Assembly: GCA_015057305.1 (NCBI GenBank)
Contig: SVES01000026.1
Location: 1-49,042, forward strand
Length of the DNA stretch: 49,042 nt
Direction of reading: 5' to 3'
Origin: Pseudobutyrivibrio ruminis
GTDB taxonomy: Bacteria; Bacillota; Clostridia; Lachnospirales; Lachnospiraceae
Positions 1 through 49,042 of this stretch are shown here, piece after piece; position 1 is the first letter of the stretch, and each line of letters opens with the position of its first letter. The notes under the pieces were generated by a model. It ran no database searches. It saw only the letters and a list, made by a program, of their open reading frames with translations, and was not told where the DNA came from. Position numbers and translations under genes: made by a program.

Positions 1-654
1 CTTATGATTGGTATTGCAGGAATGTTCCTTGCACCATTTGGTATGCTTATTTCTAAGTGGGCAGCACTTAAGGCATTTATCGATACAAGCTCAGTATATG
101 TATCAACACTTATGGTACTTTTCATTTGCTTTGGTTCAGCTACAACAATGTTCTACTGGACAAAGTGGATGTCAAAGATTCTTGGGGCTTCTGGTAAGGA
201 AAAGTCAAGAGATCTTACAAAGAAGAACGAGTACATCTCAATGTTCTTCCATGCATTCATGATGATTGCACTTATCCTTGGATTCCCATGGCTTTCAGCT
301 AACGTGCTTAAGCCTATGTCAAATGAAATGTTTGGAACAGATGTTCAGGTTATTTCATATCAGAATATTATTATCATGATCGTATTACTTGTTGGCGTAT
401 TTGTAATTCCATTCATTAATTATTTATTGACAAAGAACACAAAGGCTAAGCAGGTTATCACATATATGGGTGGTGCTAACTGTGGTGATAACTTCAACTT
501 CGTTTCATCAACAGGTGACCCTAAGGAGATGCACATCTCTAACTTCTATATGGAAGACATAATGGGTGAAAAGAAGTTATTCACACCGGCAATTATGATT
601 TCAACTGTTATTATTATTGTTTATATGATTATTGTGATAGGAGGTGCATTCTAA
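1..654 (+). CDS. echA: Ech hydrogenase subunit A, C-terminal part (cut by window edge)
   Basis: C-terminal 217 residues of a polytopic membrane protein; the reading frame is open to base 1, so the start lies outside the window. Several hydrophobic segments are visible (about residues 1-20, 35-55, 80-100, 120-145, 195-216). EchA belongs to the NuoL/MrpA antiporter-like family and is thought to move H+ or Na+ while the hydrogenase oxidises ferredoxin and makes H2. The assignment depends on position: echB starts on the last base of this stop codon (TAATG at 652-656) and echC-F follow in canonical order. The short piece alone would only say NuoL-like membrane protein. Confidence 0.85.
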   Translation, partial: LMIGIAGMFLAPFGMLISKWAALKAFIDTSSVYVSTLMVLFICFGSATTMFYWTKWMSKILGASGKEKSRDLTKKNEYISMFFHAFMMIALILGFPWLSANVLKPMSNEMFGTDVQVISYQNIIIMIVLLVGVFVIPFINYLLTKNTKAKQVITYMGGANCGDNFNFVSSTGDPKEMHISNFYMEDIMGEKKLFTPAIMISTVIIIVYMIIVIGGAF

Positions 655-1538
655 TGGAATTAAGTACACGATTAATACTTGCAGGATGTTATCTCATTTT
701 TGCACCATTTGTAATCGGATTATTGGATGGGTTTGACCGTAAGATTTCTGCTCGTATGCAGGGCAGACGTGGTCCTTCAGTTTTACAGCCATTCTTTGAC
801 TTAAAGAAGTTGTTTGAAAAGGAATTTTTAACAGCTAACAAGGCACAGCTATTTATGATTCGTTCATATTTAGTATTTATTGCTTTGTCAGGTGTACTTT
901 TCTTTGGCGGATTTGATATTTTGCTTGTAGTATTTTCACTTTCTACAGCAGCAATGTTCTTAATCCTGGCTTCAACATCAACTCACTCACCTTATTCTGC
1001 TCAGGGTACTCATAGAGAGCTTGTTCAGATTATGGCATGTGAGCCAATGGAATTACTTGTTGCAGTTGGTTTTTACCTTGCAACAACACCTAGCACATTT
1101 AATGTTTCAGAGATTATTTCAGGTAGCCCAATCTCAAACATAGTTTATCTTCCTGGATTCTTTGTAGGCTTTGTATTTGTCCTTACAATCAAATTCAGAA
1201 AGTCACCATTTGATATTTCTACATCTCACCATGCACATCAGGAAGTAATCAAAGGTGTTACTTCTGAAATGGTAGGTAAAGAATACGGAATGGTAACACT
1301 TGCAGAGTGGTATGAGAACGCAATCTTACTTGGCATAGTTGGATTGTTCTTCCTTAACTCAAATCCTGTATCTATTGTTGGCGCAATTATCGCTATCCTT
1401 GTTGTATGGTTCCTTGAAATCCTCATCGACAATACATCAGCAAGAGTTAAGTGGCAGCTTATGCTTAAGCTTGCTTGGGGCGTAACAATTGTAGCAGCTG
1501 GAATGAACCTCTTATTATTAGAGATTATTCGCGGCTAA
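654..1538 (+). CDS. echB: Ech hydrogenase subunit B (NuoH-like membrane subunit)
   Basis: 294-residue membrane protein of the NuoH/HyfC family, which anchors the hydrophilic hydrogenase arm to the membrane. The early GRRGPSVLQPFFDLKKLFEKE stretch (residues 37-57, written here only as family evidence) and the PFDISTSHHAHQEV loop near residue 185 are typical of NuoH homologues: charged residues near the quinone-site equivalent followed by PFD. About eight membrane segments are apparent. The start overlaps the echA stop by one base, implying translational coupling; the gene ends 30 bases before echC. Confidence 0.92.
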   Translation: MELSTRLILAGCYLIFAPFVIGLLDGFDRKISARMQGRRGPSVLQPFFDLKKLFEKEFLTANKAQLFMIRSYLVFIALSGVLFFGGFDILLVVFSLSTAAMFLILASTSTHSPYSAQGTHRELVQIMACEPMELLVAVGFYLATTPSTFNVSEIISGSPISNIVYLPGFFVGFVFVLTIKFRKSPFDISTSHHAHQEVIKGVTSEMVGKEYGMVTLAEWYENAILLGIVGLFFLNSNPVSIVGAIIAILVVWFLEILIDNTSARVKWQLMLKLAWGVTIVAAGMNLLLLEIIRG

Positions 1539-1568
1539 TGGGTGAGTAAATAATTAGGAGGAATTAAA

Positions 1569-2006
1569 ATGAGTACAATACATAAATCACCATGGCTACT
1601 CCATTATGATGGAAGTAGCTGTAATGGATGTGATATAGAAGTTTTGGCATGTACAACACCTGTATATGATGTAGAGCGTTTTGGTGTAATCAATACAGGT
1701 AACCCAATGCATGCTGACATTTTCCTTATTACAGGTGGTATCAATTCTCAGAATGAATCAGTAGTTAAGCAGATTTACGAGCAGATGCCACAGCCAAAGG
1801 TAGTTATCGCTGTTGGTACATGCGCATGTACAGGCGGAATTTTCAAGGAATGCTACAACATCAAGGGCGGAGCAGATACAGTTATTCCAGTTGATATCTA
1901 TGTTCCAGGATGTGCAGCTCGTCCAGAGTCAATCATCGACGGTGTTGTTAAGGGTGTAGCTCTCTTCAAGGAGAAGGCTGAGGCTCTTAAGGCAGCAGAA
2001 AAGTAG
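1569..2006 (+). CDS. echC: Ech hydrogenase small subunit C (NuoB-like, [4Fe-4S])
   Basis: 145 residues, homologous to the NiFe hydrogenase small subunit/NuoB. Cluster ligands are visible: C18 and C21 (SSCNGCD), C85 (VGTCACTGG) and C115 (PGCAARPE), the pattern for the proximal [4Fe-4S] cluster next to the NiFe site. It passes electrons from the EchF clusters to the catalytic subunit EchE. The ATG at 1569 follows TTAGGAGGAATTAAA, a strong ribosome binding site. Length is normal for Ech (about 145-150 residues). Confidence 0.95.
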   Translation: MSTIHKSPWLLHYDGSSCNGCDIEVLACTTPVYDVERFGVINTGNPMHADIFLITGGINSQNESVVKQIYEQMPQPKVVIAVGTCACTGGIFKECYNIKGGADTVIPVDIYVPGCAARPESIIDGVVKGVALFKEKAEALKAAEK

Positions 2007-2015
2007 GAGGAAAAT

Positions 2016-2378
2016 ATGCAAGAGATTAAAAAAGATTTATATTTAATTGATAAGGCTGAGCTCCTCCAGGTTATCATGGAAAAGAAGAATGCTCTTTGGA
2101 GACTTTGCCAGATTTGCTGCTCTTTCCCTAAGGCAGAAAATCACTACGAGGTAACATATTCATTTGCTAATGGATATGACTTCGCAAACTATAGACTCAT
2201 CGTAGAAAAGGATGAGGAAGTTCCTTCAATCTCTCGTGTTTACAAGTCAGCTATCTATTATGAGAACGAGATGCACGAGCTTTGGGGACTTAACGTAGAA
2301 AATATCAAGGTTGATTTACACGACAAGCTTTATCGTATCGATGTAGAGACACCATTTATTGAAAAGGAGGACAAGTAG
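2016..2378 (+). CDS. echD: Ech hydrogenase subunit D (NuoC-like)
   Basis: 120 residues related to the 30-kDa NuoC subunit; the ARHD-like region YENEMHELWGLN (about residues 87-98) is the recognisable NuoC signature. It has no cofactor and probably supports assembly of the hydrophilic arm. It lies 9 bases after echC with AGGAGG upstream, and its 3' end holds the Shine-Dalgarno for echE (AAGGAGG at 2364-2370). EchD is the least conserved subunit, so position between echC and echE contributes much to the call. Confidence 0.88.
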   Translation: MQEIKKDLYLIDKAELLQVIMEKKNALWRLCQICCSFPKAENHYEVTYSFANGYDFANYRLIVEKDEEVPSISRVYKSAIYYENEMHELWGLNVENIKVDLHDKLYRIDVETPFIEKEDK

Positions 2379-2379
2379 C

Positions 2380-3459
2380 ATGGGAAAAAGAAGTATAGTA
2401 CCTTACGGCCCACAGCACCCTGTTCTTCCAGAGCCTATTCATCTTGATTTAGTTTTGGAGGACGAGAAGGTTTTAGCTGCTATTCCTTCTATTGGATTTA
2501 TTCACAGAGGTCTTGAGAGCCTTACAAGCAAGAAGGATTTTAACGAGATGGTATACGTTGCAGAGCGTATCTGCGGTATCTGCTCATTCATGCATGGTAT
2601 GGGCTACTGTATGGCATTGGAGGATATCATGAACGTAGAGGTTCCTCGTCGTGCAGATTATCTTCGTACAATCTGGGCAGAGATGAGCCGTCTTCACAGC
2701 CACTTATTATGGTTAGGATTACTTGCTGATGGATTCGGATTCGAGTCACTTTTCATGCATTCATGGAGACTTCGTGAGAACATTCTTGATATGTTTGAGG
2801 CATCAACAGGTGGACGTGTTATCTTCTCTGTAAACACAATCGGTGGTGTACTTAAGGATATGCCAAACGATATGCTTAAGGATTTCGTTAAGAAGCTTGA
2901 CGATATGGAAAAGGAAATTCGTGAGACAACAAGCATCTTCCTTAACGATTACACAGTAAAGAGTCGTCTTGTAGATGTTGGTATCATCACTGGCGAGGAT
3001 GCTATCCGTCGTGGTGCTGTAGGCCCTATGATGAGAGCTTCTGGTATCAACGTTGATATGAGAAAGAACGGCTATGCAGCATATAACGATATTGATTTCG
3101 ATGTTATTACTTCTAACAACTGCGATTCATACGCTCGTTGTGAAGTACGTATTGGAGAGCTTTTCCAGTCTATCGATATCATTAGACAGTGTGTTGCTAA
3201 GATTCCTGATACTGAAATTAATACAAAGGTTACTGGCATGCCAAACGGTGAGTCATTCATCCGTGTAGAGCAGCCACGTGGTGAGGCATTCTATCATGTA
3301 CGTGCCAACGGCACTAAGTTCTTGGATAGATTCAGAGTCCGCACACCTACATTTGCTAACATCCCAGCACTTACACAGACCTTGCAGGGATGCCAGTACG
3401 GTGACGTGCCACTTCTCGTACTCACCATCGATCCATGTATTAGCTGTACAGAGAGATAG
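2380..3459 (+). CDS. echE: Ech hydrogenase large (catalytic) subunit E
   Basis: 359 residues; binds the NiFe active site. Both metal-binding pairs are present: C65 and C68 in ERICGIC, and C353 and C356 in the terminal DPCISCTER. The protein ends three residues after the last cysteine, so there is no C-terminal extension for a maturation protease to remove, as known for several group 4 hydrogenases. I chose ATG 2380, one base after the echD stop and preceded by AAGGAGG; an in-frame upstream start (2359) overlaps echD and gives a non-conserved extension. A 250-base structured gap, unusual in this operon, separates it from echF. Confidence 0.96.
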   Translation: MGKRSIVPYGPQHPVLPEPIHLDLVLEDEKVLAAIPSIGFIHRGLESLTSKKDFNEMVYVAERICGICSFMHGMGYCMALEDIMNVEVPRRADYLRTIWAEMSRLHSHLLWLGLLADGFGFESLFMHSWRLRENILDMFEASTGGRVIFSVNTIGGVLKDMPNDMLKDFVKKLDDMEKEIRETTSIFLNDYTVKSRLVDVGIITGEDAIRRGAVGPMMRASGINVDMRKNGYAAYNDIDFDVITSNNCDSYARCEVRIGELFQSIDIIRQCVAKIPDTEINTKVTGMPNGESFIRVEQPRGEAFYHVRANGTKFLDRFRVRTPTFANIPALTQTLQGCQYGDVPLLVLTIDPCISCTER

Positions 3460-3467
3460 TATAAATA

Positions 3468-3681
3468 GCTGATAGCTCACAAAAATTAATGACTTCTTGT
3501 GGGCTACTTAAGGAAAAAGCCCACAAGAACTTGGCTTCGCCAAGCAATATTTTCTTTCAGAAAATTTTGGTCTATGTCCGGTTCTTGTTTTTCTGATGAA
3601 AAACAAAAACCTATGCTATTTTTTGAGAGTATAGCGAAAGCGATGAAAAAAATAGTATGAATGTTTGTGAGCGTAATCAGC
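3468..3681. repeat. Palindromic repeat family, copy D (echE-echF gap)
   Basis: The ends GCTGAT-AGCTCACAAA (3468-) and TTTGTGAGCGTA-ATCAGC (-3681) are inverted, with the same asymmetry (AG versus TACGC between outer arm and core) seen in the copy at 9227-9315. The core is TCACAA instead of TAACAA. The interior folds locally: CTTGTGGGCT/AGCCCACAAG (3496-3505/3518-3527), CTTGGC-TTC-GCCAAG (3530-3544) and TTGTTTTTC-TGAT-GAAAAACAA (3585-3606). It starts 8 bases after the echE stop. Whether it attenuates echF transcription is unknown. Confidence 0.65.
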
Positions 3682-3709
3682 GAGATATAACATTTGGAAG
3701 GAGTTAAAA

Positions 3710-4108
3710 ATGGGACAATTTTTACCATTTACTAAACAAGTTTTGAAGAACCTCTTCTCTGAGCCTGCTACTACTCAGTATCCTTTTGTACCAAAAGAGT
3801 ATCCAGAGCGCACAAGAGGTCATGTGGATATTAACAAGGATCAGTGCATCCTTTGTGGAATGTGTATGCGTAGCTGCCCTCCAGGGGCAATCACAGTTGA
3901 CAGAGCAGGAAAGACCTGGTCTATCAACCGCTTCGACTGCATACAGTGTGGCTACTGCGTAGAGAAGTGCCCAAAGAAGTGCTTATCTATCACACCAGGC
4001 TATCAGGAGCCAGGCCCTGAGAAGTTCAACTACTCAGTGGATGTTCCTTATGAGCCACCAAAGCCAGCTGCTAAGCCAGCAGCAAATGTGGCTAAGCCAC
4101 AAGCGTAA
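3710..4108 (+). CDS. echF: Ech hydrogenase subunit F (2x[4Fe-4S] ferredoxin-type)
   Basis: 132 residues with two CxxCxxCxxxC motifs: C46/49/52/56 and C77/80/83/87. This NuoI-like subunit accepts electrons from soluble ferredoxin and relays them to EchC. The C-terminus from about residue 105 is a Pro/Ala/Lys-rich tail with no cluster ligands. The start is preceded by GGAAGGAG (3697-3704). It is the last ech gene and is followed by a strong terminator. The large gap from echE makes separate translation or transcript processing possible. Confidence 0.94.
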   Translation: MGQFLPFTKQVLKNLFSEPATTQYPFVPKEYPERTRGHVDINKDQCILCGMCMRSCPPGAITVDRAGKTWSINRFDCIQCGYCVEKCPKKCLSITPGYQEPGPEKFNYSVDVPYEPPKPAAKPAANVAKPQA

Positions 4109-4121
4109 ATAATGAATTGCG

Positions 4122-4158
4122 GAGCCAGCATGGGGATATCCCCAGCTGGCTCTTTTTT
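4122..4158 (+). terminator. Intrinsic terminator of the ech operon
   Basis: GAGCCAGC (4122-4129) and GCTGGCTC (4145-4152) enclose a second stem GGGG/CCCC, followed by TTTTTT (4153-4158). It lies 13 bases after the echF stop and ends the hydrogenase structural operon. Confidence 0.92.
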
Positions 4159-4177
4159 AAGAGTTATTTTAGTCAGG

Positions 4178-4487
4178 CTGTCACAATAGCAATGGATTTT
4201 ATAGGATTTTAAGCAGCCCAGTGACAGAAATATGCTTGGTTATGTTAACAATTGTTTTCACTGTCACAAAATCAACGGGAATAATAGATTCTTATGTTAC
4301 CTTGTGACAGAAAAAACCACTATTTTAGATATTAATGTTAAATACTGTCACAACGTAATGAATATAAGGCATTTCCAGGGAATATTGTGACAGTATTTTG
4401 TTGAAAGAACCATAAGCGGGATTATTACTGTCACAAGCAAATGGAAACATCAAAGAAATCCATCTATCATGTGACAGTGATATTAAA
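4178..4487. repeat. Array A: eight alternating inverted octamers CTGTCACA / TGTGACAG
   Basis: Octamer starts are 4178 (CTGTCACA), 4220 (AGTGACAG), 4261 (CTGTCACA), 4303 (TGTGACAG), 4345 (CTGTCACA), 4386 (TGTGACAG), 4438 (CTGTCACA) and 4480 (TGTGACAG). Start-to-start distances are 42, 41, 42, 42, 41, 52 and 42 bases, i.e. four helical turns with one five-turn step. Spacers are unrelated in sequence. Taken as pairs they form stems of 7 to 13 bp; the pair at 4345/4386 extends to AATACTGTCACAA / TTGTGACAGTATT. The array fills the gap between the ech terminator and the 3' end of the nuclease-like gene. No known repeat class was recognised. Confidence 0.9.
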
Positions 4488-4509
4488 TTTATAAAGAAAA
4501 TTATTACTT

Positions 4510-5271
4510 TTAATCCAAATGAAAGAGCTTTATTGTTTCTTCAGCGTCAAAAATAGAAAAAGGATTCTTAGAGGATTCATATGATACGATTAAATTCTCA
4601 CCAATTATAATGTCATTTAATTGATATGTTCGCAATTTAGAAAATGCAGCTCCAGAGTAGGCATCATCATCCATCATTCCAAGATGCTCCCAATAAATCA
4701 ATTTATTTGTATAAGGATGAAGAATAGTAAAATCAGGATAAAATAAGTGATTTCCTATTTGCAGTTCACATTCATAGCGAAATGGCAGATTAATATTTGT
4801 TAAAGCCATATCGATGAATACTTCCGATTTTGATCTTACATAGTGACCTGAGGGACACCTAAATATAAGCTTTTCTTTATGGGCGGGATTTTGATTAAAT
4901 GGTTCACTAAGCCATAAAGAAATATCTTTACTAGTTACTGAATTATTTCTATTGAGAAGTTTGATATATTTTTCATTTAAAATGAATTTATTTAATTCAT
5001 TTGTAGCATACTCTAGCTCGATAGAAGCTGCTGAGAGGGATTCAATTTTTGCAAGAATAATCTCTTTCTTTAGAGATAAGTATTGTTTGTAAGCGAGATT
5101 CTGAGCTAATTCTAGGTTAGCCTTTGGTATGTATTCTCTTTTGTTATTATTGATATAGAACCACCTGTCCCATCTGCCATTTTTATAAACTTCTAAACGT
5201 CCCGCAGGAAGTTCTGATAATTCTGCGTTAATTGATTCTAACTGGTTTTCTAGTGTGTGTATTAAATTCAT
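4510..5271 (-). CDS. PD-(D/E)XK nuclease-like protein of unknown role
   Basis: 253 residues, not assignable to a named family with confidence. The N-terminal half (about 1-105) is helical and probably coiled coil; residues 26-50 hold a YKNGRWDRWFYI-type motif. The C-terminal half has a possible PD-(D/E)XK core: E150 (RSKSE), D180 in YPDF, and E195 in YWEH, where H replaces the usual lysine. No signal peptide or membrane segment. It has its own promoter (TTGACA-17-TACTAT) but no clear Shine-Dalgarno. It is more AT-rich than the adjacent hydrogenase genes, and its stop lies 23 bases from octamer array A. It splits the ech and hyp gene sets, which suggests insertion. Nuclease activity is inference. 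Confidence 0.6.
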   Translation of the reverse strand: MNLIHTLENQLESINAELSELPAGRLEVYKNGRWDRWFYINNNKREYIPKANLELAQNLAYKQYLSLKKEIILAKIESLSAASIELEYATNELNKFILNEKYIKLLNRNNSVTSKDISLWLSEPFNQNPAHKEKLIFRCPSGHYVRSKSEVFIDMALTNINLPFRYECELQIGNHLFYPDFTILHPYTNKLIYWEHLGMMDDDAYSGAAFSKLRTYQLNDIIIGENLIVSYESSKNPFSIFDAEETIKLFHLD

Positions 5272-5325
5272 AATATTTTTGGGAATAAAAACAACGAAAT
5301 TACAATATAAGGAAAATAGGCTTAA

Positions 5326-5354
5326 ATAGTATCATCAAATATATTAATTGTCAA
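5326..5354 (-). promoter_or_regulatory. Sigma-A promoter for the nuclease-like gene
   Basis: On the minus strand, TTGACA (5354-5349), 17 bases, then TACTAT (5331-5326). It predicts a transcript starting near 5319 with a leader of about 47 bases before the ATG at 5271. Confidence 0.7.
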
Positions 5355-5484
5355 ATTAGATGACCTTTGAGAACATTATTTATAACTTGAGCTTTAAACC
5401 ATTGAAAAACAAAATTCTACATTAATCTTGGAAAGAAAGTGATAAAATGAATAAAGCAATTATTTAAGACAGGGAAAATAATAC

Positions 5485-7890
5485 ATGATAAAGAAATTTG
5501 TTGTCAAAGGTTTAGTCCAGGGAATAGGCTATAGACCTTGGGTGGCTAGACTGGCAGAGGAATTGAATATAAGCGGCTGGGTGAGAAACAGTGGTGGAAT
5601 TGTTACAGTGCTTGCATGTGGCAATGAAACTCAGCTTTGTGAAATGAGAGATAGGCTTAGCAAGGATGTACCTGAGGGTGGCTTTGTATTATCAGTAGAG
5701 GAAGAAATAATTCCCGAGGAAAAGAGTGACTTTTTTAATGAGTTTAAAATCATTGAATCTGATAAGGATGAAGCGGAAAATCTTCCTTTAATCCCAGCAG
5801 ACCTTTGTACCTGTGAAAAGTGTAAAAGGGAATTGTTTGACAAGACAAATAGGAGATACTTACATCCATTTATAAGCTGTACTGTTTGCGGACCAAGATA
5901 TTCCATTATAGAAAAGCTTCCTTATGATAGAGACACAATTACAATGGCAGATTTTGAATTGTGCCCGGATTGTAAAGGGGAATATATAGCGAAAGCCGAT
6001 AGAAGACGGCATGCACAAACTATTGCATGCAAAAAATGTGGCCCAAGTCTTGAATTTAAAGGGATTAATGAAAATGCAAGAAATCTTGCAAAAAATCCAG
6101 TTCACAGAAAGTTCACAAGTGAATTTTTGGAAAATTTAGAGAATGAAGTGCCGGAGCTGGCAAATGCTACTAAAATTGTCGGCGACGGGGGTATTTTGGC
6201 AGTTAAAGATATAGGTGGATATCATTTAGTATGTAATCCTTTTGATGGGGAAGCAGTTTCAAAGCTTAGACTGTTAAAGCATCGTGAGGCCAAAGCCTTT
6301 GCAGTAATGTTTTTTGATATAGACGAAGCTAATAAATACTGCCGCATAAACGAAAAAGAAGCCGAGCTGTTAAAAAGCTCAGCGAGACCAATTGTGTTGG
6401 TTGAGCAAAAAAGAGATGCTTCTATTCAAAATTTCTCTGAAAATGTATGTCTCAGCAGCCCTTATATTGGTGCAATGTTACCCTCAAACCCAGTGCAGCT
6501 GATGCTAACAAAGGCTCTGGGGCCACTAATTATGACAAGTGGAAATGCCAGTGGAGATGTTTTGGAAACTGATGATGAAAAAATGCAGCACTGGTTGACT
6601 GAAAGAGCAAATGCCCCTGAAATGCAGGATGTGGCTATAGCTATGCTTTCTAATAACAGAAGAATTCTAAGACCAATGGACGATTCTGTAATGAAGGTAG
6701 TTAAAGGGCGTATCCAGTTTATCAGACGAGGCAGAGGTCATGTGCCAGCGCCAATTACAGTAGACATTGATGGAGAAATTTTTGCTGCGGGAGGCGATTT
6801 AAAGTCTACATTTTGCTATGTGAAAGATAAAAATGCATATGTAAGTCAGCATCTGGGAGATATGGAGTCAGTTGCCTGTCAGGATTTTTATCGCAAAGAG
6901 CAAGGGGCTATGAAAGACATTTTTGGCTTAAAACCGCAATTGTTGGCGGTGGACAAGCACCCAGGTTACTTTAGTAAAAAAGCGGGAATGGATTTTTGGA
7001 ATGGCAAAAATGATACCAGCTTTGAAATTCAGCATCATAAAGCCCATGTTGCATCAGTGATAGCAGAACACAGGCTGAAGGGTGCGGTGCTTGGGTTTGC
7101 TTTTGATGGAACAGGCTACGGAGATGACGGCTCTATTTGGGGAAGTGAGGCATTCCTTTGGAATGGAAAATCCCAGATGGAGAGAGTAGCCCATTTACTG
7201 CCAGTAAAGCTAATAGGTGGCGATGAAGGGGCGAAAAACTGCGATACTATTTTAGCAGGTATGGCATATGCATATAGGCTTGATGGGGACATAGAAAAAT
7301 TATGCATTAAATGGGAAAATGAGCCAAATGCACAGGAGAATTTCATAAATAATTACAAATTAATTGCGGCAGCTCTTGATAATAATATTAATGCTGTTAC
7401 ATCTACATCAATGGGCAGATTGTTTGACGCAGTGGCAGCATTACTAGACATATGCCATTACAATACCTACGAGGGGCAGGCCCCTGTGGAGCTTGAAAAT
7501 ATTGCAGCCACAGCAAATAAGGCATATCCGCTTCATATTTCATATGCTGGGAGCACTGGCCAAATGCTAAAGGATATGACAAATGCCATATTTGCTGGAG
7601 TGGATAAAGCTGAACTGGCTCGAGGATTTATTATTGCAGTATCTGATTATATTGTAAATATTGCAAATGATTATCAATCCAGATTAGATGTTAATTGCCA
7701 GATAGTTCTTTCAGGCGGTACATTCTTAAACAAAATTTTATTAGAAGATGTTATAACAAAACTAGAAAAAGAAGGCTTTAATGTATTTATAGCTGAGCAA
7801 CTGCCACCAGGGGATGGGGGCTTATGCTTAGGGCAAGCATATTTGGCAAGTCATTGCTACAAGGAAAATGCACATGCCCTAACAAAATAG
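5485..7890 (+). CDS. hypF: Hydrogenase maturation protein HypF (carbamoyltransferase)
   Basis: 801 residues. HypF uses carbamoyl phosphate and ATP to transfer a carbamoyl group to the C-terminal cysteine of HypE, the source of the CN ligands. Domains in order: acylphosphatase-like (about 1-90, with VQGIGYRPW), a zinc region with four CxxC pairs (C110/113, C132/135, C160/163, C182/185), a YrdC-like domain (about 205-400), and a Kae1/TobZ-like C-terminal domain with the HHKAHV motif (near residue 515) and a GG-rich end. Length matches the family (750-800). It heads the hypFCDE cluster; hypA and hypB are not in this window. Confidence 0.96.
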   Translation: MIKKFVVKGLVQGIGYRPWVARLAEELNISGWVRNSGGIVTVLACGNETQLCEMRDRLSKDVPEGGFVLSVEEEIIPEEKSDFFNEFKIIESDKDEAENLPLIPADLCTCEKCKRELFDKTNRRYLHPFISCTVCGPRYSIIEKLPYDRDTITMADFELCPDCKGEYIAKADRRRHAQTIACKKCGPSLEFKGINENARNLAKNPVHRKFTSEFLENLENEVPELANATKIVGDGGILAVKDIGGYHLVCNPFDGEAVSKLRLLKHREAKAFAVMFFDIDEANKYCRINEKEAELLKSSARPIVLVEQKRDASIQNFSENVCLSSPYIGAMLPSNPVQLMLTKALGPLIMTSGNASGDVLETDDEKMQHWLTERANAPEMQDVAIAMLSNNRRILRPMDDSVMKVVKGRIQFIRRGRGHVPAPITVDIDGEIFAAGGDLKSTFCYVKDKNAYVSQHLGDMESVACQDFYRKEQGAMKDIFGLKPQLLAVDKHPGYFSKKAGMDFWNGKNDTSFEIQHHKAHVASVIAEHRLKGAVLGFAFDGTGYGDDGSIWGSEAFLWNGKSQMERVAHLLPVKLIGGDEGAKNCDTILAGMAYAYRLDGDIEKLCIKWENEPNAQENFINNYKLIAAALDNNINAVTSTSMGRLFDAVAALLDICHYNTYEGQAPVELENIAATANKAYPLHISYAGSTGQMLKDMTNAIFAGVDKAELARGFIIAVSDYIVNIANDYQSRLDVNCQIVLSGGTFLNKILLEDVITKLEKEGFNVFIAEQLPPGDGGLCLGQAYLASHCYKENAHALTK

Positions 7891-7940
7891 TGGTATTTGT
7901 GATAAAATAAATTGATAATTGAATTAATAGAGGTAGTAAT

Positions 7941-8150
7941 ATGTGTGTTGCAATACCAGGATTGGTTAAGAAATTAAAAGATGGCAAGGTCACTGTAGAT
8001 TTCAACGGCAATGAAGTGGAAGCTTACGCTGGTCTTGTTAATGTAAAGGAAGGGGATTACGCTCTTGTTCATGCAGGCTGTGTAATTCAAACCTTGAAGA
8101 AGGATGAAGCAGAAGAAATCATAGAGCTTATGGGAGGCCTTGAGGGCTAA
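7941..8150 (+). CDS. hypC: Hydrogenase maturation chaperone HypC
   Basis: 69 residues starting with the diagnostic MCVAIPG; C2 is the residue that binds the Fe(CN)2CO precursor. HypC works with HypD to build this unit and carries it to the large subunit precursor. The stop codon overlaps the hypD start by one base (TAATG, 8148-8152), implying tight coupling of the two partners. Length is usual for HypC/HybG (70-90). Confidence 0.95.
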   Translation: MCVAIPGLVKKLKDGKVTVDFNGNEVEAYAGLVNVKEGDYALVHAGCVIQTLKKDEAEEIIELMGGLEG

Positions 8151-9193
8151 TGGAATTCTCAGAGGTTGTAGATTTTTTAAGAAAATATGATGGAAGACCA
8201 GTTCGTCTTATGGAAGTATGTGGCAGTCACACCCACGCAATTGCAAAGCATGGAATTAGAGATATACTTTCACCAAAGATTGAACTACTTTCAGGCCCTG
8301 GGTGTCCAGTGTGCGTGACACCTACGGCATATATAGATAAGCTAATTGAGCTTAGCCTAGAGCCAGACACCACGGTGGCAACCTTTGGGGACTTGCTTAG
8401 AGTGCCAGGCTCAAAGGAAAGCTTGAATGAAGCTAAAGGACGTGGTGCATCAGTTGAAATGGTATATTCTCCAATGGATGTGCTAGGCTTGGCAAAGGCT
8501 AATCCAGATAAAAAATACGTGTTTGCTGCTGTAGGTTTTGAAACAACAGCTCCTGTCTATACATTGCTTTTGGACAATGTGATAGCACAGAAGCTAGACA
8601 ATATTCGCATCCTTACAGCCTTAAAAACAATGCCAGGGGCGATTTCATATTTGTGTGACAATGGGGCAGCAATTGATGGATTTATAGCGCCAGGTCATGT
8701 AAGCGCGGTGACAGGAGCAGATTATTTTAACAACTTGGCTGATAAATATCACATTCCATTTGCAGTGTCAGGCTTCGGCGCCAAGGAGCTTGTTATCGCA
8801 ATTTATGGCTTGGTTCAGATGATAATTAAGAATCAGCCGCAGGTTAAGAACTATTACACATCTGTGGTAGATAGTGGACAAAATGACATTATTGTCAATC
8901 AACTAAATAAGTATTTTCAGCCAGCAGATGTTGTGTGGAGAGGAATGGGCGTAATTCCTGCCTCAGGACTATTACTAAAGGACGAATATAATGCCTTTGA
9001 TGCAGGCAGCCAGGGGCTGGATGAGGATAACAAGCGAAATAAGGCTTGCCGCTGCGGAGATATTCTTATGGGCAAGGCAAAGCCTTCAGACTGCCCACTA
9101 TTTGGCAAAGTGTGTACCCCAATGTCTCCCGAGGGAGCCTGCATGGTATCCGAAGAAGGCAGCTGCTTCAACGCATACTTGGTTAGACGTTGA
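8150..9193 (+). CDS. hypD: Hydrogenase maturation protein HypD
   Basis: 347 residues; an iron-sulfur protein that, with HypC, assembles Fe(CN)2CO. Conserved motifs seen: MEVCGSHTHAI (about residues 22-32), GPGCPVCVTP (about 47-56), GFETTAP (near 130), and a C-terminal cysteine cluster (CRCGDIL, CPLFGKVC, CMVSEEGSC) that supplies [4Fe-4S] ligands. The start overlaps the hypC stop. The gap to hypE is 137 bases and contains a copy of the palindromic repeat. Confidence 0.96.
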   Translation: MEFSEVVDFLRKYDGRPVRLMEVCGSHTHAIAKHGIRDILSPKIELLSGPGCPVCVTPTAYIDKLIELSLEPDTTVATFGDLLRVPGSKESLNEAKGRGASVEMVYSPMDVLGLAKANPDKKYVFAAVGFETTAPVYTLLLDNVIAQKLDNIRILTALKTMPGAISYLCDNGAAIDGFIAPGHVSAVTGADYFNNLADKYHIPFAVSGFGAKELVIAIYGLVQMIIKNQPQVKNYYTSVVDSGQNDIIVNQLNKYFQPADVVWRGMGVIPASGLLLKDEYNAFDAGSQGLDEDNKRNKACRCGDILMGKAKPSDCPLFGKVCTPMSPEGACMVSEEGSCFNAYLVRR

Positions 9194-9226
9194 TTGGTTT
9201 GCGTGAGCATGAGAAAATTTAAATGA

Positions 9227-9315
9227 GCAATCAATAGATAACAAGCTATTATAATTTTGACTGAGACATGTAGTCGAAGGAAAAATTCATAATGCTTGTT
9301 AGCGTAATTGATTGC
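9227..9315. repeat. Palindromic repeat family, copy C (hypD-hypE gap)
   Basis: Outer arms GCAATCAAT (9227-9235) and ATTGATTGC (9307-9315) are perfect inverted repeats. Inside them are AACAAGC (9240-9246) and GCTTGTT (9294-9300), then AT-rich arms around a GACTGAGACATGTAGTC loop. The left arm has AGAT and the right arm GCGTA between outer arm and core, the same asymmetry as in copy D. It begins 33 bases after the hypD stop. Confidence 0.75.
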
Positions 9316-9330
9316 GGATTAGGAATTATT

Positions 9331-10332
9331 ATGGAAAAGATTATTATGGAGCACGGCTCAGGCGGCCGTGCAACAGGCGAATTAATTAGAGAAATATTTG
9401 AGTCTCAATTCAATAGCGACGTGTTGTCTGAGATGGAAGATGCAGCAGTAGTACCAGGAAATGGAACCATAGCCATGACAACAGATAGTTTTGTTGTCAC
9501 CCCCTTGGAATTCCCAGGCGGGGATATAGGTCGCCTATGCATCTGTGGCACAGTAAATGATTTGTGTATGCGTGGAGCGATACCTAAATATATAACTTGT
9601 GGCTTTATCCTAGAGGAGGGGGCAGATGTAGAAACCCTTCGCAGAATAGTTAAATCAATGGCAGAAACAGCAACAGAAGCAGGTGTAAAAATTGTTGCAG
9701 GAGATACCAAAGTCATTGAGGGGAATGGTGGCATTTATGTAAATACAGCAGGAGTTGGCTTTGTACCAGCAGGGGTTGATATAAAAGCTAAAAATGCAAA
9801 AGCTGGAGATGTAATCATTGTCTCAGGAAATGTTGGAGACCATCATGCCACTGTTTTAAGTCAGAGAATGGGAATAAAAAATAGTATCGTCAGTGATAAT
9901 GCCCCTTTGCAGGAAATGGTAGGAAAGCTTGTTGAAAACAAAATTCCAGTGCACGTTTTGCGAGATGTCACTCGCGGTGGCTTGGCAACAGTTTTAAAGG
10001 AGTTGGCCTTGGCATCAGGCTTGTGCTTTGATATTCATCAGGACAAATTGCCGGTTGATCCACAGGTTCAGTCCTTTGCAGGGTTACTGGGATTGGACCC
10101 ACTGTACATGGGCAATGAAGGAAAGCTGGTTGCAATAGTTCCAAAGGAATTTGCCCCACAGGCAGTGGAAATAATCAGAAACTGTAAGTATGGTGAAAAT
10201 GCATGTATGATAGGCGTTGTCAACACCCCAGAAAGCGAAGCTGAGACAGGGGCGCTAATTATGAAGACAGAAATAGGTGGACGCCGCTTCCTTGATATTC
10301 TTCAAGGAGAAGGTCTTCCAAGAATCTGTTAG
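9331..10332 (+). CDS. hypE: Hydrogenase maturation protein HypE (carbamoyl dehydratase)
   Basis: 333 residues; dehydrates the thiocarboxamide on its own C-terminal cysteine to thiocyanate for transfer to iron. Typical MEKIIMEHGSGG start, PurM-like fold, and the functional PRIC C-terminus, where C333 is the modified residue. I chose ATG 9331 (AGGAA upstream at 9321). The in-frame ATG at 9292 lies inside the right arm of palindromic repeat copy C and would add 13 non-conserved residues encoded by the repeat. It ends the hyp cluster. Confidence 0.95.
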   Translation: MEKIIMEHGSGGRATGELIREIFESQFNSDVLSEMEDAAVVPGNGTIAMTTDSFVVTPLEFPGGDIGRLCICGTVNDLCMRGAIPKYITCGFILEEGADVETLRRIVKSMAETATEAGVKIVAGDTKVIEGNGGIYVNTAGVGFVPAGVDIKAKNAKAGDVIIVSGNVGDHHATVLSQRMGIKNSIVSDNAPLQEMVGKLVENKIPVHVLRDVTRGGLATVLKELALASGLCFDIHQDKLPVDPQVQSFAGLLGLDPLYMGNEGKLVAIVPKEFAPQAVEIIRNCKYGENACMIGVVNTPESEAETGALIMKTEIGGRRFLDILQGEGLPRIC

Positions 10333-10394
10333 CAAACATTCAGACAATCAACATACATTTAACAAAACTTTCATAGTTTGTCTTCAGGTTCTTA

Positions 10395-10403
10395 TGCTAT
10401 AAT
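10395..10403 (+). promoter_or_regulatory. Probable extended -10 promoter for the response regulator
   Basis: TGCTATAAT at 10395-10403, an extended -10 box; the -35 region (about 10375) is poor. It would start transcription near 10410, about 38 bases before the TTG start. Confidence 0.5.
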
Positions 10404-10447
10404 AAACCTACATCATCCATAAAGATTATCCGTAAGGAGGATGCACT

Positions 10448-10831
10448 TTGGGAAAGACAGTACTTATAGTCGACGACTCCAGATTTATGAGAGCTGTTGT
10501 CAGAGGTGAAGTAGAAAAAAATGGCTGTACTGTAGTTGCAGAAGCAGATTGTAGCGATGGTGCAGTTGAAAAATACAAAGAGTTCAAGCCAGATATTGTC
10601 ACAATGGATATTACAATGACAGTTGACGGGCATACTATTGGTAGAAGTTCAAATGGTATTGATGCAATTAAGCAGATTATGGAAATAGATCCAAACGCCA
10701 AAATCTTAGTTGTTAGTGCCATGGGACAAAAGTGTTATGTAATAGAAGCTATTGAGGCTGGGGCTAAGGACTTTGTTATTAAACCTTTTGATGAAGCAAG
10801 ATTTGCGGAGGCGTTGGCCCATTTTACATGA
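10448..10831 (+). CDS. Single-domain CheY-like response regulator with an enlarged active-site loop
   Basis: 127 residues, receiver domain only. The acidic pair D9/D10, phospho-acceptor D54, S90 (the T/S switch) and K112 are all present. The loop right after D54 is unusual: instead of the short xxMPxMxG turn there are roughly ten additional residues (about 57-69, VDGHTIGRSS) before NGIDAI. The start is TTG 10448, fixed by AAGGAGG at 10434-10440; the ATG at 10441 is out of frame. No kinase or chemotaxis gene is adjacent, so its partner is unknown. Confidence 0.85.
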   Translation: MGKTVLIVDDSRFMRAVVRGEVEKNGCTVVAEADCSDGAVEKYKEFKPDIVTMDITMTVDGHTIGRSSNGIDAIKQIMEIDPNAKILVVSAMGQKCYVIEAIEAGAKDFVIKPFDEARFAEALAHFT

Positions 10832-10848
10832 AAACAGAATATTGATTA

Positions 10849-10882
10849 AAATCCAGTTGCATTTGCAACTGGATTTTTTATT
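10849..10882 (+). terminator. Intrinsic terminator after the response regulator
   Basis: AAATCCAGTTGC (10849-10860), a 4-base loop, then GCAACTGGATTT (10865-10876) running into TTTT. A strong 12-bp stem. Confidence 0.9.
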
Positions 10883-10960
10883 GTGAAAAACACCCCTATA
10901 GGAAACTAATTGTGCACAATCAGTACGGAATGCGGATAAAATGATGAAATGAGACAAAGA

Positions 10961-10986
10961 AAAAAGACCGAACCAACGGTCTTTTT
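10961..10986 (-). terminator. Terminator of the minus-strand glycosidase-like gene
   Basis: AAAAAGACCG (10961-10970) and CGGTCTTTTT (10977-10986) form a 10-bp stem with a 6-base loop. The flanking A and T tracts let it work in both directions. A smaller hairpin TTAGGA-AAC-TCCTAA lies at about 11019-11033. Confidence 0.75.
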
Positions 10987-11079
10987 GAGGGGAGTATAAA
11001 TAATTAATAAGGGTGCGCTTAGGAAACTCCTAAACACGGTTTGATTATATAATAGAATAATTGACAATGCAACAAGTAT

Positions 11080-12240
11080 TTAAAATTTTTTATCATTAAC
11101 TTTAACTAGCCCATCTGAGGAATATATACTTTTGGAATTCCAAAGAATCCATTCTTCATATCCAGCATCATAAACAGCCTGGATTTCCTTTCTGATAGCA
11201 GTGCCATCATATTCAATGTAACCATCAACCCAAGTGGCATCAAAGGCTTGAAGCCAAGGGCGTATTACAGCTACTTCATCGGAATCTAGACTGGATAAAA
11301 TATTTTTAGAATAGGACAAGGCTTCATAAATTGTCTCGTAAGGCGCAGCATCAGGAATTTCTAAGCCAAATTCCCCGGAAGCATAATGAGATGGATAAAT
11401 CATAGGGCACAGCACATCAAGGGTGCTTGCAAAGGTCTGGTAGTCCTGTCCCACATGCTCTGCATCTATTTGACTGTGAATGATTGTGCCAAATACATCA
11501 GCTGTAACTGGAACCCCCATTTCGTGCATGGAAGCGCAGATTTGGTTTATAAAGGTGTTTATATATTCCTGGCGATTTGTGTCATCTATGACTGTGCCAT
11601 AATTAGCCTGCTCGGCGTTGGTGCCAACAGGAAAACGCACGTAATCCAATTGAATCTCATCAAAGCCAAGCTCAGCGCAGCTTTCGCAAATGCTTATTAT
11701 GTAATCCCACACTTCCTGCCGGCAAGGATTTACCCAGGCATTGCCATACAAATCAGTTACAGGCTCACCTGCGTATGTGCAAAGTCCCAATTCAGGCTTT
11801 GCGGAAGCCAAGATTGGGTCCTTGAAGCAAGGAACCCTTGCTATAACGTAGATGTTATTGTCCTTTAATTGCTTTAATAGAGCATTTATATCCTTGATGT
11901 AGGGGATGCACGCCCCAATTTCTAGGGCATAAGCATTGTTCATTTCAAAGGAAATGTTTCCGTTATCGTCTTTTACATCCAATACTATGGTGTTGAGTTC
12001 GGTTTCATTAACTAAATTAATAATTTCATCCATGCGCTGGGTTCCAGCAGTGGGCCCTGTGACATAAATTCCACGAACCTTCGTGTGATTATTTTTCCAG
12101 GTCAAAGGATCAAAGGTATCATCTTCTTGAATGGAGCTGATTTCTTCTATATCTTCAGATATTTCAGGTTGGGATGAGGCAAAAAAGAAGCAAAAGAATA
12201 TTAAAAGTAATACCAATAAAAGTGATTGTAATTTTTTCAT
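11080..12240 (-). CDS. Exported putative glycoside hydrolase (DUF4015 type)
   Basis: 386 residues with a hydrophobic N-terminal export signal or anchor (about 4-24). The rest resembles the putative glycosyl hydrolase family once called DUF4015: VRGIYVTGPTAG, then TELNTIVLDVKDDNGNISF, VIARVPCFKDP, the NPCRQEVWDYI segment and FDEIQLDYVRFPVG, consistent with a TIM-barrel with acidic residues at strand ends. Substrate is unknown; family members are often found near cell-wall genes. GGGAG precedes the ATG. It is transcribed divergently from the methyltransferase operon, with 133 bases between them. Confidence 0.82.
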   Translation of the reverse strand: MKKLQSLLLVLLLIFFCFFFASSQPEISEDIEEISSIQEDDTFDPLTWKNNHTKVRGIYVTGPTAGTQRMDEIINLVNETELNTIVLDVKDDNGNISFEMNNAYALEIGACIPYIKDINALLKQLKDNNIYVIARVPCFKDPILASAKPELGLCTYAGEPVTDLYGNAWVNPCRQEVWDYIISICESCAELGFDEIQLDYVRFPVGTNAEQANYGTVIDDTNRQEYINTFINQICASMHEMGVPVTADVFGTIIHSQIDAEHVGQDYQTFASTLDVLCPMIYPSHYASGEFGLEIPDAAPYETIYEALSYSKNILSSLDSDEVAVIRPWLQAFDATWVDGYIEYDGTAIRKEIQAVYDAGYEEWILWNSKSIYSSDGLVKVNDKKF

Positions 12241-12373
12241 AAAAACTCCCGTAAAAATTTATTGCTTTTACCATGATACAACAAATTGATTGTGGAATGA
12301 AGTGTAGAAAAAAGCTATAATATATGGTAAAAAGAGAACAATATGGATAAAAATAGGCAATAGAAAGAATTAG

Positions 12374-13525
12374 ATGAATACAAAGATTTACACAATTAGC
12401 TGTCCATGCCATTTTGGGCTGGAAGCACCATTAAAAAGAGAAATATACGACATGGGCTATGATGTTACGGAGGTAACAGACGGCCGTGTTACATTTACCG
12501 GGGATGCAGAGGCAATTTGCAGAGCAAATATACATCTTCGTTGCGCCGAGCGTATTTTAGTGGAGGTAGGCAGATTTCATGCAACTACCTTTGAGGAGTT
12601 ATTCCAGGGAATAAAGGCCTTGCCATGGGAGGAGTACATTCCTAAGGATGGCAAGTTTTGGGTTACCAAGGCTACATCTGTAAAGAGCAAGCTTTTTTCC
12701 CTAACTGATATACAGTCCATTGCAAAAAAGGCAATGGTTGAAAGAATGAAGTCCTACTATGATTTGAATTGGTTCGAGGAATCGGGAGCGGAATATCCTG
12801 TTAGAATTTTCCTGTTAAAGGATGACGTGGTGGTTACCCTTGATTCTACAGGTACTCCACTTCACAAAAGGGGATATCGTACCTATACCAGCAAGGCGCC
12901 TTTGTCAGAGACAATGGCTGCTGCCCTTATCCAGCTGACACCATGGCATCCAGACAGAATACTTGTGGATCCTTTCTGCGGTTCAGGAACCTTTCTTATT
13001 GAGGCGGCTATGATTGCCTGCAACATTGCACCTGGACTTAACAGAGATTTTACTTCAATGGATTGGGACAACATCATCCCAGCCAAGACCTGGAAGGACT
13101 GCTTTGATGAAGCCAGGTCTGAGGTTAATACAGATATCCAATGTGATTTGCAAGGCTTTGATATAGATCCAGAGATGGTAAAAATTGCCAGACTTAATGC
13201 AAAGCAGGCTGGGGTAGACCATCTGATACATTTTCAGGTTAGAGATGTGGCGGATTTGCACCATCCTAAAAAGTATGGCTTTGTTCTCACAAATCCCCCA
13301 TATGGTGAAAGACTGGAGGAAAAGAAGGATTTGCCAGAGCTTTACCGCAAGCTTGGGGAGGCTTTTAAGGGTCTAGACAGCTGGTCTATGTATGTTATCA
13401 CCAGCTATGAGGATGCGCCAAAGGCTATCGGAAGAAAAGCGGATAAGAACCGCAAAATATACAATGGAATGATTAAAACTTATTTTTATCAATTTTTGGG
13501 TCCAAAGCCAAAGAAGAAGGGCTAA
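12374..13525 (+). CDS. THUMP-domain RNA guanine-N2 methyltransferase (RlmL/YpsC type)
   Basis: 383 residues. The N-terminal ferredoxin-like/THUMP region (about 1-165) binds RNA; the C-terminal Rossmann methyltransferase has the SAM site VDPFCGSGTFLIEAA (near residue 197) and the catalytic LTNPPYGERL (about 308-317), the NPPY motif for exocyclic amino-group methylation. The likely product is m2G in 23S rRNA, as for the E. coli RlmL N-terminal half; the short form resembles B. subtilis YpsC. It is the first gene of a tight six-gene run. Confidence 0.9.
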   Translation: MNTKIYTISCPCHFGLEAPLKREIYDMGYDVTEVTDGRVTFTGDAEAICRANIHLRCAERILVEVGRFHATTFEELFQGIKALPWEEYIPKDGKFWVTKATSVKSKLFSLTDIQSIAKKAMVERMKSYYDLNWFEESGAEYPVRIFLLKDDVVVTLDSTGTPLHKRGYRTYTSKAPLSETMAAALIQLTPWHPDRILVDPFCGSGTFLIEAAMIACNIAPGLNRDFTSMDWDNIIPAKTWKDCFDEARSEVNTDIQCDLQGFDIDPEMVKIARLNAKQAGVDHLIHFQVRDVADLHHPKKYGFVLTNPPYGERLEEKKDLPELYRKLGEAFKGLDSWSMYVITSYEDAPKAIGRKADKNRKIYNGMIKTYFYQFLGPKPKKKG

Positions 13526-13528
13526 TAA

Positions 13529-15256
13529 ATGAAATTTTCCAAGAGATATTTAGCATTTATTTTAATAATTGCTTTTGTTTTAGTTTGGAAATTGAATAAT
13601 TGGAATGACAGATATGCCGCAGTGGAGACATTTCGTGGCGCTACGCTAAATGAGGATGTATTATACCCACTAATGTCAAAGAATCTTAACGATTCTAATC
13701 AGCTGCAGGTATACATTAACGGAGAGCTATACTCGGCGTCTCAGGCAGATACTATTTTAAATGAGAGCTTGAATCCAGTAGGCTCCCTGGAGTTTGTGCG
13801 CTCAGCACTAAAGGGCTCAGCTTTTATGAGCAGCGATAGAAGTGCTGTGATTCAAATAACCAACGACATTTTTGAATTTGTGGAAGGCAGTGAATCAGCA
13901 ACTGAGAATGGGGAGGAAATTCAACTGTCAATAAAGCCATCTATCTACTTAGGTGAGCTTTACATTGGCCTGGAGGATTTATGTCAGGTGTTTGGCTATG
14001 AGTACAACTATAACAAAGCCAATTACACCGTAACAATTGACTATGAAAACACACCAACCTTACCGTCCAAGTACGACCTTCGAGAGGTAAATAGAGTCAG
14101 TGAAATAAGAAATCAAGGTTCCACAGCTACCTGCTGGGCTTGTGCTTCGTTGGAGGCATTGGAGTCATCACTGCTTCCAGCAAACAAGTATATTTTTTCT
14201 GTGGACTCAATGATTAACGATAACAGCTTCGGTCTTGATGAATCTGCCGGAGGAAAATATACTATGGCCCTTGCATATCTTTTGTCTTGGCAGGGTCCAA
14301 AGCTGGAGGAAGATGCTGAGAATCAGGATATTGCTGTCCATCTTCAGGAAGCGCATTTTTATGATTCGGAAAATTTGGACGAAATAAAAATGGCAGTATA
14401 TCAGTATGGTGGAGTTTCATCATCTATATATGCAAGCGTGTCTACATCAAATCTTACAAATTCCAGCAGTTATAATAGGGCAACTAATTCCTACTGCTAT
14501 GTTGGAAATTCTAAGCCTAATCATGATGTGGTAATAATTGGCTGGGACGATTCATATCCAGCTAGCAAGTTTAGTGAGACAGTTCCTGGAAATGGAGCTT
14601 TTATATGCCAGAATAGCTGGGGCACAGGCTTTGGTGATGATGGAGTATTTTACATTTCCTACTATGATTCAAATATAGGAAATCAGGCGGTTTCTTATGT
14701 AAAGGTGGATACTAACAATACCTATAGCTATATTTACCAGAGCGATTTGTGCGGCTGGGTTGGACAGATTGGCTATAACAAGGAATGGGCATACGGGGCA
14801 AATACCTTTGTGGCAGATAGCGACCAACAGATTGAAGCTGCTGGATTTTATGCTCTTGGGGAAAATACAAGCTATCAAATATATTTTGTTTCAAATTATG
14901 AAAACACCAGCACTTTATCAGAAAAGGAGCTGGTTGCTTCTGGTACAGTCAGCCAAAAGGGCTACTATACAATCAAGTTTAATTTGGCCAAGCCTGTTAA
15001 GGCAGGAGAAAGCTTTGCCATTGTTTTATATGTAAATACACCAGACACCAAGAGACCATTAGCTGTAGAATATGCAACAGATAAAATGACAGAGGCGGTA
15101 GATATCACTGATGGAAAGGGCTTCATCAGCAATAACGGTTTGGATTGGGAAAATGTTGAAGATACAGTAAGCTCAAATCTATGTATAAAGGCTTATGCAA
15201 ATAATGTTATGGAGGTATTTGATACTGACACGGGAGATAGTGTTGAATATCAGTAA
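13529..15256 (+). CDS. Surface papain-family (C1) cysteine protease
   Basis: 575 residues with an N-terminal signal anchor (about 6-20). Residues 40-170 resemble a copper-amine-oxidase-N-like stalk domain. The C1 domain follows: Q196, C202 (TCWACAS), H332 (NHDVVIIGWDD) and N362 (QNSWGTGFGDDG), all catalytic residues present. The C-terminal part (about 395-560) is beta-rich and fits the lectin-like domain often joined to clostridial C1 proteases. No sortase motif. The gene starts 3 bases after the methyltransferase stop and is 5 bases from the amidase gene, so it is co-transcribed. Substrate unknown. Confidence 0.9.
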   Translation: MKFSKRYLAFILIIAFVLVWKLNNWNDRYAAVETFRGATLNEDVLYPLMSKNLNDSNQLQVYINGELYSASQADTILNESLNPVGSLEFVRSALKGSAFMSSDRSAVIQITNDIFEFVEGSESATENGEEIQLSIKPSIYLGELYIGLEDLCQVFGYEYNYNKANYTVTIDYENTPTLPSKYDLREVNRVSEIRNQGSTATCWACASLEALESSLLPANKYIFSVDSMINDNSFGLDESAGGKYTMALAYLLSWQGPKLEEDAENQDIAVHLQEAHFYDSENLDEIKMAVYQYGGVSSSIYASVSTSNLTNSSSYNRATNSYCYVGNSKPNHDVVIIGWDDSYPASKFSETVPGNGAFICQNSWGTGFGDDGVFYISYYDSNIGNQAVSYVKVDTNNTYSYIYQSDLCGWVGQIGYNKEWAYGANTFVADSDQQIEAAGFYALGENTSYQIYFVSNYENTSTLSEKELVASGTVSQKGYYTIKFNLAKPVKAGESFAIVLYVNTPDTKRPLAVEYATDKMTEAVDITDGKGFISNNGLDWENVEDTVSSNLCIKAYANNVMEVFDTDTGDSVEYQ

Positions 15257-15261
15257 ATGAG

Positions 15262-16329
15262 ATGGAACGAAAGGTAATGGGCGCCTTTACGGCAATTATT
15301 TTAGTGGTAGTCATATGTGTGGGCTGCCTCCTTATTTATGTGCCAAATATGCACATAATTGCGCTTAGGATAGAGGATAGCAAAACCGAAGGCGGCAGAA
15401 TATCTGTAATGGATATGCTTCGGGCCAGCTCTGAAGAGCTGGAGGGGGAGCCGGCAGACACCAGAGAATCAGTGCTAAAAGGGCATCAGATAAGGCTGGC
15501 ACTGCCACCTAATGTAACAAGCGCCAGCGTGGATATTGAAAACATTTATGTTGAAAGAACTGTTGTAATCACCATAAATGGAATTGGTAAGGATTATTTT
15601 AGTAATTATCCCCTTAGAGGAGAATCAAATCATATCGAAGATATAACCTATGATAGCGAAAATCTTGTGGGTGTTATTGAAATAACAATGGATGATGTGC
15701 TGGAGGTCCAGATGTCATCCGAGGGAGAATATATCTATTTCGATTTTGTAGATCCCCATGATATTTATGATTATATTGTGGTTGTTGATGCAGGTCACGG
15801 GGGCAATGTGCCTGGAGCCACCAAGCTTGGCGTATATGAGAAGGACCTAAATCTTGCAACGGTTCTTGAATTGAAAAGACTATTTGATGCTTGTGACAAG
15901 AATATTGGCGTCTACTATACAAGGACTAATGACACCAATCCATCCTTTGAAAATAGAGTTGGTCTTGCCAACGATTCGGATGCTGATTTGTTTTTGTCTG
16001 TGCATAATAATTCTACTGCCTCCGGGCGAATGTCTTCTATTAATGGAAGCGAGGTTATGTACGAGGGTGGGGATGCTACAGGAGAATCGAAAAAATTTGC
16101 CACCATGTGTCTTAACCACCTGCTGGAGGAATTGGGCTCCAAGTCCAAGGGAACAGTAGTTGGAGACGAGGTATATATCATTAGAATGTCTGAGTCACCA
16201 GTAGCCCTTGTTGAAATCGGCTTTATGACAAATCAGAAGGAGCTGGAGGCTTTGCAGGATAAAGAATATCAAAGAAAGGCTGCACAGGCATTGTATGATG
16301 CTGTGCTGGAGTATTTAGATGAAAAATAA
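15262..16329 (+). CDS. N-acetylmuramoyl-L-alanine amidase (Amidase_3), membrane anchored
   Basis: 355 residues. An N-terminal membrane segment (about 8-27) is followed by a domain of unknown type (30-165) and an Amidase_3 catalytic domain (about 170-352). Zinc ligands are H179 (DAGHGG), E193 and H248 (SVHNN), with the catalytic glutamate in ALVEIGFMTN near residue 318. It cleaves the amide bond between MurNAc and the stem peptide. It overlaps rdgB by 11 bases. Its position next to a surface protease suggests cell-wall remodelling, but the rest of the operon is housekeeping. Confidence 0.92.
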   Translation: MERKVMGAFTAIILVVVICVGCLLIYVPNMHIIALRIEDSKTEGGRISVMDMLRASSEELEGEPADTRESVLKGHQIRLALPPNVTSASVDIENIYVERTVVITINGIGKDYFSNYPLRGESNHIEDITYDSENLVGVIEITMDDVLEVQMSSEGEYIYFDFVDPHDIYDYIVVVDAGHGGNVPGATKLGVYEKDLNLATVLELKRLFDACDKNIGVYYTRTNDTNPSFENRVGLANDSDADLFLSVHNNSTASGRMSSINGSEVMYEGGDATGESKKFATMCLNHLLEELGSKSKGTVVGDEVYIIRMSESPVALVEIGFMTNQKELEALQDKEYQRKAAQALYDAVLEYLDEK

Positions 16330-16930
16330 GATCATTTTTGCCACGGGAAACGCTAATAAAATGCGAGAAATTCGCGAGATTTTGGGAGAAGAATATTTCG
16401 AAATTAAATCCATGAAGGAAGCAGGAATAGATTGTGACATTGTGGAGGACGGCAAGACCTTTGAGGAAAATTCTCTTATAAAGGCCAAGGCAGTAGCTCA
16501 GTTTGCAAAGGATGCCATAGTTTTGGCTGATGATAGCGGCCTGGAGGTTGATGCCTTAAACAAGGAGCCAGGAGTTTATTCTGCAAGATACATGGGTGAG
16601 GATACTTCCTACGATATAAAAAATGCAAATATTATAGAGCGCCTGGAAGGGGTTGCAAAAGAGGATAGAAGTGCCAGATTCGTATGTGCCATTTCAGCAG
16701 TATTTCCAGATGGTCATGAGACTTGTGTAAGAGGAGAAATCGAGGGCTATATTGGTTATGAGCCTATGGGTGAAAATGGATTTGGCTATGACCCTATTTT
16801 TTATCTTTGGGACAAGGATGTGAGCACTGCAAGCATTTCCCCAGAGGAAAAAAATGCAATTAGCCACAGGGGAAAAGCCCTTAGAATGATAAAGGAAGAA
16901 ATTTTTAAGCATGAAAATATTGGTTGTTAG
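16319..16930 (+). CDS. rdgB: XTP/dITP diphosphatase (RdgB/HAM1)
   Basis: 203 residues. The IIFATGNANKMREI start (TGNxxK motif), the ADDSGLEVDAL metal/active-site segment (about 66-76), GFGYDPIF and the SHRGKAL C-terminal motif are all present. It removes ITP, dITP and XTP from the nucleotide pool. The start overlaps the amidase gene and the end overlaps the phosphodiesterase gene by 20 bases. Pairing of rdgB with the MJ0936-type phosphodiesterase is common in Firmicutes. Confidence 0.96.
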   Translation: MKNKIIFATGNANKMREIREILGEEYFEIKSMKEAGIDCDIVEDGKTFEENSLIKAKAVAQFAKDAIVLADDSGLEVDALNKEPGVYSARYMGEDTSYDIKNANIIERLEGVAKEDRSARFVCAISAVFPDGHETCVRGEIEGYIGYEPMGENGFGYDPIFYLWDKDVSTASISPEEKNAISHRGKALRMIKEEIFKHENIGC

Positions 16931-17414
16931 TGATACTCATGGTAAAACGGAAAATTTAAGAGATGTTATACACTATGAACGGCCAGATAGAATATATCAC
17001 CTTGGGGATGGACAGGGTGTGGAAGATAATATTTGGATGATGACAGATGCACCGGTGGAATGTGTCTGCGGCAACTGCGATTGGGGTACCAATTTGCCTG
17101 GCGAGGTAGTGCTGGAGGTTGGAAAGCATGTGATAATGCTTACACACGGTCACTATTATGGCGTTAATTATGGCTATTCAAAGATAGCAGAGGCAGCACA
17201 TCAAAAGGGCTGTGACATAGTTTTATATGGTCATACCCACGTTCCAACCATAGATCATTATGAGGATTTGATAATAGCAAATCCTGGAAGTATAGCTTAT
17301 CCACGTCAAGCTAGCAGAGAACACACTTATATGACAATTTTGTTAGATAATGAAGGTGAGATAAAAATGGACTTACATTCATTAGAGGAAATAGACAGAA
17401 AGCATGGAAATTAA
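16911..17414 (+). CDS. Metallophosphoesterase of the YfcE/MJ0936 family
   Basis: 167 residues. Dinuclear metal site motifs: SDTHG (7-11), GDGQ (near 37), GNCDW (near 58), LTHGHYYG (about 78) and GHTHVP (about 107). These enzymes hydrolyse phosphodiesters in vitro; the natural substrate is uncertain. It overlaps rdgB upstream and the ASKHA gene downstream (17404-17414), so translation is probably coupled. Confidence 0.92.
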   Translation: MKILVVSDTHGKTENLRDVIHYERPDRIYHLGDGQGVEDNIWMMTDAPVECVCGNCDWGTNLPGEVVLEVGKHVIMLTHGHYYGVNYGYSKIAEAAHQKGCDIVLYGHTHVPTIDHYEDLIIANPGSIAYPRQASREHTYMTILLDNEGEIKMDLHSLEEIDRKHGN

Positions 17415-18918
17415 AATTGTAATATGTGGTCTCGAACCAAAAAAGGAGTACACTCTTAAAACTGATGGACCAATCAGCTTTGTTGATGCTATGCAGCAGC
17501 TGGGGCTTAATTTTTATCGCCCATGTGGTGGAATAGGCAGATGTCTAAGCTGCAGCATTAAGTTTGTATATGGCATGCCACCAATGAGTTCCTACGACGA
17601 GCGTGCACTTGATTTTTCCGAGATGAGAGCTGGCTGGCGATTAGGCTGTAAATGTACTATTACCAGAGATTGTAAGATAGAAGTTCCAGCAGCCCTGGCA
17701 ACGGAAATCACATCTGTTATTGCTCAGGAGGCTCCTGAGGATGAGGAGTTAAACAAAAAAAATATCGGTATAGCGGTAGATATTGGCACCACAACACTTG
17801 CTACGGCAGTGGTGGATTTGGATACAGGCAAAATCCTAAGACAAAGGAATTGCACTAATTCCCAGCTAAAATTTGGGGCAGATGTGATAAGCCGAGTAAA
17901 AGCATCCATGGATGGCCATAGTAAAGAGCTGATGGATTGTGTCCGAAAGGATTTGTCTGATTTAGGAAAAGAACTGCTTGGCCCTGATTTTTTGATGCAT
18001 AAATATGTTTTCAGCGGAAATACGGTTATGACCCATTTGCTGCTGGGGCTCACTGTAGATGGGCTAGCACAGTATCCATTTGTCCCTTACACACTTGATA
18101 GTGTGAGCTTTGTGGAAAAAGGCAGGAATATTTATTTCATGCCGGGGATAAGTGCCTTTGTGGGAGGAGATATTGTTGCTGGACTTTATTTCCTCAAAAA
18201 AAGGCTTTTGGCAGCTGGAAATGCTAATGATACATTTTTGCTGGTGGATATGGGCACCAATGCCGAGATTGTATTGTTTGACGGAGAAAATTACTATTGC
18301 ACATCAGCCTCTGCAGGGCCTGCTTTAGAGGGGGCCAGCCTTAGCTGTGGTGTGGCATCTGTGCGAGGGGCCATTAATCACCTAAGTATAGATAATGGCA
18401 GATGCACTTATACCACAATAGGTGGAGAAGCACCCATTGGATTGTGCGGCAGTGGAGTCATTGATTTGATTCATCAGCTGAAAAGAAATGAGCTAATCGA
18501 TTCTGGCGGTCTGCTTGTAGAAGAATATTTAGAGGAGGGATATCCTGTGGCAGATAATATCAAAATTACTGCTGAGGATATACAACAGGTGCTACTTGCC
18601 AAGTCCGCAATATATTCGGCCATTACACTTTTAGTTAAAGAGGCAAATATGAGCTTTGATGACATAAACCATTTGTATGTGTCAGGAGGCTTGGGGGCTT
18701 CTATCGGTGTGTGGGCAGCTGCAGGCATTGGAATATTTCCGAAGGAGCTATTGCCTAAGTTTGAGGCAGTTGGCAACACATCCTTAAGAGGTGCCATAAA
18801 ATATGTGATGGATAGTGATGAGACGGTACTTGAAGATATTAAGGCAAAATCAAAGGTTGTCATATTAAATGACAACCCTGAATTTGAAAAAATATTCTTA
18901 GAAAATCTATATTTGTAA
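17404..18918 (+). CDS. [2Fe-2S]/ASKHA reductive activator-like protein (RACo/DUF4445 type)
   Basis: 504 residues. The N-terminal plant-type ferredoxin domain has C41, C47, C50 and C82 or C84 as likely [2Fe-2S] ligands. From residue about 115 there is an ASKHA ATPase-like fold: DIGTTTLATAVVD, DMGTNAEIVL and GLCGSGVID are phosphate-binding motifs. Relatives (RACo, RamA) reductively activate corrinoid proteins of methyltransferase systems using ATP. No corrinoid protein or methyltransferase gene lies in the window, so the client is unknown. It is the last gene of the operon; its stop is 2 bases from the stop of the convergent M42 gene. Confidence 0.85.
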   Translation: MEIKIVICGLEPKKEYTLKTDGPISFVDAMQQLGLNFYRPCGGIGRCLSCSIKFVYGMPPMSSYDERALDFSEMRAGWRLGCKCTITRDCKIEVPAALATEITSVIAQEAPEDEELNKKNIGIAVDIGTTTLATAVVDLDTGKILRQRNCTNSQLKFGADVISRVKASMDGHSKELMDCVRKDLSDLGKELLGPDFLMHKYVFSGNTVMTHLLLGLTVDGLAQYPFVPYTLDSVSFVEKGRNIYFMPGISAFVGGDIVAGLYFLKKRLLAAGNANDTFLLVDMGTNAEIVLFDGENYYCTSASAGPALEGASLSCGVASVRGAINHLSIDNGRCTYTTIGGEAPIGLCGSGVIDLIHQLKRNELIDSGGLLVEEYLEEGYPVADNIKITAEDIQQVLLAKSAIYSAITLLVKEANMSFDDINHLYVSGGLGASIGVWAAAGIGIFPKELLPKFEAVGNTSLRGAIKYVMDSDETVLEDIKAKSKVVILNDNPEFEKIFLENLYL

Positions 18919-18920
18919 AA

Positions 18921-19958
18921 CTATTTAGCGTAGTTTATAAGGAGCTTGAAAGTATTTTCGGCTCCTTTTTTATGTGAGCGCTCATAGCCGTGGCTGGCGT
19001 ATACTCCAGCACCAATAAGACCGTGGCGAACATCATAGCCAGCATGTAATGCCGCATCAGCGTCAGAACCATAATGAGGGTAAACATCTACGGCAAAATC
19101 AATATCATTCTCTTTTGCGGTATTTATCAATGCAGAAACAACATCATAATTGTAAGGACCACTGGAATCCTTTGCACAGATGCTCACCTGAGTTTCCTTG
19201 CAGTCCAGACCATCGCCGATACAGCCCATATCAACAGATAATATTTCTGTTACACCAGCAGGGACAGTACCGCAGGCACCGTGACCAACCTCCTCATAAA
19301 CGGTAATATGGTGATAAACCTTTCGTGAAGGAGTGATGCCCATTTCAGCAATATATTTTGCCTGACCTAGAAGGATTCCAACAGAAAGCTTGTCGTCCAA
19401 AAAACGGCTTTTGATGTAGCCTGATTTGGTAACTCTGGTGCGAGGCTCAAAAGCTACAATATCGCCAATCATAATACCTAGTGCTTTTGTATCATCTGCA
19501 CTGGCTACTTCTTCATCAAGGACAACCTCCATGCCCTTGAATTCGCGAGTCTTGGTTGAATAGTCGTCGTTAACGTGTACAGATGCGTCATTAAGCTGGA
19601 AAGTACCCTCGAAAACTTTGCCATCTCTGGTGTAGATATGGCAGTTCTCAGACTCACCATTGTTAGGATTGAAGCCTCCAAGAGGAGTGATTTCTAAATT
19701 GCCATTGTCCTTTATTTTGCAAACCATGCCACCTAAGGTGTCCATGTGAGCTTCGATTAATAATGCATCATCAGCATTGCTACCGCCTAAATCTACAAGA
19801 ACGCCGCCCTTAGTAGTAAGCTGTGGCTTAAAACCCAGCTTTTCGTATTCGGCGATAAGGTGCTTGGCAGCATTAGCTGTAAAGCCTGTAGGGCTATCAA
19901 TTGAAAGGATGTCCTCTGTTTGTTTTACAATGTAATCCACATATTTTTCAGTATTCAT
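18921..19958 (-). CDS. M42 family aminopeptidase/glutamyl-endopeptidase-like metallopeptidase
   Basis: 345 residues. Features of M42 peptidases: SPTGF near the N-terminus, the metal motif EAHMDTLG (about 69-76), a central lid domain, RFLDDKLSVGILL, the catalytic pair in YEEVGHGA (near 221), VDMGCIGDG, and HYGSDADAAL, ending with ASHGYERSHKKGAEN. Probably a cobalt- or zinc-dependent aminopeptidase forming a dodecameric shell, acting on peptides in the cytosol. AGGAGG (19967-19972 on the minus strand) precedes the start. It follows tRNA-Leu, separated by a terminator. Confidence 0.93.
   Translation of the reverse strand: MNTEKYVDYIVKQTEDILSIDSPTGFTANAAKHLIAEYEKLGFKPQLTTKGGVLVDLGGSNADDALLIEAHMDTLGGMVCKIKDNGNLEITPLGGFNPNNGESENCHIYTRDGKVFEGTFQLNDASVHVNDDYSTKTREFKGMEVVLDEEVASADDTKALGIMIGDIVAFEPRTRVTKSGYIKSRFLDDKLSVGILLGQAKYIAEMGITPSRKVYHHITVYEEVGHGACGTVPAGVTEILSVDMGCIGDGLDCKETQVSICAKDSSGPYNYDVVSALINTAKENDIDFAVDVYPHYGSDADAALHAGYDVRHGLIGAGVYASHGYERSHKKGAENTFKLLINYAK
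18939..18971 (+). terminator. Terminator for the upstream operon, inside the antisense M42 gene
   Basis: AAGGAGC (18939-18945) and GCTCCTT (18961-18967) with a 15-base loop, followed by more T. It lies 20 bases past the plus-strand stop and inside the 3' coding end of the convergent gene, so it must serve both functions. Confidence 0.6.
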
Positions 19959-19973
19959 AAGATTCCTCCTAAG

Positions 19974-20002
19974 AAAAAAGCTTGAGAAAAAATTCTCAAG
20001 CT
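19974..20002 (-). terminator. Terminator after tRNA-Leu
   Basis: AGCTTGAGAA / TTCTCAAGCT (19979-20002) with an AAAA loop, followed on the minus strand by a T run (19974-19979). It separates tRNA-Leu from the M42 gene. Confidence 0.85.
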
Positions 20003-20011
20003 AAAAAAGTA

Positions 20012-20095
20012 TGCCGGCTGCGGGACTTGAACCCGCACGATGTTGCCATCAACAGATTTTGAGTCTGCCTCGTCTGCCAATTCCGACAAGCCGGC
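20012..20095 (-). tRNA. tRNA-Leu (anticodon CAA)
   Basis: 84-nt cloverleaf on the minus strand. Acceptor GCCGGCT / AGCCGGC, anticodon loop CTCAAAA (CAA, reads UUG), long variable arm typical of class II tRNA-Leu, and T arm with GGTTCAAGTC. Discriminator A at 20012; CCA is not encoded. Confidence 0.96.
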
Positions 20096-20168
20096 GTCCG
20101 CAGACTAGTATACTAAATCTTGTCTGCGTTTTCAATATTATTTTAGGATTATTTTCCTAAAAAATTCT

Positions 20169-21437
20169 TTATTTTAGGATGCCGTCTACAACACCTAAAT
20201 TATCAAAGGTAGCCAGGTAATCCTTGATGGTTTCAGGTCTGCGAATAAGCTGATATGAACCATCCTCCTTAAGCAATACCTCGGCGCTTTTAAGCTTTCC
20301 ATTGTAGTTGTAGCCCATAGAATAGCCGTGTGCTCCTGTGTCGTGGATAAATAGGATATCTCCCATATCAATCTTTGGCAATTGCCTGTCTACAGCGAAC
20401 TTATCGCAATTTTCGCAAAGGGAACCAGTAACATCATACACATGGTCTTCTGCAACATTTTCCTTGCCAAGTACTGTGACATGGTGATATGAGCCATATA
20501 CTGCAGGACGCATCAAATCAACGGCACAGGCATCCACTCCAATGTATTCCTTATATATATGCTTCTCATGAATTGCAGTAGTCACAAGTCCGCCGTAAGG
20601 TCCCAGCATAAAGCGTCCCATTTCTGTAAAAATGGAAACATCCCCAAGACCTGCTGGAACCAGAATCTCATCAAAGGCCTTGTGTACACCCTCGCCGATA
20701 ATGGCAATGTCATTAGCCTTTTGATCTGGTCGATATGCGATACCAACGCCACCAGAAAGATTTACAAATGAGATTGAAATTCCTGTTTTTTCCTTGAGCT
20801 CCACAATAAGCTCAAACAAAGTCTTTGCAAGAGTAGGATAGTAATCATTGGTAACAGTATTTGAAACTAAAAATGCATGAATACCAAATTCTTCAACGCC
20901 CTTATCACGTAGAATCTGATATGCCTCAAAAATCTGCTCCTTTGTCATACCATATTTGCTGTCACCAGGATTGTCCATGATGCCATTAGAAAGCTCATAA
21001 ACGCCACCTGGATTAAATCTGCAGCACATCTTCTTTGGGAAATGTCCAACTGATTTTTCATAGAAATCTATGTGGGTGAAATCGTCAAGATTTACGATAA
21101 CACCCAGGTCATCTGCATATTTGAATTCACTGGCTGGGGTATCATTAGATGAAAACATAATGTCATCATTTTTGAAACCTAGCTCGTTGCTAAGTGCAAG
21201 CTCTACATAAGAAGCGCAGTCCACGCCGCAGCCTTCCTCCTGTAGAATCTTAAGAATAAATGGATTAGGATTTGCCTTTACAGCAAAATATTCCTTAAAG
21301 CCTTTGTTCCAGCTAAATGCCTTATTAACGGCTCTGGCATTTTCTCTGATTCCCTTTTCATCATAGATATTAAAAGGAGTGGGAATCCTTTGAGTAATTT
21401 CTTGGATTTTTTCTTTGGTTACAAATGGGGTTTTCAT
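20169..21437 (-). CDS. lysA: Diaminopimelate decarboxylase-family PLP enzyme (LysA-like)
   Basis: 422 residues of the fold-type III (alanine racemase-like) decarboxylases. PLP lysine K54 in YFAVKANPNP, followed by EEGCGVDCAS, the SGGVGIAYRP phosphate region, and the C-terminal SLCENCDKF segment equivalent to the CES(x)D motif. The best fit is meso-diaminopimelate decarboxylase, the last step to lysine; carboxynorspermidine-type or ornithine/arginine specificity cannot be excluded from sequence alone. Start at 21437, set by GGAGAG at 21447-21452; the upstream in-frame ATG (21476) overlaps the tRNA-Thr promoter. Confidence 0.85.
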   Translation of the reverse strand: MKTPFVTKEKIQEITQRIPTPFNIYDEKGIRENARAVNKAFSWNKGFKEYFAVKANPNPFILKILQEEGCGVDCASYVELALSNELGFKNDDIMFSSNDTPASEFKYADDLGVIVNLDDFTHIDFYEKSVGHFPKKMCCRFNPGGVYELSNGIMDNPGDSKYGMTKEQIFEAYQILRDKGVEEFGIHAFLVSNTVTNDYYPTLAKTLFELIVELKEKTGISISFVNLSGGVGIAYRPDQKANDIAIIGEGVHKAFDEILVPAGLGDVSIFTEMGRFMLGPYGGLVTTAIHEKHIYKEYIGVDACAVDLMRPAVYGSYHHVTVLGKENVAEDHVYDVTGSLCENCDKFAVDRQLPKIDMGDILFIHDTGAHGYSMGYNYNGKLKSAEVLLKEDGSYQLIRRPETIKDYLATFDNLGVVDGILK

Positions 21438-21459
21438 AATAATTATCTCTCCAAAAATA

Positions 21460-21488
21460 TTGACATAACCATTCAACTTTGATATTCT
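21460..21488 (+). promoter_or_regulatory. Promoter of tRNA-Thr
   Basis: TTGACA (21460-21465), 17 bases, TATTCT (21483-21488), 19 bases before the tRNA. A consensus -35 box for a stable RNA gene. Confidence 0.8.
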
Positions 21489-21507
21489 TTTTCTTGCTGA
21501 ATGGCAA

Positions 21508-21579
21508 GCTGGTGTGGCTCAGAGGTAGAGCACTTCCTTGGTAAGGAAGGGGTCACGGGTTCAATTCCCGTCACCAGCT
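21508..21579 (+). tRNA. tRNA-Thr (anticodon GGT)
   Basis: 72-nt cloverleaf. Acceptor GCTGGTG / CACCAGC, anticodon stem CTTCC/GGAAG around TTGGTAA (GGU, reads ACC/ACU), T arm GGTTCAATTCC. Discriminator T, and a T run begins at once, so it probably terminates just after the tRNA. CCA is not encoded. Confidence 0.96.
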
Positions 21580-21660
21580 TTTTTTATTTACTTATACGGG
21601 CAAAATCAAAAACGATTGTGCACAACCTCTTTATTGCGCTAAAGTATAAGTTATTTTAAA

Positions 21661-24351
21661 TCAAATTGCAACCTTTAATTTCTCCAATAATTCCCCATAT
21701 TGTTTCATAACTTCAGCATGATGCTCTTTTACGTATTCCAGGCGGTTTTCCTTTACGGCAAATTCCAACTCACGTGCGGCGGCAGAAAGCTCTGAGGCGC
21801 CGATAGTAAGGGAAGTGCCCTTAAGGGAGTGGGCCAATATTTGATAATTTGGCCAATCTTCTTTGGAAAGAAAATCGTTCAGGGCAGGGCGCTTATCCTC
21901 AGCTATATATGTGCTAAGAATCTGTTTGTAAAAATTTTCATCTCCTGCAGCAAATTCCAATCCTGCTTTTACGTCAAGAAAATCTGCTAATTTTTCTATA
22001 AAAGAAGATTGAGAAGTGGCTACAGCAGAAGTAGCTGCCACCTCAGTTTCAGTTGAAAGTATAATCTTGTGGTCTGGAAGATGATTTAAAATCATATTTT
22101 CCAAATCAGCAGGCTTAATTGGTTTAGAAAGATAATCGTCAAAGCCATTTTCAAGATAGTTTTTGTCGGCACCCATTGTTGCATTTGCTGTCAGCATAAT
22201 AACAGGTGTGCTTAGGTTTGGATTTGAGCTATCTGCCTTCAGACGATTAAGCACTTCGATACCGTCCATCTCGGGCATCATATGGTCAAGGAAAACAATA
22301 TCGTATTTTTTCTGGCCAAGTAGGGAAAGGGCTTCCTTCCCGCTTAGTGCAACATCTATGGAAATCTTGGTTTTCTTTAGTAAACCAACAAAAACGTCCA
22401 GGTTCATTTGCACATCATCAACTGCAAGTACGCTAGCCTCTGGTGCGGTGAAGCTGGATTTGTAATTGCTGATTTTGGCGATGTGACATAGATTTATGTT
22501 GCCAATTGGCTTTGCATCTGCAATGGCTTGAGGCAGCTCTACAGTAAAGACAGAACCGTTGCCATAGATGCTTTCCACCTGAATGGTTCCATGCAATAAA
22601 TCTACAAGATTTTGGGTAATGGATAATCCAAGTCCTGTACCCTCTATAGTCCTGTTTCTAGACAATTCTAAGCGCTGGAAATTCTCAAAAATGTGTGGTA
22701 TATCCTCCTCTTTGATGCCAATTCCAGTGTCCCTAACCTTTAGAATAAGCTGGATAGAGTTTGGTCCTTCCTTTTTATAGCCAACTTCAATGGTGATATT
22801 TCCCTCATCAGGTGTGTATTTTACCGCATTAGACAGCAGGTTGGATAATATCTGCTTGATACGCACATCATCACCTAATAGAGTAGAAGGCAATGTCTCG
22901 TCACAAACGACAGAAAGTGTCTGGTTTTTATCCATGGCAGGCTTTGAAAACAGAGTGTAAAGGTCTGCAAGAAGATTTTTCACCTTGTATTTGCTTGTGA
23001 TAATTTCCAGCTTGCCAGATTCAATCTTGGAGAAATCCAAAACGTCATTTATTAATGAAGTAAGATTTCTGGATGCTATGTTAATATTTTCAGCGTATTT
23101 TAGAATGGTTTCATCGGTACATTCACGCCTAATAAGCTCGTCCATACCAGAGATAATGTTGATAGGGGTACGGATTTCGTGGGAAATATTGCTGATGAAC
23201 AAAGACTTGGCCTTGTTGGCTGCCTGAGCCTCCTCAATCAGTCTGTTTTCCTCAGTAAGATCAGTGGCAACCAATATGTAGCACATAGGCTCGTTATTTC
23301 TGTCCATCTTGCATGAAAAATTAACGAGAATTACCTTGTTAGTTACCTCAGATGTAAGACGATAATCTATGGCTATTCCCTCTGTTGCTTTTTCAAACAT
23401 GCTAAGAGGCTCGCCGCTTTTTAGCTGGAAGATTTCCTTCAGGCGAATTCTATTAGGCTCCTTATCAAGCCCTAAAAGCTTGTTAGCATATTCGTTGGAA
23501 AGATTTAGATGGTAGCTGGTATCAAAAACCAAAAGCCCAGTGGCAAGGGTGGAAAATATATCACGACTTATACTGGCGACTGTGATATAAAACACCATAT
23601 AATTATTGGCTGCGGCATAAAAGACAATAAAGGCAAGGAAAATTCCTGTGCAATATGCAATGTGGGCTAAAGGAAAATCGTGTTCGGTTTTGAATACATC
23701 TGGCAGGGATGAAGCCGCAAGAATAAAATTAGATACAAAGGCAAAGAAAACAAGTTGCTTCTCCCTTCTGTATTTCACATTGAAGGCCCAGACAATTGCA
23801 ATAATAAGCATACATATCGAAAGCACAGCCAGGTAAGTGTAGTGAAACAAATGCCTGTAAGGGTCTGAACGAACATAGCTGGTAAAGGTCTCATACCTGA
23901 CGAAGGTATCAGTATCCGGGTGACCGTAGATGATAACATCAAACATAGCTGCCAGTGATGAAAGACCAATAATCAAAAGCTCAGCCACCTTACTAAAATT
24001 CAGACAGCTGGTGACCAGAATAATTTCTGCAACCAGATAGATATCTATGCCGGTAAGACCAACCACTCTAAAATAGTAGGCCATTTTAAGATTTGTGCTG
24101 AGGGACATAGTAGAGTAACCCAAACAACACAATCCGTTTCCCAATGCGAGAAGGAAGACTGAGAATTTGAAAAAGCCCTTTGTGTCACGCTCTCTTTTGA
24201 GAAAGCTTGCCCCAAGATGAATAGATGTGACTCCGGCTATTAGTATAATAATGTTTATATAAATCATGTTTTGTATTATAATTTCCATGACAACATTATA
24301 TAAGATAATTTTTACATTTTCATTATCAATTTGTCTGAATTGTGGTATCAT
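21661..24351 (-). CDS. Hybrid sensor histidine kinase, 7TM sensor-HisKA-HATPase-REC-HPt
   Basis: 896 residues. N-terminal seven-helix membrane sensor (about 20-265), a PAS-like region (265-370), HisKA with H391 (NISHEIRTP), ATPase N box NLLSNAVKYTP (504-514) and G boxes DTGIGI and GTGLGL, a receiver domain (640-755) with phospho-acceptor D689 (FLDHMMPEMDG) and K743, then an HPt domain with H841 (AHSLKGTS). This gives a full four-step phosphorelay in one chain. It is divergent from the LytTR regulator gene 80 bases away, a plausible output partner. The ATG at 24351 has AGGA upstream; 24288 is the alternative and lacks a Shine-Dalgarno. Confidence 0.93.
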   Translation of the reverse strand: MIPQFRQIDNENVKIILYNVVMEIIIQNMIYINIIILIAGVTSIHLGASFLKRERDTKGFFKFSVFLLALGNGLCCLGYSTMSLSTNLKMAYYFRVVGLTGIDIYLVAEIILVTSCLNFSKVAELLIIGLSSLAAMFDVIIYGHPDTDTFVRYETFTSYVRSDPYRHLFHYTYLAVLSICMLIIAIVWAFNVKYRREKQLVFFAFVSNFILAASSLPDVFKTEHDFPLAHIAYCTGIFLAFIVFYAAANNYMVFYITVASISRDIFSTLATGLLVFDTSYHLNLSNEYANKLLGLDKEPNRIRLKEIFQLKSGEPLSMFEKATEGIAIDYRLTSEVTNKVILVNFSCKMDRNNEPMCYILVATDLTEENRLIEEAQAANKAKSLFISNISHEIRTPINIISGMDELIRRECTDETILKYAENINIASRNLTSLINDVLDFSKIESGKLEIITSKYKVKNLLADLYTLFSKPAMDKNQTLSVVCDETLPSTLLGDDVRIKQILSNLLSNAVKYTPDEGNITIEVGYKKEGPNSIQLILKVRDTGIGIKEEDIPHIFENFQRLELSRNRTIEGTGLGLSITQNLVDLLHGTIQVESIYGNGSVFTVELPQAIADAKPIGNINLCHIAKISNYKSSFTAPEASVLAVDDVQMNLDVFVGLLKKTKISIDVALSGKEALSLLGQKKYDIVFLDHMMPEMDGIEVLNRLKADSSNPNLSTPVIMLTANATMGADKNYLENGFDDYLSKPIKPADLENMILNHLPDHKIILSTETEVAATSAVATSQSSFIEKLADFLDVKAGLEFAAGDENFYKQILSTYIAEDKRPALNDFLSKEDWPNYQILAHSLKGTSLTIGASELSAAARELEFAVKENRLEYVKEHHAEVMKQYGELLEKLKVAI

Positions 24352-24431
24352 TTCTATGTCCTAAAAAATAGGATTCTTGTTGGCAACTCTTATAATGTCA
24401 GCAAACAAAACTGTTAATTAAGGGGAATTTT

Positions 24432-25145
24432 ATGAGAGTAGCGGTAATTGATGACGAAAGCATATTTCGTATGCAGCTTAAAATGATGGTTGAAAAGCTT
24501 TCTGATAGCAAGGCGATTCCTTTGGAGGTTGAGGAATTTGCAAATGGTCCGGATTTTATAGAGGCGCTAAAGGAGAGACGTTACGATATAGTCTTTATGG
24601 ATATTTATATGCCAGATATGGATGGCATTGAGACCTCAAGAAAGCTTAGAGAGCTGACTGAGCGTACCTTCCTAATATTTATGACAGCATCAGAGGGGCA
24701 CTATCCAGATGCCTTTTCACTGCATGCCTTTGATTATGTAACCAAACCATTTAATATGGATAGAATAGATCAGGTTTTGACGGAAATTATCGAGCACACC
24801 CCAATGGATGAGACATTTATAAAGCTTACCACAGGCTCCATTGATGAACGTGTTTACCTCAAGGACATTATTTCTGTCACAACAGATGGGCACTATCTTG
24901 AGATAAATAAATGTGACGAGCCAGCCATCAGGGTGAGACTTACTTCTGGTGAGTTCTTAGAGATGACAGGCACGGACAAGCGCTTCCTTATGATAAACAG
25001 GGGCATCATAGTCAATATGGATTTTATTGACCATGTTGATGGTGGTGATGTCTATATGGATGACAAGAATATCTATCCAATTTCTGCCAGAAAGATTGCA
25101 GAGATTTCACAGCAGATAAAGGATTATCAGTTTAGTACCAGATAA
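24432..25145 (+). CDS. LytTR-family response regulator
   Basis: 237 residues. Receiver domain (1-120) with D7/D8, phospho-acceptor D57 (FMDIYMPDMDG) and the KPF loop at about 105-107, then a LytTR DNA-binding domain (about 135-235; IISVTTDGHYLEI, FLMINRGIIVNMDFID). LytTR proteins bind direct repeats about 21 bp apart. Two TTGCCAA repeats 20 bp apart lie right after this gene, in the promoter of the surface protein, and again upstream of the second surface gene. AGGGGA precedes the ATG. The divergent hybrid kinase may control it, although that kinase has its own REC and HPt. Confidence 0.93.
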   Translation: MRVAVIDDESIFRMQLKMMVEKLSDSKAIPLEVEEFANGPDFIEALKERRYDIVFMDIYMPDMDGIETSRKLRELTERTFLIFMTASEGHYPDAFSLHAFDYVTKPFNMDRIDQVLTEIIEHTPMDETFIKLTTGSIDERVYLKDIISVTTDGHYLEINKCDEPAIRVRLTSGEFLEMTGTDKRFLMINRGIIVNMDFIDHVDGGDVYMDDKNIYPISARKIAEISQQIKDYQFSTR

Positions 25146-25150
25146 TAATC

Positions 25151-25177
25151 TTGCCAAAATTTATACGATTTTGCCAA
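25151..25177 (+). promoter_or_regulatory. Direct-repeat operator TTGCCAA-N13-TTGCCAA, site 1
   Basis: TTGCCAA at 25151-25157 and 25171-25177, 20 bp start to start. A possible -10 (TAATCT, 25205) lies 34 bp from the second repeat, exactly as in site 2 (28139-28165). No good -35 is present, which fits an activator-dependent promoter. Proposed LytTR binding site. Confidence 0.65.
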
Positions 25178-25255
25178 GGGTTTCTTTTCTAAGCCTATTT
25201 CTGTTAATCTAATACTAGAGAAAAATGTTTTTTGCTTTGAAAGGGCTTATTGATT

Positions 25256-27679
25256 ATGAAAAAGCGTTCGACGAGAGTGGCAGCACTCGGATTGTCGACA
25301 ATTACATTAGCAGGTACTGTTACATTTCCAGTACAAGCAGAGGCTTTCGATGATTCTGAGAGCCTTGTTTTTGTGCCTGAACAAAGCGTTGAAACACAAG
25401 TAGTATCAGAAGAACAGCAGGTGGCAGATGAGGCAGAGGCAGTCAGCGAAACAGTTGAGGCGCTAGAAACGGCAGAGACTATAGCCCCAGTGGAGGCTGA
25501 TGCTACAGAAAATATAGAAAATAATGCAGCTGATATGTCACAGGTTGTGACTGACACAGAAAATATTGCAAAGTCTGAGGCTGCCATGAATGAGGCTGAA
25601 GCAGGTGCAACTGAGGCGGCAGAGGCTGCTACAGAAATAATGGCTCCAGTTGTTGAAACCACAGCAGAAGCCAAGGAGGTTGCTCAGGCAGCAGAATCTG
25701 CGGTAGAAGATGCCAGCGTAAATCAGACCCAGGCAGATGCCATAATAGCCAATGCAGAAGCCACAGTAGAAGAAGCCGAGACAAAATTCAATGAGGCTGA
25801 GCAGGCTTATAATGATAAATTAAATGAATACCAGGCTGCAAAGGATGATTATGACAAAGCGGTTGCAGCTTATAATAAGAACAAAGAGGCAGCAAGCAAT
25901 GATTTGGCTGATGTAGAGGCAAGCCTTGAGGCAGCGGAAGAAAAGCTTAGCCAGCTTGAGGGAGAGGTTAAAGAAGCTCAGGATACTTTTGTTAGCTCAG
26001 GGGCTGGGGCTCTTGTTACAGCTGATGCTGACAAAGCTACTGATATTTCCAAATATATTGCAACAATAGTTCAGTATTACTACGGCCCACAGTCTCAGCT
26101 TGTGGCAGATGACCAGAGCATTACCAATGTAAATGTAGAGGGGACATTTGAGGATTATGTCACCATTTCCTACGACATAATGGCAGCAGATGGCACCACA
26201 GTATTGCGCCATGTTAGTGCAGATTATGGATATGAGATAGATTCAACCACTGGAGAAATCAGTATATACGATAATCGACTTGTATATACATACAAAAATA
26301 TGGATGGAGAGACTGTAGAAATCTCAAAGGAAGAGGCTGAAAAGCTTTCTGCTGGACAGATTGCAATCGATAGCTACTGGACAGCTACAGGCTTTTACAT
26401 TCCTAGATACAGTGTGTTTGACCATTATCATGGATATATTTCCGTGGATGGCTATTCCGATGCCAAGGCAATCAATCAAGGCAAGAATTATTTAGAGGAT
26501 AAGTACAATAGTGATTATCTCAACTACTATAATGCCAAGGCGGATTTCTTACGTGGCACCCGCACCCAGCGTGGACGTACAAATGAACTAAATATTGACT
26601 ATGATATATACTATGATGCTGTTGTGTCAGGCTTTTCTTTAGACTTTTTGTTGGCAAATTATTCTTATGCCGATATGGTAGATTACATAAATGCCCGTGG
26701 TGGCATAGTCATCAGCTCCTCACAGGAGTATTATAGTGGAATAATCAGCTATATTCAGACTTATGAGGTAGATGATTATATCAAGGCTAATCATTACAGC
26801 TCTTATGAGGAAGCTTTAGCAGCAATTGCCTCCCAGGCAAGGAGGGATAATCAAGCTAAGGGAATAGATGAGAAGAATTCTAATATAGATATTTCTGAGC
26901 AGACAGTATATGCCAATGTAGAAAAAGCCTTCAGCAAAGTATTTAGCAGTACAAATAAAGAATACACCACATATATTCAGTCATTGAATGACAAGCTTTC
27001 TTATTATAATGACCTTATAAATGAAGTATCATCTGCAAAGGCTGATTATGAAAATGCCAAAAAGCAGGTTGCTGATTTGCAACAAAAGATAGAAAAGCTT
27101 GACGCCGCTAGTGATATTAATGTGGCAGCTACCCTTGCAAGGCTTCAGGGAGAGCTTGAAAAGGCTCAGGCAAATTATAATGAAGCAAAGGACAATCTCG
27201 CAGCAGCACAGACTGCACTGGCTAATGCCAAGGCTACATACGAATCTAGATTTGCTGTAGTGCCTGTGGAATATTCTTATGAGACAGCCAGTGAAGCTAG
27301 CTTAGAGGAAGTAGTCCTTGAGGATTTGCTTCAGGAGGAAGAAGCGGAGCTAGAAGAGGAAGACGAGGACGAAGAAGATGAAGATCTGTTGTCAATTATA
27401 GCTCCAGCTTCTGTAGGTGGTGCTGCAGGAAATGATGGCATGGCACAGGATTTGCCACAACTGACTATTGAGCCTGAGGTGGTTCAGCCAGAAGTAGTTC
27501 CAGAGGAAGTTACTATTCCTGATGAAGAAACACCACTTGGCATTACCGTGGCAGGGCTTCTAGCCAGAGGCAAATGGTTCGTAGGGCTTGGCGGAGTTGC
27601 TGTGGCTGGTGTTGGCGTCGGCGTACTTGAAGCAAAGCGCAGGGCAGCAATGAAACTACTAGACAAATTAAATCAGTAA
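25256..27679 (+). CDS. Large coiled-coil surface protein with C-terminal membrane anchor
   Basis: 807 residues, secreted: MKKRSTRV start, hydrophobic core and a likely cleavage after VQAEA (about residue 29). Residues 60-240 are Ala/Glu-rich heptads (coiled coil); 250-560 are a Tyr-rich region without recognised domains; 580-690 form a second coiled coil; 695-720 is a strongly acidic run. The C-terminus has DEETPLG, a hydrophobic segment (about 770-790) and a basic tail (EAKRRAAMKLL). No LPXTG. The same layout, with a related ETPLAG stretch, occurs in the next gene. ATG 25256 is preferred over TTG 25250 on AAAGGG spacing. Function unknown; adhesin or cell-envelope spacer are guesses. Confidence 0.8.
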   Translation: MKKRSTRVAALGLSTITLAGTVTFPVQAEAFDDSESLVFVPEQSVETQVVSEEQQVADEAEAVSETVEALETAETIAPVEADATENIENNAADMSQVVTDTENIAKSEAAMNEAEAGATEAAEAATEIMAPVVETTAEAKEVAQAAESAVEDASVNQTQADAIIANAEATVEEAETKFNEAEQAYNDKLNEYQAAKDDYDKAVAAYNKNKEAASNDLADVEASLEAAEEKLSQLEGEVKEAQDTFVSSGAGALVTADADKATDISKYIATIVQYYYGPQSQLVADDQSITNVNVEGTFEDYVTISYDIMAADGTTVLRHVSADYGYEIDSTTGEISIYDNRLVYTYKNMDGETVEISKEEAEKLSAGQIAIDSYWTATGFYIPRYSVFDHYHGYISVDGYSDAKAINQGKNYLEDKYNSDYLNYYNAKADFLRGTRTQRGRTNELNIDYDIYYDAVVSGFSLDFLLANYSYADMVDYINARGGIVISSSQEYYSGIISYIQTYEVDDYIKANHYSSYEEALAAIASQARRDNQAKGIDEKNSNIDISEQTVYANVEKAFSKVFSSTNKEYTTYIQSLNDKLSYYNDLINEVSSAKADYENAKKQVADLQQKIEKLDAASDINVAATLARLQGELEKAQANYNEAKDNLAAAQTALANAKATYESRFAVVPVEYSYETASEASLEEVVLEDLLQEEEAELEEEDEDEEDEDLLSIIAPASVGGAAGNDGMAQDLPQLTIEPEVVQPEVVPEEVTIPDEETPLGITVAGLLARGKWFVGLGGVAVAGVGVGVLEAKRRAAMKLLDKLNQ

Positions 27680-27700
27680 TTGAACAATGATGATTTTTAT

Positions 27701-27730
27701 GGATTCCAGGGAAACTTGGAATCCTTTTTT
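27701..27730 (+). terminator. Terminator of the first surface-protein gene
   Basis: GGATTCCA (27701-27708) and TGGAATCC (27717-27724), 8-base loop, then TTTTTT. It lies 21 bases after the stop. Confidence 0.9.
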
Positions 27731-27789
27731 ATGTTTGAGGGCATTATGGATTTTGATTATGGGCAATTCATTGGGCGGAGATGTTGTTG

Positions 27790-28105
27790 TGTGACAAATT
27801 ATGGAGATTATTTTGTGCTGTCATGTTGTGCTGTCATGTTGTGCTGCCATGTTGTGCTGTCACAATTAATGCGATAAATATGGGATAGCCACAGCCTTTG
27901 TGACAGTATTGAGCGGGATTGCTGCAAATTACATTGATTTCTGCAACAATATAATAAATCTGTGGACTAAATTTAGCCTTTGCAATAGAAAAATGTCACA
28001 GCCATCTGAATAAAGGAAATATTTGCGCTGAATCTGTGACATTCGCCATTTAAGCTTAAATTTTGACTGTCACAAAGCGGTTTTATAGTCCTGCTGGTGT
28101 GACAG
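27790..28105. repeat. Array B: second phased inverted-octamer array (CTGTCACA / TGTGACAG)
   Basis: Sites start at 27790 (TGTGACAA), 27831 (CTGTCATG), 27857 (CTGTCACA), 27899 (TGTGACAG), 27941 (CTGCAACA, degenerate), 27993 (ATGTCACA), 28035 (TGTGACAT), 28067 (CTGTCACA) and 28098 (TGTGACAG). Several steps are 41-42 bases and two are 31-32, i.e. four or three helical turns. The pair 27993/28035 reads AATGTCACAG / CTGTGACATT: C to A on one side is matched by G to T on the other, a compensating change. Same motif as array A, 23 kb away. It fills the gap between the two surface-protein genes; otherwise that gap holds only the terminator, site 2 and a leader hairpin. Confidence 0.85.
27814..27866 (+). 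repeat. Four tandem 13-bp repeats inside array B
   Basis: Four near-identical units of TGTGCTGTCATGT (last unit TGTGCTGTCACAA), containing the octamer variants at 27818, 27831, 27844 and 27857. Probably a local slippage expansion of one array site. Confidence 0.85.
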
Positions 28106-28138
28106 AAAAAAATCAAATAACCATTTCTATAAAACTGT

Positions 28139-28165
28139 TTGCCAAAATTTGTTATTTCTTGCCAA
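28139..28165 (+). promoter_or_regulatory. Direct-repeat operator TTGCCAA-N13-TTGCCAA, site 2
   Basis: TTGCCAA at 28139-28145 and 28159-28165, again 20 bp apart and sharing TTGCCAAAATTT with site 1. The likely -10 TATATT starts at 28193, 34 bp from the second repeat as in site 1. Suggests both surface genes share one regulator. Confidence 0.65.
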
Positions 28166-28215
28166 GTTATTGTATATAACTTTTTTATTTGTTATATTAA
28201 GTAACAGATAGGGTT

Positions 28216-28260
28216 CACACAATTGTCACATAAGCTTTACACAAAATTCAAAATTGTGTG
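28216..28260 (+). promoter_or_regulatory. Leader hairpin before the second surface-protein gene
   Basis: CACACAATT (28216-28224) and AATTGTGTG (28252-28260), a perfect 9-bp stem with a 27-base loop, in the probable 5' leader. No T run follows, so it is not a terminator; a role in mRNA stability or translation is possible. Confidence 0.45.
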
Positions 28261-28296
28261 AGTGAACGTTATTTTTTTATAGGAAAGGGATTTTAT

Positions 28297-31119
28297 ATGA
28301 AAAAGAGAGTAGTAAAGGCTATGTCCGTTGGACTATCAGCAATCACAATCGCTAGCACAATGAATGTAACAGTTTTAGCTGATGAGGCAGAAAATGGGGG
28401 AGCAGATAACACAACTGAGACTCCAGTGGAAGTGCCAGTTGAAAAGACCGCAGATGAATATACTGAAGCAGCAGCTGAAGCATTAGACGCTTTGGGGGAT
28501 GAGGTTCAGGTAGTTGAGGATGCACAGGAGGCTACAGTTGCTCCTATTACTGAAGCAGGTGATAAAAAGGCAGAAGCAGAAGCATCTGCAGAAACAGCAG
28601 CAGAAGCTGCCGAGACAGCTTTAGACTCAGCAGCACAGGGTGATATAAATGCAGCTAATGATGCTATCGAAGCAGCCAACACAGATTTAGCAGAAGCAGA
28701 TGCAGCTTTAGAAACAGCAAATGATGCAGTAGAGGCTGCTAATGGTGAATTGGATAAACTACTTAAGGCTAACGGCTTGGAGAATGTTACCGCTGAGGAT
28801 TTAGATATACTTGGCAAGGCCCTCACAGGAGAAAAGGATGAAGATGGCAATCCATATACATCTGATTTATTAAATAGCCTTTCAGGCAACACATATTTAG
28901 CAATTTATAATGCTAATGAAGCATATAAGAAAGCACAGGCTGATGCTGAGGCAGCTGCTCAGAGACAAGAAGCTGCTGCCGCAGAAGTAGCAAGATTACA
29001 GCAAGAAGATTTATTAACAAAGATTGCTTTGCAGCAGGATTTGGTTAATAGCGCTGCTGAGATTGCAAAAGCAGAAAATGCTACAGATGAGGAAAAGCTT
29101 GCTTTAGTAGCAAGTGAAGATGAACTTGCAAGACTTACATATGAATATTACCTTAGCACAAATGTTGAAGGTTATAAGCCAGGAAGTCTTACACTTACTA
29201 AGGTGACAAGTGTTGATGGAAAAGAATTAGCTGAGTCTGAGTACTATTATGTAGCTTCTTATAAGGTTGTTGGTGAGGATGGACAAGAGACTGATGCAAC
29301 AGCTAATATTAATTATTCTGTATCTGAGGACGAGGATGTACAGATTGTTAATAAGGTGATTACAGAGGGTGTAGAAGATACTGATAACATAATTGGTTAT
29401 AATGATGATGGACAAGAAGCTGTAGAAAAAAAATGGGAAACAGTTGGTGGAAAAGAATACACTAGTACTGAAACCACTAAAACAGTAGATATTGACTCTA
29501 ATAACGAAGCAGCAGGTTTTTATGCTATTGATATTAGTAGTGAACCAGTTGTCAAGGGAAATGTTGATAGTGTAGAAACTACTACATCTGAAAATGGAAA
29601 TATAACTACAACTGTTTCTTATGCAGCTAAAGATAATACTCAGAAAACTACTTATTCATATGGTGAGTATGAGGTTACTGATGGTTATGAACAGAAGACT
29701 GGTGCTGAGAATGAAGAATATAATAGCCCATGGGGAATGCATGAAGATGTAAGAAAATTAGTTAATGAGGGTTATACGGTTACAATTACATATCATTCAT
29801 GGATTTCTGGTGATCAAACATATGATTATACCAAGGATAATTGGTTTGTTGATGTTCGCGCATTTTTAAAATGGTTGGTTACTTTTGGAACAGTAGATTC
29901 ATATTCAATATCTACGAATGCAATTGATGATACTACTAAACCTATTACTCATGCTGAGGATGGTGTTTGGGAGACTGTAACACAGGAGTTTACAGAAACA
30001 ACAACAGTTGTGGAGCATAAAACTGAAACAACTTCAGCAACAAGGAATAAGGACGATGCACTGGCAGCTGCAAATGAATTAGTTGCTGGACTAGGAGATA
30101 ATATTACCAATGTTGTACTGAAGTTAAAAAGCGAAAAAAGAGGTGGATTATTTGGTATAGGTGCAAAGACTTATTATTGGTATGAAATCACTTATGATGA
30201 AACAAATATTTCCGATAAAACAGTTACAAAAGTTATTTCTAACAACCAGTACGCCGCAGATAAGTATACAGAGTATACTGCCGCTCAGGATGCTGTAGCA
30301 CCAACACCAATCTATGGCACAAAGACAACATATGATGATGGCGATAACCTACAGAAGACATCAGATATCTCTACAGCAGACGCAAAGACCACATACACTA
30401 ACACCAAAACTGTTGCTGAAGATACTGCTACTGTAGAAGCTGCAAGCACTAAGGCTAATACATTCAAGAATAATATCGCTACTGTAATCGGAGCAATCAA
30501 AGAGATTGTTACAGGATTACAGAAGATTGAACCAATCGAGGATAACTTAGGTGAAGTTAGACAAACAATTGCTTCAGCTTCAACAACTGTTGATGATGCT
30601 GTAGCAAAGAAGCAAGCTAATGACGAAGCAGCAAGACGTGCAGCAGAAGCAGCAGCAAATGCTGGTGGCTACAACTATGGCGGTGGTGCAGCTGCAGAGG
30701 AAACACCTATATATGCAGTGGCTACTACAACAACTGATGCGGTAGTAGAGGCAGACACTACAGAAATCACTGATGAGGCAGTTCCAGCAGCTGGCAATAC
30801 AACAAATACCAGAGCAAATAGAACAAACAGAACTACAAGAACAGCCAATGCAAATGCTGATGCAGATGCAGATGCTACAACAATCGAAGATGCTGAGACA
30901 CCACTTGCAGGTGACACAGCAGAGGATGTAGCTGAGGAAAAAGATGAGTCGGTTACAATCGCTGATGAGGAAACAGCAAAGGCTGGTGGCGAAAAGAGCA
31001 ACTTCTTCGCAAGAACATGGTGGGGATGGCTCCTTGCACTTATCGCAGCTGTTGCAGGCGGCACAGCATACGCTAAGAAGAAAGCAAATGCAAAGAACCC
31101 TACAAAGTCAAATAAATAA
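28297..31119 (+). CDS. Large Ala-rich coiled-coil surface protein, paralogue-like to the upstream gene
   Basis: 940 residues. Signal peptide MKKRVVKAMSVGLSAIT with cleavage probably after VLADE region (about residue 29); Ala/Glu coiled coil (50-250); a Thr/Tyr-rich central part (260-690) with repeated short strands; another coiled coil (720-790), a low-complexity segment with NANADADADA, ETPLAG near residue 870, then a transmembrane segment WWGWLLALIAAVAGGTAYA (about 905-925) and a Lys-rich tail. It resembles the upstream protein in signal, layout and C-terminus but the middle differs. Start ATG 28297 follows AGGAAAGGGA; the in-frame GTG at 28258 lies in a leader hairpin. Function unknown. 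Confidence 0.8.
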   Translation: MKKRVVKAMSVGLSAITIASTMNVTVLADEAENGGADNTTETPVEVPVEKTADEYTEAAAEALDALGDEVQVVEDAQEATVAPITEAGDKKAEAEASAETAAEAAETALDSAAQGDINAANDAIEAANTDLAEADAALETANDAVEAANGELDKLLKANGLENVTAEDLDILGKALTGEKDEDGNPYTSDLLNSLSGNTYLAIYNANEAYKKAQADAEAAAQRQEAAAAEVARLQQEDLLTKIALQQDLVNSAAEIAKAENATDEEKLALVASEDELARLTYEYYLSTNVEGYKPGSLTLTKVTSVDGKELAESEYYYVASYKVVGEDGQETDATANINYSVSEDEDVQIVNKVITEGVEDTDNIIGYNDDGQEAVEKKWETVGGKEYTSTETTKTVDIDSNNEAAGFYAIDISSEPVVKGNVDSVETTTSENGNITTTVSYAAKDNTQKTTYSYGEYEVTDGYEQKTGAENEEYNSPWGMHEDVRKLVNEGYTVTITYHSWISGDQTYDYTKDNWFVDVRAFLKWLVTFGTVDSYSISTNAIDDTTKPITHAEDGVWETVTQEFTETTTVVEHKTETTSATRNKDDALAAANELVAGLGDNITNVVLKLKSEKRGGLFGIGAKTYYWYEITYDETNISDKTVTKVISNNQYAADKYTEYTAAQDAVAPTPIYGTKTTYDDGDNLQKTSDISTADAKTTYTNTKTVAEDTATVEAASTKANTFKNNIATVIGAIKEIVTGLQKIEPIEDNLGEVRQTIASASTTVDDAVAKKQANDEAARRAAEAAANAGGYNYGGGAAAEETPIYAVATTTTDAVVEADTTEITDEAVPAAGNTTNTRANRTNRTTRTANANADADADATTIEDAETPLAGDTAEDVAEEKDESVTIADEETAKAGGEKSNFFARTWWGWLLALIAAVAGGTAYAKKKANAKNPTKSNK

Positions 31120-31134
31120 TTAACCAAAATTAAA

Positions 31135-31172
31135 GACCTATCACAGAGTGAATCTGTGATAGGTCTTTTTTT
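31135..31172 (+). terminator. Terminator of the second surface-protein gene
   Basis: GACCTATCACAGA / TCTGTGATAGGTC, a 13-bp perfect stem with a 5-base loop and TTTTTTT (31166-31172). Confidence 0.93.
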
Positions 31173-31189
31173 ACTGTCTAACTTATATT

Positions 31190-31777
31190 TTATTTAAAAT
31201 AGCGGTTAAGAAGTCCCTCTAAAGCCTTTCCGTGACGAGCCTCGTCGCGAGCCATTTCATGAACTGTATCATGAATAGCATCAAGGTTGTTCTTCTTAGC
31301 GCAAGCTGCCAGGTCAAACTTACCAGAAGTAGCACCGTACTCGCAATCAACACGCCATGCAAGATTCTTCTTTGTAGAATCTGTCATATTAACCTCTAGC
31401 TCTGAGCCAAGTAACTCAGCAAACTTTGCTGCATGCTCTGCTTCCTCATAAGCAGCCTTTTCCCAATATAATCCAATCTCAGGATAGCCCTCTCTATGAG
31501 CTACACGAGCCATGCATAGGTACATACCAACCTCAGAACATTCACCTGTGAAGTTTGATTTGAGCTGATCAAGAATGTACTTCTTTGTCTCATCATCAAT
31601 GTCCGGGTTATTTTTTACTGTCTTTCCATAAACGCCAAATTCATGCTCAGCGGCAAGCTTGAGTTCGCCCTCTACCTTCTTGAATTTGTCTGCACTCGCA
31701 TGACATACTGGGCACTCCTCAGGTGGATTGTCACCCTCATAAACATAACCGCATACTGAACATACATACTTTGCCAT
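31190..31777 (-). CDS. rbr: Rubrerythrin with N-terminal rubredoxin domain
   Basis: 195 residues. The rubredoxin domain comes first (C6, C9, C22, C25), followed by a ferritin-like diiron domain with glutamates in [20 protein letters not shown] and [13 protein letters not shown]. The rubredoxin-first order is that of reverse rubrerythrin, a peroxidase that lets anaerobes survive H2O2. Transcribed after the PerR-like gene, with a Fur/PerR-type palindrome at 31802-31822 in between; AAAGGAG precedes the ATG. Likely derepressed by peroxide. Confidence 0.95.
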
Positions 31778-31801
31778 AACTAAACTCCTTTCATCTTAAA
31801 A

Positions 31802-31822
31802 TAATAATGGTTATCATTATTA
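31802..31822 (-). promoter_or_regulatory. Fur/PerR-type box between perR-like gene and rubrerythrin
   Basis: TAATAATGGTTATCATTATTA, a near-perfect palindrome close to the Fur/PerR box. It overlaps the likely rbr promoter and ends 2 bases before the regulator's stop codon. Confidence 0.75.
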
Positions 31823-31823
31823 A

Positions 31824-32213
31824 CTAAATTGAATCCTGTTCTCGAACGCAGTCTTTACAAACGCCAGTGAATAAAAGACTTGCGGTTTCAACAGTTCCAA
31901 GGCCTGCACTAGAGGCTGAGAGAATTTGCTCAACACTAGGAGTAACCTCCAAATCCATAACCTTGTGACAGCATCTACAGTAGTAATGGCTGTGTGCTGA
32001 GGTATCAGCGTCAAAATGGTCGGTGCCATCACCTGTGGAAATCTTTTTTACCTCCCCAAGCTCTACCAGGAGAGTGAGATTTCGATAAACTGTACCCAGG
32101 CTAATTTTTGGATAATCTTCCCTAACATGCTGATAAATAACCTCTGCTGTAGGGTGTTCCTTGGTAGACATTAAATATTCTTTTATAGATTCTCTTTGCC
32201 TACTGTAATTCAT
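31824..32213 (-). CDS. perR: Fur-family regulator, PerR-like
   Basis: 129 residues. Winged helix (HPTAEVIYQHVREDYPKISLGTVYRNLTLL) followed by the Fur metal region with HFDADTSAHSHYYCRCCHKV and a second CxxC (CKDC) near the end, the structural zinc site. The neighbour is rubrerythrin, so a peroxide sensor (PerR) is the best reading over iron-sensing Fur. Start ATG 32213 has AAGGCGG upstream; the longer frame (32234) is weaker. Fur/PerR-like boxes occur at 31802-31822 and 32239-32257, implying autoregulation. Confidence 0.85.
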   Translation of the reverse strand: MNYSRQRESIKEYLMSTKEHPTAEVIYQHVREDYPKISLGTVYRNLTLLVELGEVKKISTGDGTDHFDADTSAHSHYYCRCCHKVMDLEVTPSVEQILSASSAGLGTVETASLLFTGVCKDCVREQDSI

Positions 32214-32238
32214 AACATACCGCCTTATTAGCAATAAA

Positions 32239-32257
32239 TTAATAATGATTATCTATA
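32239..32257 (-). promoter_or_regulatory. Fur/PerR-type box upstream of the regulator gene
   Basis: TTAATAATGATTATCTATA, an imperfect match to the Fur/PerR palindrome, about 26 bases upstream of the chosen start. Suggests autorepression. Confidence 0.6.
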
Positions 32258-32420
32258 TAATATCATGTTACATGTAAATGTCAACATAAAAATAGTAATT
32301 ATTATCGTTTTATAAAGCTAATCCCAGTTAGACATAACATCAAATTTTCACTATTTAGCCTTATTTAAGTGTTATCATAGCATTGAGTTTAGGTGATTTT
32401 CTTAAATTAATGGGGGTTCT

Positions 32421-34106
32421 ATGAAGGAGTTCGTAGAAGGAAGGCTAAAACTAAAAAGAAAAGTACTGGTGGTGGATGATGAAGAAGTGGAGCGCCGTAT
32501 GCTTGCCCACATGCTTAAGGCAAAATATGATGTGCTGGTGGCGGCTGACGGGCAGGAGGCTTTGGATATCATCAAGAAAACCCATGAAACCCTTTCCCTG
32601 GTGTTGCTGGATTTGATTATGCCAAAGATGGATGGCTTTGAGGTGCTTCATGAAATGATGAAGAATGACAAGCTTAAAACCATCCCTGTCATTATGCTTA
32701 CCAGCGAAAAGTCTGCCGAGGTAAAGAGCCTGAAGATGGGGGCAGCAGATTTCGTACCAAAGCCCTACGAGATGCCGGAGGTTATCCTGGCTCGTATCGG
32801 AAGAACCATTCAGCTGTATGAAAGCAATCGTATAATTTCGGCAACCAAGACAGATCCTTTGACCGGGCTGTTTCAACGGGATTACTTTATGAATTATGTG
32901 GAGATAGCAGATAATTATGCACCAGACATTCAGCGGGACATCATTGTCCTCAACATAAATCGCTTCCATATCATAAACGAGATACACGGTAGGGATTATG
33001 GAGATTTAGTATTGTCAGAGGTTGGCATGTGCGTGAAAAATTACGTTGAGCGCAATCGAGGTGTGGCTTGCCGAAACAATGGAGATATGTTCTATCTTTA
33101 CGTGCCTCATCAGGAAAATCCTGAGGAGCTGCTTTGGCAGGTGCATGTTCAACTGGAGGACACTATTGAAGATGCTCAAACCAGAATTAGAATGGGCATT
33201 TATAGCAATGTTGATAAGTCCTTGGAAATAGAGAAACGATTTGATTGTGCACTACTGGCATGCAATTCGGTAAAAGGCAATTACAAGGCTAGCATAGCAT
33301 ATTACGACAAGGCTATGCATGAAAAGGAAGCCTATGAAGAACGGCTGATTATGGAAATGGACAAGGCATTATCTGAGGGGCAGTTTGTAGTATACTATCA
33401 GCCTAAATATGCAATTCAAGGAACGAAAACAGTGCTTTCCTCAGCTGAGGCATTGGTTCGCTGGAAGCATCCTGAGCTTGGAATGATAAATCCAGAAAGA
33501 TTCATATCTGTTTTTGAAAACAACGGAATGATTCACGCCCTGGACCATTATATTTGGTGGAAGGTTGCAGGGCAGATTGCGGAGTGGAAGAAAAAATTCG
33601 GAGTAACTGTTCCAGTATCTGTTAATGTGTCACGAATAGATTTGTTGGAGTCCAATTTTGTTGAGGACATATGCGAAATAGTAAAGGAGGCAGAAATTTT
33701 CCCAACGGAATATCTGCTGGAAATTACTGAATCTGCCTACACAGAGGATTCCGCTGGAATTTTGGCAAAGGTCAACGAGCTAAGGTGCATGGGTTTTCAT
33801 ATAGAAATGGATGATTTTGGAACTGGCTATTCATCCTTAAATATGATTTCATCCTTGCCTATAGATGTAATCAAGCTGGATATAGGATTTGTCCGCCATA
33901 TTCATGAAAATGACCGGGATTACAAGATGGTGGAAATTGTAATGGAGATTGCCAAGCTCCTTGGAGTAAAGGTTGTGGCGGAAGGGGTAGAACTTGAAGC
34001 TCAGCATGAACTCCTCAAAAAAGCTGGAGTGGATATTATCCAAGGATACTATTACTCAAGACCGGTACCACCTGAAGAATTTGAAAAGTTTATTGTGAAT
34101 AAATAA
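32421..34106 (+). CDS. REC-GGDEF(degenerate)-EAL c-di-GMP phosphodiesterase
   Basis: 561 residues. Receiver domain (13-130) with D19/D20 and phospho-acceptor D64 (LLDLIMPKMDG), then a GGDEF domain (about 140-290) whose signature is degraded to RNNGDMFY, so diguanylate cyclase activity is unlikely, then an EAL domain (about 310-560) with intact EALVRW, DDFGTGYSSL and EGVE motifs. Likely a response-regulator phosphodiesterase lowering c-di-GMP; the degenerate GGDEF may bind GTP as an allosteric site. No cognate kinase is adjacent. Only 2 bases separate the stop from palindromic repeat copy A. Confidence 0.92.
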   Translation: MKEFVEGRLKLKRKVLVVDDEEVERRMLAHMLKAKYDVLVAADGQEALDIIKKTHETLSLVLLDLIMPKMDGFEVLHEMMKNDKLKTIPVIMLTSEKSAEVKSLKMGAADFVPKPYEMPEVILARIGRTIQLYESNRIISATKTDPLTGLFQRDYFMNYVEIADNYAPDIQRDIIVLNINRFHIINEIHGRDYGDLVLSEVGMCVKNYVERNRGVACRNNGDMFYLYVPHQENPEELLWQVHVQLEDTIEDAQTRIRMGIYSNVDKSLEIEKRFDCALLACNSVKGNYKASIAYYDKAMHEKEAYEERLIMEMDKALSEGQFVVYYQPKYAIQGTKTVLSSAEALVRWKHPELGMINPERFISVFENNGMIHALDHYIWWKVAGQIAEWKKKFGVTVPVSVNVSRIDLLESNFVEDICEIVKEAEIFPTEYLLEITESAYTEDSAGILAKVNELRCMGFHIEMDDFGTGYSSLNMISSLPIDVIKLDIGFVRHIHENDRDYKMVEIVMEIAKLLGVKVVAEGVELEAQHELLKKAGVDIIQGYYYSRPVPPEEFEKFIVNK

Positions 34107-34108
34107 AG

Positions 34109-34217
34109 AACTAGGTTCCTTGTAGTTAACAAGCTATATATATTCTCAAAGGAAGCTTTCCATGCTGACTGGAGAATATATATGCTTGTTAATGTAACAA
34201 GGAACCTAGTTTTTTTG
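34109..34217. repeat. Palindromic repeat family, copy A; acts as terminator
   Basis: Outer arms AACTAGGTTCCTTG (34109-34122) and CAAGGAACCTAGTT (34198-34211), then cores TAACAAGC and GCTTGTTA and AT-rich inner arms. A T run follows (34210-34217). Read on the opposite strand it matches copy B, sharing a 28-base identical block that includes TAACAAGCATATATATTCTC. The right arm encodes the stop codon (34206-34208) of the convergent minus-strand gene. Confidence 0.85.
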
Positions 34218-35006
34218 TTCATCATATTTTCGAAGGTCGTAGTGCTTGGTATACATATCATCAAGGCTGTCAATTTCATATTTGCCACTAAACAAAAGCT
34301 GGTCAAAGGAATAATTGAAGTGATTATTTTGGTAATCATGATAGCTCATATAAGCAAAGGTTTCCATAAGGGTTGCGTTGGATTTGTAAATGTTATCAAT
34401 ATTAATGATGTCTCGATTGGTTAGATAAACGTTATTGTTTAGAGAATAAAAACGAATTGATATAATAGGATGCTCTAAGCTGCTGCTTTCGTGGAAGGTG
34501 GCTGTGATTTTGATGGCGCCATCAACGCCGCCGCCGATGACGCAACTTCCTAGTTCTTCTAGGGCATATGGTGTTTCATTGATTTCAAATAGGTTATAGT
34601 CGCTAAAAGGCAGAACTGTATGAGATGAGTCTGCTTTGGTAGGGCCATGACTAGCAGCAAAAGCCTCTAGGTAGCTTGAAATCTTTTGCAACTCCACAAA
34701 TAAGGTCATATTGCCTATATTGATGGCGGTGTGCTTGGCATATTCCGTAAGGTCTATAAAATTATATCTTTTATCTTCGGAGAAATCGGCAGGCTTGATT
34801 GCCGCCACAATAGAATCCATAAATCCAGAATCTGCACCGTCTTTTTTTGAAGAAGCGATGACCATGGAGAAATCCTTGAAGGTGCAGTGGGTAAGGTCAA
34901 TAGAAGCAAGCTGCTCTGGCGGCACAGAAATATCATCGCCTTTCGTTTGATTGGCGTTGAGCTGATAATTTAAATGTGTGCTGAATAATGAATCATTTTT
35001 CACCAT
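34206..35006 (-). CDS. Orphan protein of unknown function
   Basis: 266 residues, no family recognised. No signal peptide or membrane segment; mixed alpha/beta content, acidic. Notable stretches: GGGVDGAIKITATFHESSS (near 155) and NFIDLTEYAKHTAINI. GGGGAGGGG before the ATG is a very strong ribosome binding site, so it is probably expressed well. The last codons and stop lie inside palindromic repeat copy A, so the C-terminus may have been altered by that element. The next gene upstream on this strand is the patatin, 71 bases away. Confidence 0.75.
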   Translation of the reverse strand: MVKNDSLFSTHLNYQLNANQTKGDDISVPPEQLASIDLTHCTFKDFSMVIASSKKDGADSGFMDSIVAAIKPADFSEDKRYNFIDLTEYAKHTAINIGNMTLFVELQKISSYLEAFAASHGPTKADSSHTVLPFSDYNLFEINETPYALEELGSCVIGGGVDGAIKITATFHESSSLEHPIISIRFYSLNNNVYLTNRDIINIDNIYKSNATLMETFAYMSYHDYQNNHFNYSFDQLLFSGKYEIDSLDDMYTKHYDLRKYDEQKN

Positions 35007-35077
35007 CGCAACCCCTCCCCTTATGTTTATAATAGCATATATAGTGGTGGAGGGACAAGAAAAATACTAAATAGAGT

Positions 35078-35935
35078 TTATTTTAAATAATTTTTTAGGG
35101 CTTCTAGATTATCCATTGCTATACGCCTGCCCACCTCATAAACTCTTTGCAGCTCGTCAGGATTTTTTTCAGTGGCGCCGATGTTGAGGGGTGCATCTGG
35201 ACGGATAACAAAGACATTACCGGATTCTTCCCTGGATTTTATATAGGCTTTCTGCTTGTTATACATGTTATGCCTATCAGCCATTGTGGCTATCATTTTA
35301 GGATATTTGCGTAGCATAAGCTTGATAAGCCCCATATATTTCTGAGGCTTTTTAACATAATCAATTGGCTGGGTTTCTATTACGAGAATCTTGTCGCAGC
35401 CCTGCTCTTCCATAAATTTAAGAGGAATGGAATCCGACATGCCTCCATCAAGATATAGTCCCCCGTCAATCTCTACTGGTCTTGAAACAATTGGCATAGA
35501 TGCTGATGCTCTAATCCAGCTGATGTCCTTTCCATTTGGAGTAGTGTCGTAATTCTCACATTTGTGATACACGGGATCTCCACTCTTTATATCAGTGGCA
35601 ACGCAAAAGAAATCCATAGGATTACTATAGAAGGTTTCCACATCCCACTTGTCCAGCTCATAAGGAAGTGTGCCATAACAAAATGGAACATTATAGATAT
35701 CACCTGTTGTTATCAATGACCGCAGGCTGGCATATCTCTTGTCCTTGCAGAATTTCTTGTTATATCTAATACCTCTGCCTATCTGTCTTGACTTAATATT
35801 CAAGCCAAAAGTAGCACCAGCAGAAACGCCCACTGCACTATCAAAATCAATTCCATTTTCCATGAGAACATCAATTACACCGCAGGTAAACATGCCTCTC
35901 ATGGCACCGCCTTCCATAACTAATCCTTTTTTCAT
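35078..35935 (-). CDS. Patatin-like phospholipase
   Basis: 285 residues. Oxyanion motif GGAMRG (9-14), nucleophile S38 in GVSAG and catalytic D163 in LDGGMSDS complete the Ser-Asp dyad. No signal peptide. Bacterial members hydrolyse phospholipids or lysophospholipids; the substrate here is unknown (similar to E. coli YjjU). Start 35935 has AAGAAGG upstream; the longer frame to 36010 runs into an inverted repeat. Confidence 0.9.
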   Translation of the reverse strand: MKKGLVMEGGAMRGMFTCGVIDVLMENGIDFDSAVGVSAGATFGLNIKSRQIGRGIRYNKKFCKDKRYASLRSLITTGDIYNVPFCYGTLPYELDKWDVETFYSNPMDFFCVATDIKSGDPVYHKCENYDTTPNGKDISWIRASASMPIVSRPVEIDGGLYLDGGMSDSIPLKFMEEQGCDKILVIETQPIDYVKKPQKYMGLIKLMLRKYPKMIATMADRHNMYNKQKAYIKSREESGNVFVIRPDAPLNIGATEKNPDELQRVYEVGRRIAMDNLEALKNYLK

Positions 35936-36002
35936 CAGTATGACCTTCTTTGAATATTTTATAGATAGTATAGTATATTGTTTGGGGCTAAGTAAATATG
36001 GC

Positions 36003-36044
36003 ATTACCACTGCCTAAGTAGGAAGGCAAAATACTAGTGGTAAT
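36003..36044. repeat. Inverted repeat upstream of the patatin gene
   Basis: ATTACCACT (36003-36011) and AGTGGTAAT (36036-36044), 24-base loop containing GCC/GGC. Between divergent genes; may be an operator or mRNA leader hairpin of the patatin. Confidence 0.4.
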
Positions 36045-36095
36045 TTTGAAATCACAGAGTTAAATTGAAATAAAATATTAAATAATTATAAATTA

Positions 36096-36122
36096 TTAGC
36101 ACTCGCTCTTGTCGAGTGCTAA
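36096..36122 (+). promoter_or_regulatory. CIRCE operator (HrcA binding site)
   Basis: TTAGCACTC-N9-GAGTGCTAA, a perfect match to the CIRCE consensus, 50 bases before the clpB start. Implies HrcA repression of clpB under non-stress conditions; hrcA itself is not in the window. Confidence 0.97.
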
Positions 36123-36171
36123 TTTTTGTGTTAAAACATAATTACAGACAAAAGGGGTGGAGGTGAGATTT

Positions 36172-38754
36172 ATGAACATCCAGAAATTTACACAAAAGTC
36201 AATAGAGGCAATCAATGCTTGTGAGAAGATTGCAATGGATTATGGCAATCAGGAGATAGAGCAGGAGCATCTTTTGATGGCACTGCTTCGTCAGGAAAAC
36301 GGATTGATTCCTTCATTGATTAGCAAGATGAATATAGATGTGGCTCAGTTTACAAATGCTGTGGACGCAGCACTTCAAGCTAGAGTCAAGGTACAGGGAG
36401 GCGACCTTAGGATAGGTCAGCATTTAAACTACGTGCTTACTTATGCTGAGGATGAGGCTAAGGCAATGCGTGATAGCTACGTTTCAGTAGAGCATCTCAT
36501 GCTTGCCATGATTAAAAAGCCTAGCACTCCAGTTAAGAATATTTTTAAGAGCTTTGGTATTACTAGGGATGCTTTCCTTGCAGTTCTCGCTACAGTTAGA
36601 GGCAACCAAACCGTAAATACGGATAATCCAGAGGCTACCTATGATACTCTTGAAAAGTATGGCTATGACCTTGTAGAAAGGGCTCGTGAAAACAAGCTTG
36701 ACCCGGTTATTGGTCGTGATGAGGAAATTAGAAATGTAATCAGAATCCTTAGCCGTAAGACTAAGAACAATCCAGTGCTAATAGGTGAGCCTGGCGTTGG
36801 TAAGACAGCAGTTGTAGAGGGCTTGGCACAGCGTATTGTTAGAGGAGATGTGCCAGATGCACTAAAGAACAAAAAGGTATTTTCACTGGAGATTGGTTCC
36901 ATGATTGCTGGCGCCAAATATCAGGGTGAATTTGAGGAGAGATTAAAGGCTGTCCTTGATGAGATTAAAAACTCTGATGGGGAGATTATCCTTTTCATAG
37001 ATGAGCTCCATACAATCATAGGTGCTGGTAAGAACGGCAACGGCGGACTTGATGCAGGTAATATGCTAAAGCCTATGCTTGCCCGTGGGGAGCTCCATTG
37101 CATTGGTGCAACCACACTTGATGAATATAGGGAATACATTGAAAAGGATGCAGCTCTTGAGCGACGTTTCCAGCCAGTAATGGTGGATGAGCCTACAGTA
37201 GAGGATACCATTTCTATCCTTAGAGGACTTAAGGAACGCTACGAGGTATTCCACGGAGTAAAAATAACAGATGGTGCCCTTGTTTCGGCAGCCACTCTTT
37301 CAAATAGATATATATCTGACAGATTTTTGCCAGATAAGGCAATCGACCTTGTGGATGAGGCGTGTGCATTGATTAAGACAGAGCTTGATTCCATGCCAGC
37401 AGAGCTTGATGAGATGAACAGGCGAGTAATGCAGCTAGAGATTGAAGAGGCTGCCCTTAAGAAGGAAACTGATAAGCTGTCACGGGATAGACTTGCAGAT
37501 TTACAAAAGGAATTGTCAGAGCTAAGGGATGAGTACAACACCAAAAAGGCTGCGTGGGACAATGAAAAGAAGCTGGTTGAGGATGTGGCAAAGGTAAAGG
37601 AAGAACTTGATGATGTTCAGAGCCAGATCAAGGTTGCCCAGCAAAAGTACGACCTTGAGGAAGCTGCAAAATTACAGTATGGTAGACTGCCAGAGCTAGA
37701 GGCCAAGCTTGCAGCAGCAGAAGAAAAGCTAAAGGCCAGAGATGCAAACCTTGTTCATGAAAATGTATCAGAGGATGAAATCGCAAGGATTATTTCTAGA
37801 TGGACAGGCATACCAGTTGCAAAATTAAATGAAACAGAGCGAAGCAAGACCTTGCATCTTGATGAAGAATTGCACAAGCGTGTAATGGGACAGGATGATG
37901 CGGTGAAGCTTGTTTCCGAGGCAATCATCCGTTCAAAGGCTGGTATCAAGGATCCAACCAAGCCAATTGGCTCTTTCCTATTCCTAGGACCAACTGGTGT
38001 AGGAAAGACAGAGCTTGCAAAAACATTAGCCCAGGCACTTTTTGATGATGAAAATGCTATGGTGCGACTTGATATGTCGGAGTACATGGAAAAATTCAGC
38101 GTCAGCCGACTAATCGGAGCGCCTCCAGGATATGTAGGTTATGATGAAGGCGGTCAGCTGACAGAGGCAGTGCGCCGTAAGCCATATTCTGTAGTACTTT
38201 TTGATGAGGTGGAAAAGGCACATCCTGATGTGTTCAATGTGCTTCTCCAGGTTCTTGATGATGGTCGAATTACTGATTCTCAGGGACGTACAGTGGATTT
38301 CAAAAATACAATTATCATCATGACAAGTAACCTAGGTTCTCAGTATCTTCTAGAAGGTATTGATGAGAACACAGGCGAAATCACTCACGCGACAAATGAG
38401 CTGGTCATGACTGAGTTAAGAAATTCATTCCGTCCAGAGTTTTTAAATCGACTGGATGAAATAATCATGTTCAAGCCTCTTACAAAAGCCAATATCGGTG
38501 GTATTGTAGATTTGATTATGAATGAGCTGAATGACAGGCTCGCAGACAGACAGCTAAAGGTTGTGCTTACGCCTGAAGCTAAACAATTTGTTATCGACCA
38601 GGGCTATGACCCAGTGTATGGAGCAAGGCCACTTAGAAGATACATCCAAAAGAATGTAGAGACAATGGCTGCTAAAATCATCCTTGGTGGTGATATAGGT
38701 GAAGGCGCTACAATTACAATCGATAGCGATGGAAATCAACTGATAGCCAGATAG
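36172..38754 (+). CDS. clpB: ClpB disaggregase (HSP100)
   Basis: 860 residues. N-terminal Clp_N repeats (1-145), AAA1 with Walker A GEPGVGKT (near 203) and Walker [10 protein letters not shown], a middle coiled-coil domain (about 400-525), AAA2 with GPTGVGKT (near 605) and Walker [11 protein letters not shown], and a C-terminal D2-small domain. It rescues aggregated proteins with DnaK. ATG 36172 after GGAGGTGA is preferred over the in-frame GTG at 36157. CIRCE upstream shows HrcA control. Repeat copy B begins right after its stop. Confidence 0.97.
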
Positions 38755-38866
38755 AAAAAATAGGTTTCTCGTTACATTAACAAGCATATATATTCTCCGC
38801 TTTGCATAGAAAGCGTCACTTGAGAATATATATAGCTTGTTAATTACTAGAACCTATTTTTTTATT
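38755..38866. repeat. Palindromic repeat family, copy B; likely clpB terminator
   Basis: Outer arms AAATAGGTT / AACCTATTT (38758-38859), cores TTAACAAGC and GCTTGTTAA, AT-rich inner arms, interior CGCTTTGCATAGAAAGCG. T run at 38857-38863, A run at the other end, so it could terminate in both directions. It is the reverse-oriented relative of copy A. Confidence 0.85.
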
Positions 38867-38995
38867 GCCATTTTCACGTATTTGCCAATAAAGCCCCAGT
38901 CATTAACACTAATTTTTAACAATTATTCTATACAATAATCTACATATTATTCTAGTCCAGATTATGAAGGATTAAAGGGAAAATAGGAGGAGAGT

Positions 38996-39934
38996 ATGCA
39001 GATTGATATTCAGTATTTATTGTTATTACAGGATTTGAGAAATGCTACGGGAGGCATATTTGACGAATTTTTCAATGCAATTTCCAAGATAGCTGTGGAT
39101 ATTATGCCAATGCTTCCATTTGTTGTTTATTGGTGCGTTAACAAGAAATGGGGCTACAGATTTTTAGCATGGTACAATGGAGGAGAACTGTTAAATGGTG
39201 TTATTAAGTTGACAGCATGCGCCTACAGACCGTGGATAAGGTCGGATTTAATTGAGCCGGCTGGTGATTCCAAGGTGGCTGCCACGGGCTATTCCTTCCC
39301 TAGCGGACACACCACTAATGCCACAATACACTACGGCGGCGCAGCAGTATGGCAGTGGAACAAGAGAAGATGGGTTTCAGTAATATGTATCGTAATGCTG
39401 GTGCTAACAGGATTTTCTAGAAACTTCCTAGGGGTTCATACACCTCAGGATGTATTGGTGGGCTTTGGCGCAACTGCTATTTTGATGTATATCATTGCCA
39501 AGGTGCAGGATAAGCTGGAGGGGAATGAAAAGGCTAAGGACATGCTGACAATTGCAGGAATCCTGCTGGTGATTGCAGTTATTATTTATATTCAGGTTAA
39601 GCCTTATCCTATGGACTATGTGGATGGGGTGCTTCTTGTGGATCCAGTTAAAATGATGAAGGACACATTTAAATCAGCGGGAATGTTTCTAGGTTTTGTA
39701 ATTGGCTCTTACATAGAAAGACATTATGTTAAATATGAAATTCCAGAAGCCTCAAAGAATCTGCCAATGCTTGGTTTTATCGGAATTGTAATTGTATTAT
39801 CCTGGAAAGAATTTATGGGCGCCGCAATTTTTGCTATAATGCTAGGGGATAACTGGGGCAATTTTGTAGCTAGATTCCTACTGTCAATTTTTGCAGTGGT
39901 AATTTATCCAATGCTAATTAAGAAATGGGCCTAA
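38996..39934 (+). CDS. PAP2-superfamily membrane phosphatase
   Basis: 312 residues with about seven membrane segments. All three PAP2 motifs are present: KLTACAYRP (71-79), YSFPSGHT (99-106, with H105) and SRNFLGVHTPQD (141-152, with H148 and D152). Could dephosphorylate undecaprenyl pyrophosphate, phosphatidate or a similar lipid phosphate. The C-terminal 120 residues are more hydrophobic than in simple PAP2 proteins. TAGGAGGAGAGT precedes the ATG. Confidence 0.92.
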   Translation: MQIDIQYLLLLQDLRNATGGIFDEFFNAISKIAVDIMPMLPFVVYWCVNKKWGYRFLAWYNGGELLNGVIKLTACAYRPWIRSDLIEPAGDSKVAATGYSFPSGHTTNATIHYGGAAVWQWNKRRWVSVICIVMLVLTGFSRNFLGVHTPQDVLVGFGATAILMYIIAKVQDKLEGNEKAKDMLTIAGILLVIAVIIYIQVKPYPMDYVDGVLLVDPVKMMKDTFKSAGMFLGFVIGSYIERHYVKYEIPEASKNLPMLGFIGIVIVLSWKEFMGAAIFAIMLGDNWGNFVARFLLSIFAVVIYPMLIKKWA

Positions 39935-40008
39935 AATATTTTTAGAAGTGCCAGTTGCGAAGCAAAATTTTCAATGGTATTTCTTCAAAAAAAACAAGGA
40001 GGGAGAGT

Positions 40009-40902
40009 ATGTCATTTCAAACATTTATGTTTAAGCACATGGCCGCGAAAGGGGATAAGAAGCGTGACGCCAAGCTGGTCATACCAGATAATATAGTGGT
40101 GGAGCGCGACATCAATTATCTTGGTAACGGCGATAAAATGAACCTTATGGATATTAACTATGAAAAGGGCACCACAGGGGTGAAGCCTACAATAGTTAGT
40201 ATCCATGGAGGCGGATATATCTACGGTACAAAGGAAGTGTACAAGCACTACTCGGCATATCTTGCATCACTAGGCTTTGTAGTTGTAAATTTTAATTACC
40301 ATTTGGCGCCAAAGGCTAAATTTCCATTTCAGCTTTCAGAGATTAACAGCGTGATGGAGTGGATTGCAGCCAATGGTAGAGAACATCATATTGATTTAGC
40401 CAATATTATCATGGTAGGTGACTCTGCAGGTGCTCAGCTGTGTAGTCATTATGCAGCTATTTTTACAAATCCAGAATTTGAAAAGCTTTTTCCTTTTGAG
40501 ACTCCAAAGGCACTCAGCATAAAGGCTATTGGACTTAACTGCGGTATGTACAAATTTGCATTAGATGCTGGGGGAAAGGGTAACGAGAAATTTACTCAGG
40601 ATCTGTACAAAATGTATGTTGGCAGAGAGGGTGAAGAGGTTGAAGCCCAGCTTGATGTGCTTGGGCACATAACTGAAAATTACCCAGCTACATATGTTAT
40701 GACCTCGTATTACGACTTCTTAAGAGCCAACGCTGAGCCTATGTATGATTTTCTAAAAAGCAAAGGAATTGAATGTATGTGGAAATGCTATGGCACTGAA
40801 GCTCAGAAATATATGGGACATGTGTGCCACGTAAATATGAATCTTGCAGAAGCTAAAAAGATAAATCAGGATGAGGCGGAGTTTTTCAGGAGATTTGTTT
40901 AA
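40009..40902 (+). CDS. Alpha/beta hydrolase, hormone-sensitive-lipase-like esterase
   Basis: 297 residues. Oxyanion motif HGGG (66-69) and nucleophile S139 in GDSAG identify the HSL/family IV esterases; the likely acid and base are D (TSYYDFLR, near 247) and H (MGHVCH, near 280). No signal peptide. Probably hydrolyses short acyl or acetyl esters; substrate unknown. Start ATG 40009 has AAGGAGGGAG upstream. It may follow the PAP2 gene on one transcript (74-base gap, no terminator seen). Confidence 0.85.
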   Translation: MSFQTFMFKHMAAKGDKKRDAKLVIPDNIVVERDINYLGNGDKMNLMDINYEKGTTGVKPTIVSIHGGGYIYGTKEVYKHYSAYLASLGFVVVNFNYHLAPKAKFPFQLSEINSVMEWIAANGREHHIDLANIIMVGDSAGAQLCSHYAAIFTNPEFEKLFPFETPKALSIKAIGLNCGMYKFALDAGGKGNEKFTQDLYKMYVGREGEEVEAQLDVLGHITENYPATYVMTSYYDFLRANAEPMYDFLKSKGIECMWKCYGTEAQKYMGHVCHVNMNLAEAKKINQDEAEFFRRFV

Positions 40903-40914
40903 TACGGATTTAGA

Positions 40915-40964
40915 AAGCAAGTATTTTTACCCAGATACGGGTATAATTACTTGCTTATTTTTTT
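40915..40964 (+). terminator. Terminator of the esterase gene
   Basis: AAGCAAGTA / TACTTGCTT outer stem (40915-40923, 40948-40956), TACCC/GGGTA inner stem, then a T run (40958-40964). Confidence 0.9.
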
Positions 40965-41000
40965 GTGCTATTTTATAATAAGCGTATGGAGGTGAAGCCA

Positions 41001-41870
41001 ATGTTTGATATAGAAAAACTCAAGGAACGTAAGAAAAAGCTTAAGCTGACTACTGCTCAGCTTGCAGAAAAGGCAGAGCTTCCAGTGTCCACGGTCAGCA
41101 AAATCATGACAGGAGAAACCAAGAATCCATCATATGCTACTATTGAAAAAATAGCAGACGTGCTAAACCATGAGGAAATGGTTAGGCGTGTATATGCATA
41201 TTTTCAGGCATTGCAAGAATATATAAATAAGAATCCCCAAAAGACTGTTGATCAAATTGAGTTTGGAAAGAAATATTTTAAGGAAAATATCACTTCCATG
41301 GATAATGATGGGTATGAAGGGAATCTTGCGCTGGCTCAGCAGAGAATTCCAATAGAATATATTCATCAATTAGGAGAGGACAAGCAAATAGAACTTTTGG
41401 ATGGACATTTGATTTATAATGAGGCGCCTAATGTGAGGCATCAGATTTTAGTTCAGAATTTAGGGAAAGCTATTGATGCCTATATCAGTGCTAATAATGG
41501 CAAATGCAGGATGTTTAATGTAGGCATAAATCTCTACTTTGAAGATGATGACAACACTTTGTTAATCCCAGATATTGTGGTTCTTTGCGATGAAAGCAAA
41601 TTGGGAGAATCGGGTATTACTGGTGCGCCTGATTGGATTATAGAGGTTGTATCGCCTAGCACCAGAAGGGCAGACTATAATAATAAGATGCATAAATATA
41701 TGTGCCAGGGAGTTAAAGAGTATTGGATTATTGATCCTGAAAAAGAACGGGTTACCACTTATATCCAAGGAGAGCCAATGCTTGCTTATGTATATGCCTT
41801 TGAAGATGTTATTCCTGTAGGCATATATGGTGGGCAGTTGGAGATTAGGATAAAGGATTATATAAAATAA
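41001..41870 (+). CDS. HTH (XRE)-Uma2 endonuclease fusion
   Basis: 289 residues. The N-terminus is a Cro/CI-type helix-turn-helix (about 10-55; TTAQLAEKAELPVSTVSKIMTG). The C-terminal half (about 130-280) is a Uma2/DUF820 PD-(D/E)XK-like domain: LLDGHLI, IPDIVVLCDE, WIIEVVSPSTRR, NNKMHKYMCQGVKEYWIIDP, with D, E and K positions of the predicted active site present. Uma2 activity is predicted, not proven, in the family. The HTH fusion suggests DNA targeting or self-regulation. ATG 41001 follows GGAGGTGAAG. No partner gene is adjacent. Confidence 0.85.
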   Translation: MFDIEKLKERKKKLKLTTAQLAEKAELPVSTVSKIMTGETKNPSYATIEKIADVLNHEEMVRRVYAYFQALQEYINKNPQKTVDQIEFGKKYFKENITSMDNDGYEGNLALAQQRIPIEYIHQLGEDKQIELLDGHLIYNEAPNVRHQILVQNLGKAIDAYISANNGKCRMFNVGINLYFEDDDNTLLIPDIVVLCDESKLGESGITGAPDWIIEVVSPSTRRADYNNKMHKYMCQGVKEYWIIDPEKERVTTYIQGEPMLAYVYAFEDVIPVGIYGGQLEIRIKDYIK

Positions 41871-41955
41871 GGGCAAACAGATGCAAAAAGCAATATACAT
41901 AAAAAACATGAAATATTTTTGTGCACTATTTGCCCTGATTCACTGCTAAAAAGGT

Positions 41956-41985
41956 TTGACAGGCAATAGTGGACAGGTGTATTAT
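41956..41985 (+). promoter_or_regulatory. Promoter of the sugar transport operon
   Basis: TTGACA (41956-41961), 18 bases, TATTAT (41980-41985). Start expected near 41992, just before the first operator. Confidence 0.8.
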
Positions 41986-42001
41986 ACAAACATGAAAGAT
42001 A

Positions 42002-42015
42002 TGGAACGGGTTCCA
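42002..42015 (+). promoter_or_regulatory. LacI-type operator 1
   Basis: TGGAACGGGTTCCA, an inverted repeat (TGGAAC/GTTCCA) lying just after the predicted transcription start; an identical copy is at 42069. Likely bound by the LacI regulator encoded at 45370. Confidence 0.85.
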
Positions 42016-42034
42016 CAATATATATTTAACCTAT

Positions 42035-42056
42035 CGCAGAAGAAACTGCGTTTTTT
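42035..42056 (+). terminator. Attenuator-like hairpin between the two operators
   Basis: CGCAG (42035-42039), AAGAAA loop, CTGCG (42046-42050), then TTTTTT. It looks like a short intrinsic terminator inside the leader. Could raise the effect of an operator-bound repressor or just be a weak early terminator. Confidence 0.5.
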
Positions 42057-42068
42057 AATGGCGGGGTG

Positions 42069-42082
42069 TGGAACGGGTTCCA
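42069..42082 (+). promoter_or_regulatory. LacI-type operator 2
   Basis: Identical TGGAACGGGTTCCA, 67 bp downstream of operator 1 and 31 bp before the first gene. A repressor here would act as a roadblock or form a loop with operator 1. Confidence 0.85.
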
Positions 42083-42113
42083 TAATTTAATAGAAACAAT
42101 AGGAGGAGAGAAG

Positions 42114-43472
42114 ATGAAAAGAAAAATTTTAAGCACTGTTCTTGCAATGATGATGGCATCATCTATGATTGCATGCGGTTCAGCACAGTCAGCAGATGGG
42201 ACTGACAATGGAGGTGAAGCAGTAAACACAGCTGGTGATATGGATGACGCCGTGATTACTATATGGTCACCAAGTGATAAGGAGTCCATTGAAAACTGGT
42301 GGGCAGAAAAGATAGATGAATGGAACAGCGAACATCCAGATATGAAAGCTGCTAGAGAGGCTATTGACCGTTCTGATTCATATGCATATGATAACAAAAT
42401 TGCTACAGCGGTTACATCAAATGACCTTCCATCAATTTTCTTTGTTGATGGCCCACAGGTTTCATATTACGCAGCAAATGAAATTATTGTTCCAATAACA
42501 GATTATTTTAGTGATTGCATAGATGATTTTGATCCAGCAACACAGGCACAATGTACATACAACGGAGAGCTATATGCAATCTCAGCAACACAGTCTGGTG
42601 TGGCATTCTACTACAACAAGGATCTATTAAAGGAATGTGGTGTTGATACAGACGATTTGGATTCGAGAACACTTGACAATCCAATAACATGGTCAGAAAT
42701 GGCAGAGATTGCTGAAAAATGTACAACAGATAGCTACGTAGGAACACATATCATTATGGACCATGGCGAGGGAATCCCTTACGCACTTGAGCCAATGTAT
42801 ATTTCAGAAGGCAAGGATTACATTTCAGAAGATGGCACAACAGCAGATGGCTATGTAAATAGTGATGAGGCAGTTAAGACAACAGCATTTCTTGCAGATT
42901 TAATTGCTAAGGGATATGCAAACGTTGACCCAATCACAGACGAGTTCTTAAATGGAGCATGTGCTACTGAGCTTGGCGGTTCTTGGGATGTGGCTGTTCT
43001 TGAGGAAAATGCAACATTTGACTGGGGCGTAACCTATTATCCAGTTGCAGATGACACCAAAAAAGCAGTATCTCCATGCGGTGACTGGTCAGCTGCAATT
43101 TCAAAGGATTGTGAGAATGTTGAGGCTGCAGGTGAGTTCCTTAGCTGGTTAATGAACACAGAGAATGTTGCTTCATACGCAGATGCAATTGCAAAACCAG
43201 CAACTAGAGCATCAGCATACGAGGAAGAGGCAATGGCTGCATATGCAGAAGGCCCAAGAGCAATGTTCGTAGAGCAGCTTCAGAACACAGCAGCTCCTCG
43301 TCCAAGAACTCCATCTTATGCAACTTTTTCAACTGATTACGCAGAAGCTATGACAAATATCTTCGCAGAGGCAGCATCTTCAAAGACTGTAGACGAATCA
43401 TACATTAAAGAACAACTTGATTCTGTAGCAGACAGTTTCGCTGAGGATTACAATACCTACTATGCCAATTAA
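42114..43472 (+). CDS. Sugar ABC transporter substrate-binding lipoprotein
   Basis: 452 residues. Lipobox MIAC in the first 25 residues, followed by a Ser/Gly-rich linker, marks a lipoprotein; the remainder is a family 1 (MalE/MsmE-like) solute-binding protein (ITIWSP, FVDGPQVSYYAANEII, AISATQSGVAFYYNKDLL, GGSWDVAVLEE). Start ATG 42114 follows AGGAGGAG. It is the first gene of an operon with two permeases, a LacI regulator, GH32 hydrolase and fructokinase, so sucrose or fructo-oligosaccharide is the likely ligand. No ATPase gene is in the operon; a shared MsmK-type ATPase elsewhere is probable. Confidence 0.92.
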   Translation: MKRKILSTVLAMMMASSMIACGSAQSADGTDNGGEAVNTAGDMDDAVITIWSPSDKESIENWWAEKIDEWNSEHPDMKAAREAIDRSDSYAYDNKIATAVTSNDLPSIFFVDGPQVSYYAANEIIVPITDYFSDCIDDFDPATQAQCTYNGELYAISATQSGVAFYYNKDLLKECGVDTDDLDSRTLDNPITWSEMAEIAEKCTTDSYVGTHIIMDHGEGIPYALEPMYISEGKDYISEDGTTADGYVNSDEAVKTTAFLADLIAKGYANVDPITDEFLNGACATELGGSWDVAVLEENATFDWGVTYYPVADDTKKAVSPCGDWSAAISKDCENVEAAGEFLSWLMNTENVASYADAIAKPATRASAYEEEAMAAYAEGPRAMFVEQLQNTAAPRPRTPSYATFSTDYAEAMTNIFAEAASSKTVDESYIKEQLDSVADSFAEDYNTYYAN

Positions 43473-43488
43473 TCAGTAATGAATGAAT

Positions 43489-43518
43489 AAAAGTCGCATC
43501 AATTACGGTGCGACTTTT
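43489..43518 (+). terminator. Partial terminator/stabiliser after the binding-protein gene
   Basis: AAAAGTCGCA (43489-43498) and TGCGACTTTT (43509-43518), 10-base loop, weak T run. Commonly such a hairpin lets the binding protein be made in excess over the permeases. Confidence 0.8.
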
Positions 43519-43559
43519 ATAAAGCAAAAGATTTCTTAGAATATATGGGAGCAATGTCT

Positions 43560-44456
43560 ATGGCAAGTAAAGAAAAATTGTCGGGAAGGAAAAGGGATGA
43601 GCGTATTGCCGGTTATGTCTTTTCATTACCTGCGGTAGTATTATTGATTGTTTTTTTAGGTGTCCCAATCATATATACAGTGTATTATTCTGTATTTCAA
43701 TATCAAGTAATGAGACCTAACGACATATTGTTTATTGGACTGGAAAACTATAAAAAATTGATTTCAGATTCAGATTTTTGGGTTTCTTTGAAAAATACAT
43801 TTTATTTCACAGTTGTGGTTGTGCCAGTGCAATGTATATTGGCGCTACTTCTTGCAATGCTGGTTTCAAAAAAATTCAAAGGTGTCTCTATTTTTAGAAC
43901 CATGTATTTTAGCCCACAGCTAACATCAATGGTTGTTATATCAGTTCTTTGGACAGTTTTATACAATTCTAATCCTAACACTGGATTGATAAATGCATTT
44001 TTAACCAATCTTGGTATGGAGCCAATAAACTTTTTAACAAATGAGAAGACTGCTATGAATTCAATTATCTTTATGTCCGCTTGGCAAGGAGCAGGATATC
44101 AGATGATGATATTTTTGGCAGGTTTGCAGGGGATACCAAGAGACCAGTATGAGGCAGCTTCTGTTGATGGTGCAACACCTTTCCAGCAGTTTTGGTCTAT
44201 TACACTACCAAATCTGAAGGGAACAATTAAATATGTCATTATGATAACAATGATTCAAGCTATGAAGCTTTTCACCCAACCATATGTAATGACACAGGGA
44301 GGACCAAGAAATTCTACTAAAACAATGGTTTACTACATCTATACACAAGGTTTCCAGAAAGGAAACTTTGGATATGCATGTGCCGTTGCAGCTGTATTCT
44401 TTGTTATTGTTGTGGCTATGTCACTATTAATGCAAAATTTAACTTCAGAAGAATGA
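43560..44456 (+). CDS. Sugar ABC transporter permease 1 (MalF/MsmF type)
   Basis: 298 residues with six membrane segments. The EAA loop is seen in YEAASVDGATPFQQFWSITLPNLKG (about 198-222), the site that contacts the ATPase. Start: ATG 43560 is favoured by GGGAG at 43547-43551; 43545 and 43554 are other options. It forms a pair with the next gene. Confidence 0.9.
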   Translation: MASKEKLSGRKRDERIAGYVFSLPAVVLLIVFLGVPIIYTVYYSVFQYQVMRPNDILFIGLENYKKLISDSDFWVSLKNTFYFTVVVVPVQCILALLLAMLVSKKFKGVSIFRTMYFSPQLTSMVVISVLWTVLYNSNPNTGLINAFLTNLGMEPINFLTNEKTAMNSIIFMSAWQGAGYQMMIFLAGLQGIPRDQYEAASVDGATPFQQFWSITLPNLKGTIKYVIMITMIQAMKLFTQPYVMTQGGPRNSTKTMVYYIYTQGFQKGNFGYACAVAAVFFVIVVAMSLLMQNLTSEE

Positions 44457-44468
44457 AAGAGGTAGGTT

Positions 44469-45314
44469 ATGAAATCTTTAAAAGCACAGAATGCCCTTCA
44501 TAAAATTTTATTCTATGCTGGAAATACAATAATAGGAATTATATTTGTTTCGCCATTAATTTGGATGATAGCAGCATCATTAAAGCCAGAAGCAAAAATA
44601 TTTGCTAATATGAATTCCATAAAGACATTTGTTCCTGAGGATGCTAGTTTAAACAACTTTATAGAAGTTTTTAGACGTATCGATTTGCTGAATGTTTTTA
44701 AGAATACAATTCTTTATATTTTACTTATATTATTATTTGACTTGCTTCTTAATTCACTGTGTGGATATGCTTTGGCAAAATTTCGTTTTAGAGGAAGAAA
44801 ACTTATTCTGAGCTTTGTGGTGGCACTTATGGTTATGCCTATGGAGGCTATTTTACTTCCAATGTATATTGAAATGAGTCAATTAGGCTGGGTCAACACC
44901 ATGCAGGCCTTGGTGGTGCCTTCCATTGCAAAATGCTTTTCAATATATATGTTTTATAATTTTTTCATAGATATTCCAGATGATTTGATAGAAGCAGCAT
45001 CCATTGACGGAAGTTCACCAGTTAGAACATTCTTTTTCATAGTGATGCCTATTTCAAAAACAGTTTATGCTACAGTTTTTATTTTGGACTTCGTAGCTCA
45101 TTGGAATGATTTTATGTGGCCATTTTTAGTAATGACAGGAAAAGACAGGCGCACCATACAATTGGCAGTCCAGTCCTTCTTTGGAACTCAGCCGGTACAC
45201 TATAGTGCAATTATGGCATCACTGGTGTTGTCAGCCATTCCAATGATAATTATGTTTGTATTCATGCAGAAATACTATGTAGAAGGTATTGCATCTTCTG
45301 GCATAAAAGGTTAA
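44469..45314 (+). CDS. Sugar ABC transporter permease 2 (MalG/MsmG type)
   Basis: 281 residues, six membrane segments, EAA loop IEAASIDGSSPVRTFFFIVMPISK (about 175-198) and the usual C-terminal end. Separated by 12 bases from permease 1, with GAGGTAGG before the ATG. With permease 1 it should form the membrane channel of the sugar importer. Confidence 0.92.
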   Translation: MKSLKAQNALHKILFYAGNTIIGIIFVSPLIWMIAASLKPEAKIFANMNSIKTFVPEDASLNNFIEVFRRIDLLNVFKNTILYILLILLFDLLLNSLCGYALAKFRFRGRKLILSFVVALMVMPMEAILLPMYIEMSQLGWVNTMQALVVPSIAKCFSIYMFYNFFIDIPDDLIEAASIDGSSPVRTFFFIVMPISKTVYATVFILDFVAHWNDFMWPFLVMTGKDRRTIQLAVQSFFGTQPVHYSAIMASLVLSAIPMIIMFVFMQKYYVEGIASSGIKG

Positions 45315-45369
45315 CAAACCTTATAATATAAGGACAATCAAAAGTATCCGAAAGAAAGGGTAATACATC

Positions 45370-46356
45370 ATGGCGACAATAAGGGATGTGGCACAAAAAG
45401 CAGGGGTAGGAGTAGCAACAGTATCTAGAGTCCTTAGCGAGAATGGCTACGTTAAGGAGGAAACAAAAAAGAAGGTTTTGGAGGCCATTCAAGAACTGAA
45501 CTACACTCCTAACGAGATTGCCAGAAATCTATACCACAAAAGAACAGGCATTATTGCGGTTATTATTCCGCAAATATCTCATCCTTTTTTTGCAGAGTTT
45601 GTGGATAAGGTGGTTGTTGAATTATTCGCCTATGACTATAAAGCGATGATTTGTAATACATGGTCAGAGGGAAGCTATGAGCTGCAATATTTTGATATGT
45701 TAAAGCGAAATATGGTGGACGGTATCATATGCGGCACCCATTCTATTACCAGGGCAGAATATTTTGATATAGACAGACCAATCGTGGCATTAGATCATAC
45801 CTTTGGGCGAGGAATACCTTGTGTGGCTGTTGACCATAGCGAGGGTGGTCGCCTTGCGGCTATGGAGTTGATAAATGCAGGTTGTAAGAATGTTTTACAA
45901 TTTCGAGGTTCATCAAATGTGGATTCTCCAGCAGGGCAAAGACATGATGTATTTAAAAAAATAATATGTGAAAACGGTCTTGGCTATAATGAAATTGTTA
46001 CTGATATGAACGACTTATCGGAGGCTACCGCAAATAAAGCTATAGATGAGTTTTTTGAAAAATACTCAGATGTGGATGGTATTTTTGGTACTGATGTTAT
46101 GGCAATGTCAGCCATGAAAAAAGCTCAAGAATTGGGAATTGAAATACCAAGACAGCTAAAGGTGGTTGGATATGATGGAACACAGGTTAGCCGTCTGGCC
46201 AGCCCAGGTATGACTACAATCTGCCAACCAATTGGAGAATTGGCTAAGCAGTCAGTTCGAATAATGATGGATTTAATTAGTGGTAAAGATATTGAAAGTG
46301 ATGAGGTAAATTTGTCAGTTACTTTGCACAAGGATAAGTCCACATCAATTGATTAA
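45370..46356 (+). CDS. LacI-family transcriptional regulator
   Basis: 328 residues. N-terminal LacI HTH (TIRDVAQKAGVGVATVSRVLSENGYV, 3-28) with the hinge LNYTPNEIARNL, then a periplasmic-binding-like sugar domain. Position in the operon and the two TGGAACGGGTTCCA operators upstream of the first gene suggest it represses the operon and is released by the imported sugar or a fructose phosphate. Gene-internal regulator means autoregulation. Confidence 0.92.
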   Translation: MATIRDVAQKAGVGVATVSRVLSENGYVKEETKKKVLEAIQELNYTPNEIARNLYHKRTGIIAVIIPQISHPFFAEFVDKVVVELFAYDYKAMICNTWSEGSYELQYFDMLKRNMVDGIICGTHSITRAEYFDIDRPIVALDHTFGRGIPCVAVDHSEGGRLAAMELINAGCKNVLQFRGSSNVDSPAGQRHDVFKKIICENGLGYNEIVTDMNDLSEATANKAIDEFFEKYSDVDGIFGTDVMAMSAMKKAQELGIEIPRQLKVVGYDGTQVSRLASPGMTTICQPIGELAKQSVRIMMDLISGKDIESDEVNLSVTLHKDKSTSID

Positions 46357-46392
46357 AATATAAGAATTACTGGAAAGAGGAAGGAATTATTA

Positions 46393-47919
46393 ATGAGCAG
46401 TCAAACACTTCGAGAAGCAAGAAAATATGAGGAGGTTCACGAAAAACTCATCCCTTCTGATGACCGCCCTAAATTTCATTTGTCCCCAAGAGTAGGCTGG
46501 ATGAATGACCCTAATGGCTTGTCAATTTATGGTGGGAAATATCATATGTTTTATCAATATCATCCATATGATGCACACTGGGGCCCTATGCACTGGGGGC
46601 ATGCTGTAAGTGAAGATTTACTACATTGGGAATTTCTTCCTGTTGCCTTGGCTCCAGATGAATTTTATGACAAGGATGGTGTGTTTTCCGGAAGTGCAAT
46701 AACACTTGAGGATGGTAGACATTTGCTTATCTACACAGGTGTTATGAAGCGAACCACAGAAAATGGTCAGATGAAAGAATTCCAAACTCAGTGTGTTGCT
46801 ATTGGTGATGGTTTGGATTACGAAAAATATGAGAATAATCCTGTCATTAATTCTGATGCTATTCCAAAGGACTCAAGCAAGACAGATTTCAGGGATCCAA
46901 AGATATGGCAAAAGGAAGATGGCAGCTACAGGTGCCTTGCAGCAAATCGTGCTGAGGATGGCAGCGGACAACTATTACTATACAAGAGTAACGATTGTAT
47001 TCACTGGGAATTTGAAAAAATATTTGCAAAAAATAATAGACGTTATGGTCTTATGTGGGAATGTCCAGATTTCTTTACGCTGGAGGACCATGGAGTGTTA
47101 TTAGTAAGTCCTCAGGATATGCTACCTGAAGGCTTTGAATTCCATAATGGCAACGGAAATCTTTGTATTATCGGAAAATACGATTCTGCAACTGACACAT
47201 TTACAGAGGAAAATGTCCAGGCAGTTGATTATGGAATTGATTTTTATGCAATGCAGACAATTAAAACCATTGACGGAAGACGTGTTATGATTGGCTGGAT
47301 GCAAAACTGGGACACATCAGGTGCTCATGATGAAAAGGAGCCTTGGTTCGGCCAAATGTCATTGCCAAGAGAGCTTTCTATACGGGGTGGAAGACTTTGT
47401 CAGCGGCCTATAAAAGAGCTGGAAAATATGCGAACCAATAAGGTAGAGCATAAAGATGTAATTATTGAGGCTACAAAGGATTTAAAGGAAAGCGATAGCG
47501 AGTCCATTAAGGGCGGAGTTTCTTTAGAGGGAATCAATGGCAGATGCCTTGATTTGGAGCTTGAGGTCAAGCCAAAGGAGGCTAAGGAGCTATTTGACAG
47601 ATTTGTAATATCTATTGCAGCAGATGAAAAATATCATACTGATATTGTTCTGCGACCAAAGGAAAATATTGCAAAGATAGACAGAAAGTTTTCAGGCTCA
47701 AGAAGAGCCATAGTTCATCAGCGCCGTGCATTTATACCATGGAAAGATGACTCTATAAAGCTTAGAATAGTAATGGATAGATACAGCATGGAGGTATTCT
47801 TTGAGGATGGGGCATATGTTATGACAGCCTCTTTGCCAACAGATGTTTCATGCGATGGAATCTATTTTAATACTAATAAAGATGCGATACTAAAGATTGT
47901 AAAATATGATTTACAATAA
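46393..47919 (+). CDS. GH32 beta-fructosidase / sucrose-6-phosphate hydrolase
   Basis: 508 residues. Catalytic residues: nucleophile D39 in WMNDPNG, transition-state D168 in RDP (167-169) and acid/base E223 in WECPDFF. Five-bladed propeller (about 25-330), then a beta-sandwich module (about 350-505). No signal peptide, so it works in the cytosol on imported substrate. An ABC importer does not phosphorylate, so sucrose or short fructan hydrolysis is more likely than sucrose-6-phosphate. AAGAGGAAGGA precedes the ATG. Confidence 0.93.
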   Translation: MSSQTLREARKYEEVHEKLIPSDDRPKFHLSPRVGWMNDPNGLSIYGGKYHMFYQYHPYDAHWGPMHWGHAVSEDLLHWEFLPVALAPDEFYDKDGVFSGSAITLEDGRHLLIYTGVMKRTTENGQMKEFQTQCVAIGDGLDYEKYENNPVINSDAIPKDSSKTDFRDPKIWQKEDGSYRCLAANRAEDGSGQLLLYKSNDCIHWEFEKIFAKNNRRYGLMWECPDFFTLEDHGVLLVSPQDMLPEGFEFHNGNGNLCIIGKYDSATDTFTEENVQAVDYGIDFYAMQTIKTIDGRRVMIGWMQNWDTSGAHDEKEPWFGQMSLPRELSIRGGRLCQRPIKELENMRTNKVEHKDVIIEATKDLKESDSESIKGGVSLEGINGRCLDLELEVKPKEAKELFDRFVISIAADEKYHTDIVLRPKENIAKIDRKFSGSRRAIVHQRRAFIPWKDDSIKLRIVMDRYSMEVFFEDGAYVMTASLPTDVSCDGIYFNTNKDAILKIVKYDLQ

Positions 47920-47939
47920 ATTTGCGAGGTGAAGGTTGT

Positions 47940-48899
47940 ATGAATAATGAAATCGATGTAGTTGCATTAGGGGAATTACTAATAGATTTTACAGAAAATG
48001 GAATCAGTGAGCATGGCAATCCCTTACTTGAAGCAAATCCAGGGGGAGCCCCATGTAACGTACTTGCAATGCTTCAAAAATATGGAAAGACTACAGCATT
48101 TATTGGCAAGGTTGGCGACGACAATTTTGGGCACATGCTTGCGGATACTGTCCACGAACTGGGAATTGATATTTCAGGTCTTAAATATGACAAATCGGTT
48201 CATACAACTTTGGCCTTTGTACATACCTACGCAGACGGAGACAGAGATTTTTCCTTCTACAGAAATCCTGGAGCTGATGTTATGCTAGAGGAAAATGAGG
48301 TTGATATTTCTTTAATAAAGAAAGCGAAGATATTCCACTTTGGCACCCTATCTATGACTCATGAGGTTGTAGAAAAGGCAACTGTAAAGGCACTAGATAC
48401 AGCCAAAGCAGAAGGCAAGCTTATCAGCTTTGACCCAAACCTAAGGCCTCCACTTTGGTCTGACCTTTCCATCGCCAAAGAAAAGATGGAATTTGGATTC
48501 CGTAAATGCGATATTTTGAAAATATCAGATAATGAAATCCAATTCTTTACAGGGGAATCCGACATTTTAAAGGGCGCCCAAATAATAAAGGAAAAATATG
48601 GAATAAAGCTGGTATGTGCAACCCTAGGCAAGGAGGGAAGCTACGCATTATACAATGATATCGTTGTAAAATGCGACCCTTTCTTAAATCCAAATACCAT
48701 CGAAACAACCGGAGCTGGAGATACCTTTATGGGAAGCCTATTAAATTCCGTACTAGACACAGGCATCGACAACTACACCGAAAGCTCCCTAACGGAAATG
48801 CTACGCACAGCAAATGCAGCTGCCTCCATAATAACAACTAGACGTGGAGCCCTAAAGGTAATGCCTACCCTTGCAGAAATCCAGACGTTGATGAAATAG
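47940..48899 (+). CDS. PfkB-family fructokinase
   Basis: 319 residues. The N-terminal GELLIDF and NPGGAPCNVLAML motifs, FIGKVGDDNFG, and the C-terminal TTGAGDTFMGS with the catalytic aspartate are typical of ribokinase/PfkB kinases; ALGELLIDF with GGAPCN fits fructokinases. It phosphorylates the fructose released by the GH32 enzyme for glycolysis. ATG 47940 follows GAGGTGAAGG; the frame-extended GTG/ATG at 47922 lies too close to the previous stop. Last gene of the operon. Confidence 0.92.
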   Translation: MNNEIDVVALGELLIDFTENGISEHGNPLLEANPGGAPCNVLAMLQKYGKTTAFIGKVGDDNFGHMLADTVHELGIDISGLKYDKSVHTTLAFVHTYADGDRDFSFYRNPGADVMLEENEVDISLIKKAKIFHFGTLSMTHEVVEKATVKALDTAKAEGKLISFDPNLRPPLWSDLSIAKEKMEFGFRKCDILKISDNEIQFFTGESDILKGAQIIKEKYGIKLVCATLGKEGSYALYNDIVVKCDPFLNPNTIETTGAGDTFMGSLLNSVLDTGIDNYTESSLTEMLRTANAAASIITTRRGALKVMPTLAEIQTLMK

Positions 48900-49042
48900 T
48901 ATGTAGAGAGCGGACATTACAATTTTTCAAAAGCATATGTATGAACTAGATTATGCCCTATTGCTTTTGCTACTACACTCGCTAAGAAAAACCTGCTAAC
49001 AAAAATCAAGTACAATTCTAAAGAACTATCTTCATAAATAAT

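Follow-up and report, generated by a model that had tools for sequence, protein, structure and literature searches.

The window analyzed in this study is a 49,042-nucleotide stretch of Pseudobutyrivibrio ruminis DNA, contig C109 of a 113-contig genome. Between a ferredoxin-type gene and a nuclease-like gene lies a series of short repeats that the first-pass annotation had described as eight CTGTCACA/TGTGACAG octamers in strictly alternating orientation (Table 1). All eight are present, starting at positions 4178, 4220, 4261, 4303, 4345, 4386, 4428, and 4470; seven are exact and one, at 4220–4227, reads AGTGACAG and carries a single mismatch. The series ends at 4477 rather than at 4487, and its steps of 42, 41, 42, 42, 41, 42, and 42 bp do not include the 52-bp step that had also been reported. 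The argument that these octamers exceed chance was borne out: exact octamers number 13 in the window, whereas 100 dinucleotide shuffles contained 1.11 on average and never as many as 13. Together the octamers form four units (CTGTCACA ... TGTGACAG) separated by linkers of 33, 34, and 34 bp.

A second, looser array is present further along the window, with units at 27857–27906, 27993–28042, and 28067–28105, the last of which is 39 bp in length. The window also has a hairpin-rich intergenic repeat of ~130 bp at 3481–3617, which has >100 copies across the genus among the matches listed. As judged by eye, arrays often begin right after terminator-like hairpins.

Table 1. Coordinates of the features at the two array loci of the window.
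Feature	Position	Strand	Remarks
Terminator-like hairpin and T run	4122–4158	+	Of the ferredoxin-type gene (3710–4108); directly before the array; found by eye
First array, whole	4178–4477	.	Eight alternating octamers in four ~50-bp units
Unit 1	4178–4227	+	Right octamer AGTGACAG, one mismatch
Unit 2	4261–4310	+	
Unit 3	4345–4393	+	49 bp
Unit 4	4428–4477	-	Reverse orientation gives the better core score
Nuclease-like gene	4510–5271	-	253 aa, two domains
Second array	27857–28105	.	Degenerate CTGTCACA array; no nuclease gene

Unit structure and helical phasing of the octamers

Comparison of CTGTCACA loci revealed that 101 of 107 distinct units are exactly 50 bp in length and that the units have an asymmetric core in common, roughly CTGTCACA-R-GGGYAACGRAAATATWGGGTTTGTAGG-..-TGTGACAG. 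The spacers in the window had been thought to share no sequence. However, when 94 units from other genomes were used to train a core profile, and each unit of the first window array was scored with it against 1000 shuffles of its own interior, only 0, 0, 0, and 24 shuffles were as good as units 1 to 4, respectively. The spacers therefore have a degraded core in common that is visible only against relatives, with unit 4 being the weakest match.

The linkers between units were also of preferred lengths. Among 84 distinct linkers (a count that omits rows with a unit spacing outside 1–199 bp), 70 were 23–25 bp, eight were 33–35 bp, and three were 44–45 bp; the remainder were one linker of 14 bp and two of 86 and 98 bp. 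Based on these lengths, spacing exceptions of one helical turn do occur among related arrays. In the arrays beside 90 relatives of the nuclease-like gene (see below), the distances between successive octamers of the same orientation cluster at 51–53, 62–63, 72–75, 83–84, 93–94, and 104–106 bp. The best period was 10.5–10.6 bp, with an nR2 of 57.6 for 97 distances versus a largest value of 9.0 in 500 uniform draws, although the 97 distances, which were collapsed per 8-mer, are not fully independent because overlapping registers of one motif can count twice. Gap lengths peaking at such multiples, rather than being evenly spread, are what the first-pass annotation had anticipated. The 64 array loci identified in the first 90 loci examined had 39 different 8-mers.

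Inverted arms of this type might be expected to form a hairpin or cruciform. This was rejected as a conserved feature, as the arm positions have no hairpin-like covariation; the first pair inside the octamer was complementary in 47 of 101 cases, versus 47.2 expected. Because the arm positions inside the octamers do not covary, independent half-sites fit the arrays better than a hairpin does. The same chance-level complementarity weighs against the arrays representing a transcribed RNA structure or a CRISPR-like guide array. Although the inverted octamers could pair and the unit spacing is regular, that spacing follows the helical turns of DNA, the spacers have a common core and look inherited rather than acquired, and Rfam had no match to the arrays. 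An RNA element was rejected since tRNAs and chance hits below threshold were all that the Rfam searches returned, and we regard the likelihood of an RNA or guide array as negligible.

The nuclease-like gene and its relatives

The stop codon of the nuclease-like gene is 33 bp from the window array. The first-pass annotation had named this gene only as a neighbor, and it turned out to be the key to the array. Clustering of the genes that flank the first six CTGTCACA loci showed that the nuclease-like gene recurs beside arrays in other array genomes, as six proteins that are 48–51% identical to that of the window.

The N-terminal part of the window protein comprises a helix, three strands, and a long helix, for which there was no convincing structural match (our first guess was an AP2-like or arm-type DNA-binding fold). 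The C-terminal domain has a PD-(D/E)XK (restriction-endonuclease-like) fold. Three acidic residues, E150, D180, and E195, show no variation across the 51 proteins aligned. Nuclease activity is uncertain because the (D/E)XK lysine is not at its usual place two residues after E195 (E195-H-L); in the same 51 proteins K148 is invariant and K212 is nearly so. The window protein matched no Pfam family at E ≤ 0.001 and no NCBIfam family, and Pfam Tis1_ImmP matched two of six relatives (best E 0.00045).

A profile of the six proteins had matches in 28 of 29 Pseudobutyrivibrio genomes, with 162 in total and 1–11 per genome. We examined 129 of these matches, and for 90 of them an alternating inverted array was found no more than about 2 kb away, in a test that was based on exact 8-mers in both orientations within 500 bp and a score of 5 or more. 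The other 39 had no array by this test, which misses degraded arrays because it needs exact 8-mers in both orientations. First passes of the test gave 64 of 90 and 28 of 40, the latter including one duplicate. In comparison, one of 80 control stretches of 4.7 kb, taken from 20 arbitrary regions of the same genomes, had an array, which was of the same type. A finer scan of the 20 control regions identified a second such array, and the nuclease gene was found in none of them. The long TACTGCCT arrays in control regions L208 (from 19075, in G003) and L223 (from 14531, in G002) have 12 and 20 scored sites, respectively, and no nuclease gene within the 20 kb. Arrays recur in intergenic regions of other species, and the absence elsewhere that would have counted against the initial description did not occur. 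Most of the arrays beside the gene (75 of 90) lie mainly upstream of it, 64 of them within 190 bp of the start codon, and the other 15, including that of the window, lie downstream.

At the family level, 52 of 150 Lachnospiraceae genomes (each of another genus) had a relative at E ≤ 1e-15. Eleven of the 30 loci fetched passed the array test, one of which (L268) looks irregular, and 19 failed; several of the loci were cut by contig ends. In many family-level MAGs, the start of the nuclease gene lies no more than a few hundred bases from the end of a contig (e.g., L256, L258, L265, and L278), which would fit an assembly interrupted at an upstream repeat. At the phylum level, matches at E ≤ 1e-30 were found in six of 398 genomes: that of the window itself, four further Lachnospiraceae genomes, and a sixth genome, in which the C-terminal domain alone matched. 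The full-length family therefore looks nearly confined to Lachnospiraceae at that threshold.

The C-terminal part of all six proteins matches the end of PADLOC candidates PDC-S68 and PDC-S69, and there are many diverse copies of the nuclease gene per genome that are under purifying selection. Both observations would suit a defence or conflict module, in which the nuclease attacks invading DNA and the chromosomal arrays hold or restrain it. However, it is the C-terminal domain alone that matches. The PADLOC models have 1202–1273 (PDC-S68) or 289 (PDC-S69) positions, one part of which is matched, and the N-terminal part differs; the window protein covers just positions 1090–1216 of a 1221-position PDC-S68 model. 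Plasmid and phage collections likewise had no relative at 80% query coverage, with five plasmid and three phage records matching in part, and the nine IMG/VR contigs that matched did so over residues 132–253 at most. We consider a defence role improbable. Carriage of the gene as phage or plasmid cargo was rejected, as no plasmid or phage record covers 80% of the query.

The octamers of the family follow the protein tree, with clades having, for example, TTATCGCAA, AAGGTATAAC, GGATGCAT, TACGGAA, and AGATAGTA. Other members of the family have octamers without the TGTGA of the window motif, and the octamer tracks the nuclease clade. A loose 7-mer pattern of the CTGTCACA type matched in seven of the 29 genus genomes. 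Real CTGTCACA arrays are present in five of these (G000, G004, G006, G010, and G024), only one and a half units remain in G023, and the lone match in G020, which is off geometry, is probably due to chance. These five are exactly the genomes that hold the matching nuclease subfamily, as the best six profile matches (>447 bits, with the next best at 304 bits) are in them and nowhere else in the 29. Arrays of an unrelated motif, AGGTATAA, are present in exactly six genomes (G003, G007, G021, G023, G024, and G028), and the same six hold the AGGTATAA-matching nuclease clade at 170–178 bits. If genomes were independent, the chance of such exact co-occurrence would be 1 in 118,755 for CTGTCACA and 1 in 475,020 for AGGTATAA, although these are not independent trials because the genomes are related. 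A degenerate TACTRYCT pattern was found in 15 of the 29 genomes and spans several clades.

Motif similarity was found to correlate best with identity in residues 21–60, the region of the three predicted strands (rho 0.235, 0 of 999 permutations), versus rho values of 0.011 to 0.095 for other regions of the protein (85 array-bearing proteins, 3570 pairs). In pairs that are not closely related, residues 21–60 alone stay positive (rho 0.117). The correlation is weak in size. Where similar nuclease halves are joined to different N-terminal halves, the octamers often differ. For instance, the L198 and L189 proteins share 91% identity over their C-terminal halves but 36% over their N-terminal halves, and their octamers are ATGCATCC and ACGGAATA. 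A counter-example is the pair L323 and L319 (96% identity over the C-terminal halves and 39% over the N-terminal halves), whose octamers are nearly the same.

These results bear on an early interpretation of the window array, namely that it is a set of phased sites for a DNA-bound protein or a scaffold. The first part is favored indirectly by the phasing, by the lack of hairpin covariation, and by the recurrence of arrays in intergenic regions of other species. A passive scaffold bound by an unrelated host protein now appears less likely than binding by the encoded protein. In its full form, the scaffold explanation holds that the arrays anchor such a host protein in the chromosome and that the nuclease gene is a mere neighbor, which would agree with the whole-turn spacing and the intergenic location of the arrays. 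It is difficult to reconcile with octamers that differ between nuclease clades, with exact co-occurrence in two independent motif families, and with arrays at 90 of 129 nuclease loci versus 1 of 80 controls, and we regard it as highly unlikely.

A search of the genome collection with the octamer triple gave 72 stretches, 28 of which were from Pseudobutyrivibrio and 44 of which were mostly single matches in unrelated bacteria. Single CTGTCACA/TGTGACAG triples recurred in Bacteroides-type genomes, many with steps of 45 and 41–42 (L042, L046, L059, L061, L068, L074, L080, L085, L086, L090, L094, and L098). Repeats of other appearance were also noted. A Corynebacterium MAG (L040, 6554–7284) has a CTGTCACAGATTCCAT inverted-repeat array with steps of 40 and 43, arms longer than the octamer, and an unrelated core. 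Three contigs of Microbacteriaceae PS02066 (L044 at 1234–1335, L064, and L106) carry CTGTCACAGATCG ... CGATCTGTGACAG hairpins that are nearly identical and occur as consecutive pairs, with steps of 29 and 34, as read in the L044 sequence. The TGTGACAGGGGACGGG-type palindromic repeats in MAG RGIG5021 (L041, 4062–4190) are REP-like in look.

Gain, loss, and dispersal of arrays

Arrays without a nuclease gene were found to occupy intergenic slots that in other species are empty or have an array of another family. The slot between the ferredoxin-type gene and hypF, both of which are present in 17 genomes, has a CTGTCACA array and a nuclease gene in G000, and a TATTGAAA array and a nuclease that is 48% identical in G027. 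Arrays without a nuclease gene occupy this slot in G002 (ATATAGTC), G022 (TACTGCCT), and G005 (four TGTGATAA sites), G011 has one TACTGCCT unit, and the other 11 genomes have no array. The slot octamers of G002 and G022 match arrays beside a nuclease gene in the same genome (L200 and L287, respectively), and a G027 array in another slot (L330) likewise matches the octamer beside nuclease L299 of that genome; for the G005 slot array, no cognate nuclease was identified. Array length also varies at matching sites. An array upstream of a response-regulator gene has five units in G006 and three in G010 and is missing from G004, G013, and G023, and a third slot contains five units in G006 but only CTGTCA in G010. 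Comparison of G002 with G003 at the ferredoxin-type/hypF slot revealed AATAATA on both sides of the array, which is consistent with a 7-bp target duplication, in one case and in an AT-rich stretch.

The AGGTATAA arrays provided a view of dispersed copies. Of 18 loci fetched, six have the full nuclease gene, whose stop codon usually overlaps the first octamer. Among the 12 loci without a full gene, three (L428, L429, and L440) keep the last 22–23 codons of the nuclease gene (residues 244/245–266), and in L429 a hairpin-rich insert lies between this 3′ remnant and the array. Five others (L430, L431, L432, L435, and L441) have a common left module of ~120 bp, whose sharp edge is marked by GATTTGTTAATT or a sequence close to it. 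Most copies also have in common the last unit and its TCA(A/C)AGAAA tail. No empty counterpart of the dispersed L430 array was found in a search that gave short chance matches only. Per genome, there are up to about 8–10 array loci for one or two nuclease genes, and several of the loci are situated after gene ends.

Two additional features were observed in these loci. Hairpin strings like the window repeat at 3481–3617 are inserted in AGGTATAA units of L429 and L434, apparently with TAT on both sides. In L430 (at about 590–710) and four sister loci, the left module was seen by eye to have a promoter-like TTGAAT...TATAAT facing out of the array.

The placement of the arrays could indicate a regulatory module, in which the arrays are operators, the protein represses its own gene and the genes by dispersed arrays, and movement is a by-product of recombination. 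This would account for the 64 of 75 mainly upstream arrays that are within 190 bp of a start codon, and it is compatible with the unusual place of the active-site lysine and with the promoter-like stretch beside some dispersed AGGTATAA arrays. It does not account for the 15 of 90 arrays, the window's among them, that are downstream, nor for three acidic residues (E150, D180, and E195) that are invariant in 51 of 51 aligned proteins, and the number of array loci per nuclease gene, several of them after gene ends, is more than autoregulation needs. Overall, a purely regulatory role seems rather unlikely, although it is the alternative to which we give the most weight.

A proposed model and its relation to known systems

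Several independent tests show that gene and array are paired. The clade-specific motifs, the phasing, the co-occurrence at the genome level, and the gain, loss, and length change of arrays at matching sites were likewise observed. We strongly infer that protein and array bind one another. The window array probably comprises sites at which the product of the adjoining gene binds, and the pair is probably one member of a large family of cognate nuclease–array modules in Lachnospiraceae, a group of gut and rumen bacteria. Points against this explanation are the loci without an array (39 of 129 in the genus and 19 of 30 at the family level), the weak motif–protein correlation and its L323/L319 counter-example, the displaced lysine, the lack of a convincing match for the N-terminal fold, the single AT-rich case of target duplication, the lack of an empty counterpart of L430, and the G005 slot array for which no cognate was identified.

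In the model that we propose, the N-terminal domain would read the octamer through its three-strand region (residues about 21–60), as suggested by the correlation with motif similarity. Judging from the phasing, whole-turn spacing would set protein units on one face of the DNA, which could give rise to a cooperative filament or synapse. The C-terminal PD-(D/E)XK domain may nick or cut DNA, based on its fold and conserved acidic residues. Comparative genomics suggests that this action would promote the amplification of units within arrays, and that arrays may be copied to other intergenic sites, sometimes with the 3′ end of the nuclease gene. Where the array adjoins the start codon, the protein may in addition restrict expression of its own gene. 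The modules appear to be a type of selfish or self-regulating genetic element that has not been described, and in the literature searched, which did not extend to preprints, titles and abstract openings had no description of such modules.

A broader reading, which we hold tentatively, is that the modules are a class of self-propagating bacterial DNA element. Upkeep and spread of the helically phased arrays would then be the work of their cognate PD-(D/E)XK-fold protein, acting with no known transposase, and the half of the protein that reads DNA would evolve or be exchanged quickly. Such quick change could be why the near-identical nuclease halves of L198 and L189 serve different octamers. The many natural protein–octamer pairs (39 8-mers, 64 array loci) provide a panel in which DNA recognition by a small domain could be studied, and the phasing yields clear predictions for a half-turn versus a full-turn shift of sites. 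The arrays also account for one kind of intergenic repeat in Lachnospiraceae, and some of these repeats may interrupt MAG assemblies.

The PD-(D/E)XK nucleases among the closest known systems are TnsA of Tn7, Bax1, VRR_NUC, and Holliday junction resolvases. In a Tn7-like transposon, a DDE transposase and regulators partner the TnsA-like gene, and the PD-(D/E)XK nuclease fold is not known to move DNA alone. The arrays resemble CRISPR and other interspersed-repeat arrays in having regular repeats with different spacers. They differ in that the repeats are 8 bp and alternate in strand, the spacers have a common core, and the spacing is in whole turns; direct repeats of about 20 bases or more between unrelated spacers, as in CRISPR, were not found.

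Many REPs carry a GTAG tag, and they are the extragenic repeats of the RAYT–REP systems (REPtrons), with which BIMEs and REPINs are grouped. In those systems a gene family is described as being paired with its own extragenic repeat, enzyme and repeat coevolving (PMC2817692; for REPINs, PMC3116915), and, for RAYTs and BIMEs, the 3′ end of the gene is described as sometimes being carried with the dispersed repeats (PMC2817692). The modules described here are alike in that a gene family has its own extragenic repeat of alternating orientation, enzyme and repeat coevolve, dispersed repeats are present in genomes with the gene, and the 3′ end of the gene is sometimes carried along. They differ in that the enzyme is a PD-(D/E)XK-fold protein instead of an HUH/Y1 transposase, and in that the sites are non-palindromic octamers on a 10.5-bp raster instead of hairpin-forming palindromes, with arm pairs at chance complementarity.

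A known RAYT or IS200/IS605-type transposase might nevertheless move the repeats, with the nuclease as a passenger. Dispersed copies with recurring end units would be expected from such an enzyme, and genes for a Y1 transposase (PF01797) are present in 10 of the 29 genomes, including G000 and G024. However, G004, G006, and G010, which are three of the five CTGTCACA-array genomes, have no match, and the arms lack hairpin-like covariation. The chance that such an enzyme moves the repeats is very slim, and it was rejected as the driver based on its absence from those three genomes.

Because two defining features, the enzyme and the hairpin repeat, fail, we do not file the modules under RAYT–REP. 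The flanking of the gene by repeats (90 of 129 loci) and the co-occurrence of the two (five of five and six of six genomes) would support that the modules work like RAYT–REP systems, as distinct from membership among them. If this is true, bacteria hold a second, independently evolved form of the RAYT–REP life style, which is built on a nuclease fold.
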